This document shows, one piece after another, positions 1-64,000 of a stretch of DNA of 64,000 nt. This DNA comes from Diabrotica undecimpunctata (lineage: Eukaryota > Arthropoda > Insecta > Coleoptera > Chrysomelidae): contig NC_092808.1 in assembly GCF_040954645.1 (NCBI RefSeq), positions 18,729,383 to 18,793,382 of the forward strand, given 5' to 3'. A model generated the notes under the pieces. That model saw only the letters and a program-made list of their open reading frames with translations. It was not told the DNA's origin and did not search any database. Every line of letters starts with the position of its first letter. Position 1 is the stretch's first letter. The translations under genes were made by a program, and so were the position numbers.

Positions 1-270
1 CCGAGAATACTTTAACTCAATTATTAACCAAACTAGCTGAAGAAGATCCTAAAATATAACCGAGACATTTGAAAATGACTAAAGATCAGCTTGATTTTCT
101 CTTGAGGGCCCTGAGTCCCACAATATGAAGACCAATACTGCCTTCAGGAAAGCATTGCATGCAAAATTGAAGCTACAAATCAAACTCCATTACTAAGCTA
201 CAGTTACTTGTTTTAGAATACTAAGTGCTCTATACAGAGTACTACCTCGTGGCATATCAATGAAGATATA
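1..270 (+). pseudogene. Harbinger/HARBI1-like transposase scrap
   Basis: Frame-broken translation on the plus strand gives MTKDQLDFLLRALSPTI (from base 75) and, after a frame change near 125, NTAFRKALHAKLKLQI and FRILSALYRVLPRGIS. This order resembles the early part of HARBI1/PIF transposases, where a segment ending in a 'L..V.P.I' block is followed by 'R.ai.a..rL...LryLatg'. No catalytic residues are present and the window starts inside the copy. A short broken match only, so moderate to low confidence. Confidence 0.4.
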
Positions 271-349
271 GTATTTTTCATATAAAAATGCGTGCACGTC
301 ACAATTTATATAAAGTAACGTCACTTATCTTTCAAATTTCCAGAACGTC

Positions 350-1004
350 AACCTTAGAGTTCAAATTTTTCTAACATAGCTCACATTATACTCTCCCCTC
401 TAAAATTGTTGATTATAGTTCGGAGTCAGCCCCTTGTGATCCTCAAGGCATTTGTGAAAGTCTTTTGGCAAATGGGTAACTTGACATCTGGACCTTTTAT
501 TAAACACTTGCATGTAGTCGTCTTATTACGATTGACTCCAGTTTTGTCTGCGAACAGGGTTTAACTGTAGAAATTGCAGTATAAAGGTGTCTTGTTTAAC
601 TTTTTCTTCATTTTTTTAAAAAGCTTTATAAAATGCCATCACATCCGCAATATTGCGTTTTGTGCACTGGTAGGCTCTCCCGTCGTGGTTGCATATTGGC
701 ATTTTACGTGCCTTTGTTTCCCCATACCTACAAATAAATTAAATTCACATTATATTTTAGATATCTAGTAATTATATGTAAATCATTTTTTAAATATAAA
801 AAACAATGAAAATTATACATTTTCCCTGCATTTTAACAAAACTGCCAAGCATGTTGCACTCACGACAGATGACATTTTTTCTTCTATATAGATCTAAAAA
901 TATACTAACCTCAGCCGTTTTCTTACATTTCTTGCCCATTTCTCTGGCTGTGCGACTCTTTTTCTACACTTTGTAGGCGCTAATACTTCTGTTATTGTCT
1001 CCAT
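350..1004 (-). pseudogene. N-terminal exons of a DUF7869-like (TDNCGGQNKN-type) transposase
   Basis: A minus-strand ATG at 1004 opens a 95-nt exon containing QPEKWARNVRKRLR, ended by a GTTAGT donor (exon end 910). An acceptor (ttatttgtag) precedes base 727, where translation continues with YGETKARKMPICNHDGRAYQ, then, broken by stops, PDVKLPICQKTFTNALRITRG. These match in order the blocks KPETWKVTKRVEA, a Cys-rich stretch and VCKKFFLNTLNISE in the better preserved copy at 52.5-55.7 kb. The RNase H part is missing, so this is a truncated remnant. The exon boundary position matters because the other copies are also spliced. Function (DNA transposition) is inferred from the TIR-bearing relatives in this window. 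Confidence 0.5.
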
Positions 1005-1129
1005 TTATTACTAAATTGCGGAAACTTTAGAGAATAATGTTTCTTTTCTCAGCTGACACTACTATGACCGCCATCTTAAAAATCACCGGCCACTGGATAC
1101 AATCTAGTGCTCTGATTTGTGAAGAGGCA

Positions 1130-1400
1130 TATTGGTTTGTTTTGAAACCTATACGACCTTGGAGAATGGTCGTTTTGAAACAACAACCAATTTTCTCCAT
1201 TTAATTTCAATGGGAGTTTGGTGGTTATGTTACTTACGAAATTTATGCATAGCTAGATGCGTCTTTTTACAAGGAATCCAGTGGCGTATTCAGGTCAGAT
1301 TGTTCAAAAAGTGGAGATTGGTTGTTGTGCAAGTAGAGGTCTCATTTGTAGTGCACTTCTGATGAAGCCAACAATCAGTTGGCGAAATATTACGTGACAA
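1130..1400 (+). other. Possible retroelement 3' end with hammerhead-like core
   Basis: CTGATGA at 1359-1365 is followed by a 6-bp stem (GCCAAC 1367-1372, loop AATCA, GTTGGC 1378-1383) and GAAA at 1384-1387. This is the conserved CUGAUGA / stem II / GAAA core of hammerhead ribozymes, which are known in Penelope-like elements. I could not assign stem III or the cleavage triplet convincingly. The block ends in an A-rich stretch and a TA microsatellite, as a retroelement 3' end might. Confidence 0.3.
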
Positions 1401-1414
1401 AAAAATAAAATTGT

Positions 1415-1418
<4 letters not shown>

Positions 1419-1477
<59 letters not shown>
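1419..1477. repeat. (TA)n microsatellite
   Basis: About 59 bp of uninterrupted TA dinucleotides directly downstream of the possible retroelement end at 1400. Confidence 0.9.
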
Positions 1478-1480
<3 letters not shown>

Positions 1481-2530
1481 ATATAATATAATTTGGAAAT
1501 GCCCCCACTAACTCCTCTCTCTTCGCATGTAGAAGAGGTCAGAAGCATACTAAATAAAACACAACACGACTAGGACACACAACCATGACCTAATCCTTAA
1601 AAAAAGAAAAACAAGAGACTTTATTCGTCTAATATTATATAAAAATCAATATATAAATTTTTAATATAAAATTGAAATATAAAGGAAAAATAGATCTAAT
1701 TTTTCTGTTATTGTATTAAAAATTAATCTATTAATTCTTAATATACTCGTATAATGGAAATATAAATTCATAATCAATAAAAAAGTGAAAGCATTGCTAT
1801 TCTTTACATCGCCATAGTACAATATACATTATGATGTAACATTGTTGATTAGCTTAATTTTAAACACATAAATTTTTAGAGACTTTCTGTGCATTGTTTC
1901 AAATCACGCAAACGTAGATGAACCATAAGGAACGTTAAAGTAGATATGATCTCTCGGGGCTATATCCGAAGTAGACTGAGGAAGAAAGGAATATATACTC
2001 TAGAGGATTTTGCACCAATTTTAGAGATATTGAACCAATACAACTATCTAAAATTCTAGACCATTCTTGAATACGTGTATTGAAACGATAAGTGAAGCTG
2101 ATATATTTCGGAGCGTATATAGAGTAGTAGGAAATATCTATAATTGTATTTTGTTTTATAGAAACTTGTTTTAAATTTAGATTTCTTTTTTAACGTCTTT
2201 TCTTACAATAGTTGTATGTGGCGTACATATTCCTTATTTTTCTACTCCTGTCAGAAACATTTACACACTGAAAAAAGTTCATGAGGTTTTGTTAATAGCT
2301 TTGGATAGCTTAATTTATTCAGAAACGATAAATTAATACTAAATTGTACTAAATTGTTACAATAACAAATATATTTTTGGTAAAAAACCTTCCAAAGTGT
2401 AAAACCACTTAACACATTCATTGCCAACTTGGACGGGAGAGTTATACTCGTGAGCCAGTTCTATTTTTTATTCTAGCTGTCAGTTTTTAATAATAACCTC
2501 TCAGAGTAGTATTTTATCTTAGTTTTTAAC
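1478..2530. other. AT-rich DNA, no gene seen
   Basis: Stops in all frames, no TE protein matches and no clear terminal repeats. It lies within an Hk intron or upstream of the Hk exons visible here. Confidence 0.5.
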
Positions 2531-2534
2531 AATT

Positions 2535-5124
2535 AAAGGGCTTGGGGGAAAAAGGTAACAAGCCACATAAATCTAAAAAATTAGATTTCCTCTAAAAGAT
2601 ACCTGCAAGTCTGCAATGAAACTGCTGATCAATTATTTCAGCTATTGATAAAGAGATGGCGCCTCTATACGCGAATTTCTTTCTTAACAATTGCCAAAAT
2701 TCAGAAGTTTTTGGTTAGAAAAGGAACATGCCACAGGCGAATTTCAAGATGGATGACTATAAATTACGCCGAGCTAAAAGAAAAGTTGATTTTGAGAGTA
2801 GTAGTGGAAGTGAATTCTCTGATTTTGATTCAGATGACGATATGAATGATAAAGATGACAGTGTTACTGAAAGTGACTGTTCAACAGGAGTTATACATAT
2901 ATTGGTAAGTTTATTTCTATGCGGCTTATTCCCTTTTTTAGCAAAAGATTTTGTTATTTTTAAGCTTAATATAAAATTTCAAATTTTACCTATGTATCGG
3001 AATATGTATTGTTGCCTTTACGTACAATACGTCTACATAACGCAGTAATGTTGTGTAACTACGATGTGTACTGCGTTATATCTCCGGCTGCAGTATTTTT
3101 GTTCATATGCCTAGCAGAATTTCTACGAAAACTGTGTGTGGCTTTCCAGAAAATTCAACGCCCTCACGCTGGAGAAAAGTTCATTCTAAGAAAAGGGACC
3201 GGGAGAAAACACAAATGTAGAACAAGCCTGATGGGGAAAGAAGAAGAAATTTTTCATGCATTTTGGAATCTGGGGACTCGACAGCAATAAAATAACTACT
3301 TATTTAGTAGAATAAAATGCATTCCCAAAAAAAGAAGTTACCCAAAAAAAATCAAACGCCAATCATCTTGTAAAAGTATATCATTTAAATATTATATAAA
3401 GATTAGGTAATGCCACTGACAAAGAAGTATGCAAATCTGAATTTTTGGCAGTTCATGGTCTTCAGCAGTCAAAAAAGCGGATATATAATATCTGTTGCCA
3501 AATAAAGGAAGGAAAGTCTACTCCAAAAACTGATAAGCGAGGAAAACATACGAACAGAAAAAACAAAATATCTGAATAGAGAATTCTGTCCATCCATCGA
3601 CATATTCAAGCAATACCCAAATATTCTAGCCATTACAGCAGGCAAGATAACCCCAACCGCACTTACATCAATCACGAATTGTCCATATCATCTTTATATA
3701 CAGATTATTATATACCTTGGTACAATGCCAAACATATTGTCCCAGTGAAAGAAAATTATTACAGAAGAGTTTTTTGCTCGCAATATAATATAGGATTTAA
3801 ACAGCCAAAAACGGATACATGCCAAACATGCGATTCATACAATGTCTCGCTCGAATCAAATAAAGAAAATGCTGAAGAATGTCAACAAATTAAGTTAAAG
3901 TTAGAGTTGCATCAAAGAAGGGCTGAGGCGATGCAACAGGACTTGATAAAAGAGTCTGCACATGACAAATTAACAGATGAAAAGGAAGTAATTTCATTTG
4001 ATTTACAACAGGCATTGCCAGTGCCGAATTTGACTATGGAAAAAGCATTTTATTTGAGAAAGGCATGGATGTACAATTTGGGCATCCATAACTGCAACAG
4101 AGAGCAGGGGTACATGTTCACTTGGACCGAAAATGTGGCAAAGAGGGGTAGTGATGAAATTGCAAGTGCACTACTGAAATATATCGAAATGTTCCTAACA
4201 AATACTGACAATAAAGAGCTTATCATTTACACCGATAACTGTGGGGGTCAAAATAAAAACTGGGCTCTGATGTCAGTATATATCCAACTAGTAAGAGAAA
4301 AACAGTTTTTGGCTATCGAACATCGTTTTCTTGTAAGTGGGCATACGCGCTTACCCTCAGATCGTGATTTCGCCCTAATTGAGAAGAAAAAGAAATTTAC
4401 GGCACAAATCTATCATCCCAATCAATGGTGCGACGTTATAAGAAAAGCCAAAAAAACCAATCCATTTGAAGTTATCAAGATGCAACAAAAAGATTTTATT
4501 TTCTTTGGCCAGCTGCAAATGCAAACTAACAAAAAACAGACGACAGGCGAAAAAGAACCTTTACGTTTTAGTCAAGTTAGATGTTTTAGATTTGAGGCGG
4601 GTAAACCAAACACAATGCTTGTGAAACACTTTTTAAATGAAGAGTTCAAATCGGTCAATATTGGTAAGCGAGGAGTAAAAGATGGAAATCGAATAAAAAA
4701 TCTAAGAGATCTTCCTCCAAAATATACCACATCTGTACCTCTTAACGAAAATAAGCTAAACATTTAAGGGAACTGATGCCTTATATTTCTTTAGTTTATC
4801 ACGACTTTTACGTTAAGCTAGGCGTTCGACAACAGTCAACAGACCTCGCAGAAGATCCGGAAACGGAGACACAATACAACAATGTTTTTGTAAAAAAGGA
4901 GTAAGCCACGTTGCTCAAGAAAAATATTTTTTCTCTTTTAGTTAAGAGTTCCGTTTGTTTTTTTTAGTTTGTAAATTGCTTATATTCAGAAGAAAGCTTC
5001 ATTTAAAAAAATATTGTTGTGTTTTAATAAAAACTCTGATTTAAGGATTTGATTGAAAGTTTCAAACTAGGTTTTCTCCATTTTCTACTTTTTTGGCTTG
5101 TTACCTTTTTCCCCCAAGCCCTTC
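2535..5124 (+). mobile_element. Complete 2.59-kb DNA transposon, DUF7869-like family, 4-bp TSD
   Basis: Inverted ends match for about 30 bp: AAAGGGCTTGGGGGAAAAAG... at 2535 and its reverse complement ending at 5124 (first base differs, A/G). Both ends are flanked by AATT (2531-2534 and 5125-5128), a 4-bp target duplication. The only coding content is the spliced, now broken transposase-like gene described separately. Four-bp TSDs are known for the Sola superfamily; assignment to Sola is inference and needs a profile search. Confidence 0.8.
2728..4904 (+). pseudogene. Transposase-like gene with RNase H-like DDE signature, broken
   Basis: Exon 1 (ATG 2728 or 2749, to 2904) encodes an acidic region, SSSGSEFSDFDSDDD, and ends at a GTAAGT donor. 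The main exon is readable from about 3409 to 4764: EVCKSEFLAVHGL, then an in-frame TAG (3577-3579), then HIQAIPKYSSHYSR, a CxxC pair in TDTCQTCDSY, and three acidic blocks, FDLQQALPVPNL, YTDNCGGQNKNW and HTRLPSDRDFALIEK, placed like D, D, D/E of an RNase H-fold transposase. A frameshift near 4760 moves the C terminus (LRELMPYISLVYHDFYVKLG...) to another frame, ending at TAA 4902-4904. So there are at least two lesions, plus stops between 3170 and 3300. It sits inside matching TIRs, which supports a role as the element's transposase. The family is widespread in arthropods as uncharacterised DUF7869-type proteins (from memory). Confidence 0.75.
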
Positions 5125-5494
5125 AATTTATATTACAGAAAAAAAGAAACGCGCCATGCGCGTTGTCGACACTGAACCATGTTTTTGAAACTGTAGTGCC
5201 GCAGAACGCACCAGGTGCGGTGTGCAAGAAAAAATATTTTATTGAAATACGTACATACAAATAAAATGCATCATAAAATATATTTTAAAAATATAAATAA
5301 TGACACAGTAATTAACAGGATAATAATAAAATACAAACAAAAATATTGCCTTTCCTTTCTCCTTATATACCTAATCTATTTCTACCGATACGAGCCTTGT
5401 TTTAGTTCTTTAAGAGTCCACACGTTTATCATCACTTATTGCATTATCTATAAAGTAAATAATGAAACAACATGTAAGATATTGTTTATTTTAG
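5125..5494. other. Hk intron DNA, no gene
   Basis: AT-rich; frames without homology. It ends in a polypyrimidine stretch and TTTATTTTAG acceptor at 5494. Confidence 0.5.
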
Positions 5495-5661
5495 GTCTTA
5501 TGGCTTGGTCGCCTATTTCTATGGGATTCACTCAAGGTCGTGAGGATGGAAGTGGAAGTGGTGGAGGAGGCAGCGTGCAGTTATTTTCTCGTGCCAGTTT
5601 CAAAAACAAGTATAGCTCATTTTCGTGGACGGAAGACGAAACTACAGCAGCCAACAAAGAA
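5495..5661 (+). CDS. Hk: Hyperkinetic-type Kv channel beta subunit, internal exon
   Basis: Exon of 167 nt bounded by a TTTATTTTAG acceptor and a GTAAGA donor. Translation begins LMAWSPISMGFTQG, matching the aldo-keto reductase fold segment of Kv-beta proteins (the 'TWSPLxxG' cofactor-contact strand), and continues FSRASFKNKYS, matching 'YSRASLKGY'. Kv-beta subunits bind NADPH and the cytoplasmic T1 domain of Shaker-type channels, tuning inactivation. Two oddities: GREDGSGSGGGGSVQ replaces the shorter loop of vertebrate Kv-beta, and SFSWTEDETTAANKE is inserted before the next exon's GYSWMK, an extension I associate with insect Hk. The exon ends in phase 0, as the next one requires. Active-site Tyr/Lys exons lie upstream of the window. 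Confidence 0.9.
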
Positions 5662-5942
5662 GTAAGATAATTTATGTTCAATAATATATTTAAAATAGGT
5701 GGTCCACAGTGAGACAAAAATCGTATTTCTTCAAATAGAACTCAGAAATTTCAAAAATTAAATTTAATTCCTTAACTATGGTTTAGATGCCAACAACACA
5801 ATAGATTAAAACTGAAAAAAACCTAACACAAATTGTGAACAAGTATTTATTTTTTTCATGAAAACTGTCTCATTGTGTACCTCATGCGAGACACAGTGAG
5901 ACAGTATACAGTACACAATGAGACATGGGTATTTCAGTTTCC

Positions 5943-7930
5943 TTATCGAACACCTAGTCCCGTAAATTTTATACCAAATTTAAAAATGTTGCATTGCCGC
6001 TTGGTAGCGGCTGACAATGGATCTGGAAGCACAAATACCACATCTGGCTTTCTTATAAAAGCGACATCTTCTACGTTAGGAAAGACAAAAGCATTGTCTA
6101 TTTTATTGCTTTTCCTCAAAAACGACACTTTGAACAAATCCTGCATTTTTTACTTCTGTAATTAAAAGAAAAATTAAAAAATATGCAAAAATACGAGGTA
6201 TTATAGCTATATTGTTACCTGTAACTTTTCCAACGTAGTGTGTTTTACCAGGGAACCGTATGAGCACAAATGTTCTTTTTATTATTGGAATATTCGAATC
6301 TTGATCCAGCATAAAATTTTCTTTATCCATTTCCATGTTTAAGGATTCCTCTTTATATTCGACTTCCTCTTCATTTTGAATTGTATCACTTTCTTCTGAA
6401 ATATTTCTGTTTTTCCCTTTTTTAACGATTTTAATTCATTCATATAGTTTTTGTTTTTTAACTAATTGCCTTCTTTTGTTGTTTTTCTTCAATAAGTAAT
6501 TTCTCAAGGGTATCTGTTAACACTGCGCTTTTTTGTTTCTTCTTGCTCTAGTAGTCTTCCTTGGTCTCGCTTTAGGAAACCCTCGTATAATTTCAGGGCT
6601 TAAAAACTTAATTCTTTCTTTTGGCGTAGTTACTTGAGCAACTTCAGTTACTTCAGCGTGTCGACTTGGTGTCTCAACATCATTATCTCAACTAACAGAA
6701 TTTATTACAGCAGCATTAAAATGACTTGGACCTGGTGCATTAGATCTGTGCTTTTATCGGTGTCTTACAGTCTGTCAGTTACGCTTGCTGGAAGAAAATC
6801 AGCATCCCCAAATATATCAGGGTTAAGTGGATGAATTCCCGATCTCTCAAATCCTTTAACCATATTGCTGGGGGTAAAAGCATCCAAAAACGCAAGGCGA
6901 ATACACTCGGCTATATTGTAAATTGTTAAATGAATACCCGAATTGTTTAGCATCCATTTGTCACATTCTCTGTTATAATATGATTTAAATGAACCAAAAA
7001 GTGTTAGATCAAGCATTTTATTGCTGTAATGTGGAGGCAAAGTTAATATAAAAACTCCAGCCTCTCTAGCCCTGTTAACTATTTTTGCAGATATATGACA
7101 CTCTGCATTATCATAAATCAATAGAGAAGGATTATTTATTGAACTATTTGTTTGGTAAAATATTCCAATACCTCGACAAATAATTCGGAATTCGTCCAAC
7201 CGCTTTGTGCTGCCAACCCTAATGTATCGGGAGGAGCACCTTGTAACATATGCGGCTTGAAAAATTTCCTAGGAAATACTAGGACTGGTGCCAGGGAAGT
7301 TGCAGCAGCAAAAACAATGGCACGCATTGTAACCAGCTCACCTCGTTCACCACTCGTACAAAGGTTTACTTGCTTGACACCCTTTGTTGTAATAATGTTT
7401 TTAGGGTTCTGAACAGTGGTCAGTCCGGTTTCATCTAAATTAAAAGTTTTCGATCCTTGGGAAAGTGAAGGGTTTTTATTCAATATATTACGGAGATTTT
7501 CAAAGAAAATTCCTACATTGTGTCTATTAAAAGAAGTCAGTATTGATAAGCTCCAAGTATCTGGTTGTCTTATGCTGAAAGTTTTGCAGCGTGGCATAAA
7601 ACCTCGTAGCCAAACTTCACCTGCCATTTTTGTTGAATTCCATGATTCTGGCGTTTTCAGTTTATTTACAACAGAAATTTTATACGCCAGTTTATGAACA
7701 TCTAAAGTCGTTAGACCATACGCCATTTTGCTACAGGTTTCCAAATAATCTTTAAAGTTTTGTTCTTGTTCCTCATTAAACACCAATCTGCAGCCATACA
7801 TAAAGGTCATGGAGATTTCCCCTTCAGTCAAGCGTTTTTAGCAACATATCTTTGCAACGTTTGAAATTTTACAGCACATAATTCGGAGGCTCTTCGCAAA
7901 GACAGGTTCTCATTTATAACTAAATTTACT
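5943..7930 (-). pseudogene. Pogo/Tigger-like (DDE_1) transposase, broken
   Basis: Reading on the minus strand from about 7930: LSLRRASELCAVKFQTLQRY (pipsqueak/CENP-B-like helix-turn-helix), a stop near 7840, then a long block 7831-7136 with a GVKQVNLCTSGERGE stretch and first catalytic Asp in TFNLDETGLTTVQNPK. After a frameshift near 7150 the reading resumes to 6765 with LLIYDNAECHIS (second Asp) and MLDLTLFGSFKSYYNR, in place of the usual 'LQPLDVGVFGPFK' (third Asp). The C-terminal part (to 5943) is scattered over frames and includes VEDVAFIRKPDVVFVLP. Several stops and frameshifts mean no working protein. It lies within matching TIRs at 5698 and 10151. Confidence 0.8.
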
Positions 7931-8589
7931 ATTGATACCTACCCATTGATTCTTTTGAAAAGATAGCAATTTTTCGTGGTTTCTGTTTTCTTACCATCTG
8001 AAATGAATACCGAATTATAGTAACATTCATAATTAATTATCTTCATTATTAAAATAACTTTCAACTATGCTTTATTTATAAAAATTATTACCAACATTTA
8101 AGATACCAACTACAAACTGGTACAGACTGAGACAGTCTCACTGTGTATACTTCATTCACAATTATAAGAATTGACTTATGCAGAATTTAAAAGTATCCCG
8201 CTGATAAAGTCGAAGCCATAAAGGGATTTGCCTCTTCAGGTAAATAGTAAAAAGGGCCGGCTTAACGAATTTTATATTTTATTTGTCATTTACATTACAT
8301 ATTTAATTTAAATAAATATCTAGATTATTAAGGAAAACAATACATAAGCTGATGGAGTATTAGAATTAATTAATTATTATATTTTCTGTCTCGATTCTTT
8401 ATTAAATATATCCAAATTTTGAAAGTCATAAACAATTTTTGTTTTGTTAAAAAAATTGCAAGTGAAATAATAAAATGGTGAAGTGAAAATTAAAATGAAT
8501 TAATGTAGATATATACATATAACTAAATATGATTATATTTTATACTTCATGTAAGGAAAGAAGTGTTTTAATTGTTAGTAAGGTATAAA

Positions 8590-9243
8590 GTATGTCTGAA
8601 AAAGTTGGCAACAAATGGGAAATTTATTTATTATTAATTTCATGAAAAAAACTATTCTTCATAAACATTTCTGCATTTCATAGAAATCAATAATCAAATT
8701 TATAAAAGTTTAAGTGGTATACACCGAAAATCAAAAATATTGATTTATGCTTAAAAGTGAAGTGATTTTAAATTTAGGTGCAGCATAAAATGTTATTAAT
8801 TTGGTTGTAGGATTTAAAAATTATTTTTAAATTTAGATTCATGGCCTTTTAATGATGTATCAGTAGGTGCATTAATTTTTAATTTTATTTCTAATTTACC
8901 TTATTCAATATACAAAATCAACAAATGTAAAAGTATTTTTTTATTTACATTTTACTTTAAATGTATTATTTAATTATTAGAAGGCCATGAATCTAAACTT
9001 GGACATAATTTTTAATAGCTACAAACATTTTAAAATTACATTTTCTTGCATATCTAAATTTAAAATCACTTTCCTCTTCAGTATTAATTAATAATTTTGA
9101 TTTTACCTATCTACCACTTAATATTTTATAAGATTATCTGTTAATGATTTCTATGTGATGCATAACCTTTAATGAAGAATAATTTTTTTTCGTAAAATTA
9201 TTAATAAAGAATATTTCCCATTTTTTGCCAACTTTTTCAGACA
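8590..9243. mobile_element. Foldback/MITE-like palindrome, about 0.65 kb
   Basis: ATGTCTGAAAAAGTTGGCAA near 8591 is inverted at about 9243, and the similarity continues inward: GGCCATGAATCTAAA appears inverted at 8832-8850 and 8984-9000, and AAAATCACTTT/AAAGTGAAGTGATTTT blocks also pair. There is no coding capacity, and no convincing target duplication. It is a non-autonomous inverted-repeat element inside the pogo-like element. Confidence 0.6.
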
Positions 9244-10110
9244 TGAAACGGAAATCTCAAACATAACAAGTCAACATGAATAAATATGAACCTTTTAAAA
9301 CGAGTAAATCGGTACTCACCGAAGGGACCTCAGACGTTCAGATACAATTAGCGTCTCTTTGTAAAGACAATGAAGTCGACTTTACTAAGTAACAAGACAT
9401 TTACTTAACACAGACACTACTCAGTACTCCCCTGAGTTAGTTATAGTCTAAAAAATCATTATGAAATTGACTGGCCAGTGTGAAAACTAGTGCCAATAAA
9501 ACACAAAACACACACAAAACATTTTCTGCGTTGAGACTTAAAATAATGATTAATAACAATAATTATGGGAAATTTGTATGTTTATAAAAAGAGTTTTTTG
9601 ACATTATGCTTTATTGATAATATTTGATCTGATTATATATACCTATATACAGTCGTGCTATGCTTGGCTATTATGCCGGTCCTGGCAGCTTTGGTAGCTG
9701 TGATAATTACAACAATAGAGTATTTACAAGGGATTATTCAGTTTTACAGCTGTTATTAAAATAACTTTTATAATGAGACACTAAATTTCTGGATACAGTA
9801 TACTATTTTACTCGATATAAATTAACCCAAACAGTTATTCTAAGAAGTAATTTTATATGATTGAAATTTTGTGAGGTTAGAGCCAACAACAATAATAATA
9901 GTATTTCGAAGTGAAATTATCGAATTAAACTACCTGCTGTTAATTACTACTTCAATAATACCTTCTAAAAAGTAACTACTTACCTTCGTAAAATATTTTT
10001 TTTATATATATTCTTTTACAAAACTCGGGTAAATGCGAATTCACTACAGCGCCAGGTGGCAGTAAACGAAATCCATCCACAAATAAAATATCAACTTAAT
10101 TGAGCACCAA
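9244..10110. other. AT-rich transposon interior, no gene
   Basis: No reading frame with recognisable homology between the foldback element and the right TIR of the pogo-like element. Confidence 0.5.
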
Positions 10111-10305
10111 AACAATGTCTTACTGTGTACCGCGTCTCACTGTGGACTACCTTCCCCAAACTGTATTTTTAAATTAATTTTGTTAGTTTCTAAGAAAGGC
10201 TTTGACGACTTTGAAAGACTGAACTTTGTAAAAAATATAGAAACAGGATCTGAATAAACGAAATGACAAAATGAATATTTAAAATAAACTAATATATTGT
10301 TTTAG

Positions 10306-10515
10306 GGTTACAGTTGGATGAAAGATAGACTTCAACCTGATGAATCCAGACGGCAAGCTGAGAAGATTCGGGAACTGAATGCTTTGGCTGAAAAACTTGG
10401 TTGCTCTTTAACACAGTTGGCTATAGCGTGGTGTTTAAAAAATGAATCTGTGCAGTGCTTATTGCTAGGGGCTAGCTCCGTTGACCAACTGTACGATAGT
10501 ATACAATCTCTACAG
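10306..10515 (+). CDS. Hk: Hyperkinetic-type Kv channel beta subunit, penultimate coding exon
   Basis: Exon of 210 nt (70 codons) between a TTGTTTTAG acceptor and a CAG|GTAAAA donor, phase 0 at both ends. It encodes GYSWMKDRLQPDESRRQ, then LGCSLTQLAIAWCLKNESVQ and LLLGASSVDQLYDSIQSLQ. These are the hallmark Kv-beta C-terminal blocks: 'LGCTLPQLAIAWCLRNEGV' and the NADPH 2'-phosphate-side 'LLGASxxxQLxENIxxxQ'. No frameshifts or stops occur. It is 4.6 kb from the previous exon and 14 kb from the next, both gaps packed with transposons. Confidence 0.95.
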
Positions 10516-10919
10516 GTAAAATTTTTACAATCTAATTTTATACTATACTGTGTTCGTTTTCAAGATAAACCTCGTCAAAATACAAGCACGCTTCTGCTAC
10601 CTGCTACATACAGTACATTCAACCAACTTACACCTCTAAACGATTAAGGGAATTCGCAGAAAACCTTTTGTTGTGGTAAAAGGCACGGTAAACTGCACTG
10701 GAGTTCTCCATAATCTTTTTAATTTTTTACTTTGTTTAGAATATTTTTGCCTGTATTATCAGTTAAAGTTAATTTGTATAAAATGAGGAGCAAAAATTCA
10801 AATGGAATTATAAATATTATTGTTTATTTGGCTAATATTGAATTTATAAAATATATTGGTTAACCTGCTGTACAATTATTTTGTAAATAACATTATAATA
10901 GTGTACTTACTAATTATTT

Positions 10920-11296
10920 AAATTTATAAATCATCATCATCGTCACTAAATTCACTACCGCTATCATTATGTAAATCAATAAGCGCTGGATTAATTTCAC
11001 TAATTTTATTTTCCCGAATACTCTTCTATTAATTTTTCCCATTTTTATCCCTAAAAAGAGCTTTAAGAGGACATCCAAGTACTTATTTCCTATTATTTTA
11101 AGGATATCAATAGCTGGCCCCGGGTTTTTTCCGTTTCTGGTGTTCTTTAGTGCATACAATATTTCTTTCTTTGTAATTTCTATACTTGTTTTTCTGCCCT
11201 CGAAAGATATGTCTTTTAGGTTTCCTCTTTCGTCGTCGAAGAGCTCTTCCATATATTATTTCCATCGTTTTAGCTTTTCTTCAGTCGTTATCAGAG
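10920..11296 (-). pseudogene. RTE-type LINE, reverse transcriptase start (3' half of a Tigger-split copy)
   Basis: Minus-strand translation runs LITTEEKLKRWK, a stop, then MEELFDDERGNLKD and ALKNTRNGKNPGPAIDIL, the 'MKNGKAPGPDEIPTEIL' block that precedes the RT palm in this family. The sequence upstream on the same strand resumes at 13312 beyond the Tigger element. Downstream of about 11030 the match is lost, so the copy is truncated within RT. The frame also contains a short acidic tail, NDSGSEFSDDDDDL, ending at 10923, whose origin I cannot place. Confidence 0.6.
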
Positions 11297-11298
11297 TA

Positions 11299-13309
11299 CA
11301 GTAAAACCTCGATATATCGGACTACTTGGGGGGAAGGGGTGTCCGTTAAAGCCAAAAGTCCATTATATAAAAATATATTTAAACTAAATCAAAAAACTTT
11401 TTTTTTGGTAATATGTATATACACTGTATTTATATATATATATAAAAAATACAAACAAATTCTATTTAATTATCTTCGGATATTTGTCGTGAAGTGGCGT
11501 TGTTATTGATATTGAATATCGACGCGCTTCTCGTCGGTAATCCTGTTTTAAAAAAGGAATCAAGTTTCGTTTGCACTTTTCATATTTGCTGTTTTTATGA
11601 TCAACACTCTAAAATTACGAAACTGCGTAGAATACAGTTGAACTTAGTTATCTGATGAATAATCAATAAATGTTACTAGATCATCGAGATGCGATCTTAC
11701 CTCTGATGTCTTCATTTTTGGCAGTGTTATTTTGTCGTCTTCTTCGCTATCTTTACTTCCATCCTCATTTTTCATAACTTCATCTGCTATTTCACTTTCA
11801 GTCATGATGTTATGCTCTAGGTCACCTTCATCCACTTCTAGCTATTGTAAAAGCTAGAAACAGCTGAAATTTTTTTCACTGTTTCAATGTTCTCCGGCAT
11901 TATTATGTATTGTCCTACAGAAATCAGTAACTTCTAACCCTTCTAAATCTATGTCTGCATCTTGGCCATAAAACAAATTCTTCCAACTATTTTTTAATGT
12001 TTGCCCTTTCACCTCCTCATATGGTGCAGCAAAATTAAAAATTGTTGATTTTGTAAGACCTTGTAAGTTTTGCAAGGTACGCGGCCCTATTATATCTTCT
12101 GCATTATCTCCATCGTGTAATACAACCATTACATCGTCTAAAAACTTTCTGCCATATATTTGGTTGCCAAAATTGTTCCCTTATCCATGGGTTGAATAAG
12201 CGATGTTGTATTTTTTTGTAAAAACAAACAGCTAAAGTTGCCATCTTCTGAACGTAAAATATTTTCAGAGGGGTGAGCAGGAGCGTTGCCTAAAAGCAAT
12301 AAAAATTTCAGCTCTTCTGGCGGTATTCCCAATTTCTTCTCTTGAAATTTTCTCACTGAAAGTACAATTTGAGGTGAGCTATGCCTTCTTAGAGCTTTGA
12401 TGTGAAACGGGCAGATGATTAATTATATCTTTTAAAACTTTAGGTTTACGAGATTTGTCAACCATTACAGGAGTCCATCTATGCGATCCATTGGCGTTGG
12501 CACAAAGCAGTGCCGAGATCCTGTCTTTACTGAATTTTTTTCCAGAATTTGATTTTTTGCATTTGGAGACACTTTGGAGATGTGCTTTCAGGCAAAATAT
12601 GCCATAACCAACCAGTTTCGTCAACATTATAAATCTGATATTCTAATAGCATTTCGTAACTTATATGTCCTACTAATTTTTGCCTAAAAGGTTTTATTTC
12701 TTCTTTTGGTGCACTTAAAGCTTCGCCGTAAATTATTTTATTTATGATTCCGTATATAGCTTTTTATGCGATATTGACCACATATATGAGACACAGACGT
12801 TCCAGACTCCAACTTTTGTAGAATCTCTTTGTTTTTGATTGATCGCTAGATTGATTCTTTTCCGTTTGTCTAAATTTAGAGGGTAGGATAGTCAAAATTT
12901 TAACTTATCCAGCGTGGTTAACAGCCATATAATTATAGAAACCTACGCGTTATTATATCAGGGAATCCCCTAATAATATGTGATGTTCTCACTTTCTGTC
13001 CATTTCCTACAAATGTGTAAATTTATATCTCGTGTGTGTAGATACATTATATTATGTTTATGATAAAATATTATGTTTTTTTTACAAATGCTTTATTTAT
13101 TTATTTTTTAGCAAAAAAATATATACATAACACTATTAGAAATGTGTCCTCTTATGCTAAATTTATTGAAATTATTTGTAAAATACAGTGGTATGGGACG
13201 TGTTAAGCATGTATAATATTAACAGTACGTTTTTTACTTTTGACCGGATTTTTTGTCCGTTATATCCGAAGTCCGTTAAATAGGGGTCCGTTATATAGAG
13301 GTTTTACTG
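11299..13309. mobile_element. Full-length Tigger element with TA target duplication
   Basis: Starts CAGTAAAACCTCGATATATC at 11299 and ends with the inverted ...GAGGTTTTACTG at 13309. The TA dinucleotide flanks both ends (11297-11298, 13310-13311). CAGTAAAACCTC-type ends and TA duplications are typical of Tigger/pogo elements. It is inserted in a minus-strand RTE LINE, whose reading frame matches on either side. Length 2011 bp. Confidence 0.9.
11644..12690 (-). pseudogene. Tigger transposase, broken
   Basis: Minus-strand pieces in order: YNVDETG near 12625 (first catalytic Asp), FSKDRISALLCANANGSHR (12540-12480), then from 12356 LLLLGNAPAHPSENIL (normally DNAPAH; the Asp of the second catalytic block reads Gly here), LFLQKNTTSLIQPMDKGTI (third Asp), and acidic C-terminal segments to 11644. 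Frames change at least three times. The loss of the second Asp and the frameshifts show that it is dead. It lies inside matching Tigger TIRs. Confidence 0.8.
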
Positions 13310-13311
13310 TA

Positions 13312-14970
13312 TTTCCATTTTTATCTAAAAGAGTTGTGTTATGGATTCTTTTTTGCAGCCCTGCCATTTCTTTAACCTTTTTATGTAGGTTGAAAAGGTC
13401 TTATGTGTTCTGAAGATCTTCTGTCTCATTACATTTTTCCTTATAGTAAGTTTGTTTTGCCTCTCTTATCATTTTTCTGATTTCACGTTAATGATTTTGT
13501 AATTGTGACTGTCTCTATTCTTGGCTTGTCTTCTTTGGTTTATTCAGTCGAGTATTTCGTCGATCTAGTTGTCTCTCTTTCTTATCGGTTCTTTTAATAC
13601 CTCTTTGCATGGAACGAGGAGGCAGTTTTTTAATGTTTCCCATTGTTGGTTTATCTCGTATGGTTAGTATCTAATTTATCAAAGTGTTCGTATATTTTCT
13701 GTTGGAGTTTGTATTTTATATCAGCTTCTTTCAGTTTTCTAACATCTAATTTTGGAGTTCTTTGGGGTTTTCTAATACGTTTAAGCTTAATCGTGACATC
13801 AGCGATCAGTGGGTTATGGTCTAATGTGACATCTGCTCCTGGATATGTTTTAACTGATTTGATGGTGTTACGATATCTTTGTTTAATCATTATGTCTCAT
13901 AGGTACTTTAAAGAACGTGTTTGTGATTATTTGACTTTGTTCTTGGCAGAATTCTATTAGATGATCTCTTCTATCGTTAGGTTCCCCTAGTCCTTGATCT
14001 CTCATTATTGTTCCAGCTCTTCCATTGCCAATGTTTACATTAAAATCGCCCATAACTACCGTGATTTCCTTATTCTTTGTCATTTTCAGTGCATCTATAA
14101 TTTGTTGGTAGAATGTTTCTACTTCATCTTCTCTTGCATCCGTCGTTGGCGCATATACTTGTGTGTGATGTCCCTATTTGTAGTAGCATCACTCTTTCTG
14201 AGATTGGAACAAAACCCTCTATTGACTTGACCTCTGTATCGACAATAATTGCTACTCCACGTCTATGCTAGTTGTCAATGTTTCCCGAGTAATATAAGGT
14301 ACCGGTTTCTGTTGAAAGGTATTCTAAGTTAGACCACCATGTTTCGCTTACAGCTAATATATTTATATTCATTCTTCTCATTTCTTGAAGGAGGTTATGC
14401 ATTTTATCAGGCTGATACATGCTTTTAACGTTCCAAGTACCTATTTTTGCTTTTGATAATTTTACTGTGTCTTGTTTCGATGTTTGACAAGGGTTTTGGT
14501 GGTTAACGACCTGGGAGTCCTTGTCTGTTCCTCCCCTGTCGGATCTTGGGTTCCGATTCCCATGATTAGTTTCTTTTTTTCTTTTAGTGCTCAATGCAAA
14601 GATGATTATACTAGAGATATCCAATTGGATCTTTAATGCAATGGTTTTTCCTTGCCTTCTGCATCCTTATGCCGTTGACTATTTACTTGATTAATTCGCC
14701 TTTGGTGCCAATTTCTTAGTGCCAGGACATAAGAGTTCCCTTGCACTTACCAACTCATCCGCTGCCCGATGCCGTTGGTCAGTAATTGTGGGATTGCTTA
14801 TACCGGCAATCGCTCGGTGGAATTTTCGCCATATCTGGCTACCCTCACTTAGTTTAGCCTGCAGACCAGTGCAGTTGCGCGAGGTGTAGCACGTGGAGCC
14901 ATAAGTATAAGGACCAGTTATCAAGAACCATCTCCCCTCTCTGATGCTCGATGTGGCCGTTCCGATAAAA
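13312..14970 (-). pseudogene. RTE-type LINE, 5' region and endonuclease (5' half of a Tigger-split copy)
   Basis: From the 5' side on the minus strand: a leader with TGPYTYGSTCYTSRN, then KIGTWNVKSMYQPDKMHNLL (14450), NINILAVSETWW, VVMGDFNVNIGNGRAG, FCQEQSQIITNTFF, YPGADVTLDHNPLIADVTIKL. These are the N, E, D-N and D-H blocks of an apurinic-type endonuclease as in RTE/BovB elements. The reading continues to KVKEMAGLQKRIHNTTLLDK next to the Tigger insertion at 13310. Several frameshifts are present. Confidence 0.75.
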
Positions 14971-15109
14971 GGTGCTACCTCTATAACACAACTCTACACC
15001 CATTTTTAATACTTTATGGATTACTGTATTTATCTCAATATTTTTAGGATACGACTTTGCTATACTACAGTGGGACTTTAGTTTTTATTATCAGTGAACT
15101 ATTTTCCCT

Positions 15110-16557
15110 GCTGAGCTACTTAAACTTTTGGATGAGGAAAGCATTGCCTGCTTAACCACTTTAACTACAAGGAAAAATACCAGATGATTGGTTAGAGTCA
15201 CTGTTTATAACATTACCAAAGAAAAGCAGGCCCACCAAATGCAGCGATTTTAGACTAACCAGTTTGATGAGTCACACACTGAAGATACTCTTACGAATTA
15301 TACAAAACCGAGTATTCCTTCTATGCGAAATTAGGATGGGTAATAAGCAATTTGGATTTAGAAACGGTCTAGGAACTAGAGAGGCACTATTATGTATGCG
15401 CGTTCTATTACAAAAAAGTTGTGAATTCCGAAAGAATGTTTATGTTTGTTTAATCGACTTCGAGAAGGCGTTCGACAGAGTACAACACGATACACTTTTC
15501 GATTGCCTACGGGCAGCAGGACTTGACCACTATGATATAAGACTGCTGAAATACTTATATTACAATCAAGTAGCCTCTATCCAAATTGAAGAAAGTCCCA
15601 CTAAAAAAATATCCATCAAAAGTGGAGTACGGCAGGGTTGTGTTTTGTAACCTACTCTTTTTAATCTGTACTCTGAAGAAATCTTTAGGGAGGCTTTGGA
15701 TAACAGACAAGAGAGAGTAAGACTAGGTGGAGAAGTAATCAACAATATTAGATACGCTAACGATACAGCCATTCTTGCAGAAAATTTACAAGATCTCCAA
15801 ACATTACTAAATCTAGTCAGTGGAGCAAGTTATCGGAGAGGCCTTAAAATCAACATTTCAAAGACAAAGTGGATGGCAGTTGGAAAGATCAATATAGATC
15901 AAGGTCTGATTTTTCTTAATGGAGAGGAGATCGAAAGGGTAAATCATTTCAAATAGCTTGGCAGCTGGTTAAGTGTAAATTGTGACTCTGATGAAGAGAT
16001 AATAACCAGGATCGAAATATCACGTAAGGCTTTTATGATCTGGAAACCAGTTTTGTGCAACAGAAACCTGTCGATGAATATTCGTAAGAAGGTCCTGAAA
16101 TGTTATGTGTGGTCCATCCTATTGTATGGTTGTGAGACATGGACGTTAAAAAGCACAAGGCTAAACAAGTTAGAAGCATTCGAATTGTGGTGCTATAGAC
16201 GAATCCTAAAGATATCGTGGGTTTCGCACACTTCCAATGAAGATGTTCTTCAAATGATCAATTCAGAACGTCTGCTCATAAACACCATAAAGACGAGAAA
16301 AACAGAATACTTCGGCCATATAATTAGAGGACCTAAATACCATCTACTTCGCCTTATTATACAAGGAAAAGTGGAAGGGAAGAGATGGATTGATCGAAAG
16401 AAACTACTCATGGCTGCGTAATATTAGACAATGGTGTGGTTCCACAGCAGAAGAATTATGTCGCGCAGCAGCCGACAGAGAAAGGTTTCAGGAAATTGTA
16501 AACATGATGACGGCCAACGTCTGAATACGGACACGGCACCCAAAGAAGAAGAAGAAG
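15110..16557 (+). pseudogene. RTE-type LINE reverse transcriptase, 5'-truncated, with (GAA)n tail
   Basis: Readable from IPDDWLESLFITLPKKS through QFGFRNGLGTREALLCMRVL, LIDFEKAFDRVQHDTL, GVRQGCVL, then a stop (15648), YANDTAILAENLQDLQTLL (catalytic YADD changed to YAND), a second stop (15954), LGSWLSVNCDSDEEI, LLYGCETWTLKSTRLNKLEA, and EYFGHIIRGPKYHLLRLII. The last part frameshifts into DRERFQEIVNMMTAN, and the copy ends in a GAAGAAGAAGAAGAA tract. The same tail ends the copies at 19.08, 27.31 and 35.16 kb. It is inserted in an older minus-strand transposase remnant. Confidence 0.85.
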
Positions 16558-17000
16558 AACTATTTTCGTCTAATCTCTCTCTCACCACCAAATTTCGAGC
16601 TATCGTCATTACCACATGGTGCTTGATACAAACGCCCACAACGTTCCAGGCACAAATCCGTCTTCACGTTCATGTCACACACAATAAGACGTTTACCTTT
16701 GCCTGAAATTTAAAATAACTTACTGTAACTAATAAATTAAATTATAACTGTAATGAAGTACTTAACACATAAATACCTGAAAGATTTTTGAGACCCTCAG
16801 AAATTGCTTTTCGTGATAAAGTAACTGAAGATACTGGTACTAGAAGTATACTAAAAAGAATACTTTTGATCGAGTATGACCTGCATTAACCCAAGTCTCA
16901 TCCAAATAATATACTTTTCTCTGGCCGTTCCTTTGCTCCATAATTTTTTTTAAAAATTCTCTCCTCCAATCGTAATGTCGTCTTTCTCTCTGATAACATG
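16558..17000 (-). pseudogene. DDE transposase remnant (YLDETW type)
   Basis: Minus strand from about 16985: RHYDWRREFLKKIMEQRNGQ, then VYYLDETWVNAGHTRSK (first catalytic Asp block 'YxDETwvn.ght'), stops, then KGKRLIVCDMNVKTDLC and QAPCGNDDSSKFGGERD. This pattern fits an IS630/Tc1-related or similar insect transposase seen in many large genomes. The 3' part abuts the RTE insertion at 16557. Lesions are too many for a clear family. Confidence 0.5.
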
Positions 17001-18055
17001 CTGTTTCTGCAATGCTTTTGTAATTTTAATTTTAAAGTTAATTGTTTTAATAATTTATATAAGATTGTATTGGTTTATTGATGCATTCTTTTCTTGGAGC
17101 AATGTAGTAAAGATATATTTTAACCAATGCAATATCATTAATAAGAATTATATCTCCATTTAAGTTTTTATCTTGGATCAAAGGAATATTAACATTCTTA
17201 TGAACCACAGAACCTCTCGAGGAACTGTATTAAGTGGTCTCAGGATTAGTGAATACTATATGAGCGATTGTTCTTTACTTCTATACATACTTTTAAATCA
17301 ATCACATCATAATAAAAATTGCATCTGTCGTTGACCTCCATAATTCAAAGTGATTATCGGATATTTCGATTTCTTTACGTATCCGTTTATCAATTACTCT
17401 CTTCCATATTTTCGTGGTGACCCTGAAACCCTGCTACCCAAGTAGCAGTGGCCCTGTAGTTTGTACATTGTTGTATATGTCTTTTATTCTTGTAAAAAAG
17501 TGATTTTCTATTCCTCTGATATTATCCGATTTAACACTAATGAGAATCAATTAAGAATAACCTGATTCTTTGATTTTCACAGCCAAAGTGCAATTACTCT
17601 ACATCCGCTTAAATTTTCCTTTACCGGAAAGGACCCCTATTTTGATAATTGTCCTGTAGTCCTGTGTATTGTTGCCTGTATACCGTCACTAGGAAGTTTG
17701 TATCGTATCACGAAATCCTAAATAATAAAAGATTAATTTATTCAATTTCAATTTATTCAATTTGAATACTTTTTATGTCCCACTCCTTCGTCCCAAAATA
17801 AACTTATTATGTAAATTAAAAAAAAAACTCATAGAAATAAGCATAACACTACCATTTTTAACCGATTTTTATAATCATTTAGTTAGAAAAAATTTTGAGT
17901 ACGTCGCTGTTTATAAAACATACTTTCAAGTGAATAAATATAATCGTACTACTCCTTAATCTAAATACTAATAATTATTTGTCAGGAGTAGGCATTGGCA
18001 TAATTGTCAAATAAATTAAATTAGCTGAACTTTCAATCAACCGTCCAAATTTTTT
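17001..18055. other. AT-rich DNA, no gene recognised
   Basis: A few open stretches on both strands have no recognisable motifs. It may include more of the adjoining decayed transposase. Confidence 0.4.
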
Positions 18056-18061
18056 GTAAAA

Positions 18062-18736
18062 ATGGAAAAACTAGATCGTAAAAATAAGGTAAAAACCATC
18101 ATAATTCCACAAGGAGCTTTCGACGCAAATGATACTATAGTTCTTAAAGTTCCCAAAAATCCAACTTTTCAGCGAAATCAAACAACTGTGCAGCGGAACC
18201 AAACAGCTCCACGTGCATCATACGAGAGAAGACAACCGTCTAGTCCAAGGACAACTTCTTCGGATCAACGGTATATTGCCGAAAATTGGAACCATACCAA
18301 ACCCCATAGTTCACATATCACTCCTCAAAACTATTCAAGAGCCTACGTAGAGAGACAACGGACTCCAACTGGAACGCCTTACAGAACTTATGCAGCTGAA
18401 CCTTCACAATTAAGAGGAAATCAAAACGCGCCTCAACAAATTCAGAATGTTGTAGGAAACCCAGATACAGGATATACTTTTAAAGGATTAATTAAGGAAC
18501 AACCTTACAATAATAACTATGCATACGAAACTGTTGAGCCCCAAGAAGTTTCTTCGCCTAAAATGGAAGAGCCTCATCCAAATGTACATGCCGAAGGTGA
18601 GTGGGATGTTGAACTAGTTGAGAAATATAAACAAACCTTATTGAAACAGGGGTGTCCTGAAGGCCAAGTTAATGAAGATTGTGATGATAAGTATCAAAAT
18701 TATCAACAATATCAAGAAAGTTGGCCAAACGCTTAA
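18062..18736 (+). CDS. Small intact intronless gene, unknown function, nested in an Hk intron
   Basis: An uninterrupted 224-codon frame, starting ATGGAAAAACTAG with an A-rich upstream context and ending TAATAA, followed 50 bp later by AATAAA (18786-18791). The N terminus is basic (KLDRKNKVKTIIIPQGAF); residues 35-140 are rich in Asn, Gln, Pro, Thr and Arg, with repeated QRNQT motifs and no globular pattern; the C terminus (about 165-224) is acidic, with EGEWDVELVEKYKQTLLKQG and a Gln/Tyr-rich tail. No signal peptide, membrane segment or known domain is visible. Codon use stands out from the AT-rich surroundings and, unlike every TE frame nearby, there is no lesion. It could be a lineage-restricted gene or a retrocopy. 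Function not assigned. Confidence 0.65.
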   Translation: MEKLDRKNKVKTIIIPQGAFDANDTIVLKVPKNPTFQRNQTTVQRNQTAPRASYERRQPSSPRTTSSDQRYIAENWNHTKPHSSHITPQNYSRAYVERQRTPTGTPYRTYAAEPSQLRGNQNAPQQIQNVVGNPDTGYTFKGLIKEQPYNNNYAYETVEPQEVSSPKMEEPHPNVHAEGEWDVELVEKYKQTLLKQGCPEGQVNEDCDDKYQNYQQYQESWPNA

Positions 18737-18785
18737 TAATAAAATATCGTTGCTTGTGATAAAAAAAAATATGTAAATATGTGTC

Positions 18786-18791
18786 AATAAA
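18786..18791 (+). terminator. Polyadenylation signal of the nested gene
   Basis: AATAAA 50 bp after the stop of the 18062 gene, followed by a T-rich stretch. Confidence 0.6.
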
Positions 18792-18925
18792 GTGTAAATT
18801 ATGCTTGTATTCGTTTTATTTTTAAATCAATGATTAAATATAAATACAAACTTATATTTTTAAGCTAACATTGAGAATGAAAAGGCCCGAAGGTGTGTCC
18901 TTAAGTGTAGATTTATGGATTGAAC

Positions 18926-19069
18926 ATGACACTGACAAACATACGCGAACAAACACAAAATAAATCTTTACATCAGCACCATGCTCAATCGGCAAATTAC
19001 CAGAGACCTGCACCACAACATGGTGAGATTTTTACTACGAATACTACGGTCCTCTATTCAGAACACTGA
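18926..19069 (+). CDS. Short Gln/His-rich ORF, doubtful
   Basis: A 47-residue frame from ATG 18926 with QHHAQSANYQRPAPQHGEIF. Its Gln, Asn and Pro richness recalls the 18062 gene upstream. CATG|GTGAGA at 19021-19026 could be a splice donor, making it an exon rather than a full gene. It may also be chance. It ends just before the tail of a minus-strand LINE. Confidence 0.25.
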   Translation: MTLTNIREQTQNKSLHQHHAQSANYQRPAPQHGEIFTTNTTVLYSEH

Positions 19070-19079
19070 ATAACATTCC

Positions 19080-21712
19080 TTCTTCTTCTTCAAGTGCCAT
19101 CTTCGTTCCGAAGGTTGGCGATCATCAGGGCTATACGTATTTTCGAAACTGCTGACCGAAACAATTCGTTGCTGCTACAGCTATACCATTCCCGTAGATT
19201 CTTTAGCCAGGAGTTTCGTCTTCTTCCTATGGACCTTTTTCCTGCTATTTTCCCTTGCATAATTATTCGAAGCAGTTCATATCTTTCGCCTCTTGTAATG
19301 TGTCCCAAGTATTGCAGTTTTCGTTTTTTGATCGTAAATATGACTTCCTTTTCTTTATTCATTCTTCTCAAGACCTCGACATTTGTGACTCTCTCGGTCC
19401 AAGATATTCTCAGGATTCTGCGATACATCCACAGTTCAAATGCCTCTAATTTTTTGGTATCTTTTTCAACGTCCATGACTCCATTCCGTAGAACAGCACA
19501 GAAAGTACGTAACATCTCATCAGGCGAAGTTTCATTTCAAGGCTCAAATCTCTTCCGCAGAACACTCTCTTCATTTTAGTGAATATGGATCTGGCTTTTT
19601 CTATTCTTATTTTGATTTCTGCTGAGCTATCGTCGTCTTCATTTATAAAAGTGCCTAAATATTTGTATTTGCTAAGTCGATCGATAATTTCATTGTGTAA
19701 ATATAAATTTTGGACATTTTGTGTTGATTTCGATATTACCATAAATTTAGTTTTTTTTATGTTCAAAGATAGTCCATATTCTTCGCTGCAGTCTGCGTCT
19801 GCAATCTTATTCACCAATGTCTGTAGTTCTTCAAGTGTTTCTGCGATCAGAACGGTGTCGTCGGCAAATCTCAGATTGTTTAATCTAACACCATTTATTT
19901 TAATACCTACGGATTGCTCAGAGAGTGTTCTATTCATTACGTCTTCGGAATAGAGATTAAACAGGGTTGGTGACAGTATACACCCTTGTCTCACACCTCG
20001 CTTTATTTCAATTTCTTCAGTGGTATTATTCTATACTTTCACTACTGCTTTCTGATTGTAGTACATATTTGCTATTAGTCGGATGTCTCGTTTATCTAAA
20101 TTCTTTTCTGTCAGGAGTCTGATTAGGTGATCATGCCGCACTTTATCAAAGGCCTTGTTGTAATGTATGAAACACATGAATACATCTTGATTTATGTCAA
20201 GACATCTTTGAAACATAACGTTCAGTGCAAACAACGCCTCTCTTGTTCCAAGTCCATTTCGGAATCCAAACTGGGTATTATTGATGTCCATTTCCAGTTT
20301 TCTGTGTACTCTAGAGTGTATAATTTTCAGAAATATTTTCAGTACATGGCTCATCAGACTGATTGTACGGTAATCACTGCATTGTTTGGCATTTATCTTT
20401 TTTGGTATAGTAACAAAGGTGGATAAAAGCCTTTCTTGTGGTATTTTTCCTGATGTATAAATGCTATTGAAAAGTTTAACTAAAATGTGAATCGAGGCTT
20501 TTTCTATTCGTTTAAGGATTTCCGTTGGTATTTCATCTGGACCTGGGGCTTTACCATTTTTCATTCTTTTTAGTGCGTACATTACTTCTTCTTCCGTGAT
20601 TTCTGGACCTTCGTCTCCTTGTATGTTACTTAGCTCAGATTGTTGTTTATCATCTGCAAAGAGTTCTTCAATATAGTTTTTCCATGTCTTCAACTGTTCT
20701 TCTAGTTCTGTTATTATGTTTCCGTTGACATTATACAGGGTATTTGGCTGCTTACGTTTTTGTGTACCTGCAAGTTCTTTCACTTTTTTATGTACATTAA
20801 AAATATCATGTTTTGCCTGCAATTGCTCTATTTCTTCACATTTTCTTTTATAAAAATCTTCTTTTGCTATTCTGATTTCTATTTTGATTTCTTTCTGTAT
20901 TTGTTTATACCTTTGTTCGTTTTTTCCTTTCATTATTCTCCGATTGTCCATGAGAAGAAGGATCTTATCAGTCATCCACCTTTGCTTTATTTTTGGTTTT
21001 TCTTTAGTCAGAATTTTCTTCACAGGACCTGTTATCGCCATTTTTACGTTTTGCCATTTTTTATCTATGTTGTTCGTTGGCTGAGATGTTTCTTTTTCAT
21101 GAAGTATTTTGAAATTATTATTAATACATTTTTGCTGTTTCTCCTTTACCTCCAGGTTACATAAATGACTGACGTCTATCTGATTTGCTCTTCTTTTCTG
21201 CTCCAATCTTTTTAGTTTAATACTCATTTGCGCTATTAGAGGGTTATGGTCTGAAAAGACATCTGCGCCTGGGTAAGCTTTAACGGATTTTAAGGAGTTT
21301 CTGTATCGTTCGTTTATCAGTAAAAAATCAATCTGGTTTCGAATTATTCTTTCGCCATTGTCCTGGGGTGATTTCCACGTATAAAGTCTTCTCTTTGGTA
21401 AGTTGAAGAATGTATTAGATGCAATCATGTTATTCTCCTGGCAGAATTGAAGTAGTCGGTCACCTCGTTCATTTCTTTTACCGAGTCCGTATTCTCCTAC
21501 ATGTTTTCCACTTTTTCCTTTACCAATTTTTGAGTTAAAATCACCTAGAATTACGGTAATGTCTCGTGGTTTCGTCGATTTTAATACTTGATTGATTTCT
21601 TCGTAGAATTGTTCAATTTCGTCCTCGGGTTTATCTGCAGTAGGTGCATAGATCTGTATGATATTTAGTTTACTTGTGTTTGTTTGTAATTGAAGAAATA
21701 ACATTCCTAACT
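19080..21712 (-). pseudogene. RTE-type LINE with endonuclease and reverse transcriptase, nearly complete
   Basis: The longest LINE here. From 21704 the reading starts inside the endonuclease (IQIYAPTADKPEDEIEQFYE, VILGDFNSKIGKGKSG, TWKSPQDNGERIIRNQIDF, YPGADVFSDHNPLIAQ), so the N-terminal 'TWNV' and 'ETW' blocks are lost by 5' truncation. It continues through MKNGKAPGPDEIPTEILKR, NTQFGFRNGLGTREALFALN and CFIHYNKAFDKVRHDHL. A single in-frame TAG at about 20028 interrupts it. Then come GVRQGCILSPTLFNLYSED, LRFADDTVLIAETLEELQTL (intact FADD) and YLGTFINEDDDSSAEI. A frameshift near 19455 joins to LEAFELWMYRRILRISWTE and GKRSIGRRRNSW, ending DGT followed by a GAAGAAGAA tail. RTE/BovB-like; few lesions imply recent insertion. 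Confidence 0.9.
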
Positions 21713-22680
21713 AATTTAAAAGAAAAGTTTCTGTCAAACCTTTCTCTTCTGTCTTGAAACTTCGCTAATTTAAACTATTGCTCAAAATCGTCTGGCTAAT
21801 TGGTCTTTACCAAAGCCATCTAATTAATTAACAAAAACTATTGCTCAGATTACCAAAATTTATGTTGTTCCCTGGAATAAGCAATTTAAAAGCACTGTGG
21901 TGCAGAAACTCTTTTGCGTTGTGCATCGCTAGTGCAGAATCTTTAATCTGACATATTTTGGCCACGTAGAGCCTTCTTCTTGAAACCACATGTCGTTTGT
22001 ATCCATATCACCGAATTTAGGCCAAAAGAAATTGGTTATCATCGACACCAATAACGTTCAACGTATGAATAATGTTTCCTGTAAATTGTGAAGAAGGACT
22101 CATATGTAAACAAAATATAATTCAATATTGCCATTAAATTTCTTCATAATTTCTTGAGTGGTTTGCACTTTATAACAATGGTAGTTGTTCTTTTCAAAAT
22201 ATTCCTTACTTTTTTTTCATTCAAGTCAACTTTATTGGCAATTTGTCTACTTAAACACGGCGTCGCTTTGGCCAATACACTAACCTGGGTTTATCTAATT
22301 TCTCGTATTGTCACACCTAGTAGCTACTTCGTAAATAAATGGAAGATCTTATTTTAAACAGTGTTAAATTCGACCATGCATCGTTGTCTTGTTGTTCTTT
22401 TGATTGGTTGTCTTTTCTTTTGGTTGATTTTGTTGTCCTGTTTTAGGTGTGACACCTCTTCAGGACGTGGTTTGATTTGTTTTGGGTTCTGCATTGTGTC
22501 GCTGGGTTATGTCTCACTGATGGTACGTGTCGGTGGCTGTAGTCCTGGGGAAGAGGCGAAAGGGTTTGAGCTAAAACGGTCCTTTTCAGTTATTATATCA
22601 AGTTATTAGTAAAAAAATATATAGTTATGAATTATGAGTAAATTTAATTAACAAATGTATAAAATGATGTGAATCGCTGA
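21713..22680. other. No gene recognised
   Basis: No motif-bearing frames. The part from 22370 on the minus strand is Ser/Thr/Pro-rich (for example LSPLPQDYSHRHVPSVRHNP) and may be the 3' part of the jockey-like remnant that follows. Confidence 0.35.
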
Positions 22681-23163
22681 GTGTGGCTGTATTCTCACTA
22701 TAGACAGGTATAATTGTGAAATTGGATCGGGAAACCACAGAAAACCGATCCCTCTCTGTCCGTAGCAGAGCTTGAAATAAGCTATTTATTTGTTGCGGCA
22801 GTAAAAAAGTGGAGTTTTCTCCAGGATATTTATGTATTCATCAGAAAGTTTGTTGCTGGCTAAGGTCAGCAATTTATTGGGTAGGAAGGGGAGTTTACGT
22901 TTGAAAGATCTAATAAATACATTGCAAAAGAATGAGCAGTAGTTTTAATGATATTTTGGGCTCTAAGGTTTTGGCCTCGGATGGTTTTGATTGTATATCC
23001 TGCTCAGAGAGTAGAGTCTCTCATTGATGGACTGGATGTTCGACAGTTGATGTATGAGGGTGGAGGGGTAGTCAGAGCGTTTGTAGTTTACTCGACGCAG
23101 AATTCCCCGTTCCAATCCCAGCAGTTGTTGTGTAAGGCCGTGATTAAACATGGCATATATATT

Positions 23164-23265
23164 TGCTCTACATTAAATCTCGGGCATAATTAATGTTTTG
23201 TATGTATGTATAAGTGCTCTACATTAAATCTCGGGCATAATTAATGTTTTGTATGTATGTATAAG
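23164..23265. repeat. 51-bp tandem duplication
   Basis: Two identical 51-bp units (23164-23214 and 23215-23265) beginning TGCTCTACATTAAATCTCGG. The second runs straight into the SINE's target duplication. Its two units look identical, so it is recent. Confidence 0.9.
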
Positions 23266-23266
23266 T

Positions 23267-23533
23267 GTCGATCGGATTAGCCAAGCGGGCTGGGCGGCTG
23301 GCTTCTCCTTCGCTTCAATGCGAGAGATGTCAGTTCGATCCCCAGCTCGGTGTGCAGAAAAAAAAGGCTAACGCAGCAGTTTAAAATTCTAAAATGAATC
23401 TGCGGCTTAGTCTAGAATATGCTGGTATCTGATCGGCCTATGGTGGAGCAGTACGGCAAGAGATAAGGGCTTGCGGCTAGGTGATACTCCTCCATAGATC
23501 CCTACCGGAAGGGCGTCGAACGCCTAAATACCG

Positions 23534-23610
<77 letters not shown>
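23267..23610 (+). mobile_element. tRNA-derived SINE with (TA)n tail and 14-bp TSD
   Basis: The head has RNA polymerase III promoter boxes: GGATTAGCCAAGCGGGCTGG (A box, near 23273) and AGTTCGATCCCC (B box, near 23331). Between them is an anticodon-arm-like region, CTTCTCCTTCGCTTC. A non-tRNA body of about 190 bp follows and ends CGCCTAAATACCGGG, then TA repeats. ATGTATGTATAAGT occurs directly before (23253-23266) and after (23611-23624): a 14-bp target duplication, as made by LINE machinery. The head most resembles a class II (Leu/Ser-type) tRNA because of the long spacing between boxes, but I cannot name the isoacceptor. Confidence 0.85.

Positions 23611-23611
<1 letters not shown>
23536..23611. 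repeat. (TA)n tail of the SINE
   Basis: About 75 bp of TA repeats between the SINE body and its downstream target duplication. Confidence 0.9.
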
Positions 23612-23620
<9 letters not shown>

Positions 23621-24500
23621 AAGTTTACGTGAGTGTGTCCGTCCGTTTGTCTAACACAAAGGGCATTGAGTAAACCGACTCTTCTCCTCACCCTGTTACG
23701 GGTTGCAGCCGAATCAGCCCTTCAGTTTAGTTTTTCTGTGAACACCACACCGAGGTACTCTATCTTGTTACGGAGTTGGAGTCGGTCGCCCCAAAGTCTC
23801 TGCCCCAAGGTCGATGCTTTTGGCTAATCTGTGTGTAGTGTATTCGCTGAGATTAGGGTGTCTGAAGATAATCAATATCAATTAAGTTTTGTTTGAGTTT
23901 GGTGTTACTCTCCATCTCCCACACCATCTATCGACCTGGTCAAGGTGATTTTGAGCAAACCTACATAGAGCATCTGCATTTCGAGATGTTGTTACGAGGG
24001 CAGTGTCATCTTCGTATCATCTTAGGGTTGGAGAATTCGCTGTTACGTGGGTTGGGAAAGTCTCTGTTTATAGTGTAGAGTATTGGAGCCAAAGAACCTT
24101 GTGGAATTACTGCTGTAGGAGTAAATGAGGCTGAGAAATGACCTCAAACCTTTACCTTGATTTTACATTGAGTTACATATGAATGCATAAGTCTAACGAA
24201 TGGAAATCGCTAAATTCGACCGGAAATCATCGGATTGATTGTGGGCGTTAATACAAAATGTGGAGGGTACACTAGAGGAAATATGATTTTGATCTCTGTC
24301 TACTAAGTGGAAACATAATGTTAGTATCTCTGTTAGTATATCTCGGTAATTTTGTAATACTAACTATAAATTGTTGTTTTGCCGTATCTGTATGCCGTAT
24401 GTTATAATTTCTTAATTTGGTTAATTTGGTTGGTTATGTACTTAAAGTACATAGCACAGTAGAATTGATTAAATGATAAATTATTATTTGACTTTTGCAG

Positions 24501-24602
24501 CTTATTCCGAAGTTGAACACGAATATGGTGGCGGAAATCGAGCGAATTTTAGAAAATAAACCAACCCGACCTCCTATGGTTTCTACTTTAGCGCTTAGAT
24601 GA
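24501..24602 (+). CDS. Hk: Hyperkinetic-type Kv channel beta subunit, last coding exon
   Basis: An acceptor (TTGACTTTTGCAG, ending 24500) leads, in phase 0, to LIPKLNTNMVAEIERIL, then ENKPTRPPMVSTLALR and TGA (24600-24602). It matches the end of Kv-beta proteins ('LPKLSxxxxxEIExILxNKP'). The STLALR ending, in place of the vertebrate 'YSKKDYRS', is what I remember of insect Hk. Together with 5495-5661 and 10306-10515 it gives a 158-residue C-terminal part with no lesion. Intron phases agree across all three exons. The last intron is 13.98 kb and contains an intact small gene and at least six TEs. Confidence 0.9.
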   Translation, partial: LIPKLNTNMVAEIERILENKPTRPPMVSTLALR

Positions 24603-24898
24603 CAATCAATGTGCCCCCCTGGCTCCATCAGGTAAATAATGTTAAAATAATTTTATATTCACAACATAACACTAATTTTACATATATCAGTACAAAATAA
24701 TACTAAAACATTATTTTTACAACTTTTCTGCATGGTACAAAATACATGTAAGTTGTTTTTTGATAACAAAGTTTATAATGGCTCATGATGATTGAAATGA
24801 CATGGTTTTAAAACTTTGTGGAATATTTTCAATTAAACCTAAGCGGAATCTATCTAATGCAGTAAATATATACCTAGGTATTGAAAATAATATAATAC

Positions 24899-24904
24899 AA
24901 TAAA
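24899..24904 (+). terminator. Candidate Hk polyadenylation signal
   Basis: AATAAA about 300 bp after the Hk stop; the region is AT-rich, so chance occurrence is possible. Confidence 0.35.
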
Positions 24905-25920
24905 AATATGAAATATGTTAGTTTAATAGAGGGCAGAAAACTAGAAACTTAGTATAGCTGGTTTCAAATGCAGTGGAGAGAATTTCTCGGAACAGTAATA
25001 GGTAACGTAACAAAGCAGTGGCGTTCCAAAAAATATTTGGATTTACAAAAGGTCACATTGTGGAAGATATGAGCAATATTACTAATTATTAATAGAGAGT
25101 GTTTTAACGTTAACATGGTTGTTCCATACGATCCATACGTAATTAGTTATATGCGACATGCATTTTCCAAGTAGGGGAGACCGGGGACAGTTGTAATAAT
25201 TTCTGTATTATTGCACACTTCATCGTGCTTCTTAAGCACGATATTATGCAATTTTGGAAAATTGTTATATGAGTCCGCCAGATGCAAAACTTTGTATTTA
25301 CCGTATAAGTTATTTGCATACGAGTTATTTGTAAAAAACTGGTAAATTTTGCAAAAAACCTTAGATTTAATAAATGGCACTTTTTTGTGATAGATAAATG
25401 CTTTATTACTTAAAATATCATTATTTTTCTTAGAAATTTATGAAAAAAATTTGAAAATGCCGAGTTTTACAAGTGAACTATGTAAATACAGATTTATGCA
25501 ACTAACATTTGCAAATACATGGTAATAGTCACCCATTAACGATATTAGTGGTTCTTGGATTAGTATTTTTTCCAAACCTAGTGTGTTAGGAATAAGGAAG
25601 AAAGCATGTGGATGTAAACTTATAGTCAACAGTTTATTTTTATATAAAGTACAAAAGGTCTTACAAATTATGTGTATATATTTATATTAATTCCTAAACT
25701 CTAAGTTCCTCTGGATCCTCATCATCAATATGATCATTTTTTGCAGCACTCCCGTTATTATATGTCTGTACGCCAGTATCTATTATTTTATAAAATGTGA
25801 GATCCGTCTCTCCTCTTTTTCCCCTTTCGTATTATAGACTTGCTGAACTCTATGTTAGAACGATAAAATATTTCCGTCCTTACCGTGGCCATATGATCGT
25901 TCTCCTTAGAAAATATAAAT
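24905..25920. other. No intact gene; possible transposon end at 25174
   Basis: AT-rich. GGGGAGACCGGGGACAGTTG at 25174 is a strikingly GC-rich motif of the kind seen at DNA-transposon ends, and faces the DUF7869-like remnant at 25925. I did not find its inverted partner. Confidence 0.35.
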
Positions 25921-25924
25921 CTTT

Positions 25925-26413
25925 TTAATGCATTACATTTAAAGTGCCACTGGGAACGTTTTTAACAACAACGTCACTCGTCTTTGTCCAGTCTGATATA
26001 TACCAGTCTTTACCAAGTCTTAGCCCCTTTGAGTGTTTTCTAATTATGTCTTCATATTGTTTTCTGTTTATTACAACGTTCTTTTTTTTTATCTCCCTTT
26101 CTATAATACCGAAAATTATATCTGGTGACAAAAAGGAATGACCAACAACAGGAAACGTAAACTTCACTTCCTTGATGTGACCAGGTGCTTCATCAACCAA
26201 CCGGTAGACTATCTTAGACATCATCATGCTATTCTTGTTCTGTCCACCACATCCATCTGCAAATAGATGAACTTTTTCGATATGATTTGTAAAATTGAAT
26301 TTTATGAGAGTGTCATGTACAGTAGAGGCAACAGCATGTGGAACTGTGGAATGACATAAGCAGAATCTGGATGGGTATTCCGCAATATGATATAGACCAC
26401 TTAATTCGATCAA
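25925..26413 (-). pseudogene. DUF7869-like transposase fragment (C-terminal catalytic part)
   Basis: An open stretch of 162 codons with HLFADGCGGQNKNSMMMSKI (the second acidic block, equivalent to YTDNCGGQNKN at 4.2 kb), VVGHSFLSPDIIFGIIEREIKK (third block) and DIIRKHSKGL. The D1 block is missing and a stop ends the frame upstream at about 26413. It is clearly diverged from the two TIR-bearing copies, so it represents a third lineage of the same superfamily. Cut off upstream by the inverted-repeat element starting at 26501. Confidence 0.7.
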
Positions 26414-27309
26414 TGCCCCATAGAGTAAATGAGCTTACAGAAAATTAAGGGGAAGCCACTCATTATTTATTTTTTGACGAAAATTACTTTGCAAAGGATA
26501 CCGCAACTATCCTTATGGAAAACCGGCCTCGGTCAAATTAAACGAAAGTTCGGTCAATGATAGTTCTCAGTGCGTAGATTAAAAAATCAATGGGACCTAG
26601 GTCTGAAAAACTATTATTCTGAAGCTACAACCTTCTGAAGTTATTGGCTTTACGTAGTCAGTGTACGTCAAGCGTACTTGTTTACAGTCAAATAAACGAA
26701 AATATTTATTTTTGAAAGAATAGAGACACTTTTCTTGATGCATATTTGCACGGTGATAATGAATTATTGGTCAAAAATAGATGCATCATATTTTAGTCTT
26801 CAGAAAACCGCCGAAAAGTTTTCGAAAAACTAAAGAACAGCGATAGAAAATGTGCTGCTAGAGAGACATAAGATTTAACATATTTTCACAAATACTGCAC
26901 ACTTATCCAATACCAGCATAGCTGTATTTCCGCCTTATCTTCAGAAAACTACTGAAGTGCCTTCAGAAAACTGAGGAACAACCACAGCGACAAGTGCTGC
27001 TAGAGCGGCACAAGACATTTCACGCTTTCACGCATGCAGAATACATACCTGACTTTGGCAAGGCAACAGCAATTTGGTTTTCAAAAAAATGCTGAAACAT
27101 TATTACATAAGTATCACCCACCAATCCACATGGAAGGAGCTATAACTGAAGCTGCTCAACAATGATAAACAAGATTATTAATTCCTAATGTGGTACAAGC
27201 TAGAGTTGAGACTGACAATCTGATTAGAAGAAATGGTCAATGAAGAAGGCTTTATAATGACGAATTTGCCAACTTTCTTGTTTTTGATTTAGAATACCTA
27301 AAAGATCTT

Positions 27310-28601
27310 CTTCTTCTTCTTCGTCTAGCCATTCACGTCCACATCTGAACATAAGCCTCTTCAAGTCTTCCTTTCCATTGTTTTTTATTGTACGCTACTT
27401 GTAGCCAATTTTTCCCGGCAGTCCTTTTCAGATCATCTGTCCATCTCATAGGAGGTCTGCCTCTGGGTCTTTTGTGTTGGTATGGTCTCCAGGTTAAAAT
27501 TGATCTGTGCCATTTGTTTAGATCGCTCCTAGCTACATGTCCAGCGTATTCCCATTTCAACTTTAATGATTTTTGCACCACATCGGTGACTTTGGTTTTC
27601 TGTCTTATCCATGTGTTTGTTTTCTTGTCCTTAAGTGATATACCTAGCATTGCTCTTTCCATCGCGTATTGAGTGACTCTAAGTATATTCATATTCTTTT
27701 TTGTGATTGTCCATGTTTGTGCCACATAAGTTAATATCGGAATAATGCATGCATCAAAAACTTTAGATCTAAGATGTAATTGAATTTGTTGATTTCTGAG
27801 TATATAGTTCAGTTTACCGAATGCTGCCCAAGCTAACTTTCTTCTTCTTTTTATTTCTTCAGTTTGAATTTCCCTATTTAGTATTATTTTTCGTCCTAAG
27901 TATATATATTCTTCAACTTTTTCTATAACTTTATCGTTTATTATTGTCACGGTGTCTTCGGAGTGCATGACTTTTGTTTTGTTTAAATTCATTTTCAGTC
28001 CTATTTTAGAAGATTCAGTATGTAGTTCTAAAAGCATGGTTTGCATTTCTTGTAGGTCAGTAGCTATCAGGATTATGTCATCTGCAAATCGTAGATTACT
28101 GAGGTAGCGGCCATTGATGTTTATTCCCTTATATTTCCAATTTAGGTTTTTAAAAACGTCCTCCAAAGGTGAACAGTTTGGGTGATAAAGTATCTCCCTG
28201 TTTGACTCCCCTGTTTAATGGTACAGGGTTCGTGTGTTCATTTTCATTTAGGTAGTATGTAGCTGTAGCTTGGTTCATAGTTTCTTTTATTAAGTTAATA
28301 TATCTGCTGTCTATTCTACAATTTTGCATTGCGTTTATTACGGCCGTGTGTTCTATGGTATCGAAAGCTTTTTCGTAGTCTACAAATGCTAGGAAAACTG
28401 GAAACTTGTATTCGTTACATTTTTCTATTAATATTTTTGTGGTTAACAGGTGATCGGAAGTTGAATAGCCTTTTCTAAAACCTGCCTGTTCATATGGTTG
28501 GTATTCGTCTAATTTCCTTGTTAGTCGAGTAGTTATGACTTTGGTGAGTATTTTAAACAGGTGTGACAGTAGGCTGATGGGTCTGTAGTTTTCCAATTTC
28601 C
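27310..28601 (-). mobile_element. 5'-truncated RTE-type LINE with 10-bp TSD
   Basis: AAAAGATCTT flanks the insertion on both sides (27300-27309 and 28602-28611). Minus-strand reading: NYRPISLLSHLFKILTKVIT, YEQAGFRKGYSTSDHLLTTK, LAFVDYEKAFDTIEHTA, GVKQGDTLSPKLFT, a frameshift near 28160, LRFADDIILIATDLQEM (intact FADD), YLGRKIILNREIQTEE, and a C-terminal HKRPRGRPPMRWTDDLKR block with WKGRLEEAYVQ. It ends in a GAAGAAGAAGAA tract. Only one frameshift, so relatively young; it is truncated before the endonuclease. The GRPPMRW.DD C terminus is typical of RTE-like elements. Confidence 0.9.
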
Positions 28602-28611
28602 AAAAGATCTT

Positions 28612-28950
28612 ACGACCTCACATTATAAAATAATTAGAAACAATAATGAAGAATTTCAATTTGATGAGAATATGGACAAATCTGGATTCATAAGAGTTCG
28701 AATATTTTCTAGCTTCGACAAGCTACAAAACACCAAATCTTCATTTGCTAGAAGGTTGAATGGTTCATGAACAGAATGACGAAGATGAGTCTGCAAAAGA
28801 CAAAATTAGCGCATACTACTGTGCCTGTTAATCTGGTGCGAGAACAGTGAGTTCTTGTGCTCATATAACCCGTGTGTTGTGGTTTGTAGGCTTTGCAAGA
28901 CAGCAACCCACTATTATCCTGATGGGTCGTAACTTAACGCGACTTATGAT
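28612..28950 (+). pseudogene. C-terminal scrap of a DDE_4-type transposase
   Basis: Plus-strand FDENMDKSGFIRVRIFSS continues the element's interior after the LINE. Then KISAYYCAC, a TAA, SGARTVSSCAHITRVLWFVG and FARQQPT. The pattern 'YCxCxxGARTVGxCxHxxSvxWfLGyaR' is a recurrent C-terminal zinc-ligand motif of THAP/DDE_4 transposases (recalled, not searched). The TAA replaces what is normally Gln or similar. Confidence 0.55.
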
Positions 28951-29487
28951 GCATAAACGATTGAAATCTAGCATAGCATGATTTTAACTGGTCGGTGAGA
29001 TGTCTTGTCTCTTGTCGGGTGGTTGTTCCTCAGTTTTTTTAAGGCGCTTCAATGGTTTTCTGAAGATAAGGCAGATTTGCAGCTATGTAGGTATTGAATA
29101 TGTGAAAATATGATAATTCTTATGTCTCTCTAGCAGCACATTTTCTATCACTGTTCTTCAGTTTTTCGAAGACTTTTCGGCGGTTTTCTGAAAACTAAAA
29201 TACTATGTATCTATTTTTGATCACTGATTCATATTCAGCGTGCAAATATGCATCAAGAAAAGTGTCTCTATTCTTTCAAAAATAAATATTTTCGTTCATT
29301 TAATTGTAAACAAGTTCGCTTGACGTACACTGACTACGTAAAGTCAATAACTTCAGAAGGTTGTAGCTTCAGAATAATAGTTTTTCAGACCTAGGTCCCA
29401 TTGACTTTCTTAATCTACGCACTAAGAACTATCATTGACCGAACTTTTAATTTAACCGAGGCTAGTTTTCCATAAGGATAGTTCCGG

Positions 29488-30005
29488 GGTTATTTGTTTA
29501 TAATGTTACACACAAAAAAAATATTTTTGTCCTTCTAGGTGTTGCATTTTTTTGGCCATCAGTATATTTTAATTTGTAATACAAGTTTGTATTATTAAAT
29601 TATTTGTTTAAATTTTCGTTAAATTGATTTGATTACATAAGCCAATAAACATTTAAATCATCATGGACCATTAGGGTTATAATTATGCTTTTTTAACATT
29701 TCTTTAACATTTTTATCTCAGATTTTTATATATTTTGGCTAATTAATTACATAAAAACAAATTAAATATAATATAAACTTAATAACAAAAGTGCAAAATT
29801 TGATTTATGACAAGATTAATTTACCTCGAATAAGGGTACTTCTACTTACGTCGCAGTATAGATGTAATAAAGCAGATTTCTTAATATTTTTTACCAACAA
29901 CTGTAAAATTAGTGTAGGAAAAAGCGGTTTTTAAATAGAAGTGAACGTATATTTTATAGATCCACATTATTTATCTGGAGGTGTATTAATTGATATATAC
30001 TTAAA
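29488..30005. other. AT-rich DNA, no gene
   Basis: Stops in all frames, no repeats recognised. Confidence 0.5.
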
Positions 30006-30011
30006 GGAAAT

Positions 30012-31475
30012 GTGCCAAATATAGAATATGTCCTCATTATGGAACACCGAAAATCGAACAAACTCAAATGGGCAATGCAGGAACGGCACCATCAGCATAT
30101 ATCTAGTACTAGTTGTAAATTTGGTAGAATAGTTTTAATGAAAAAAAAAATTTACGGGATAATAAAAAATTATGTTAAAAGTATGGCTTATCAGCTACCT
30201 TTAATAAATTACCAAATCCATTTTCCAGAAAAGGAGACTGCTGTAAGAAAATGGTTGGATTTATGTCTGAAATTACACAAGGATACAATTTCTGTTATAA
30301 AGCGAACTGGAACGTCTATTCATCGAGCCAAAGGCTTTAATAAGAAAAGGGTGACATACTTCTTTGATATTTTGGAGGCAGCATTTGAAAATCATAAATA
30401 TTTAACTGATAGAATATTCAAAGTGGATGAAACTGGATTAAGTATTGTTCAGTCTAAAGTCTTCTTCTTTTTCTTTTTATGTAGACATAACTATATCTGT
30501 TTTTTAATGTGTCCCAGGTAAGTTGTTGTTCCATCGTTTTCGTAGTCTTCCTACTGATCGTCTTCCTATTGGGGAACCGTCTCTTGCCGTCTTTACTACT
30601 ATATTTGTTGTCATTCAGCTTATATGATCGTTCCATTCTACTCTTCTATTTCTTACCCAGTTCTTGATGTTCTGCACCTTGCATATATGTCGTATATCTG
30701 TACTTCTAGCTCTCTCCCATAGTGTCTTACCATCAATTTTTCTAATTGTTTCCATCTCTGCTGTTTTTAACATCCGTTTTATCCTCTCTGTGTCAGGTCG
30801 TGTTTCTGTCGCGTATGTTATTATTGGTCTGATGACTGTTTTGTAAATTTTTCCTTTTATTTCTTTCCCGATATTGTTCTTTCTCCATATAGTTTCATTC
30901 TGCAGCCTGCGGCTCTGTTTGCTCTATTCGCTTGATCTTTTACTTTACTTATATTTAAACTCCATCACTTGTTTTATTTACATCTTTATTGCCGAAATAT
31001 TGCCGACATTAGTGTAGATGAAACGGAATTTATTGGACCTCAAAACATTACACCGGTGCCAATCTTTTAAAAAAAGAAGGAGTAGGGCACCTGGAAAAGC
31101 AACAATTATTACCTCGTCTCCATATAAAGACGATTAATAAATTCCTCTTCAAAATAAGGCAAAACAGTAAAGCGAAAAGTGTTAACGGAATTATTAGATA
31201 ACCAACGACCATCCTGCAGTGGCCAACACCTACGTACCTAAGACTAAAAAGAAGGTAATATTTCAAGTTTTGTCTTCAGAATGCAAATCAGTAAGTTTTA
31301 AAGACGATTCTTTAGATAATGGCATGATAGATATTACAGCAGACAATCCTTAAGAAGAAGATGCTACTGGTTTTATTTGGATGGAAAATTCTTGGAAGAT
31401 AAAAAAGGAGATGTGTGAGAAGTGGGTTAAGAATGGTGTCATACAGATTGCTTCAAGACAATTAATATTTATTGT
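30012..31475 (+). pseudogene. Pogo/jerky-like transposase split by a LINE 3' end
   Basis: The first part (30012-30458) reads through YQIHFPEKETAVRKWLDLCL, RAKGFNKKRVTYFFDILEAA and IFKVDETGLSIVQSK, the 'FNvDETGLsivqsK' first-Asp block of pogo-type transposases. A minus-strand LINE end begins within the next codon. The matching C-terminal half follows after about 31000: QNITPVPIF, SRAPGKATIITSSPYKD ('RRGKAAVITSSPYK'), and a remnant of the terminal Cys/His region (NSWKIKKEMCEKW). The middle, with the second and third Asp, was lost with the insertion or deletion. Confidence 0.65.
30459..30985 (-). pseudogene. RTE-like LINE 3' end inserted in the pogo-type transposase
   Basis: Minus-strand scraps at 30900-30500 such as TDTERIKRMLKTAEMETI, VNPYGRELEVQIYDIY-like broken frames and RFPNRKTISRKTTKTMEQQ fit the C-terminal end of an RTE-like element ('ERAR..DIR..C.......W...R...WN.HI'). 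The 3' end is a T-rich (CTTCTTCTTTTTC) tract at 30460-30478 on the plus strand, as for the other copies. Only the C terminus is present. Confidence 0.45.
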
Positions 31476-31479
31476 CAAG

Positions 31480-32150
31480 GGGTAGAGAAGGGGTAAAGAA
31501 TGTCGTAAAATGTATAATGTTTTATTTTAAATATTATTTTTTTATTTATATGCATAGTACCGTGTTCCATATTAGGATCATAGCGTATTCCATATTAGGT
31601 TCAAAATTCTCCTTACTACCTATATTACTTTTTGAACATCACTATTTTTATATTTAAAATCTGATATATACAACATTAATGTGTATTTGTGAACAAAGAA
31701 CTGTTCGTTGAACATTCTTTAAAGAAACAAAAAAATACGAACCAAATGCAAAACGGTATTCCATATATGGCACATCGCTCTTACTAAAATCGAACGGTTT
31801 ATAAGAAGAAAAATAATACTAAGACCGGGTCATTTTTTCAGGTCTGTAAATAGTTAATAATCTCTGAGAGACACTAATTTCTCAATTTATATCTATCTAA
31901 TTGACCGAGCGGTTTCTTATTTACCAAATTAGGATGCTCCTCTTTGATTTCGTCACTAAGTTTTTGGCAATATACTCGCCCTTTATGGTTGTTCCCTTGT
32001 TCCTTTCCTAACGAAGATCTTTACCTATTTGTAAAAATGTTGGCATAATAATAACCCTTCTGTTAACAAAACTGTTTTTATAACGGTATATTGTATTTGA
32101 GGTTTGTACACCATGGTACTAAATACAGGGACCAGAGACCCAGTCTAACC
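31480..32150. other. No gene recognised
   Basis: AT-rich; no motifs on either strand. Confidence 0.5.
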
Positions 32151-32639
32151 CCTTAGAATGACATTCGGGTGTTACAATTCATTGGAGCGAGGTGTATTGA
32201 TTCGTGTTATCAGGAACCACTCCACCGTGCTCCAATGCTCCAGACCATCCCATTTCCCCCTATAGCACTCTGATGCGCGATAGGGGCACAACTATCAGCC
32301 AAATGCTTTTCGTGTGGAAGTCCTGTGCATAAGAACTCCAATAGGATATCCTAATCCGATCAATGCAGGCTAGCGTGAGGCGCTCTTTTCCTGCTTTCTC
32401 CAGTGATGTATCATCAAACTGAAATTGCTTGCTTGGGTCTCGAGTCTCCGCTTCGAGGTGCGCCCAGTTCGGCGACTCGGTGCCCGAGAATGTGGGCCCT
32501 TCGAGCACAAGTTTTGGGGTTTTATAAATTTTTTTGGATGGCTGTCGCCTTTTTGTTAGTATTTTTTTATTTTTTTTGTGGCCAAAGCCTTTATTTATTT
32601 TTTTTTTTTGGAGGTTGTCCTGAAAATAAACATTAGTTA

Positions 32640-33370
32640 TTAAAATTGCCAGTGCTGCGTACTGGAGCTTCTTCTCTTGGTAGAGCTACGAATTATCTAG
32701 ACTTTATGTATTGGCCAGGGTTTGCTATTTTGGTCTTTTGTGCTTCCGTTGATAGAATGATTCCGTTGATTCTCTAATTCTGCAAACCTAATTCTGGCTT
32801 TTTCTGCAGTTTATCTATCACCCTTACTTATTGTAGTTCTCTAAACAGAAAACATTCAACGACGTATCTGGGTACATTTGCCGCTTCTCTGAGGATGTTA
32901 TTGTGGGCTGCTTGTATTTTCTTTTTATTTGAATTGCTTATGTGTCTTCCTGCGAGAGATGCACATGTGATTATTGGGAGTATGATGCTGTTTATCAGTC
33001 TCATTTTTGTATTTATCGCAGTTTGCTTTTTCTACCTGTGAGTCCTCTTATTGGTTGTGTCCACGTGTTACGTGAATGTTAAGCCTTGGTCCATAATGAC
33101 TTCTAGGTATTTCGCTTCTCTTTTTCATTCGATGGGATTATTTTGCACTAACAGCTATTCCTCTGGGGTTTCTCTTTTCTTTTTGAATATGATTGCTTGT
33201 GTCTTCTCTGAATTGATTGCTATTTTCCATTGGATACACCATTCTTCAATGTTATCCAATGATGTCTGTAGATTGTTGACCGTTACTTCTAAGTTCTGTG
33301 TCATCAGTATAAAGGCTGCGTAGTGTTCCTGGTGTTCTTGGAACATGTGCATTGTGCACAACATTGTGTA
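32640..33370 (-). pseudogene. Jockey-clade LINE reverse transcriptase, C-terminal part
   Basis: Minus strand from about 33370: NLQTSLDNIEEWCIQWKIAI ('LQ..ld.i..W...WkIkiN'), SEKTQAIIFKKKRETPE, IEWKREAKYLEVIMDQGLTF, then a stop, TKMRLINSIILPIITCASLA and AAHNNILREAANVPRYV. These are the thumb and C-terminal blocks of jockey-type RT. The catalytic FADD block is reduced to AAFILMTQN upstream. At least three stops. The region just downstream (32260-32510) is open on the minus strand but I do not recognise it. Confidence 0.65.
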
Positions 33371-33799
33371 CAGTAGGGGTGGAAATTATTTCCTTCTGAA
33401 GTTTTGTCGGCAACTGCGGCAAATACTAAAAACGCAATACGGGGACATCGCCAAACCTCCCGTCGGTGCTGTAATCGATCACTGATGATGTTCCTTGCCT
33501 CGCTATCGTCGCGTGGATTGATATTGGGTGTTTCTTTAACGCGTGTCTACTGGTTGTGCCGTTTAGACGTCTTTTAGTGTCTCTTCGGGAGGTATTTTTG
33601 ACAAGGTTTGGCTTGCGGTGGTCTTCTTTGGGTGCTCTAAATCATTGCGTGGTAGTGGTTGTGGATGATCTAGTGTACTGCGGAGGAGGGTCTCGACCAG
33701 AGAATAAAGGCTTAGAGAACGGTACTTTTCAGCTTTTTTATTTTTAATTTTTATTAACTGTCTCTAAATGAAGGCATCTTTGGCTGTTTTCTTCCTATC

Positions 33800-34500
33800 G
33801 ACAGGCATAATTGTATAATGGAATTAAGAAACCACAGAAAACTTATTCCTCCCTCTCTATGTGAACTATTTAGCTAAATGTAGTAAAAAAGAGAAAACCT
33901 ATGTATTCGTCAGGGAATTCGTTTCTGGCAGAGGTTAGCAATTTTGTGGGTGGGAAAAGGAATTTCTTTTTAGGATGTCTAACGTACACATTGCCCAAAG
34001 ATGAGCATGGAATTTTTAGAATGTTTTGGGGTCGGATTAGGTCGGAGGGGAAGCGACTGGATTTGTAACTTACTTTACGCAGAATACTCCTCTCTAACGT
34101 TAACAGCTTTTGTGTGAAATCTCAATTGAGCACAGCATAAATATTTATTCTATATTCAATAAAAGGCCATATGTACGCTTTGCATTTGTGTATGAGGTTG
34201 CTATCAGATCTTGTTATAAGTGTATTATTCTGTTGAACACCTCTCCTGGATACTCGATGTGGTATCTGAATTGGAGTCTGTCTTCCTATAGCCTTAGGTT
34301 TATTCTTCCTTCTGTGTGTAGTAGCTGCTAGTGGTTGGACGTTTGACGTGTTTTTGATTGGGTTTTGCCTGGTTCGGGTGTTACTTTCCATCTCCCACAC
34401 CACCTATTTACCACCCACTTCAGTTTCAGTTCAGTTGAGTTTGAGCACACCTTGAAAATGCATCTGTATTTCGTGATGTTGTTACCATGTCGATCCACAT
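33800..34500 (-). pseudogene. Second copy of the 22.7-kb jockey-like family
   Basis: Shares with 22685-24125 the run GAAACCACAGAAAAC and the coding blocks VVWEMESNTRTRQNP and YTQ/LSNIQS-like C terminus (here AYIWPFIEYRINIYAVLN). Both copies are minus strand and start their similarity near the 'WRVTPN' block. Broken throughout. The Arg/Ser/Pro-rich minus-strand stretch at 33430-33790 may be its further 3' part. Confidence 0.5.
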
Positions 34501-35150
34501 AACAGCAACACAGGCAAAGTTGTATGTAAGATGGTCTGTCTTAGTAGAAAAAAAAATCATATTATTTCAATAGCCACTAGCCACATATGTATGCACTAGG
34601 AAGCTGTATATTCAATGTGTATATCTTTTAATAATGTTCTAAAATATTCATTAAAATCTTGCTAGATTGCTAGATAGGCTAAAACAAAATAAATTAATTA
34701 AAACTGAGATAAAAATATATTGTTTCTATTATATAATTTATATCTATAGTATTTTTTAATTTTTATTTACTTTAGACGAAGAAGGGCTTACGTTCTCGAT
34801 ATATGTGTTATCTCTTAATTTAAGGTAAAATAGGTTTTCCCCTTTTTTGTAGATCCCCACGCAGGACAAACCACGCAACCCTTTGAAGAGCTGTTTTTCG
34901 CTTTTTTAAAGTATACCAATAAAAGTTTATCGTTTTTACCGCTAAATATTTGCGATGCTTCAAGACCTTATGTTTGAAATTTAGTTAGAATATCGCTATG
35001 ACGTATTTTGAATAATATTTTATATTACTTTCGAGCATTTCCTTTATTTAATGATAAAATAATAAATAACCTAAACAATTTATTTACTTCAAGTTTTATT
35101 ATGTTTCTTACGTTAATTATGTTTCCCTAAGTCATAAGTGAGCCAAAAGC
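34501..35150. other. AT-rich DNA, no gene
   Basis: No reading frames or repeats of note. Confidence 0.5.
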
Positions 35151-35156
35151 TACCAT

Positions 35157-35480
35157 CTTCTTCTGACGGTGCCACCTTGTTTCAAAGGTTGGCGATCATC
35201 GTGATAATTTGAACGCTGTTCATTATTGTTGTAAGAAGCTAGTTATACAACCAATTAAACCACTCTTCGAGATTGCACAGCCATCACATTCGCCTCTTTC
35301 CAACGCTACGTTTTCCTAAAATCTTTTCCTGTATAATATTCTGCAGCAGCTGGTATTTTCTTTCCCTCATTACGTAACCAAGGTATTGTAATTTTCGTAT
35401 CTTTATTTCATTATTACAGAAGGCACCATACGGGATTTCAATTGCCAAAGATATTGGTAACGAGACTGTTAATCTCACAA
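35157..35480 (-). pseudogene. RTE-type LINE 3' fragment
   Basis: Minus strand: RKLQYLGYVMRERKYQLLQN, QEKILGKRSVGKRRM, and a 3' end GGTGCCGTCAGAAGAAG with CTTCTTC on the plus strand at 35157. This matches the C terminus of the 19.08-21.71 kb element (RKLQYLGHITRGERYELLRI). Only the last about 320 bp remain. Confidence 0.75.
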
Positions 35481-35749
35481 AATAGTTGTTGAGTCATGTC
35501 CGATCTTGTTTACCATTTTTTTCCACTATCTTCTCTTTTTGATTATTTTTGCTTCGTTCCTTATTAAGTTATTTTCTTTTAGTTTCCTTGTAAGCACTGT
35601 CTTTATGTATATTTCGGTCTTCTTTTCTGTTTTTTTTTTTATTTTTTCGTAGTTTTTTTAGAAAAATTTACATTTTTACCACTACTGAATATTTCTGCAA
35701 CCGGCTCTTCTGCATTTTAGGACCCCTCTGTGTAACAGGTAAAACTTTG

Positions 35750-37360
35750 CAGTCTAGATCGAGTGTTTTCTCGTCCTATCCCACTCGGGGGCAAATTTCT
35801 ACTTGAAAAAGTACTTAAGGCCTCTATTTGGGTACCATATGGTCAGAAATCATCATCCATTCGGTATCCTTGATTTCATTTATGTTACTAGGTCCTTAAG
35901 TTGTTGCCGAGAGGAGGCATTTGGGCCTGTAGGACCCATCGCCGGCTCTTCGGGCTTTTTCCTATCCCTGGAATTGGATCGGGTATTTACCATCTTTGGT
36001 TTGTCGCTGGTAGAAAGGTTAAATATCACCGCTGTTATAAATAACAGTTCCAGTGACAAATATCTGTTATAGGTAACGGTTCCAAGGAACAGTTACAAAG
36101 TAACAGAGCAAAAATGGAAAACAGATAGGTAAAAATGATCTAAGTATTCCTTGACCTACGGAAGGAATAACTTAGTAAACAAGTAAATTAAATGGTATAA
36201 AAATATAATGCAAAGAAAAATGTTTTTAAGTGTTTCTTGACTTACGGAAGAAACAACTTAGGACAGAAATATAGATAAATGATATATGTAAATGTGAGAG
36301 TAAAATATGGAAATATTTCTAAGTGTTTCTTGACTTACGGAAGAAACGACTTGGAAAAATAAAATACTCAAAATATAAAACGAGAAATGCAAAAATGAAA
36401 CAGATTATAGAAATATGTCTAAGTGTTTCTTGACTTACGGAAGAAACAACTTAGAACAGAAAATAAACAAGAGAATCAAATATATTAAAATAAATGCACA
36501 AATATTTATAAGTGTTTCTTGACTTACGGAAGAAACGACTTATAATAGAAAATAAGAAAAATCAAATATAGAAAAGATGTGAAAATATTGCTAAGTGTTT
36601 CTTGACTTACGGAAGAAACAGCTTAGCAAAATATGGAAAAATGAAATAGACAAATATATAAGTATTTTCTTAACTTACGGAAGAAAATATCTTAGATAAA
36701 ATATCAGAAATAATAATGCGATATGAAAATATTTCTAAGGGTTCTTTTGACTTACCGGAAAAGAACGACTTGGACACACAATAAAATAACAAGTCAGATA
36801 TCAGAGAAATACTTCTAAGAGCTCTTTGACTTACCGAAAAGAACTACTTAGATACAAAGTACAAAATCAAATATATAAAATAGAAAAGGCAAGATAAATA
36901 TTCCTAAGTGTTCTTAACTTACGGAAAAACAGCTTAGATACAAATACAAGAAAATAAACAATCAAAAATAATCAAATAAAATAGCAAACAATCAGTACAT
37001 GAACAAATATGTAATATTCTAACCTGACAAGGTCTGGATATACAATAATGCTAAAATAGAAAGGTATACAGGAAATCAGAAATAAAACAATAACTTAGTT
37101 GGAACAATAATAGCACCGACTAGGTCTACAGTAGAAGAGGCAAGCTCGACTGACCGATAAGAGAAAATCTACCTGCTTTTATGTAAAACAAATCCTTTGT
37201 TTTACGTAGCAAAAGTGGAATTTCCCTGCATCGAGTCAATTAGAAATTTGGATTTGGCCAAACTTGGAATTCCCAAGTATTTTTACCAATATCCAAATTT
37301 GATGCGTCCGGCACGGCTGTCAGCTCCTGGCTGACACGCCTCCGGAGGACAAAGTAACCA
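35750..37360. repeat. Hairpin array: about ten covarying stem-loops plus flanking strong hairpins
   Basis: Non-coding on both strands. Ten units start near 36140, 36226, 36319, 36419, 36507, 36590, 36658, 36735, 36815 and 36904 (spacing 67-100 bp). The common form is CTAAGTGTTTCTT, loop GACTTACGG, AAGAAACAACTTAG: a stem of about 12 bp with one unpaired purine on the 3' side. Stem changes pair up: ATTCCTT with AAGGAAT (unit 1), TATAAGT with ACTTATA (unit 5), GCTAAG with CTTAGC (unit 6), GTTCTTTT with AAAAGAAC (unit 8). Before the array, GGTAACGGTTCC/GGAACAGTTAC (36072-36095) pairs. After it, GTAAAACAAA/TTTGTTTTAC (37183-37205), AAATTTGGAT/ATCCAAATTT (37244-37300) and TGTCAG/CTGACA (near 37318-37336) pair. 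Linkers are A-rich and unconserved. Identity unknown. Confidence 0.85.
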
Positions 37361-37364
37361 TATC

Positions 37365-37700
37365 TCACTCATGTCTCCCTTTCATAATTATGTGCATTGG
37401 AGGGAGGTCTATTAAGGCCTTCATAGCGGCCGTTTGTGTACCCATCAAAATCTCTGTGATTCCAAGACTTTTTCGCTATTCCCTTTCCCACCATACCACT
37501 GATGCATATGTAAATATTGATTTTACTACCATCTCATAAATTCAAGGTGACGTGTCTGTTAAACCCCACATATTCCCATGAGCGCATCTGGCTATCATTA
37601 ACGTAGTTACCGCTCCCTTGGTTATTCGTTTAATCTGCTGACTTGAAGTAAGTTTGAAGTATATTATTATCCTATGATACTTTACTTGATTCACTATATT
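37365..37700. other. No gene recognised
   Basis: Less AT-rich than the surroundings, no coding signal; it may be a further part of the hairpin-bearing element. Confidence 0.4.
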
Positions 37701-38051
37701 AACAGGTTAAGTGCCATGAGAGGCCAACACGGATTCACGCGCTAGATCGTCAGAAAATGCTATGTAGCTCAACAGCGGCTTCTCGAACTCATTTAAAATA
37801 CACGGGGACATTTAGAGCCCGGCCAGATGGTCCAGAAAGCATACTTGGCCTGTGCTTCTGAGATGTCAACGAGGACTCACGTGGCTCATAATATTTATAA
37901 GTAACAATTGCGTAATTATATATTTTTTGTTATATATTCATAATAAGAACACATTTTAGGCAAAATAAGTTTATTTTCATAAAACAAAACGTAATAACAT
38001 TGTATCAAAATTTTATCTAAAGTACTAATTTAATTTTTTGTCACGGAATTT

Positions 38052-39755
38052 ATGACAAAAAACAGCCAAGGAGGCAATAGAATTTTTTACAACCATCACA
38101 TGTCAATGGGAGGAACAAGGAATTCGGAATCCTGGAAAATACTGAAATCTTTAAGGAAGAATAACAACGAAAAGGTCCAAATACAATACATATCAGAAAA
38201 AGAGTGGGAAGACTACTATAAAGAACTACTCACAGAAAACCGCCCAGATTTCATAGAGACAGACACAGAAGAGGAACAACAACAAAATCAAAATGAAGAA
38301 TCAGGGGGACCAGGAGGAATCGTTAATGAACTAATTAAGTACGGAATGGACAAACTACACAGAATTATACACGAAATGTTCAGTAACGCTATAAACCTGA
38401 ACGAAATACCAGAAGAATGGTTCAAAGCATATATAACCTCGATACATAAAAAGGGAGATAAGAAGAAATGCGGGAACTACAGAGGCATTAATGTGATAGC
38501 ATGCATGTGCAGGTTATATGGAAAAATGCTGAAAGAAAAACTGGAAAAATCTATCTCAAATAAAATCGGAAAAGATCAGGCGGGGTTCACGGCAGGAAGA
38601 TCTTGCATAGACCACATTTATACACTCCAACAATTAGTTGAAAAGAAAATGGCAAAAAATAGACCAGTACACATGGAATTCATAGATTTAAAAAAGGCGG
38701 TCCCCAGAAAACAACTATGGAACACGATGAAGGAAATCGGAATAACTCAGAGGTTAATAGAAGCCGTAAAACGCCTTTACAACAACAACAAAGTAAGAGT
38801 TAAAACCGGCAATAAATACTCCAACGAATTTAAGACCACAAAACGCTTATTGCAGGGATGCTCTACATCTCCGGCACTGTTCAAGATTTCAAGATATCCC
38901 TCGAACAAATATTAAAACCATGGAAAAGAAAATGTGAAGGGATGGGAATACCAATCCGGGACAACTTCTTGTACACATTAAGCTTTGCAGATGACCAAGT
39001 TGTAACGGCTCAAGATGAAGAAGATTTGTGCTATATGCTCCGAAAATTAGAAAAGGAATACACAAAAAATGGACTGGAAATAAATCTAGAAAAGACCGAA
39101 TATTTAACAACAGAGCAAGAACCAGCGAGAAACTTCGAAATGGACGATAATAAGGAAATTAACGGCACTGACAAATTCAAATATTTAGGATTCATACTCT
39201 CAAAAAATGGAACCACCGAGCAAGAGATAACCAGCAGATTAGCACAGACAAGAACATGTATTAAACAAATGAACGGGGTACTGTGGGATAGACGGCTTAC
39301 CAGAAATACAAAGAAGAGAATTTAGAACACCTTGGTACGCAGTATAATGACCTATGGAGCAGAGAATTGGGTAATAAATAAACGAAACAGGCCCAAAATC
39401 ACAGCAACTGAAATGGAGTTCATGCGAAAAAGCTGCAGAGTTACAAAAATGGATCGCATCAGAAATGAGGAGATAAAACGAAGAATGGCAATAGAACAAG
39501 ACATACTCAGCTACATCGAAGAAAAACGTTTAATTTGGTATAGACATGTGAGAAGACCAGATCATACAAGGGGGATAGCAAAGATTTCGGATTTGAGCCC
39601 AATAGGAAGGAGGAAAAGAGGTAGACCCCGAACATCATGGAGGGATGAAGTGGACGAGGCCATGGAAAGACGAGAACTTAGAGATAGAGAACGGCAGAAC
39701 AGAAAGGACTGGAGACGTTGGCTGAAAGAAGGAAGGCGGCGACATAGGTGAGTTT
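38052..39755 (+). pseudogene. RTE-like LINE (family B) reverse transcriptase, broken
   Basis: Reads SWKILKSLRKNNNEKVQ, GGIVNELIKYGMDKLHRII, IPEEWFKAYITSIHKKGDKK, CGNYRGINVIACMCRLYGKM, DQAGFTAGRSCIDHIYTLQQ, MEFIDLKKAVPRKQLW (the catalytic 'vDlkKAyDsvp' has lost its second Asp), then LLQGCSTSPALFKI. A frameshift near 38890 leads to LSFADDQVVTAQDEEDLCYM (intact FADD) and YLGFILSKNGTTEQEITSRL. A stop (39323) precedes MTYGAENWVINKRNRPKI and RRKRGRPRTSWRDEVDEAM. The endonuclease is missing. The copy at 59.1-60.5 kb is the same family (shared WKRKCE.MG and CRLYGK blocks). Inserted between the ends of a piggyBac remnant. Confidence 0.85.
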
Positions 39756-39829
39756 GTGACTATTTTCCATAATGATTGGTGTGACAATAAAATCTCCCAA
39801 TAGGCCCCAAATTACCTCTGCCTTGAATT

Positions 39830-41160
39830 TGGTATCGTCATGCTTTTATTAGCAATGCTTTGATGCCCGACATCAGATGAGCTCCATCGATAATTTTATG
39901 TACCGTTTTATTCCTTTACATAATGGCGAATTATATCTTGCGGTTTGCACGTAGCGTACCAATCATATAAGTTTTCGGTGTAGGAGTTCATGTGCAAGTG
40001 TGACAGAACTGTAGTAGTCATCAATCGCAAGTGTTCGTCCTTTGTCAAGCAGTTCATCCATAAGTTTTATCACTACATTTGTTGGTACGTTGCTACCTTC
40101 AGCATGTTTTTTTCTACAATATGCATTAAAATCGTAGGTATAACCACCTTTCAGATAAAGTTTGAATAATTTTATCCCAAATTTGTGCCTCTTGTCTGCA
40201 ATATACTGCTTGAATTTTAGTCGCCCTTGAAAAGGCACTAAAGTTTCGTCAATGCACACGTTTTTCATTAAAACGATGGCAGCCTTGAATTTATCATTTA
40301 GTCTGCTAACCAAGAGAACGATCTTCAGCAAACGGTCATCTATTGTTACTGAATTATCGTTGAAATGCAGCGTTTTCCATAATAACTGGAAGCGATTCCT
40401 TGACATTACTTTTTTGATATTATTCATATAAAGATCATTCTTTGACCAATACAAATGAAAAGATGGAAAATGACATAATTCCATCCATATAACTGGAACC
40501 AGGAATCGTTTTAATTCAGCGACATCAGTGTTGTGCCACGCAGTAGTACCTGGGCTTTTTTTCTGATTTTTTTCCTGACATTGCAGGGCATACCGATTTG
40601 TTTTTTTGGCCTAAAAATAAAAAAAAATCGAAATCAGTTGAACAAAATAAATTAGATATTTACCATCATGGATAAAAGACCATCGTCTACAAAATATTCG
40701 TAGAATTGAAAGGGCGATTTGTTGTGGAAGTTTTCGTATACTTGTGTACGAAAACCTGCAGAATTATAGTCCTCAAATGTAAATTTTTGTAAATGTTTGC
40801 CCCTGTTGACCGGCCTACACACAATAGAATAAAATTTCCTATTCGGAGACTTCAGAATGTTGGGCAATGACAAATTCTATAGCAGCATCAACATGTTTTC
40901 TGAAATTAGTATATTCTTTTTCTTTACTGGTGGACGCTGATACATGTATGCATAACGGTATGGTATTTCCGGCCACAGGTTTCCTTTTTTTATTCTGTTA
41001 TTGAGTACTCTATGTATTTTCACTGTCACTAGAATTAGTTGGTTGGTACTCGTCCGAAAGATACCTGTCGTCAAACTCATCCCATTCTTTATCTGACAGA
41101 ATTTCTTGCCAATATTTTTCAAGTTTTTCTTCCTCTTTCTGGTACGACTGCATTGTACCG
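39830..41160 (-). pseudogene. PiggyBac transposase remnant
   Basis: Minus strand: an acidic N terminus (LSDKEWDEFDDRYLSDEYQP near 41080), KKSPGTTAWHNTDVAELKRF (40600-40520), then an open stretch (40484-39963) with WSKNDLYMNNIKKVMSRNRF, FQLLWKTLHFNDN, NVCIDETLVPFQGRLKFKQY (first catalytic Asp block 'DE.MvpFkGR..frQYip'), KFGIKLFKLYLKGGYTYDF and GRTLAIDDYYSSVTLAHELL (second Asp block 'DNfYTS..La..L', here DDYYSS). The third Asp region is lost downstream. Several stops in the N-terminal half. It lies between TTAA-type ends. Confidence 0.8.
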
Positions 41161-41451
41161 CCCTAAGCCACGGCGATGGCGCCTTCGCTTGTTAGATTTG
41201 CCGACATGTTATCAACAGGAATAGACAAGTCAAGGCGTGGTGACACGTTGGACTCTCATAGGCATTTTGTGATAAAAATCTTGCTGGTGGTCGCGAAAAT
41301 CCAACGTGGAATCACATTTTGAAAAATGAAATTGTAACCAAAATTCGCATTTTAGAAGTATTAGATTTTGATTTGAAAGTTAAAGGAAGTAATAGAAATA
41401 CTTGTGATCAGCCAATGAAGACATTAAAATTTCCAATATGGTGGTACTTAA

Positions 41452-41509
41452 CCTGCTAAGATTTATACCACTTAGGCTTAGAATCCAATAACTCTAAATT
41501 CACCTTTTG

Positions 41510-41555
<46 letters not shown>

Positions 41556-43050
41556 TTTAGACTTCTGGAGGCTTAGTATGTGATATCCTGATGTAGTATG
41601 GTGTTAGTGTGGTTCTTTGTTAGTCGCGGAAAAACTATACTTAAAAAAATGCTCGAAGGTAATATTGAAAAAATGAGTCCATAAATTTTAATATATTGTC
41701 AAGTACACTTTGTATACAGATACCCTTTAACATATTTTGAAGGAAAAAACTGCATATTTGAAGAACTCAGTTCTTAACAAATTTGAACTGTAACTGAGCA
41801 AATAGGTTTTGTTTGAATTTTCAAATTACGAAAACGTAATATTCTTTGTAATCTATCGTTAACATACTTATACTTAAAATTTAACCTGTTGCTTCTATTT
41901 TAGACAGGATCCAATATTCAATGTATTGAATAACGTTTACTGATATTTTTATAGAGTTTCCTAGAATAAAATATTATTACATATTAGGCAAGTTTTGTTT
42001 TAACATATTTAGACTTCATACCCTGAACTTAAACCAAATTATTATATGAATACTACTACTGAAAATGTTAAGTATTAAATGGACTCATTTTTTGTGTTGC
42101 GTATTTATGCCGAAATATTTAACATTTGTTTGCCACAACTTGTTTAAAATAAAACAATTTGAGGTTATGTTAACTACAATTGAGGTTAAACAGGAAATAT
42201 TAAATTTGGTTGAAGTCTAATTTACCTTTTTATTTATTTGGTATTAGAATTGTTTATTAAAGTTATATAGTACACAACTTAAAGTTAACTTACTCATCTT
42301 AGCCTTACCTAACCTAAAAATATACAATAATTGATCAAAACCAACTTAAACCTGCTTAAAAAATGAATAAAGCAATTAATAATAATTAACAAACTTCATG
42401 TCAAATTGAATAGAAAAGCAACTGGAGCAGACCAAATAAACATGAAATTTCTAAGACATAGACGTCTCTTGCTAACTTACGGTGGTATGTCACAATGTTA
42501 AAATTTATATACTTTTAGATACATTTATCGTCACTATTTCAAAAGAAATCTACAACTTATGCTTCTGTATGTGAACTATAAACTTTCTATTTTAATGATA
42601 TCTTCTTAAAATTTCGAAAGAAAGCAGTAAATTTTTCATAACTGTACTTAAATGAATCTATGTCATAACTTACATGGTAACCTGCCTAAAATTTGGAATT
42701 GTGTAATAATTTTTTAACTTAGGTACAAAATAACTACTTTAAATGATTAACTATCCAAAAACTTTATTTAAAGCAAACGTTCATTATCCATAGGTACTGT
42801 CGTAATTTTTAAATTAACTATATCTTAAGATAAAATTACAATTAAAATCTGCAAACTAGGGATATTATTACATATAGAGAGATTAGTTTTGTTTAAGTAA
42901 AATTTTGTTTATATTACATTAGCTTTTCCTATTCGCATAATTTTCTACACAAAAAAAATGAAGAAAATGTGAAGAACAACACTCAAAATCAAAACAGCAA
43001 CTGTACCTCAAAGGTAAATAAACAACAACACGATACAAAAATTATGTCGA
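41452..43050. other. AT-rich DNA, no gene; TA microsatellite at 41515-41552
   Basis: About 1.6 kb with stops in all frames on both strands. The only structure is the TA tract. An unidentified transposon interior is possible. Confidence 0.5.
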
Positions 43051-43054
43051 ATGA

Positions 43055-43185
43055 TTCAATCATCATCATCATCATTCTGGCTTTACAACCCTGTGTGGGT
43101 CCTAGCCTCCTCAAGAATTTCTCTTCAGTCGTCCCTATAGATCGCCTTTCTTCGCCAAGCACGTATTCTTTTCTTCTCTGACCAA
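43055..43185 (-). pseudogene. LINE 3' end with (ATC)n tail
   Basis: Plus strand ATCATCATCATCATT, then a sequence whose reverse complement is GAGGAGGCTAGGACCCACAC... and reads RRLGPTQGCKARMM. Such ends, with GAT/ATC repeats after a stop-poor C terminus, are common for insect non-LTR elements. Very short. Confidence 0.3.
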
Positions 43186-43194
43186 TGGGTCTAT

Positions 43195-43915
43195 CAAGGA
43201 GCGAACTTACAAAGTTCAGTTGGTTCAGGAGTTAAATGAAGATGATACCGATAGAAGCTAAGAATTCTGTGAAATGATGATGGGCAGAATGAACGCAGAT
43301 TTGCAGTTCATAAACAAAATAGTTTTTTTCTGATGAAGCGACGTTTCATTTAAACGGAACGGTTAACAAACTCAGAGAAAATCCTCACTGGGTGTGTGAG
43401 ACTCACGCAATATCCTAAAAAAATTAACATTTGGGCTGGTATCATTAACAATAAGATTATTGGACCATATTTTTTTAAGGGCACAGTTGATGGTGAGGTT
43501 TATCTAGATTTTTTGATTAACTTTTTAGTGCCTACATTACGAAGATTTATTCCTGATGTAAATCATCCAAATGAGATAGATCGATCCATTTAATACCAAC
43601 AAGACAGACATTTTGCACGTATAGTTAGATATTATTTAAACGAGGTTTTTCCCAATAGGTGGATTGGAAGACGTAAAACGATCGAATGGCCGGCTAGATC
43701 CCCGATTTGACTCCTCTCGATTACTTCTTATGGGGTTATTTAAAATCTAAAGTATATTTTAATAGACCAAACAGTATTACTGATTTAAAAGTTAGGATAA
43801 TAAAAAAAAATAGAAATTAACAAAATAACCCCCGAGGTCGTATAAAATGTGCGAGAATTCCAAAATCGCGTAGAAAATATTTTATACGCTGCATTTAGAA
43901 GCGTAATTCCTCTGT
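43195..43915 (+). pseudogene. Tc1/mariner-superfamily transposase remnant
   Basis: Plus strand: KVQLVQELNEDDTDR, a stop, MNADLQFINKIVF, SDEATFHLNGTVNKLR (first catalytic Asp 'FsDEAtF'), NPHWVCETH, KINIWAGIINNKIIGPYFFK, YLDFLINFLVPTLRRFIPDV, YQQDRHFARIVRYYL (second Asp: 'QqDgapaH', here QDRHF), RWIGRRKTIEWPARSPDLTP and LDYFLWGYLKSKVYF (third Asp). It ends FQNRVENILYAAFRSVI. Three or more frame changes. It abuts a minus-strand LINE at about 43915. Confidence 0.8.
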
Positions 43916-45045
43916 GGTTAGAGCATTCAAAGATATCTCCTTTTTTGTAAATGGTGTAAAGTATTCCAATATTCCAATCATTGGGGAGGGATTTCTGTGT
44001 CCATATTTCTTTTATAAGCTTTTGTAATGCCATAATGGTATCATGGCCACCTTCTTTATATAGTTCAGCTGAGAGATCATATATTTCGGGCGATTTGTTT
44101 CTGGCTAGTTTTTTAACTGCATCTTTAACTTCAAGAATCGTTGGTGGTCCCTCTTTTCTCTCGTCTGCTCCCCTTACCTCATCTCTTTCGTCTTCCAGGT
44201 TTTCTTCTTCTTCCTCCTTATTAAGTGCCTGGTTAAAGTATTCCACCCATCTACTCAATATATATTTCCTTGTTGTTAATAGGTCTTCATTCTGACTTTT
44301 GAATTGTCTTGTGGTTGCCTTGAATTTTTTTCTGTTGATGTTAACTTTTTTATAGAATGCTCTGAATTCTTTCTCTCTGTTAAGGTTTTCTATATATTTA
44401 AGTTCCGTATTTAGGTGGTTTCGTTTTCTTCTTTTGTGTGTATCCTCTTTTCTTCTCTTCTCTTTGTCTGGTAATTATTTACAGTTGTTCTAGTTCATCG
44501 GATGAACATCATTCTGTAGGTTTCATTTTTTCTTAACTGTTACATTCTTGCATTCATCGTCAAACCAATGATTTTTACGGGCACATATTTCTGTTCCCAT
44601 TTCATCTTTCGCTGCTGCTTTAATATCTTCCTTTATTCTAGCCCAGTAGGAGTCTATATTTGCATCTATGTTTGCGCCTCTATAACTTTTGCAGTTTATT
44701 ACGTCTGTTCCATGCCTTGAATCTATTAAGATGTGATCAATCTGACTCGTTGTTATTCCATCAGGAGAGGTCCAGGTTACCTTGTATATGTTCTTGTGTT
44801 CAAAATAGGTACTAGCAACTGCCATATTGAGTGCTGTTGCTAAGTTTATCACTCGTAATCCATTATCGCTACTGATGTTGTGTAGGCTATGCTTTCTTAT
44901 AGTGGGCATGAAAACTCGCTCTCGTTCTATTCTTGCATTCATGTCACCTAATACAATATTAATGCCATTTCCGGGACATCCCCTGTAGGCTTGCTCTAGG
45001 TCTTCGAAGAACTGTTCTTTTAGAATGATACAATCATTCAAATTG
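43916..45045 (-). pseudogene. RTE-like LINE (family C), endonuclease and start of RT
   Basis: From the 5' side: EQFFEDLEQAYRGCPGNGIN, IVLGDMNARIERERVFMP (endonuclease 'lGDfNa'), NGLRVINLATALNMAVASTY, YKVTWTSPDGITTSQIDHIL ('TW.sp.g....QIDyil'), HWFDDECKNVTVKKK, a frame change near 44500, LKYIENLNREKEFRAFYKKV, WVEYFNQALNKEEEEENLED, VKDAVKKLARNKSPEIYDLS, SLPNDWNIGILYTIYKKGDI and CSNHRGITLLNAAYKIFS. The rest of RT is missing where it meets the mariner remnant. 5'-truncated as well. Confidence 0.8.
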
Positions 45046-45772
45046 GATAATTATAAGTTGTGAAACTTCAACTAATACCTAATATCAACTTAGATGGAAG
45101 AATACTGCCGATTGAGATCGAACTATACCGATCGTAAGTCCCAGTACTTGGAATCGCTGGCAACAATATCGCTGTCCAGAGAATTAAATTTTGGGAAAAT
45201 TAAAATATTAGAATATTATGCACGTGCTGCCATCTATTCAAAAAACTGATACAGGTTAGTTTATTTGAATGCCACTCATTTTAACTGCGGCGTGAACATA
45301 CCTCCTTAAGAATGCTACACCTGATAATTTAATATTGGTTGAAAGCTAAAATACTTTAAACGTGACAAACTACATAAGTTATATCTGTTTAAAAAAAGTG
45401 ACCGTAACTATTAAATGAAATCTATAAAATTTGCTCCAAAAATAATGACAATGACTAAAAATTTTTTGTTTTTCAATATAACCTTGGATGGGTCTTTGCC
45501 TGTCTGTCACATATTTAAGAAGAATTCATATTAAAAGATATTTTTTAAATTTTTCTCTTTTTATCATATAAGAGATATTTTATTTGCACGTATAAAAGTA
45601 AATATAAAGGATCACTTTTCAAAATTTTTGAATTTAATTAGCTTGACATAGTACAGGAAATTCCAATGTTTAATAACCTGTTTAATTGACATTTATACGT
45701 AAATTTTACACGCAGGTACTTTGCTTCCAAAAACCCATATAAATTGTAATCTACAGTGTGTTATTTTTACAG
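45046..45772. other. AT-rich DNA leading to a splice acceptor
   Basis: No gene. It ends with a polypyrimidine run and TTATTTTTACAG at 45761-45772. Confidence 0.5.
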
Positions 45773-46052
45773 TGGCAACCAGGGAGGCACCAGCACAGCG
45801 GGCAGCCCGAAAGGCGACGAATTAAGCAACGCGGACACGGACACTAAGGACAGCCAAAAACTACCCTTCTGCGAAATTCAGTGACAAAAGGCTACCGAGT
45901 TTGTAAAAACTCGTAAAAGTAAAACGCCTGACGAAAAACCTGTTAAGGAAAAAGTTAGATGGTCGTACAGTCCTGACGAGGGCCCGAAATGTACCACCGA
46001 AACGTTCGTCAGCAAGAAAAAGGAGAAAAAGACAGCTTCTAGTCCAGTGCCG
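45773..46052 (+). CDS. Exon-like block with an in-frame TGA, gene unknown
   Basis: 280 bp, clearly GC-richer than its flanks, between a TTATTTTTACAG acceptor and a CCG|GTATGA donor. One frame reads GNQGGTSTAGSPKGDELSN, ADTDTKDSQKLPFCEIQ, then TGA (45882-45884), then QKATEFVKTRKSKTPDEKPV, KEKVRWSYSPDEGPKCTTE and TFVSKKKEKKTASSPVP up to the donor. No other stop in 93 codons of that frame. The composition is hydrophilic, Lys/Ser/Pro-rich, with phosphorylation-type sites (RWSYSPDE), and looks like a disordered region of a cytoplasmic protein. I do not recognise the family. The stop may be a real C terminus, a readthrough codon (TGA followed by C is a leaky context), or a disabling mutation. Confidence 0.5.
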
Positions 46053-46540
46053 GTATGAAAACAAACAAATTTCGTGGAAGAGGTGCTCATTTAATAAAAA
46101 GTTTAAAGTCACTTTAACCGCAGCGTTACTTAACGTTTGAGGTTGCTTGTTGCGTCACGAGTAGGAAGAGAAATTTGTCGATTTTAAGGTTTTAAGAGAC
46201 TTGAATTGGTTTCTTCAAACAAATTAATATGGGCTTAACTAAGTCTTTAATAAATTTTTTATCTAATAACTAACTCTCTTTATTAAATCGTTATAAAAAA
46301 ATTTGAATTATTTTGTTTAAAACTTCCTGTAGGAAAATATTTACTTTTCCAAAACCTAAAAACTGTAAAGCTTAGATTCGTAGTTATCTAAGTGTCTTGA
46401 TATTATTAGATCTACATATTTAATATTCTTGACACAGGAAAGTTCGGGTAATAGAAATATATCAAATTACAGATGACAGTTTTCAATCGATTTGTCTTGT
46501 GTTTCTTGAATGATATAATCGTCACCATCAGTTTGTAACG
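46053..46540. other. No gene recognised
   Basis: AT-rich between the exon-like block and the promoter region of the 46908 gene. Confidence 0.5.
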
Positions 46541-46633
46541 ATGCGCTGGACGTTCAACAGTTCGAACCGTGGGATTGTCGATAATCGCGCACCCATTTCC
46601 ACGACGACACGACGAGGTGGGATCCGGAGCGGC

Positions 46634-46640
46634 TATTTAA
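46634..46640 (+). promoter_or_regulatory. TATA-box candidate
   Basis: TATTTAA in a GC-rich setting (GGAGCGGCTATTTAAGGCGA), with an unusually GC-rich 120 bp upstream containing ACGACGACACGACGAGG. A start site near 46665 would give a 5' leader of about 240 nt before ATG 46908. An LTR promoter is an alternative reading. Confidence 0.4.
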
Positions 46641-46907
46641 GGCGAGCAACTGGCGGAATTAGATGAGTCTTGTGGCTAACGCTCTAGGCTCCCTGGCTCG
46701 CTGGTGTATTGAATCTGCAAGCCGACTCGGACAGAGAGACTTCCGTACTGAGGATTATACTCTGTCCTCAATCAAGCAGAACCCGTGGGTATCGTGCATT
46801 GAACGTTACCGTATACCGTGGATCTGCACAATTCTCAAGTATTATAAGTACTTGATCTATATAATTTTTGCAAAGAAAATATAAAAAATATTCAAGTATT
46901 TTTGATA

Positions 46908-47357
46908 ATGGCAGAAGAAATAGATGCTGAACGCGAATCAACTACATCCACTGCTTATACTTTACCTGGTACGCGATCATATCACCACTTCATCCCGTTG
47001 TCGGATTCAGTGGTAGCATGTAAAAGCACAAGCTTTGAAAAAGAGATCGATATTAGATTTGATTTATTAAAAAGCAAAAAATACAAATGGAAACAGTGTT
47101 CATACGTATCATTTGTCATGAAGGATGAATGTTACATAGGATATATTGATAAACTTTCTGAAGAAAATATGGAAGCTGGAATATCAATTTTACCAGAAAT
47201 CAAACCGAATGTTTATGCGTGGCAAGCTATAAATCTACAACTGACAGTTCCTTATAATTATATTCTAAATGATGTAACTGTGTGCGAACATAAAAATCAC
47301 CTTCAAGTAAAATTAGGCCCGACCAAATGTAACTTTGGTCTTTTGGACGTTTTATAA
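46908..47357 (+). CDS. Intact 149-residue protein, unknown function
   Basis: ATG at 46908 has a good context (GATAATGGC); an in-frame ATG two codons upstream is weaker. The protein starts MAEEIDAERESTTSTAY, then RSYHHFIPLSDSVVACKST, a basic YKWKQCSY stretch, SFVMKDECYIGYIDKLSEEN, KPNVYAWQAINLQLTVPYNY and DVTVCEHKNHLQVKLG. The 'YVsfv.d...IGyI' followed by 'N.YaWp......v....IL..V' pattern recalls a small Tudor/SH3-like C-terminal domain seen beside some insect TE and zinc-finger proteins (impression only). No signal peptide or membrane helix. AATAAA follows at 47373. No lesions, so either a host gene or a young TE gene. Confidence 0.55.
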   Translation: MAEEIDAERESTTSTAYTLPGTRSYHHFIPLSDSVVACKSTSFEKEIDIRFDLLKSKKYKWKQCSYVSFVMKDECYIGYIDKLSEENMEAGISILPEIKPNVYAWQAINLQLTVPYNYILNDVTVCEHKNHLQVKLGPTKCNFGLLDVL

Positions 47358-47372
47358 AACAGAAAAATGACA

Positions 47373-47378
47373 AATAAA
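47373..47378 (+). terminator. Polyadenylation signal of the 46908 gene
   Basis: AATAAA 16 bp after the stop codon, followed by AT-rich DNA. Confidence 0.6.
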
Positions 47379-47462
47379 GTATTATTATATTACAATAAAG
47401 TAATATTATATCACAATTATAACAGCTTTGGTGATTTATTTAATTATGATAATATATATATA

Positions 47463-47470
47463 TAAGCATA

Positions 47471-47520
<50 letters not shown>
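47463..47520. repeat. (TA)n microsatellite
   Basis: TA repeats with one CA interruption, followed by ACACACACACC. Confidence 0.9.
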
Positions 47521-47527
<7 letters not shown>

Positions 47528-47579
47528 CACACCCTTGTGTATATAGACGAACAAATATTATAATATGTATAATAATAAA

Positions 47580-48990
47580 ATCCTAGCGCAAAAAAGTATT
47601 GATTACAGCGAGCAATTCTGCGTTTAATATTGTGTCGCCCCCTATAAAACGGTAAAATCGGTTGTAAATAAATTCAAAATAGTAATTTTTTGTGTAAAAT
47701 TTTCCGTAGAATTCGAATTCGTTGTCAGAAAACGTCTAAAAGTTATTTGGAAGCTGAAAAACGAAGGAAAAGCGCTAAAGAAGGCAGGAAAATCGCGTTT
47801 TTGGACTTTTATAGGGCGCAGCGGCTTCAAACATATAAAAAGTATTTCTGAGACAACTTTTATTCGAAAATACTTGTATTAAGGCGTCCTTTGTGAAAAT
47901 TTGAAAAAAAAAATAAAGAGGGTGTTTTTGAGATATGAATTTTTCAAAAAAAAGCGCTTTGTTTCGCATTTTGTGGCTTTACATGACGTCATAGGGCAAT
48001 TCTGACACCGGGATTGTGTTCAGCGGGAAATTTTATATTGGAAAACATATAGTGGATATTTGTTTAAGCATATTTAGCTCGCTGTACTAAAAAAATCGGC
48101 GAAACACGAAAAAAAATTGATAAAAAGCGTGAAACTTCAATAGCGCGCCACGGCCGCCATTTTGAATATTGAGGTCTGAAAATTGGACAATCATGTTTTT
48201 TTGTCTAGTATAACATGTGTGTAAAATTTCAGCCAAATCGGAGAGGGTGACCCCACCGACTTGTGTCGATTATTGCTGGAATTACCCATATGTGAATTGA
48301 GAGTATCAGGTATTACCTTAATCAAAATGATCCTGAAATTTTGTAAAACAATTCTATGTTCATAATTTTTGTAACCTAGGGACTGATGACACTTTCCGTT
48401 AAATTATTTTTAATTGATAAAAAAATCTTTATTAGTCTTGTTGTAAATATTTTTATTTGCTTATACCACAGAGTAAAAAACTGTCAATCTGAAAATTAAT
48501 TATATAATTATATCATATAAAATATAAATTACTTTTAAAAACTGATTCTGTCACGACACTGGAATAACTACGACATCTAACCTTCGTTATCGTTTTGCGG
48601 AGTAGTCACCATGACTTTTACCTCTTATTGATTTCGGTACATTCTTAAACATGTTTTTAAGGACAGTTTGAAGAAACTTGACAAGCTCGAAGTTTTAAAA
48701 ACATCCAATACTTACTACTACTATACTGGTAGTATGCCATTTTATACTACATATTTATATTTCCATGGCAGTGTTGTTCGTATGACGGAATTTTAAATTT
48801 TCTTTAATGTTGTCTGTGTATTAAATGTCTATTAGAAATAAAACAAATCTACATAAATATACAAAAGAATGGGCAGTCTGAAATATGATGTCTTTATCCA
48901 TTTTGTAAGTAACACCCTTTATGCCTTGGAGTTTATCTTTCAATACACATCAAGCTGACTATACTTATGTACCAGGGATCATTTACAATG
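47580..48990. other. No gene; unusual CG-containing non-coding block at 47580-48260
   Basis: 47580-48260 has runs such as TTTTTGGACTTTTATAGGGC, GACGTCATAGGGCAATTCTG and CGCCACGGCCGCCATTTTGA. It lacks coding frames but has a composition different from the rest, perhaps a non-autonomous element. 48261-48990 is featureless and AT-rich. Confidence 0.35.
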
Positions 48991-48994
48991 TCCT

Positions 48995-50800
48995 TCAATA
49001 CTTTATTCTAAAAATTTGAATCATTTTGATGTTACTCGCACTGGCACATCCCCAGAGCTGTATGTCATATGTCCATACGAGCTTTAGTACTTGCTTATAT
49101 ATCATAAGCTTATTATATATTGACAGCTCCGATTTTCTTCCGAGGAGCAAATACAGTGTTCTATATTTGATCAATTCTATTTTTTTCTTGTTGATGTATT
49201 CTTTCCATTTTAGCTTGACATCTAGATTCATGGTATGTAGTATCTACGGTATAGTAGTGCCATTTAATACTATTGGTGTTTTATTTCTTTTTTTGGTGGT
49301 AAAAGCTACATGTATTGATTAGTCTCATTGAGCTTGATACGCCATTTCTTGGTCCATGCATTAACCTCATTGAGTGCCTCTTGCAGTTTTAGTTTTGCTT
49401 TAATTTCATTAATAATATATTTGTATCCTCATCAAACGTAGCAGTTGTGATTATTTTTAATGCTGGTATATTATAGGTGGATAGCAGATAAAGTCATCAT
49501 CAGTTGGCGCTACAGCCCTTCGTGAGCATTGGCCTGCTTTAAAACATTCTTCCATCCTTCCCTATCGAGTGTCTGTCTTCTTCAGCCCCTCACTCCAATC
49601 TCCCTCAGATCTTCCTGTACATCATCCAGATATCTGAGTTTAGGTCGCCCCTTCTTCTTCTTCCGACCGGCCTGTTTACCATAGTTATTTTAGTGGGATC
49701 ACTCTCATCCATCCGCATAACCTGGCCCACCCACCTTAGGCTGTTTATTTTGATGGTCTTCACAATATCTGCATCACCAAAAAGTCTATAGAGTTCAAAG
49801 TTATATCGCCTTCTCCACGGACCCTGTTCGTTTACTCCGCCATATATGGTCCTCAATACTTTTCTTTCAAAGACTCGCAGTAACTCTTCATCTCGGGTCG
49901 TCATTGCCCATGTTTCCGATCCGTATGTGAGCACTGGGCGTATTATTGTTTTATAAAGTTTGCACTTTGTTGCTATTGACATACTTCTCGCTCTTAGTTG
50001 AGGGCCCAGGCCAAAATAACAGCGGTTAGCCACGCATATTCTTTTTTTTTATCTCGTTGGATGCGTTATTTTTGTAGTCTACCAGTGATCCTAAGTAGCA
50101 GAATTCTTCTACCATTTCTATCGTTTCGTGTTGCAGTCTAAGTTATTTTGTTGAATTCTTGATATGGTCGACATATATTTAGTTTTCTGGATGTTAATCA
50201 GAAGTCCGATGTTTTCTGCGGCATTTTTGATACGTGTGAAAGCCTCCACTGCTTCATTTTGTGTTCTTCAAATTATGACGATATCATCAGCAGATAAAGT
50301 AATGGACCTAAAACACTGCCTTGGGGTACTCCAGCACTTTTTGTGTTCTAGTTAGAGTAACAGTCTTAAATGACTATGTTCTTTAGGTAAAAGTTAATCC
50401 AGTTGGTATTCTAGCCCACCATGACATACTTTGTCAAAAGCCTGGGCAACATCCAGAAAAACTGCCGAACATACTTTTTTCTTGTAGGGCTTTTTTTATT
50501 TCATCAGTGATTCTGTGGGCCGGATCCAGTGTTGCGTGATTATTTTTAAACCACAATTTTTGTTCTATTATAGGTTTTAATCTTTTTAATAAAGATTTTT
50601 CAAACAATAGTAAGTTTGCTGTTACCTCATTTGATGGTTTCCCAGGTTTTGCAAACGTAAATAAAAGAAAAGGCTATCTCGCATTATTTTACCAGTTTTT
50701 CTTGCTTTAATGTTAAAAAATATCATATTTTACGAGAGCATATCGTACCGACCAGTAGTTTCGAGATATCCGTTTATCGCTGGAATTATTTTTGTTGCCG
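48995..50800 (-). pseudogene. Jockey-clade LINE, split by another LINE
   Basis: The 5' part (minus, 50560-50301): FKNNHATLDPAHRITDEIKK, LSWW-like broken 'AFDKVWH' region, and VLEYPKAVF / 'GVPQGSVLGP' over a frameshift. After the insertion (49495 down): STYNIPALKIITTATFDEDT (catalytic 'ATFADDT', here FDED), KLQEALNEVNAWTKKW-like broken text, NLDVKLKWKEYINKKKIEL, LLLGRKSELSIYNKLMIYKQ and VWTYDIQLWGCASASNIKMI. The latter is a highly typical jockey C terminus ('iWtYGiqLWGtAs.SNi'). The two halves join at the 12-bp duplication of the inserted LINE. Dead, several lesions. Confidence 0.75.
49496..50288 (-). mobile_element. 5'-truncated LINE with 12-bp TSD
   Basis: AGCAGATAAAGT flanks it (49484-49495, 50289-50300). 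Minus-strand reading: ADDIVII, NEAVEAFTRIKNAAENIGLL, CYLGSLVDYKNNASNEIKKR, LGPQLRARSMSIATKCKLYK, RPVLTYGSETWAMTTRDEEL, RVFERKVLRTIYGGVNEQGP, LRWVGQVMRMDESDPTKIT and GRRRRGDLNSD. It ends near CCAACTGATGATG. Truncation falls just at the FADD catalytic block, so only the RT thumb and C terminus were copied. The boundaries are exact because of the duplication. Confidence 0.9.
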
Positions 50801-52216
50801 TGTCGATTGTAGCATTGTCTGCGTGAGATATCAGTCTCTCTGTCTCATTGAAAGATAGGTATTGAATCAAATTTTACAAAGTGTCTGTATGTCCACCTCT
50901 TTAACTTCCAACATTATCAATAGCAATAGAAAAAATTAAAAACTACAGCTATAGTCTGATCATAATAGATAGTACGACATCGGCTGATGTAATATAAAAC
51001 ATTTAAATAACAGTTTCATCAGCATAGCAAATGCTTATGTATTTTCAAGTACCTTTATAATAATTATGACCTCTATATTTGAACGTCTAAACATGCGTAA
51101 CTCGATCAAAAACTATAAGTACACTATTCTTCGTTTTGTATAATTCTTAATCCTATAATATTTCAATCAACGGTATAATATTGTTCAACTATGCAACTAT
51201 TTTGCAGCAATCTTTTCCGCCTGAGTTATTGGTGTCAAGAGGTTGAATAAACGGTTTAGAGATGGCACCAACTTAAAAAATCTTAAATTCTTATTCAGAC
51301 TAATAATATTATATAAATATAATAGGAACAAACTCTTACAATATTAAAACCAACTAAAACCAATAACCCTAGTTTAAATTAGATAGTCTAGATTTGATTT
51401 GAAGGCATTAATTAAGACTTGTTAAAACCCAAATTTATGAAGGCAAGTTTGTTTCTAATAAGACATTAAGAACACTCGATCAATTTGTGTGAATATTTGT
51501 GATCTATTAAATTTTGTAACAACGATTTCTTTTCGTATACGTTTTCGTCAAACACCAATATAATAAATATTTGTATTAAGAAAGATTTTTATTATTAAGA
51601 ACTTTTTATAATAATAAAAATACTTTGAAAGTGATTTTCAAGGGAGTGTATAAGAAACACCCGAATGTGTTAGTACTTAATTAAGTTATTTAAATAAAAA
51701 TTGACGTGATTTTATTGTAAAAAGAGTGTCTCAAAATTCGAATTCTACGGTGGAGTTTTTAAATGCCGCTGGAAGGATTTATATGGTAAAACTTCCGCCA
51801 TCTTTTTATAACTTGCCCAAGTTAGCTTGACATTTGAATTACAGGCGAACTGGTACTGTAAGCAATTGTTAACCTGTGGATGCGATGAAAGGAGTTTATA
51901 GACAATTACTTGAAATAAACCGTTTTGTTTAATGTAATTTTTAAGTACGAATGCATTGAGTTATATTGATAAATATATTTGAGAAACATTTACTTCAAAA
52001 TCAAAAGAAAAGTGTTTGTTTCACAATCGGAATTATTCAAGTTAAAATAAGATTCATCAACTCTTAAAGAATGAAATAATGCTTGTATCGCCAAACAATG
52101 GGCATACTTGTAAATAATGTTTGGTAATAAGACATCTTGCGCAAGTTCAATTCAGAACTTTTAATAAATTCTTGAGCAACATTTATACCAAAGACATTGT
52201 CTGCCACTGAGACTCC
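50801..52216. other. AT-rich DNA, no gene
   Basis: No motif-bearing frames on either strand over 1.4 kb; no repeats noted. Confidence 0.5.
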
Positions 52217-52535
52217 ATGTCTGTACCGTAGAGGTAAAGGGTAGTATATCCATTTAGTGAAGTTTTGAGATAATGGGAAAATAAGATGAGTTCCAGATAA
52301 TTATTGCAACCATTCTTAATCTGAAGACATATGAAATTATGTATTTATATAATTGTAACGTTATATTTTAGTTAATCAATATTGTCCTACTGTGATAAAA
52401 AATTTGTTTATATATTACATAATATTGGGACTTAAGGTCTTTTGCCTCGGCATGTACCGGCAGATAAAACATTGCAAAAAATAGTAAGTGCCTACATAAA
52501 TTCAAACAAAAACACAAAAAATGATAAAAAAACAT

Positions 52536-55500
52536 TTATTCATCATCGCTATCATCAACTTTTTTTGTAGTAACAACTAAATTTCTATAGAACTCCTGAA
52601 ACTGACTGGGGATCCATTGTAAAAGGATTAGTAAGTGATCCTTTTTCTTTTGTGTGATCCCTTTTGGTTTTTGATATCGTAGTGGTAACTGCTCTGGAAG
52701 ATTGATCGCAGTTGCTGTTCTTCTAGCGACGTGTAATTCTTTGGGTCTAATTTCTTCAAAAGCCTCTTTATAAAAAATTATGGTCGGTGTGTCTTTTTTT
52801 ACTTGGAATTGGACTACGTTTGAAATGAGGAAATTATTATTGTCGGCATTTTTCTTTTTACTGATGAATGGGGATTGAGATTGAGAGTAAAGTACTTCAA
52901 AATTTTTGAAGTCATCCTTGTCCATTTTAATCACCTGAGCACCTACGGAACTGATTAATTGCTGCCAATCCCAAGGCGTTACGATCTGCATTGTTGGCTG
53001 TTTTTTTACAGATCTTTCAATTATAGCGTGCACTTGGTCAGCTTCTAAATGAGTGTGTCCTCTCAGTAAATATTTATGGTTAACTACTTTTAAATTAGGG
53101 CAGTTGTTGAAAAGCCAAAAGTAGCTCATCATTACCATAACATTGCGGTTTTGACTAGGGCAATTATCTGACCAAATAACCAATTCTTCCACATCAATTT
53201 GTGATAGAACTGTCATAGCCCATTTAGTTAATGCCAAGGCAATTTCATGGCCACCCCTTCCATTCGGATTCGTCCCAGATAAGGCAATACGATTTATTTT
53301 CTGTGGCGTCGTATATCGTGAAATTTATAGTCCATAATTTCAGCTTGTAGAAACTTTGGTTATTTGTCAAACAGGGCGTAGGAAAGCATTTCTGCAAATC
53401 ACACATTATAATTTTAGTTTTTCCAGCTGATTTTTTGCTTTCATTTTTATCGTTTGCTTTCATTTTGTATCGACTTTCTGCTTCTTGAAGATGTTGTTCA
53501 TAATTTCGCCGTAATGTTATTGTTTCTTGCTCGGAACAGTTTTTTAATTGTAGCATAAACCGATCGCAACTATCACAAGTATCCACGGAAACCGATTTAA
53601 ATGCTAAATTAAAATCATTATTGAAAATTTTTTTATACAGCCATAATTTAACAATTTCATTATTTGGAATGTGGTCTTCTTCACACTTTAAGGTATATAA
53701 TTTGTACATTTTTTCACGGCTCAATTCTGGTCCTAGATATTTCTTGGCAGTTTTGGATCGAGAATAATGACTTTCGTAGCACGGAAACGACTTAATGTGC
53801 TCTCGTACTCGATCCAAAACCGCTTCTGGTGTTTTATTAATTGGTTCATGCCTTCCCCTATGGTCTTGTGCCACAAAGCCTCCCATATTGTCGTTTTTTA
53901 GAACGTTACGTACAACTGTTTCTGAAATATTTAGAGTGTTTAAAAAAAATTTTTTACATACGTCAATTTTTTTTACACCTCCATCTAACTTTATATCAAA
54001 ATTATAAGAAATGCTGACTTCTCTCGGCCTTTTAGAATGGTTTTTAGGTCTACGACGTATTACACTCTTCGGAGTGATATGCGAGCGCACAAATTGACGC
54101 TTTAACTCCCAATTTTTTGTGTTACACCAATAATTCTCAAAAATTTGCTGTCTTACAGCTTCTGCTATTTTTTCTGAACATTTTAGTCGACAAGGAGGGC
54201 AAGGGGGCTTCATTGCTTTAGCTTTTACAATTTTACCTGATTTATTGATGTGTTCCTTTCCTCCTAATGTTGCCTCTACTCTTTTTGTTACTTTCCAAGT
54301 TTCTGGTTTCTTATGACGTCTTTTCTTTTTGATTTGGTTATTAGTTTCCGTTTCATTTTCAGTCAAGTTTTTGTCAAGTTGAACATCTTCATCATCATCT
54401 GCTTCCAATTCACCATTATTGTCTACCAAATAATTGCTACTGTAGCTATTGTTATTGCTGTCCATATTTTCTCCATCATCGTCTGTGTAATCGGGGTCTT
54501 TTACGCTATCATCATCGCTAACACATTCTTCAGTTAAATTAGACAAATAATTGCAATTTTGAGCACGGCTTGTTGAAGCTTGAGCAATATCAGAGGCGTT
54601 CGTCGATTCTGTAAATAAAAAAATTTATTTTTATTTAATCTTCTCTATCTGTCGAACTGTTAACAGTACACAGAATAATTTATTATATTAAATGGGAATA
54701 AAGCCACAATTTATTTTTAAATGAATTTATTTAAAAATAAATTGTGGCTTTATTTCCATTTAAAATAATAAATTACATAAGATACCACAAGAAAATAACT
54801 TCAGAACAATACACAGAATAAAGCAAAAAATGGATTAGAGGCATTGTTGTGTGATTCTCAAAAAAAGCAGCAAGTTCACTATTTTGCAGGTTGATGTTTT
54901 CTTAGAAAGATAATACAATACCAGTTACTACAAAAATACTACTTAAGGGGATGGGTACGAACTTTCGACTTCAATGATATTTAAATGGGATTCATTTTTT
55001 TTAGAATTCTGAGAAAACTAATAAGTATTTCTGAAAAATTTAAACTCAGTCCCTGAAAACTTCTATAATGTTTATTTTAATAAGTTACGGGGGTGAAAAA
55101 CGAAGAGAAAATGTAGTGTGATTTTGAATTTGAAATATCTCATTCAAAACAAATTTTTATTCATTCTAAGGGACTTTCGGCCCTTTCATTTTGCGTTTAA
55201 ATTTGTTAAAAATACTTATTAGTTTTCTCAGGATTCGAAATAAACGATAACATTTAAAATACATAGAAAATTTTGAAAGGCGTCAAAATTGTGCATTTTT
55301 GTTCCTTTCCCCTTACTGGTTATATTAATTTTGTATTAGTATTAGATTTTACAAATATTTGTTGAAGATTAAGAATTTCAATTACTTTAAAAAAGGAGCA
55401 ATAAATGTACTTATGCATCTGAGAATTGGGCAGTGAATAAAACAACATAATATCTACCGGTCAGAACTCTTACAACAGCAATATTTTCAAATGCCCAAAC

Positions 55501-55739
55501 TATAAAGACTCTAAAGAGCAAGAACAAGTAAACACCTACTATATAAAACGTGACAAACCAACATTTTTAGAACATGTTAACAATTTCCTAGTGTTATAAG
55601 ATTATATAAAAATTAAAACTTAACCTCACTTACCGTCTACGGTCAAATTTTCAGCTTTTGCTTTTTCCACAATCGCACATATCCTCGATCCAACCATGTT
55701 TTTTAAATTTTCCAAAGTTTTAGAGTCTTTGGAATTCAT
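52536..55739 (-). pseudogene. Two-exon transposase-like gene, one frameshift
   Basis: Exon 1 (55739-55634) encodes MNSKDSKTLENLKNMVGSRI through AENLTVD and ends in a GTAAGT donor, phase 1. Exon 2 opens at 54608 after TTTTTTATTTACAG and restores the frame (Glu-Ser-Thr...). It has an acidic stretch, a basic KKKRRHKKPETWKVTK block, a Cys-rich PPCPPCRLKC motif, VCKKFFLNTLNIS (like a helix-turn-helix), HIKSFPCYESHYSRSKTAKK, CxxC in VDTCDSCDRF, and first acidic block MCDLQKCFPTPCL. A single-base frameshift lies at about 53245-53262 (WDESEWKG). Then come WSDNCPSQNRNVMVM, RGHTHLEADQVHAIIER and a C terminus ending DDSDDE at 52536. About 710 residues. The triad Asp, Asp, Asp/Glu fits an RNase H-fold transposase. 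Nearly intact. Confidence 0.85.
54676..54775. repeat. Near-perfect 100-bp hairpin inside the transposase intron
   Basis: Arms of about 47 bp (TAATTTATTATATTAAATGG... and its inverse ending at 54775) share the core AATAAAGCCACAATTTATTT, with two or three mismatches and a loop of about 6 nt. It resembles a tiny foldback MITE. It lies 70 bp from the exon-2 acceptor. Confidence 0.85.
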
Positions 55740-56073
55740 TTTTGCTTTTATTTTTTGTAACTGTCAACTATCTATCAAGTAAAACGCTCTGTCAATCAAG
55801 GTGACTAACACTTGTCTGGAGATACTGCTGTTTACCGCGCGCGAAATAGCCTGCTCGATAAACAAATCCGACAGCGGATGGAGTTACTATGCTTTACCTC
55901 GTTCTCCAAAGGATATACTACTTTTTCTTATAAGAATATTTAGGCCACCAGTAATACTTCACATACCATCTTTTGCCACAAATAAGATTGGAACATTTTA
56001 AGCTTAGCCAAAGTATTAAGTCCAAATTAGAAAAAAATGGAGTTACTACCCTTTACCTCTACGGTACAGATGT

Positions 56074-56888
56074 TCTTTTAGTCTTTAGTCTTAGTAGTTT
56101 CTTAGTTCCCACATATTAAGAGATCCGAATCACAGTTGGGTATATGTATATATTTTCATTATTTTCCTCGAATTCTTTTTTGGTTGATTGACTTTCACTT
56201 TCAATATATTATTGTCATGAGTATTTAAATTAACCGCCATGCGAAATCCCCTGTAATTCTACCTGTTCGTTTATAAAATCAGCGATTTTGGACTGTGTCG
56301 TTACAGAATACAACAGAAACAAGCCTTTTGCTTCAACTTACTTCAAGATCACACGTGGTTTGCTAACTAACGTTATTAAAAGGTTTTTGTATTATCATAC
56401 GGTAAAAATTTAATTAGCATGGTGCATGGTTTATTATGCCATTACTTACAAATAATAAAAGGGCATAATTATGTTGTCGCAATAAAAGGTTATTTCTAAT
56501 ATCGTTGAATACCTTTCAGTAAGCTTTGGATTTGCCGTTCACCTAATTCGCTATCGAAGAGAAGACTCCTGACTTCTTGTTGGTTCGTATAGAGGTCGCT
56601 GCTGCCGTGCTCAGGTCTGTTTTGTTACTATAACTGCAAAATTAGATTGCATTTCATTTCAGTTTGGTGTAGTTCTTCTGGAACATCTTTTCTCTATGTA
56701 AATAGTGCAAAAAATAGTGTTTTCAAGGGTGAACTGTAAGTAAACAAAATCCTAATCAAAAGTTTTTAATATTTTCTAAAATATGATGGAATGTGATTAG
56801 TATTCACGCAGACCACGAATATATATAAAACAAGTATTTTAAATTTGTTTTGAATCATGACAATTTAATATTGTGCGTCCAAAGTTAA
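56074..56888. other. No gene recognised
   Basis: AT-rich; nothing recognisable on either strand. Confidence 0.5.
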
Positions 56889-57090
56889 ACATAGACCTCC
56901 TCTAATTTCTTCCAGTTTTGTCGGTTTTCAGCTTTCTGCAGCCAGTTGCCATCGATTCTTTTGATGTCATCTGTCCATCGCCGTGGTATCTACACTGTAG
57001 GTTTTTGGATCCACAGCTCGTTATTCATTCTGACCACATGGTCCTCCCAGTTTCACCTCAGCCATGCATGGCTGGAGTGTTTTTGCATAT
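56889..57090 (-). pseudogene. RTE-like LINE 3' fragment
   Basis: Minus-strand RRWTDDIKRIDGNWLQKAEN and NWKKLEEVYV match the C-terminal block RWTDDLKRTAGKNWLQVAYN...RLEEAYVQ of the 27.3-kb element. The rest is absent. Confidence 0.7.
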
Positions 57091-59104
57091 AAGGTTATAT
57101 TTTCGCTTTATTATTGTGGGTTACTTTGATAATTTCTTTCATTAAATAAGGGTACTAAGTGACAACCGATTTTTCGAATCCTTTATCTTTGAATTTCTAT
57201 ATAAACCACATAATAGAAGGTTAACGGTCATATTTATGAAACCATAATCACAAAAAAACATGACGTGGAAGTTATACCATGTAAATCTTTATGGTATCTA
57301 CAATAACACTAATAACACTGTAAATCAATTGTATCTACTACTTTGTAAGAGAAAAGTAGTTTTTGAATCACTCTTTCCGAAGTCCAAAACGGATTAAAAC
57401 TATTTTCCTAAAACTGAGTGATTTTATAACAAAACATGAATTATTTTGCAATCTTATAAACATAAAATGTTTACATCACTTGAGCACAAGTAGATAACCT
57501 GAGTATATTAATCTGCAATGGTAGAAAGAGTTTTGTTATAAAATTTCCCGGTTTAATATGGGGTTAAACGTAAGTTGAGAATGTTGTTTATATTTACAGC
57601 AAAGTTGAATTGCCCTACAGTCGTACATTTTTAATGCCAAGTAGTCATTTTAAGTTACGTGAATGTTACATTAATACAACCTAAGCTTGTGGGATACTTC
57701 ATTTTGTTTTAGTGTCCACAGTCTAATGCAGATACTTCAAATTCGTTATGAACAACTTTATTTGTTTTCTGTTTACTTTTGCATTTGAAACTTCTCTCCT
57801 AACTGATCCCAATATTTCTAATAAACGATACCTTACTTCTGTCGAATCTACATTTTCTGTTAACGTTTTTCATTAATCTCGTGATTGGCAAAGCATCATT
57901 TGAATTATTCAGAGTAACTCTAAACAAATTTATATAAGCCAGAATGATCACTAGAAAATTCATTGACGATAAGATACTGAGAGAAGAAGAATCCTGAACA
58001 AGTTCTATAAAGACCTTTTTTATGTTTTGAGGGATTTCGAAAACAATTGGAATTGGCGTTTTGGAATTCTATAGAACTGAATACGGTTGTTCTTTAGAAA
58101 GACTCGGCAATATCGTTAGCAGAAATTCCTTTATTTTCAAGGATCTAGAACAACGTTTTTTTTTGTATTTCATTAGTTGCTTAGGGACCATTTGCAGTTC
58201 GATGCTGTTAAGAACTCATAATTTGTAAACTTCAAAGCCAAACTATATCATTTCAGTTTTTGAGATTGCTATATCCATTATTTCTACACCAGCTAGGCTT
58301 TGAACGTTTTTGAACTCTGTTTTGTTGTTGTATATGGCTAATAGATCACCTTAGATTTTAGACCCATGTTTTGCTACAAAGCCTAAGGCATGTCCAAGGA
58401 GACTTTGTTGTTTCGATGACGATGGATGTACAGGGTAATTCTTTGGAAGTTCCAATTAAAACTTCGTTATTTTTAATATAACATCCTGTATATTATTACG
58501 CATGGCAGAATAGCTTTTGAGAATTCTCTCGATTTAAGGTTATGCTACCTTACACCGAGTGTTTTACAAGATATGAACAATTTTCTTATAAAACAGTGTT
58601 CGATTGGACACCCTGTATTTTTTTAAATAATAAAATTACAAAAATTTTGTTTTTGTATAAATTTTCTTTTACAATCGTCAATTTTAATAAAACTTTAACA
58701 ATTTCTGTACATTATCACTGTATAGAATACCCTTTTGAGAACTGTGAACTGTCAACTAAAATTTCAAAAATAATAATCAAAAATTATAATATGTATAAAC
58801 ATTGACTCTATACATTTAAAGCTGAATATCTCGATAACTATTTAATTTAGCTATAGGAAATTGTAAGCGAAACAAAAAAGAGTTTAAATTCTTTTTTATA
58901 ACGTCATAACATATAGGGTGATACATTCAATAAAGTTGAGAAATTTTTAAGTATGCATTTTGAATCACATTGTATTTAAATATTATTTTATCCACAAAAT
59001 TTTATCAAAATAGACGATACAGAAAAAAATTTGTACCTACCAAACAAAATGTTTTCAATTTTATTGTTTATAAAGATACAGAGTGTCAAATCGTATACTG
59101 TTTT
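57091..59104. other. No gene; possible MITE ends at 58427-58617
   Basis: Two AT-rich kilobases. TGTACAGGGTAATTC (58428) and GGACACCCTGTATTTT (58605) are inverted ACAGGGT-type ends common on small insect elements; between them ACATCCTGTATA occurs near 58482. No coding. Confidence 0.35.
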
Positions 59105-60520
59105 AAAATAAAATTGGTCATTGAACTGATTAAATATGGCCCTGACAAGCTATTTCAGCTATTTGCTTATACTTTTAATTTATTCTTGATAGGAGAAGAG
59201 CTACCCCCAGAATGGAAAACTGCATATATCAGCAATCTATACAAAAATAAAGGCGACAGAAAAGATTGTAAGAACTACCGAGGGCTTAGTGTAACTAACT
59301 CAATCTGTAGAGTCTACGGGAAGATAATTAAAAGCCGAATTGAAGATTGTTGGGAAGACGCTAAAGATCAGAGTGGCTTTCGTACTGGTCGTTCTTGTAT
59401 AGACAATGTGTTCTGCCTAAAACAAACAATAGAAAAGCGTTTGGAACATAATATGGAGACACTCATGGTATTTATTGATCTTCAAAAAGCATATGACAGT
59501 GTCCCATTAGCCAAGCTATGGCAGGTGCTAGAAGACATGAATATTCCACCGATTTACATTAATGCTGTAAGGGAGTTGTACGATGATATGATGATGATAT
59601 GGACAAAAAGTGACAAAAAAGATAAAAGTGACCAAAGGACTTCGCCAAGGCTGCTGCATTGAACCTACACTCTTTAAGATTTATTTGAAGGGGGTTTTGG
59701 ATATTTGGAAAAGAAAATGTGAACCTATGGGTGTTAAAATTGGAGACCATACACTGTACAGCTTGCATTTTGCTGATAACCAAGTAATACTTGCAGAAGA
59801 TCAAGATGATATCCACTACATGTTACGAAAAATAGATGAAGAATATACTAAGTGGGGCTTATCAATTAATCCATCAAAAACAGAGTACGTAGTAGTGGGA
59901 GGTGAAGGAAAGCACTTAGAAGTAGGAAGCAAACAAATTCAAAATACTGATAGCTATAAATATCTCGGTGTAAACATTACAAACAATGGTCGGAATACAA
60001 AAGAAATAGCTACTAGAATTGGTCAAGGAAATTCAGCAATACGTCAACTGAATAGTATACTTTGGAATAACCACATCACCCTAAACACAAAAATTAGGAT
60101 ATAGAAAAGTATCATAGAAAGCGTTGCTACATATGGTTCAGAGCTTTGGGTAATAAATAAAAATGACGCATCCAAAATAAAAGCAATGGAAATGAATTAT
60201 TGAAGAAGATGTTGCCAACTTACTAGAAGAGATAAAGTAAGGAATACTGAAATCAGAGAGCGTATGGGCATAGACATTGACGTCCTGGAAACTATAGAAT
60301 GCAAAAGGTTGAAATGGTATGGCCATGTAGAAAGGATGAATGATCAACGATGGCTAAAGAGAATGTTACAGTGGATCCCCACCAACCGCAGGAAAAAGGG
60401 AAGACCAAGAAGATCGTGGAGACAAGAAGTAAAAGGTGCAATGGAAGATAGGGGTCTACATGACTGGAACGATCGCAAGCGTTGGAAGCTAGGTTGCGAG
60501 AAACGGCGGCAGCTATAATA
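59105..60520 (+). pseudogene. RTE-like LINE (family B) with TA tail
   Basis: Reads IELIKYGPDKLFQLFAYTFN, LPPEWKTAYISNLYKNKGDR, KNYRGLSVTNSICRVYGKII, DQSGFRTGRSCIDNVFCLKQ and MVFIDLQKAYDSVPLAKLWQ (both Asp intact). A frameshift at about 59605 leads to GLRQGCCIEPTLFKIYLKGV, LHFADNQVILAEDQDDIHYM (catalytic FADD changed to FADN) and YLGVNITNNGRNTKEIATRI. After two stops (about 60102 and 60200) come RERMGIDIDVLETIECKRLK, WYGHVERMNDQRWLKRML and RRKKGRPRRSWRQEVKGAME. The endonuclease is missing. It ends about 10 bp before a long TA tract. Same family as 38.05-39.76 kb. Confidence 0.85.
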
Positions 60521-60524
60521 AACT

Positions 60525-60527
<3 letters not shown>

Positions 60528-60601
<74 letters not shown>

Positions 60602-60602
60602 T
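60528..60602. repeat. (TA)n tail of the family B LINE
   Basis: About 75 bp of TA repeats (one G) right after the LINE's last codons. Confidence 0.9.
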
Positions 60603-62450
60603 TGGTCATATCTCAACACTGTGTAAGGCAACATAACCTTGTATTAGGGGAATTCTCAAAAGCTCCTCTATAAAAATGCGTAATAATATACAGGGCATTA
60701 TATTTAAAATAAAGAACCTTACCTAAAAACTCTCATTCTTAAATTTCAGATATTAATTATTTTCTCTAAGTTTCTGTAATTGGATGCCAATCGCGCAAAG
60801 AATCACCCAAGAATAACTCAAGGATACTTAATGCAGGAAATTTTCAAAAATAAAGTTTGATATGATCGAATTACATCAGATCCGCTGACGAGTAAATTGT
60901 TAGAATTCTTCAGGTAACAAAAGTTGGTTAGCATTTAATTCGCTGTCAGGTCCCTTGACGTTCTGTTATAAGATTTTTTTTTTATATCCGTATTCATGAC
61001 TTTTTTTATATTCTATCAATTGGCTCTTTATATTTAACTAAGAACTGGCATTCTTTTGGGAAATCTGCAATCGTAAAACTTGTTTATGTCATATTTTAAC
61101 AATTAAATAGATACATATATTGTCCATTTGCACATGTTTTTAATAATTTTAATGAATAAATTTATTATAATATGTACATAAATGTTCTGAAAATCTTAAT
61201 TACTGTATTAAAAATGTACAGCTGTCCCTATACCAGAAAGCTAGTGTGTTCGAATTTATGACTAACCCTGTATTACTCTTAGCTCTTAAGTCTACTTTCC
61301 TTTTCCATATTTCTACTTTAACCCTTTCGAATCTGTGATAGTGTTTCAAATAATTATAAGATAAGTTTTGAGGGGTGATAAGGTTTTGAAAAGATGATGT
61401 CCATGGGTAAGGTTCATTTGGAAACTTTTAAAATTAAGAAATGTTTTATATTAAGCAAAAAATTGGATCTTTTGCAAGTTTTAAATTGTTAGTATGGATT
61501 AAAAAAGTGAGAACCCAAAAATATTTATCTTTGCTGTTATTTATCTACCTGTCCTTTCATATTGTTTACTCATTTATAATCTACTGATCCATTTAACGTT
61601 ATCTCGGAGATTTTCCGGTGATATATTGTCCACAATTCATTTATTATTTAAGTTCTAATCAACTTGGGCGTAATGTATTTTGTGCTGTTTCTGTTTTACG
61701 CAGTGCTAGCCCTAGTTATAGAATAGGCATATTGATTATAAGCTTCATTATACCAGATTTTTATTCCTAAAATTACACTTTCTGTGATAAATAATAGTTT
61801 AGATTGATCGTAGAATATAAACATTGCAATGACAACGTAAAAATTGTTTGGTTTTTAAATCAAACATTCAAAATGAATGCCTGTTTTTTTCGAAAGTATA
61901 ATTTTAGAAATAAAAACCAACCTTTTTAAGGTTCTTACATAATTAACTTCTTCCTTGTTATATGTAGGCTCCTATTGCCTGTTTCTTGGTATGTAATCTC
62001 TAGGTTTGTGATAAATAAGTTTATCATGGACTTTTAATACAATAATCTTTTAGAAAATAAACGTCCGTATTGAGTTTTCTTGAAACAAATTCTAAAGTTG
62101 ATGCCATTTTCACGATGCAATGCTAAAATGCTCTGTGATTTGCCTAAACGTTCTGTTGGTTTTAGGCCTACAAGCCAGGACATCAGCTCATTAATATCAT
62201 TTTATTTTGAATAGGGATATTTATATATCGAGAGATACATCAGACAACGAAACGTGAATGGATATCTTTAATAATTTTTCAGAATCAGAAAATGTACAAC
62301 CCAAAAAATAGTATTTCTTGCCTTATGTACCTAAAAGAAGTTCAGAAATTATTCTGATGAGTGTGATAGCAATAAGTGACCACCGATAAGAACAAGTTAA
62401 ATTCTAGTTATTAAAATAAACACTAAAGTGTCAGTGGCGTACAAAATTCT
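60603..62450. other. AT-rich DNA, no gene
   Basis: 1.8 kb without motif-bearing frames or visible repeats. Confidence 0.5.
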
Positions 62451-62539
62451 GTTTTCTACAATGAACAGTTCACACAGGGAATACAAACAAACAGTGTCTA
62501 TTGTAGTATCCGAAGAAATTACAGGTAAGCAACAGGTCC

Positions 62540-62800
62540 AATATTAACAAACACCCAGGAACATTTACCCAACTCCCCAACAATACTCGCCACTAAAATA
62601 CATATCCGAACATGCACCAAACCACATATACCGGCAACCGACAAATACTCCTATACCAAACATTCCACAAAATCAATTCACTCTTCCACCACATCCACAA
62701 CAATTTCCACCACAACCCCAACCCAAGGAACTCATCTACTGTAGGCTAGATCTCGAACACAAAGCTAAAACTTGCAATTACACATTCAGAAAACTCGGAT
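62540..62800 (+). pseudogene. Pro/Gln/Asn-rich stretch with gag-like Cys-His remnant
   Basis: Plus strand: YPTPQQYSPLKYISEHAPNH, FTLPPHPQQFPPQPQPKELI and YCRLDLEHKAKTC. The last resembles a zinc knuckle lacking its first Cys. A Pro/Gln-rich linker followed by a knuckle is usual in LINE ORF1 and in LTR gag. Position, just 5' of a jockey RT on the same strand, suggests jockey ORF1. The main frame ends in TAG at 62809. Confidence 0.35.
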
Positions 62801-62809
62801 ATAGAGTCT

Positions 62810-63862
62810 AGCGAAGACGACTTACAAACGTATTTCAAACAGAGCCAACAGACCCTAATGAAGAAGTGAAAGAACTAATTAGCGCAGCATGTCAAATGTC
62901 ACTCCCAATTAAAAGTTTTACTCCTATAGAAGTCAAGAACGAAATAAACAACCACAACTCACGAAAGGCCCCAGGTTATGATTCAATCTTCGCTCAAGTA
63001 CTAAAACAACTTCCTCGCAAGACCATTACTTTGCTAACAGTTATATTTAACCGCATGCTAAGCTTATCATACTTTCCAAAAGTATGGAAATTTGCTGATC
63101 TTCAGGGATCCTCAAGCCAGGAAAAGAACCCGAAGAAGTAACATCTTATCGACCTATCAGCCTTCTCCCAACCGTAAGCATAGCAAGTTTTTGAAAGATT
63201 GCTACTACAAAGAATATACACAGATCATAAATTCCTAACATTAGTACCAACACATCAATGTGGTTTTCGGGAGAATCACTCCACTACCCAGCAAGTCTTT
63301 CGAATCATAAATGAAATATCAAAAATTCTTGAAGAAAAGAAATACTGCAATGTTATATTGCTAGACATCTCACAAGCGTTTGACAAAGTCTGGCACAGAG
63401 GTCTGGTTTACAAAGTAAAAATAGTACTATCCAGTAACTATTTTCTCCTACTTAAATCCTACATATCAAATAGATATTTCTCTGTAAAATTCAAAGACCA
63501 ACAATCCAACCTCTGTCCTATAAACTCCGGAGTCCCGCTACTTATCTACACAGCCGATATACCAGAGACTAATAATACTACAATCGCTTCCTTTACTGAC
63601 GACGTAGCAATACTAGCTGTAATGAAGATCCCATACAAGCCTCACAAAACCTGCATCATCTCAAAATACTCAGTGATTGGTATACAAAATCGAGAACAAA
63701 AGTAAACAACACAAAATCAACTCAAATAACATTTCATAACAGATGCTAGATACCTTGGCCTCCATCTTGACCAACGTCTCACTTGGAAGAAACATATCCA
63801 GACCAAACGAAGACAGCTCGACTTAAAATTCCGGCAAGTGTATTGGCTCTTTAGACGTAATT
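62810..63862 (+). pseudogene. Jockey-clade LINE reverse transcriptase, broken
   Basis: Reads VKELISAACQMSLPIKSFTP, VKNEINNHNSRKAPGYDSIF, FNRMLSLSYFPKVWKFADLQ, then a frame change, SYRPISLLPTVS, HQCGFRENHSTTQQVFRIIN, ILLDISQAFDKVWHRGLVYK, LLLKSYISNRYFSVKF and INSGVPLLIYTADIPETNNT: the whole 'PQGSVLGPxLY' segment between SGV and LLIY is shortened. FTDDVAILAV follows (catalytic FADD as FTDD), then DARYLGLHLDQRLTWKKHI and RQLDLKFRQVYWLF. The active site retains two Asp but the deletion and frameshifts kill it. Typical jockey order; the copy ends near 63862. Confidence 0.85.
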
Positions 63863-64000
63863 GAAATTCTAGCCAAAAGTGTTAGTGTTAAAACTTTTCC
63901 AAGTTTACTAAATGTATCAGCAATCCATACTGAGGGTTCAATTCATCTGAAACTATAACAATATGTTTATTTCTTTGTAAAAAAAATCTAAAAGACAATA
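63863..64000. other. No gene recognised
   Basis: Short AT-rich end of the window. Confidence 0.4.

Follow-up and report, generated by a model that had tools for sequence, protein, structure and literature searches.

A tandem array of bulged hairpins in the putative leader of a Ty3/Gypsy retrotransposon of Diabrotica undecimpunctata

Results

The locus

The stretch of DNA analysed here (the window; 64,000 nucleotides) holds a solo LTR within which lies an array of ten hairpins. The sense strand of the element is the minus strand of the window; the sense 5' end of the LTR is at 37351 (TGTCCTCC...) and its sense 3' end at 35902 (...CGGCAACA), the two ends reading ...GAGGACA and TGTTGCC... in window orientation. 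In sense order, the LTR contains a TATA/initiator-like promoter, a putative leader of about 1.16 kb with the hairpins, and the start of gag. The features, with positions in the window, are as follows.

35902..37351, minus strand: solo LTR of a Ty3/Gypsy retrotransposon (ends common to copies; TG...CA)
35898..35901, unstranded: left target-site duplication AAGT (read from the sequence)
37352..37355, unstranded: right target-site duplication AAGT (read from the sequence)
37176..37183, minus strand: TATA-like CATAAAAG (sequence motif)
37149..37153, minus strand: initiator-like TCAGT (sequence motif), its A at 37151 being the putative transcription start
36902..36939, minus strand: hairpin U1 (this and the next nine are covariance-model matches)
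36813..36853, minus strand: hairpin U2
36733..36775, minus strand: hairpin U3
36656..36697, minus strand: hairpin U4
36589..36628, minus strand: hairpin U5
36506..36545, minus strand: hairpin U6
36417..36456, minus strand: hairpin U7
36317..36356, minus strand: hairpin U8
36224..36263, minus strand: hairpin U9
36138..36177, minus strand: hairpin U10
35902..35993, minus strand: first 30 codons of gag, ATG at 35993-35991 (reading frame; continues beyond the LTR end in full-length copies)

We take CATAAAAG and TCAGT to be TATA-like and initiator-like; TCAGT lies 25-32 bp beyond CATAAAAG in the sense direction, and the TCGGTCAGTCGAG motif was found in 28 of the 29 sequences examined. More hairpin-like inverted repeats occur at 37180-37208, near the promoter, and at 37309-37335, at the outer LTR end.

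Elsewhere in the window, open frames at 3580-4767 (E 9e-13) and 52536-53324 (E 1.6e-7) match DUF7869 and carry a DNCGGQNKN-like motif, and are probably parts of a transposable element. A transposase piece at 39963-40610 (DDE_Tnp_1_7, E 9.9e-44) is presumably piggyBac-like. LINE-type reverse transcriptase pieces lie at 20034-21710, which also retrieved an endonuclease match, and at 38034-38912, and a perfect 51-bp tandem duplication is found at 23164-23267.

The hairpin units

A covariance model trained on 20 shared units matched ten units on the minus strand at 36138-36939, 68-100 bp apart (26.6-68.7 bits, E 5.7e-16 to 2.5e-4); its other matches comprised five weaker ones at these positions on the mirror strand, plus two with E 0.19 and 1.2. 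The initial annotation's count of about ten regularly spaced hairpins is thus borne out. It had placed them at 36024..36940 and described them on the opposite strand to the element's sense; the units fill all of that range except the first ~115 bp (36024-36137), which hold inverted repeats of another type. Between array and gag, 36021-36120 contains a second set of inverted repeats, TAACAG/CTGTTA and GGTTCC/GGAACC.

Read as sense RNA, every unit consists of a stem, a bulge on its 5' side and a CC(G)GUAAGU loop, a typical unit reading CTAAGT-Y-GTTTCTT, loop CCGTAAGTC, AAGAAAC-ACTTAG, often with AAATATTT next. We distinguished ten unit types and typed 195 units (21 loci holding 22 LTRs), with 6-12 units per LTR. 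Upper stems have 7-9 pairs depending on unit type, with both arms of equal length, and some stems of the window copy contain private mismatches. The single unpaired base said to be kept on one side is present in nine of the ten unit types, the exception being U3, which has a 2x1 internal loop. The loop, described as conserved, is GTAAGT in nine of the ten hairpins of the window copy and GTAGGT in the remaining one; across copies it varies, being TTAAGT in U4 and GTAAGA in U9 in many of them. The TAAG:CTTA pairs are nearly invariant. The loop shares TAAGT with the 5' arm, so that ACTTA of the 3' arm could pair with either (for example at 36417-36456), and a switch between the two pairings is conceivable.

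With up to two mismatches allowed, the 1.74-Gb assembly contains 7,185 occurrences of the core motif, in small clusters, versus 47 of a reversed control, and the array therefore belongs to a dispersed repeat. A scan of the window against Rfam 15 gave no matches at the gathering score, and the exact hairpin pattern was found in none of the viral contigs searched.

The host element

Searching the insect's own genome with the LTR gave 42 matches among those listed, at 91-100% identity. Among 20 fetched loci plus the window, 12 of 18 stand-alone LTRs have matching 4-bp flanks, judged by eye. Two of the fetched LTRs (L032 and L033) belong to one element, are separated by 4.6 kb and have ATGT as outer flanks; between them lie gag (Ty3_capsid, 2.7e-8) and then a frame with reverse transcriptase (3.8e-38), RNase H and integrase (7.7e-11), integrase following RT-RNase H as in the Ty3/Gypsy pol order. 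An aspartyl protease match (2.2e-12) was found in another element, L050. The primer-binding junction CTCGGCAACA|TGGCGCCCAAC at the end of the 5' LTR occurs in 312 places versus none for the control; we take TGGCGCCCAAC to be a tRNA-Lys primer site. The polypurine tract AGAGGAGGGGGGA stands before the 3' LTR. Because of these TG...CA LTRs, 4-bp duplications, primer site, polypurine tract, gag and pol order, the array-bearing repeat is, judged from its sequence, almost certainly a high-copy Ty3/Gypsy LTR retrotransposon. The hairpins had at first been regarded as an element of their own; they are instead the putative leader region of this one. A DNA transposon with palindromic subterminal repeats, which the initial annotation had singled out for checking, is ruled out by the LTR ends, the duplications and the linked gag and pol.

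Nine loci selected by gag and not by the hairpin motif (L051-L059; gag identity 84-100%; L051 and L032 being one element) all carry the array. The gag piece of L032, 318 aa long, contains the Ty3_capsid domain and gave no zinc-knuckle match. A protein search with gag returned two matches among 952 candidates, both from Diabrotica undecimpunctata. L050 has a shorter interior of about 2.2 kb, in which gag and protease were matched, and is likely non-autonomous. Comparison of its two LTRs shows no difference over 1,114 positions and 99.5% identity over another 210, so this element was recently active. The interior is similarly short (about 2.1-2.2 kb) at G000:C5:98854659-98859652.

With other Ty3/Gypsy elements this one shares its LTR ends, duplication, primer-binding site, polypurine tract, Ty3_capsid gag, protease, and RT-RNase H followed by integrase. 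It differs from them in having a hairpin-array leader within the LTR, a gag AUG that also lies within the LTR, upstream of the primer-binding site, and a gag piece without a zinc-knuckle match. The coding parts are thus those of an ordinary Ty3/Gypsy element, whereas the leader array is unusual.

The leader and its predicted fold

Of 29 sequences, 26 span the initiator motif to gag and make up the leader set; L031 (894 nt) and L043 (896 nt) fell below a 900-nt cut-off, L059 lacks the motif in the piece examined, and L050's second LTR is likewise absent from the set. Each of the 26 leaders has 1-4 AUGs in the sense direction versus 8.4-14.9 expected from shuffles, while CAT, the mirror of AUG, occurs 14-27 times per leader versus 14.8-26.3 expected. 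Since upstream AUGs are depleted in sense and not in antisense, this suggests that the region is a 5' leader scanned by ribosomes. Of the poly(A) signals, neither AATAAA nor ATTAAA is present in the window LTR, and AATAAA occurs in two of the 26 leaders.

The plus strand of 36024-36940 has a predicted RNA fold at z -8.0, with none of 20 shuffles as low. In the whole leader of the window, all ten upper stems are predicted at pairing probabilities of 0.78-0.97; one of ten in L036 and four of eleven in L053 are predicted at 0.5 or below. The window leader folds better in antisense (z -7.5) than in sense (z -3.6), and sense stem changes include 18 G-U versus 15 A-C, showing no strand preference. 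For these two reasons, the fold taken by itself shows neither whether RNA or DNA is involved nor which strand. The case for the sense RNA, in which the fold probably acts, comes solely from the AUG depletion and the layout relative to gag.

Probable selection on the fold

Of 24 units that occurred two or more times, 20 were aligned after four of types U1 and U4, in another register, had been left out. In this alignment, 97.7% of 260 cells are paired, and the covariation score is 0.157 versus 0.074 in shuffles, none of 500 of which (all keeping relatedness in place) reached the observed value. Double-sided changes affect 4 of 13 pairs, a count reached by 13 of 500 shuffles; seven of the 13 pairs are invariant, and the pair-type count was reached by 176 of 500 shuffles. 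When the arms of the unit types were re-paired, the summed energy of the true pairing was -121.5 versus a mean of -89.3, with 1 in 100,000 re-pairings as low; taken singly, a unit type's own 3' arm was best or tied in just four of ten.

Across 25 leaders, shared variants per site number 0.033 in stems, 0.043 in loops and 0.185 in linkers, about five times rarer at hairpin sites than in linkers, whose counts may be inflated by gapped alignment. Columns with shared variants number 12 of 362 in hairpins versus 65 of 351 in linkers (p 2.6e-11). The 219-nt stretch preceding the array is equally conserved (0.050 shared variants per site). Within a unit type, none of 15 shared pair variants is compensated (7 A-C, 4 G-U, 4 other), and neither are most single-locus ones (3 of 42 compensated, of which those in U6 and in U9 are found again in L053); recent changes thus mostly disrupt pairing or produce wobble pairs, the pattern expected of decay.

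The compensatory stem changes and freer linkers reported from the window alone are therefore also seen in genome-wide copies. As for the selection on RNA or cruciform DNA structure that had been proposed, the arms remain complementary, and the near-equal G-U and A-C changes given above favour neither of the two. On the sequence comparisons, selection on the hairpin fold is very probable.

Discussion

A candidate recognition array

Our preferred explanation, to which we give a probability of roughly 45%, is that the leader hairpins would be recognised in the RNA as a multivalent array. They would form the structured 5' leader (the R/U5 part of the LTR) of the genomic RNA and gag mRNA, the recognised features would be the GUAAGU loop and the 5' bulge, with the stems merely presenting them, and hairpin copy number would supply avidity. 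A fixed loop and bulge, a free but paired stem, free linkers and many copies within the leader of gag are what a protein-binding RNA hairpin would be expected to leave as its trace. The reader would most likely be the element's own Gag or a host protein, and the purpose genome packaging or dimerisation. That packaging or dimerisation is the array's main job is putative, drawn from position and fold, and we rate it a little below even odds. More doubtful is the further idea that the genomic RNA is recognised through 6-12 near-identical bulged hairpins as a naturally occurring equivalent of an MS2 array, with unequal exchange tuning this recognition by way of unit number and the array replacing a zinc-knuckle Gag.

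Alternative explanations

The hairpins might instead control translation, pacing or steering scanning ribosomes toward gag with the help of two recurrent tiny upstream frames. Scanning is implied by the AUG depletion, 20 of the 26 leaders have an AUG near +153 to +168 that meets a stop two codons later, and 19 of 26 have an AUG within the 5' arm of U5. Pacing would need neither a conserved loop nor a bulge, however, and single hairpins are predicted at only about -7 to -16 kcal/mol; we regard this as unlikely.

U1 snRNA is complementary to the 5' splice-site core GUAAGU, and the loops could display this core to U1 snRNP, which would protect or retain the RNA, or they could act as decoy donors. 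Each leader has 6-12 GTAAGT, sited in loops, which in the window leader have an unpaired probability of 0.74-0.91. We nevertheless find a U1-binding array distinctly unlikely: most units have CC on the exonic side, the U4 and U9 variants of many copies lose the GT or the last T, and location in an LTR would put the array at the 3' end as well.

A role at the DNA level, as cruciforms or as a palindromic protein site with an insulator- or enhancer-like action within the LTR, would fit the lack of strand bias among wobble changes, and palindromic repeats serve as promoter boxes in the LTRs of Sirevirus. A protein site, though, would conserve letters rather than pairing, and the array lies downstream of the promoter, inside the leader, making this role similarly improbable.

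It is very improbable that the array has no function, unequal exchange keeping the hairpins alike and template switching between arms making paired changes in one step: near-identical middle and diverged edge units, and 11 versus 10 units in the two LTRs of one element (L032/L033), fit unequal exchange, but the linkers are not homogenised, template switching should erase the bulge that nine of ten types keep, U9 holds a T-G intermediate at a pair that is elsewhere T-A or C-G, and shared variants are fewer relative to singletons in hairpins (13:82) than in linkers (65:124; p 2e-4).

Comparison with known systems

The coat-binding hairpin of RNA phage MS2 has a stem of free sequence, one 5' bulge and a fixed 4-nt loop. 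The array units share its free stem, single 5' bulge and fixed loop, which we do not suggest reflects common descent; the MS2 operator is one short hairpin, whereas the array has many units. In the Drosophila gypsy insulator, too, units are repeated within the 5' untranslated region of a Gypsy element; these are double-stranded Su(Hw) sites, without hairpins.

Among the systems considered, the Ty1 leader hairpins and the Sirevirus palindromes come nearest. The Ty1 leader (PMC5454406, PMC8396678) is also a structured 5' RNA end with the gag start codon inside, hairpins and a packaging signal, packaging being putative here; its two hairpins differ from each other, have complementary loops and are accompanied by a pseudoknot, in contrast to a tandem array of like units. 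Sirevirus LTRs (Ty1/copia, plants) also carry many repeated palindromic units, described as short CGG-CCG palindromes upstream of the TATA box (PMC2829016), whereas ours are stem-bulge-loop units downstream of the promoter. A Sirevirus-type LTR repeat was set aside, as the TATA-like box precedes the array and the pol order is that of Gypsy, not copia. Titles and abstracts on LTR-leader hairpins or tandem repeats, Diabrotica LTR elements, Ty3 packaging, U1 and LTR elements, hairpin arrays and retroviral tetraloops yielded no array of like form.

Significance

Packaging signals of LTR retrotransposons, Ty1 included, are poorly defined (PMC8396678). The array's hundreds of copies amount to a natural mutational series from which the features recognised, and their reader, could be identified. 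Visibly different rules govern the evolution of loop, bulge, stem and linker, and the array would be a case of structure-keeping selection within a transposable element.
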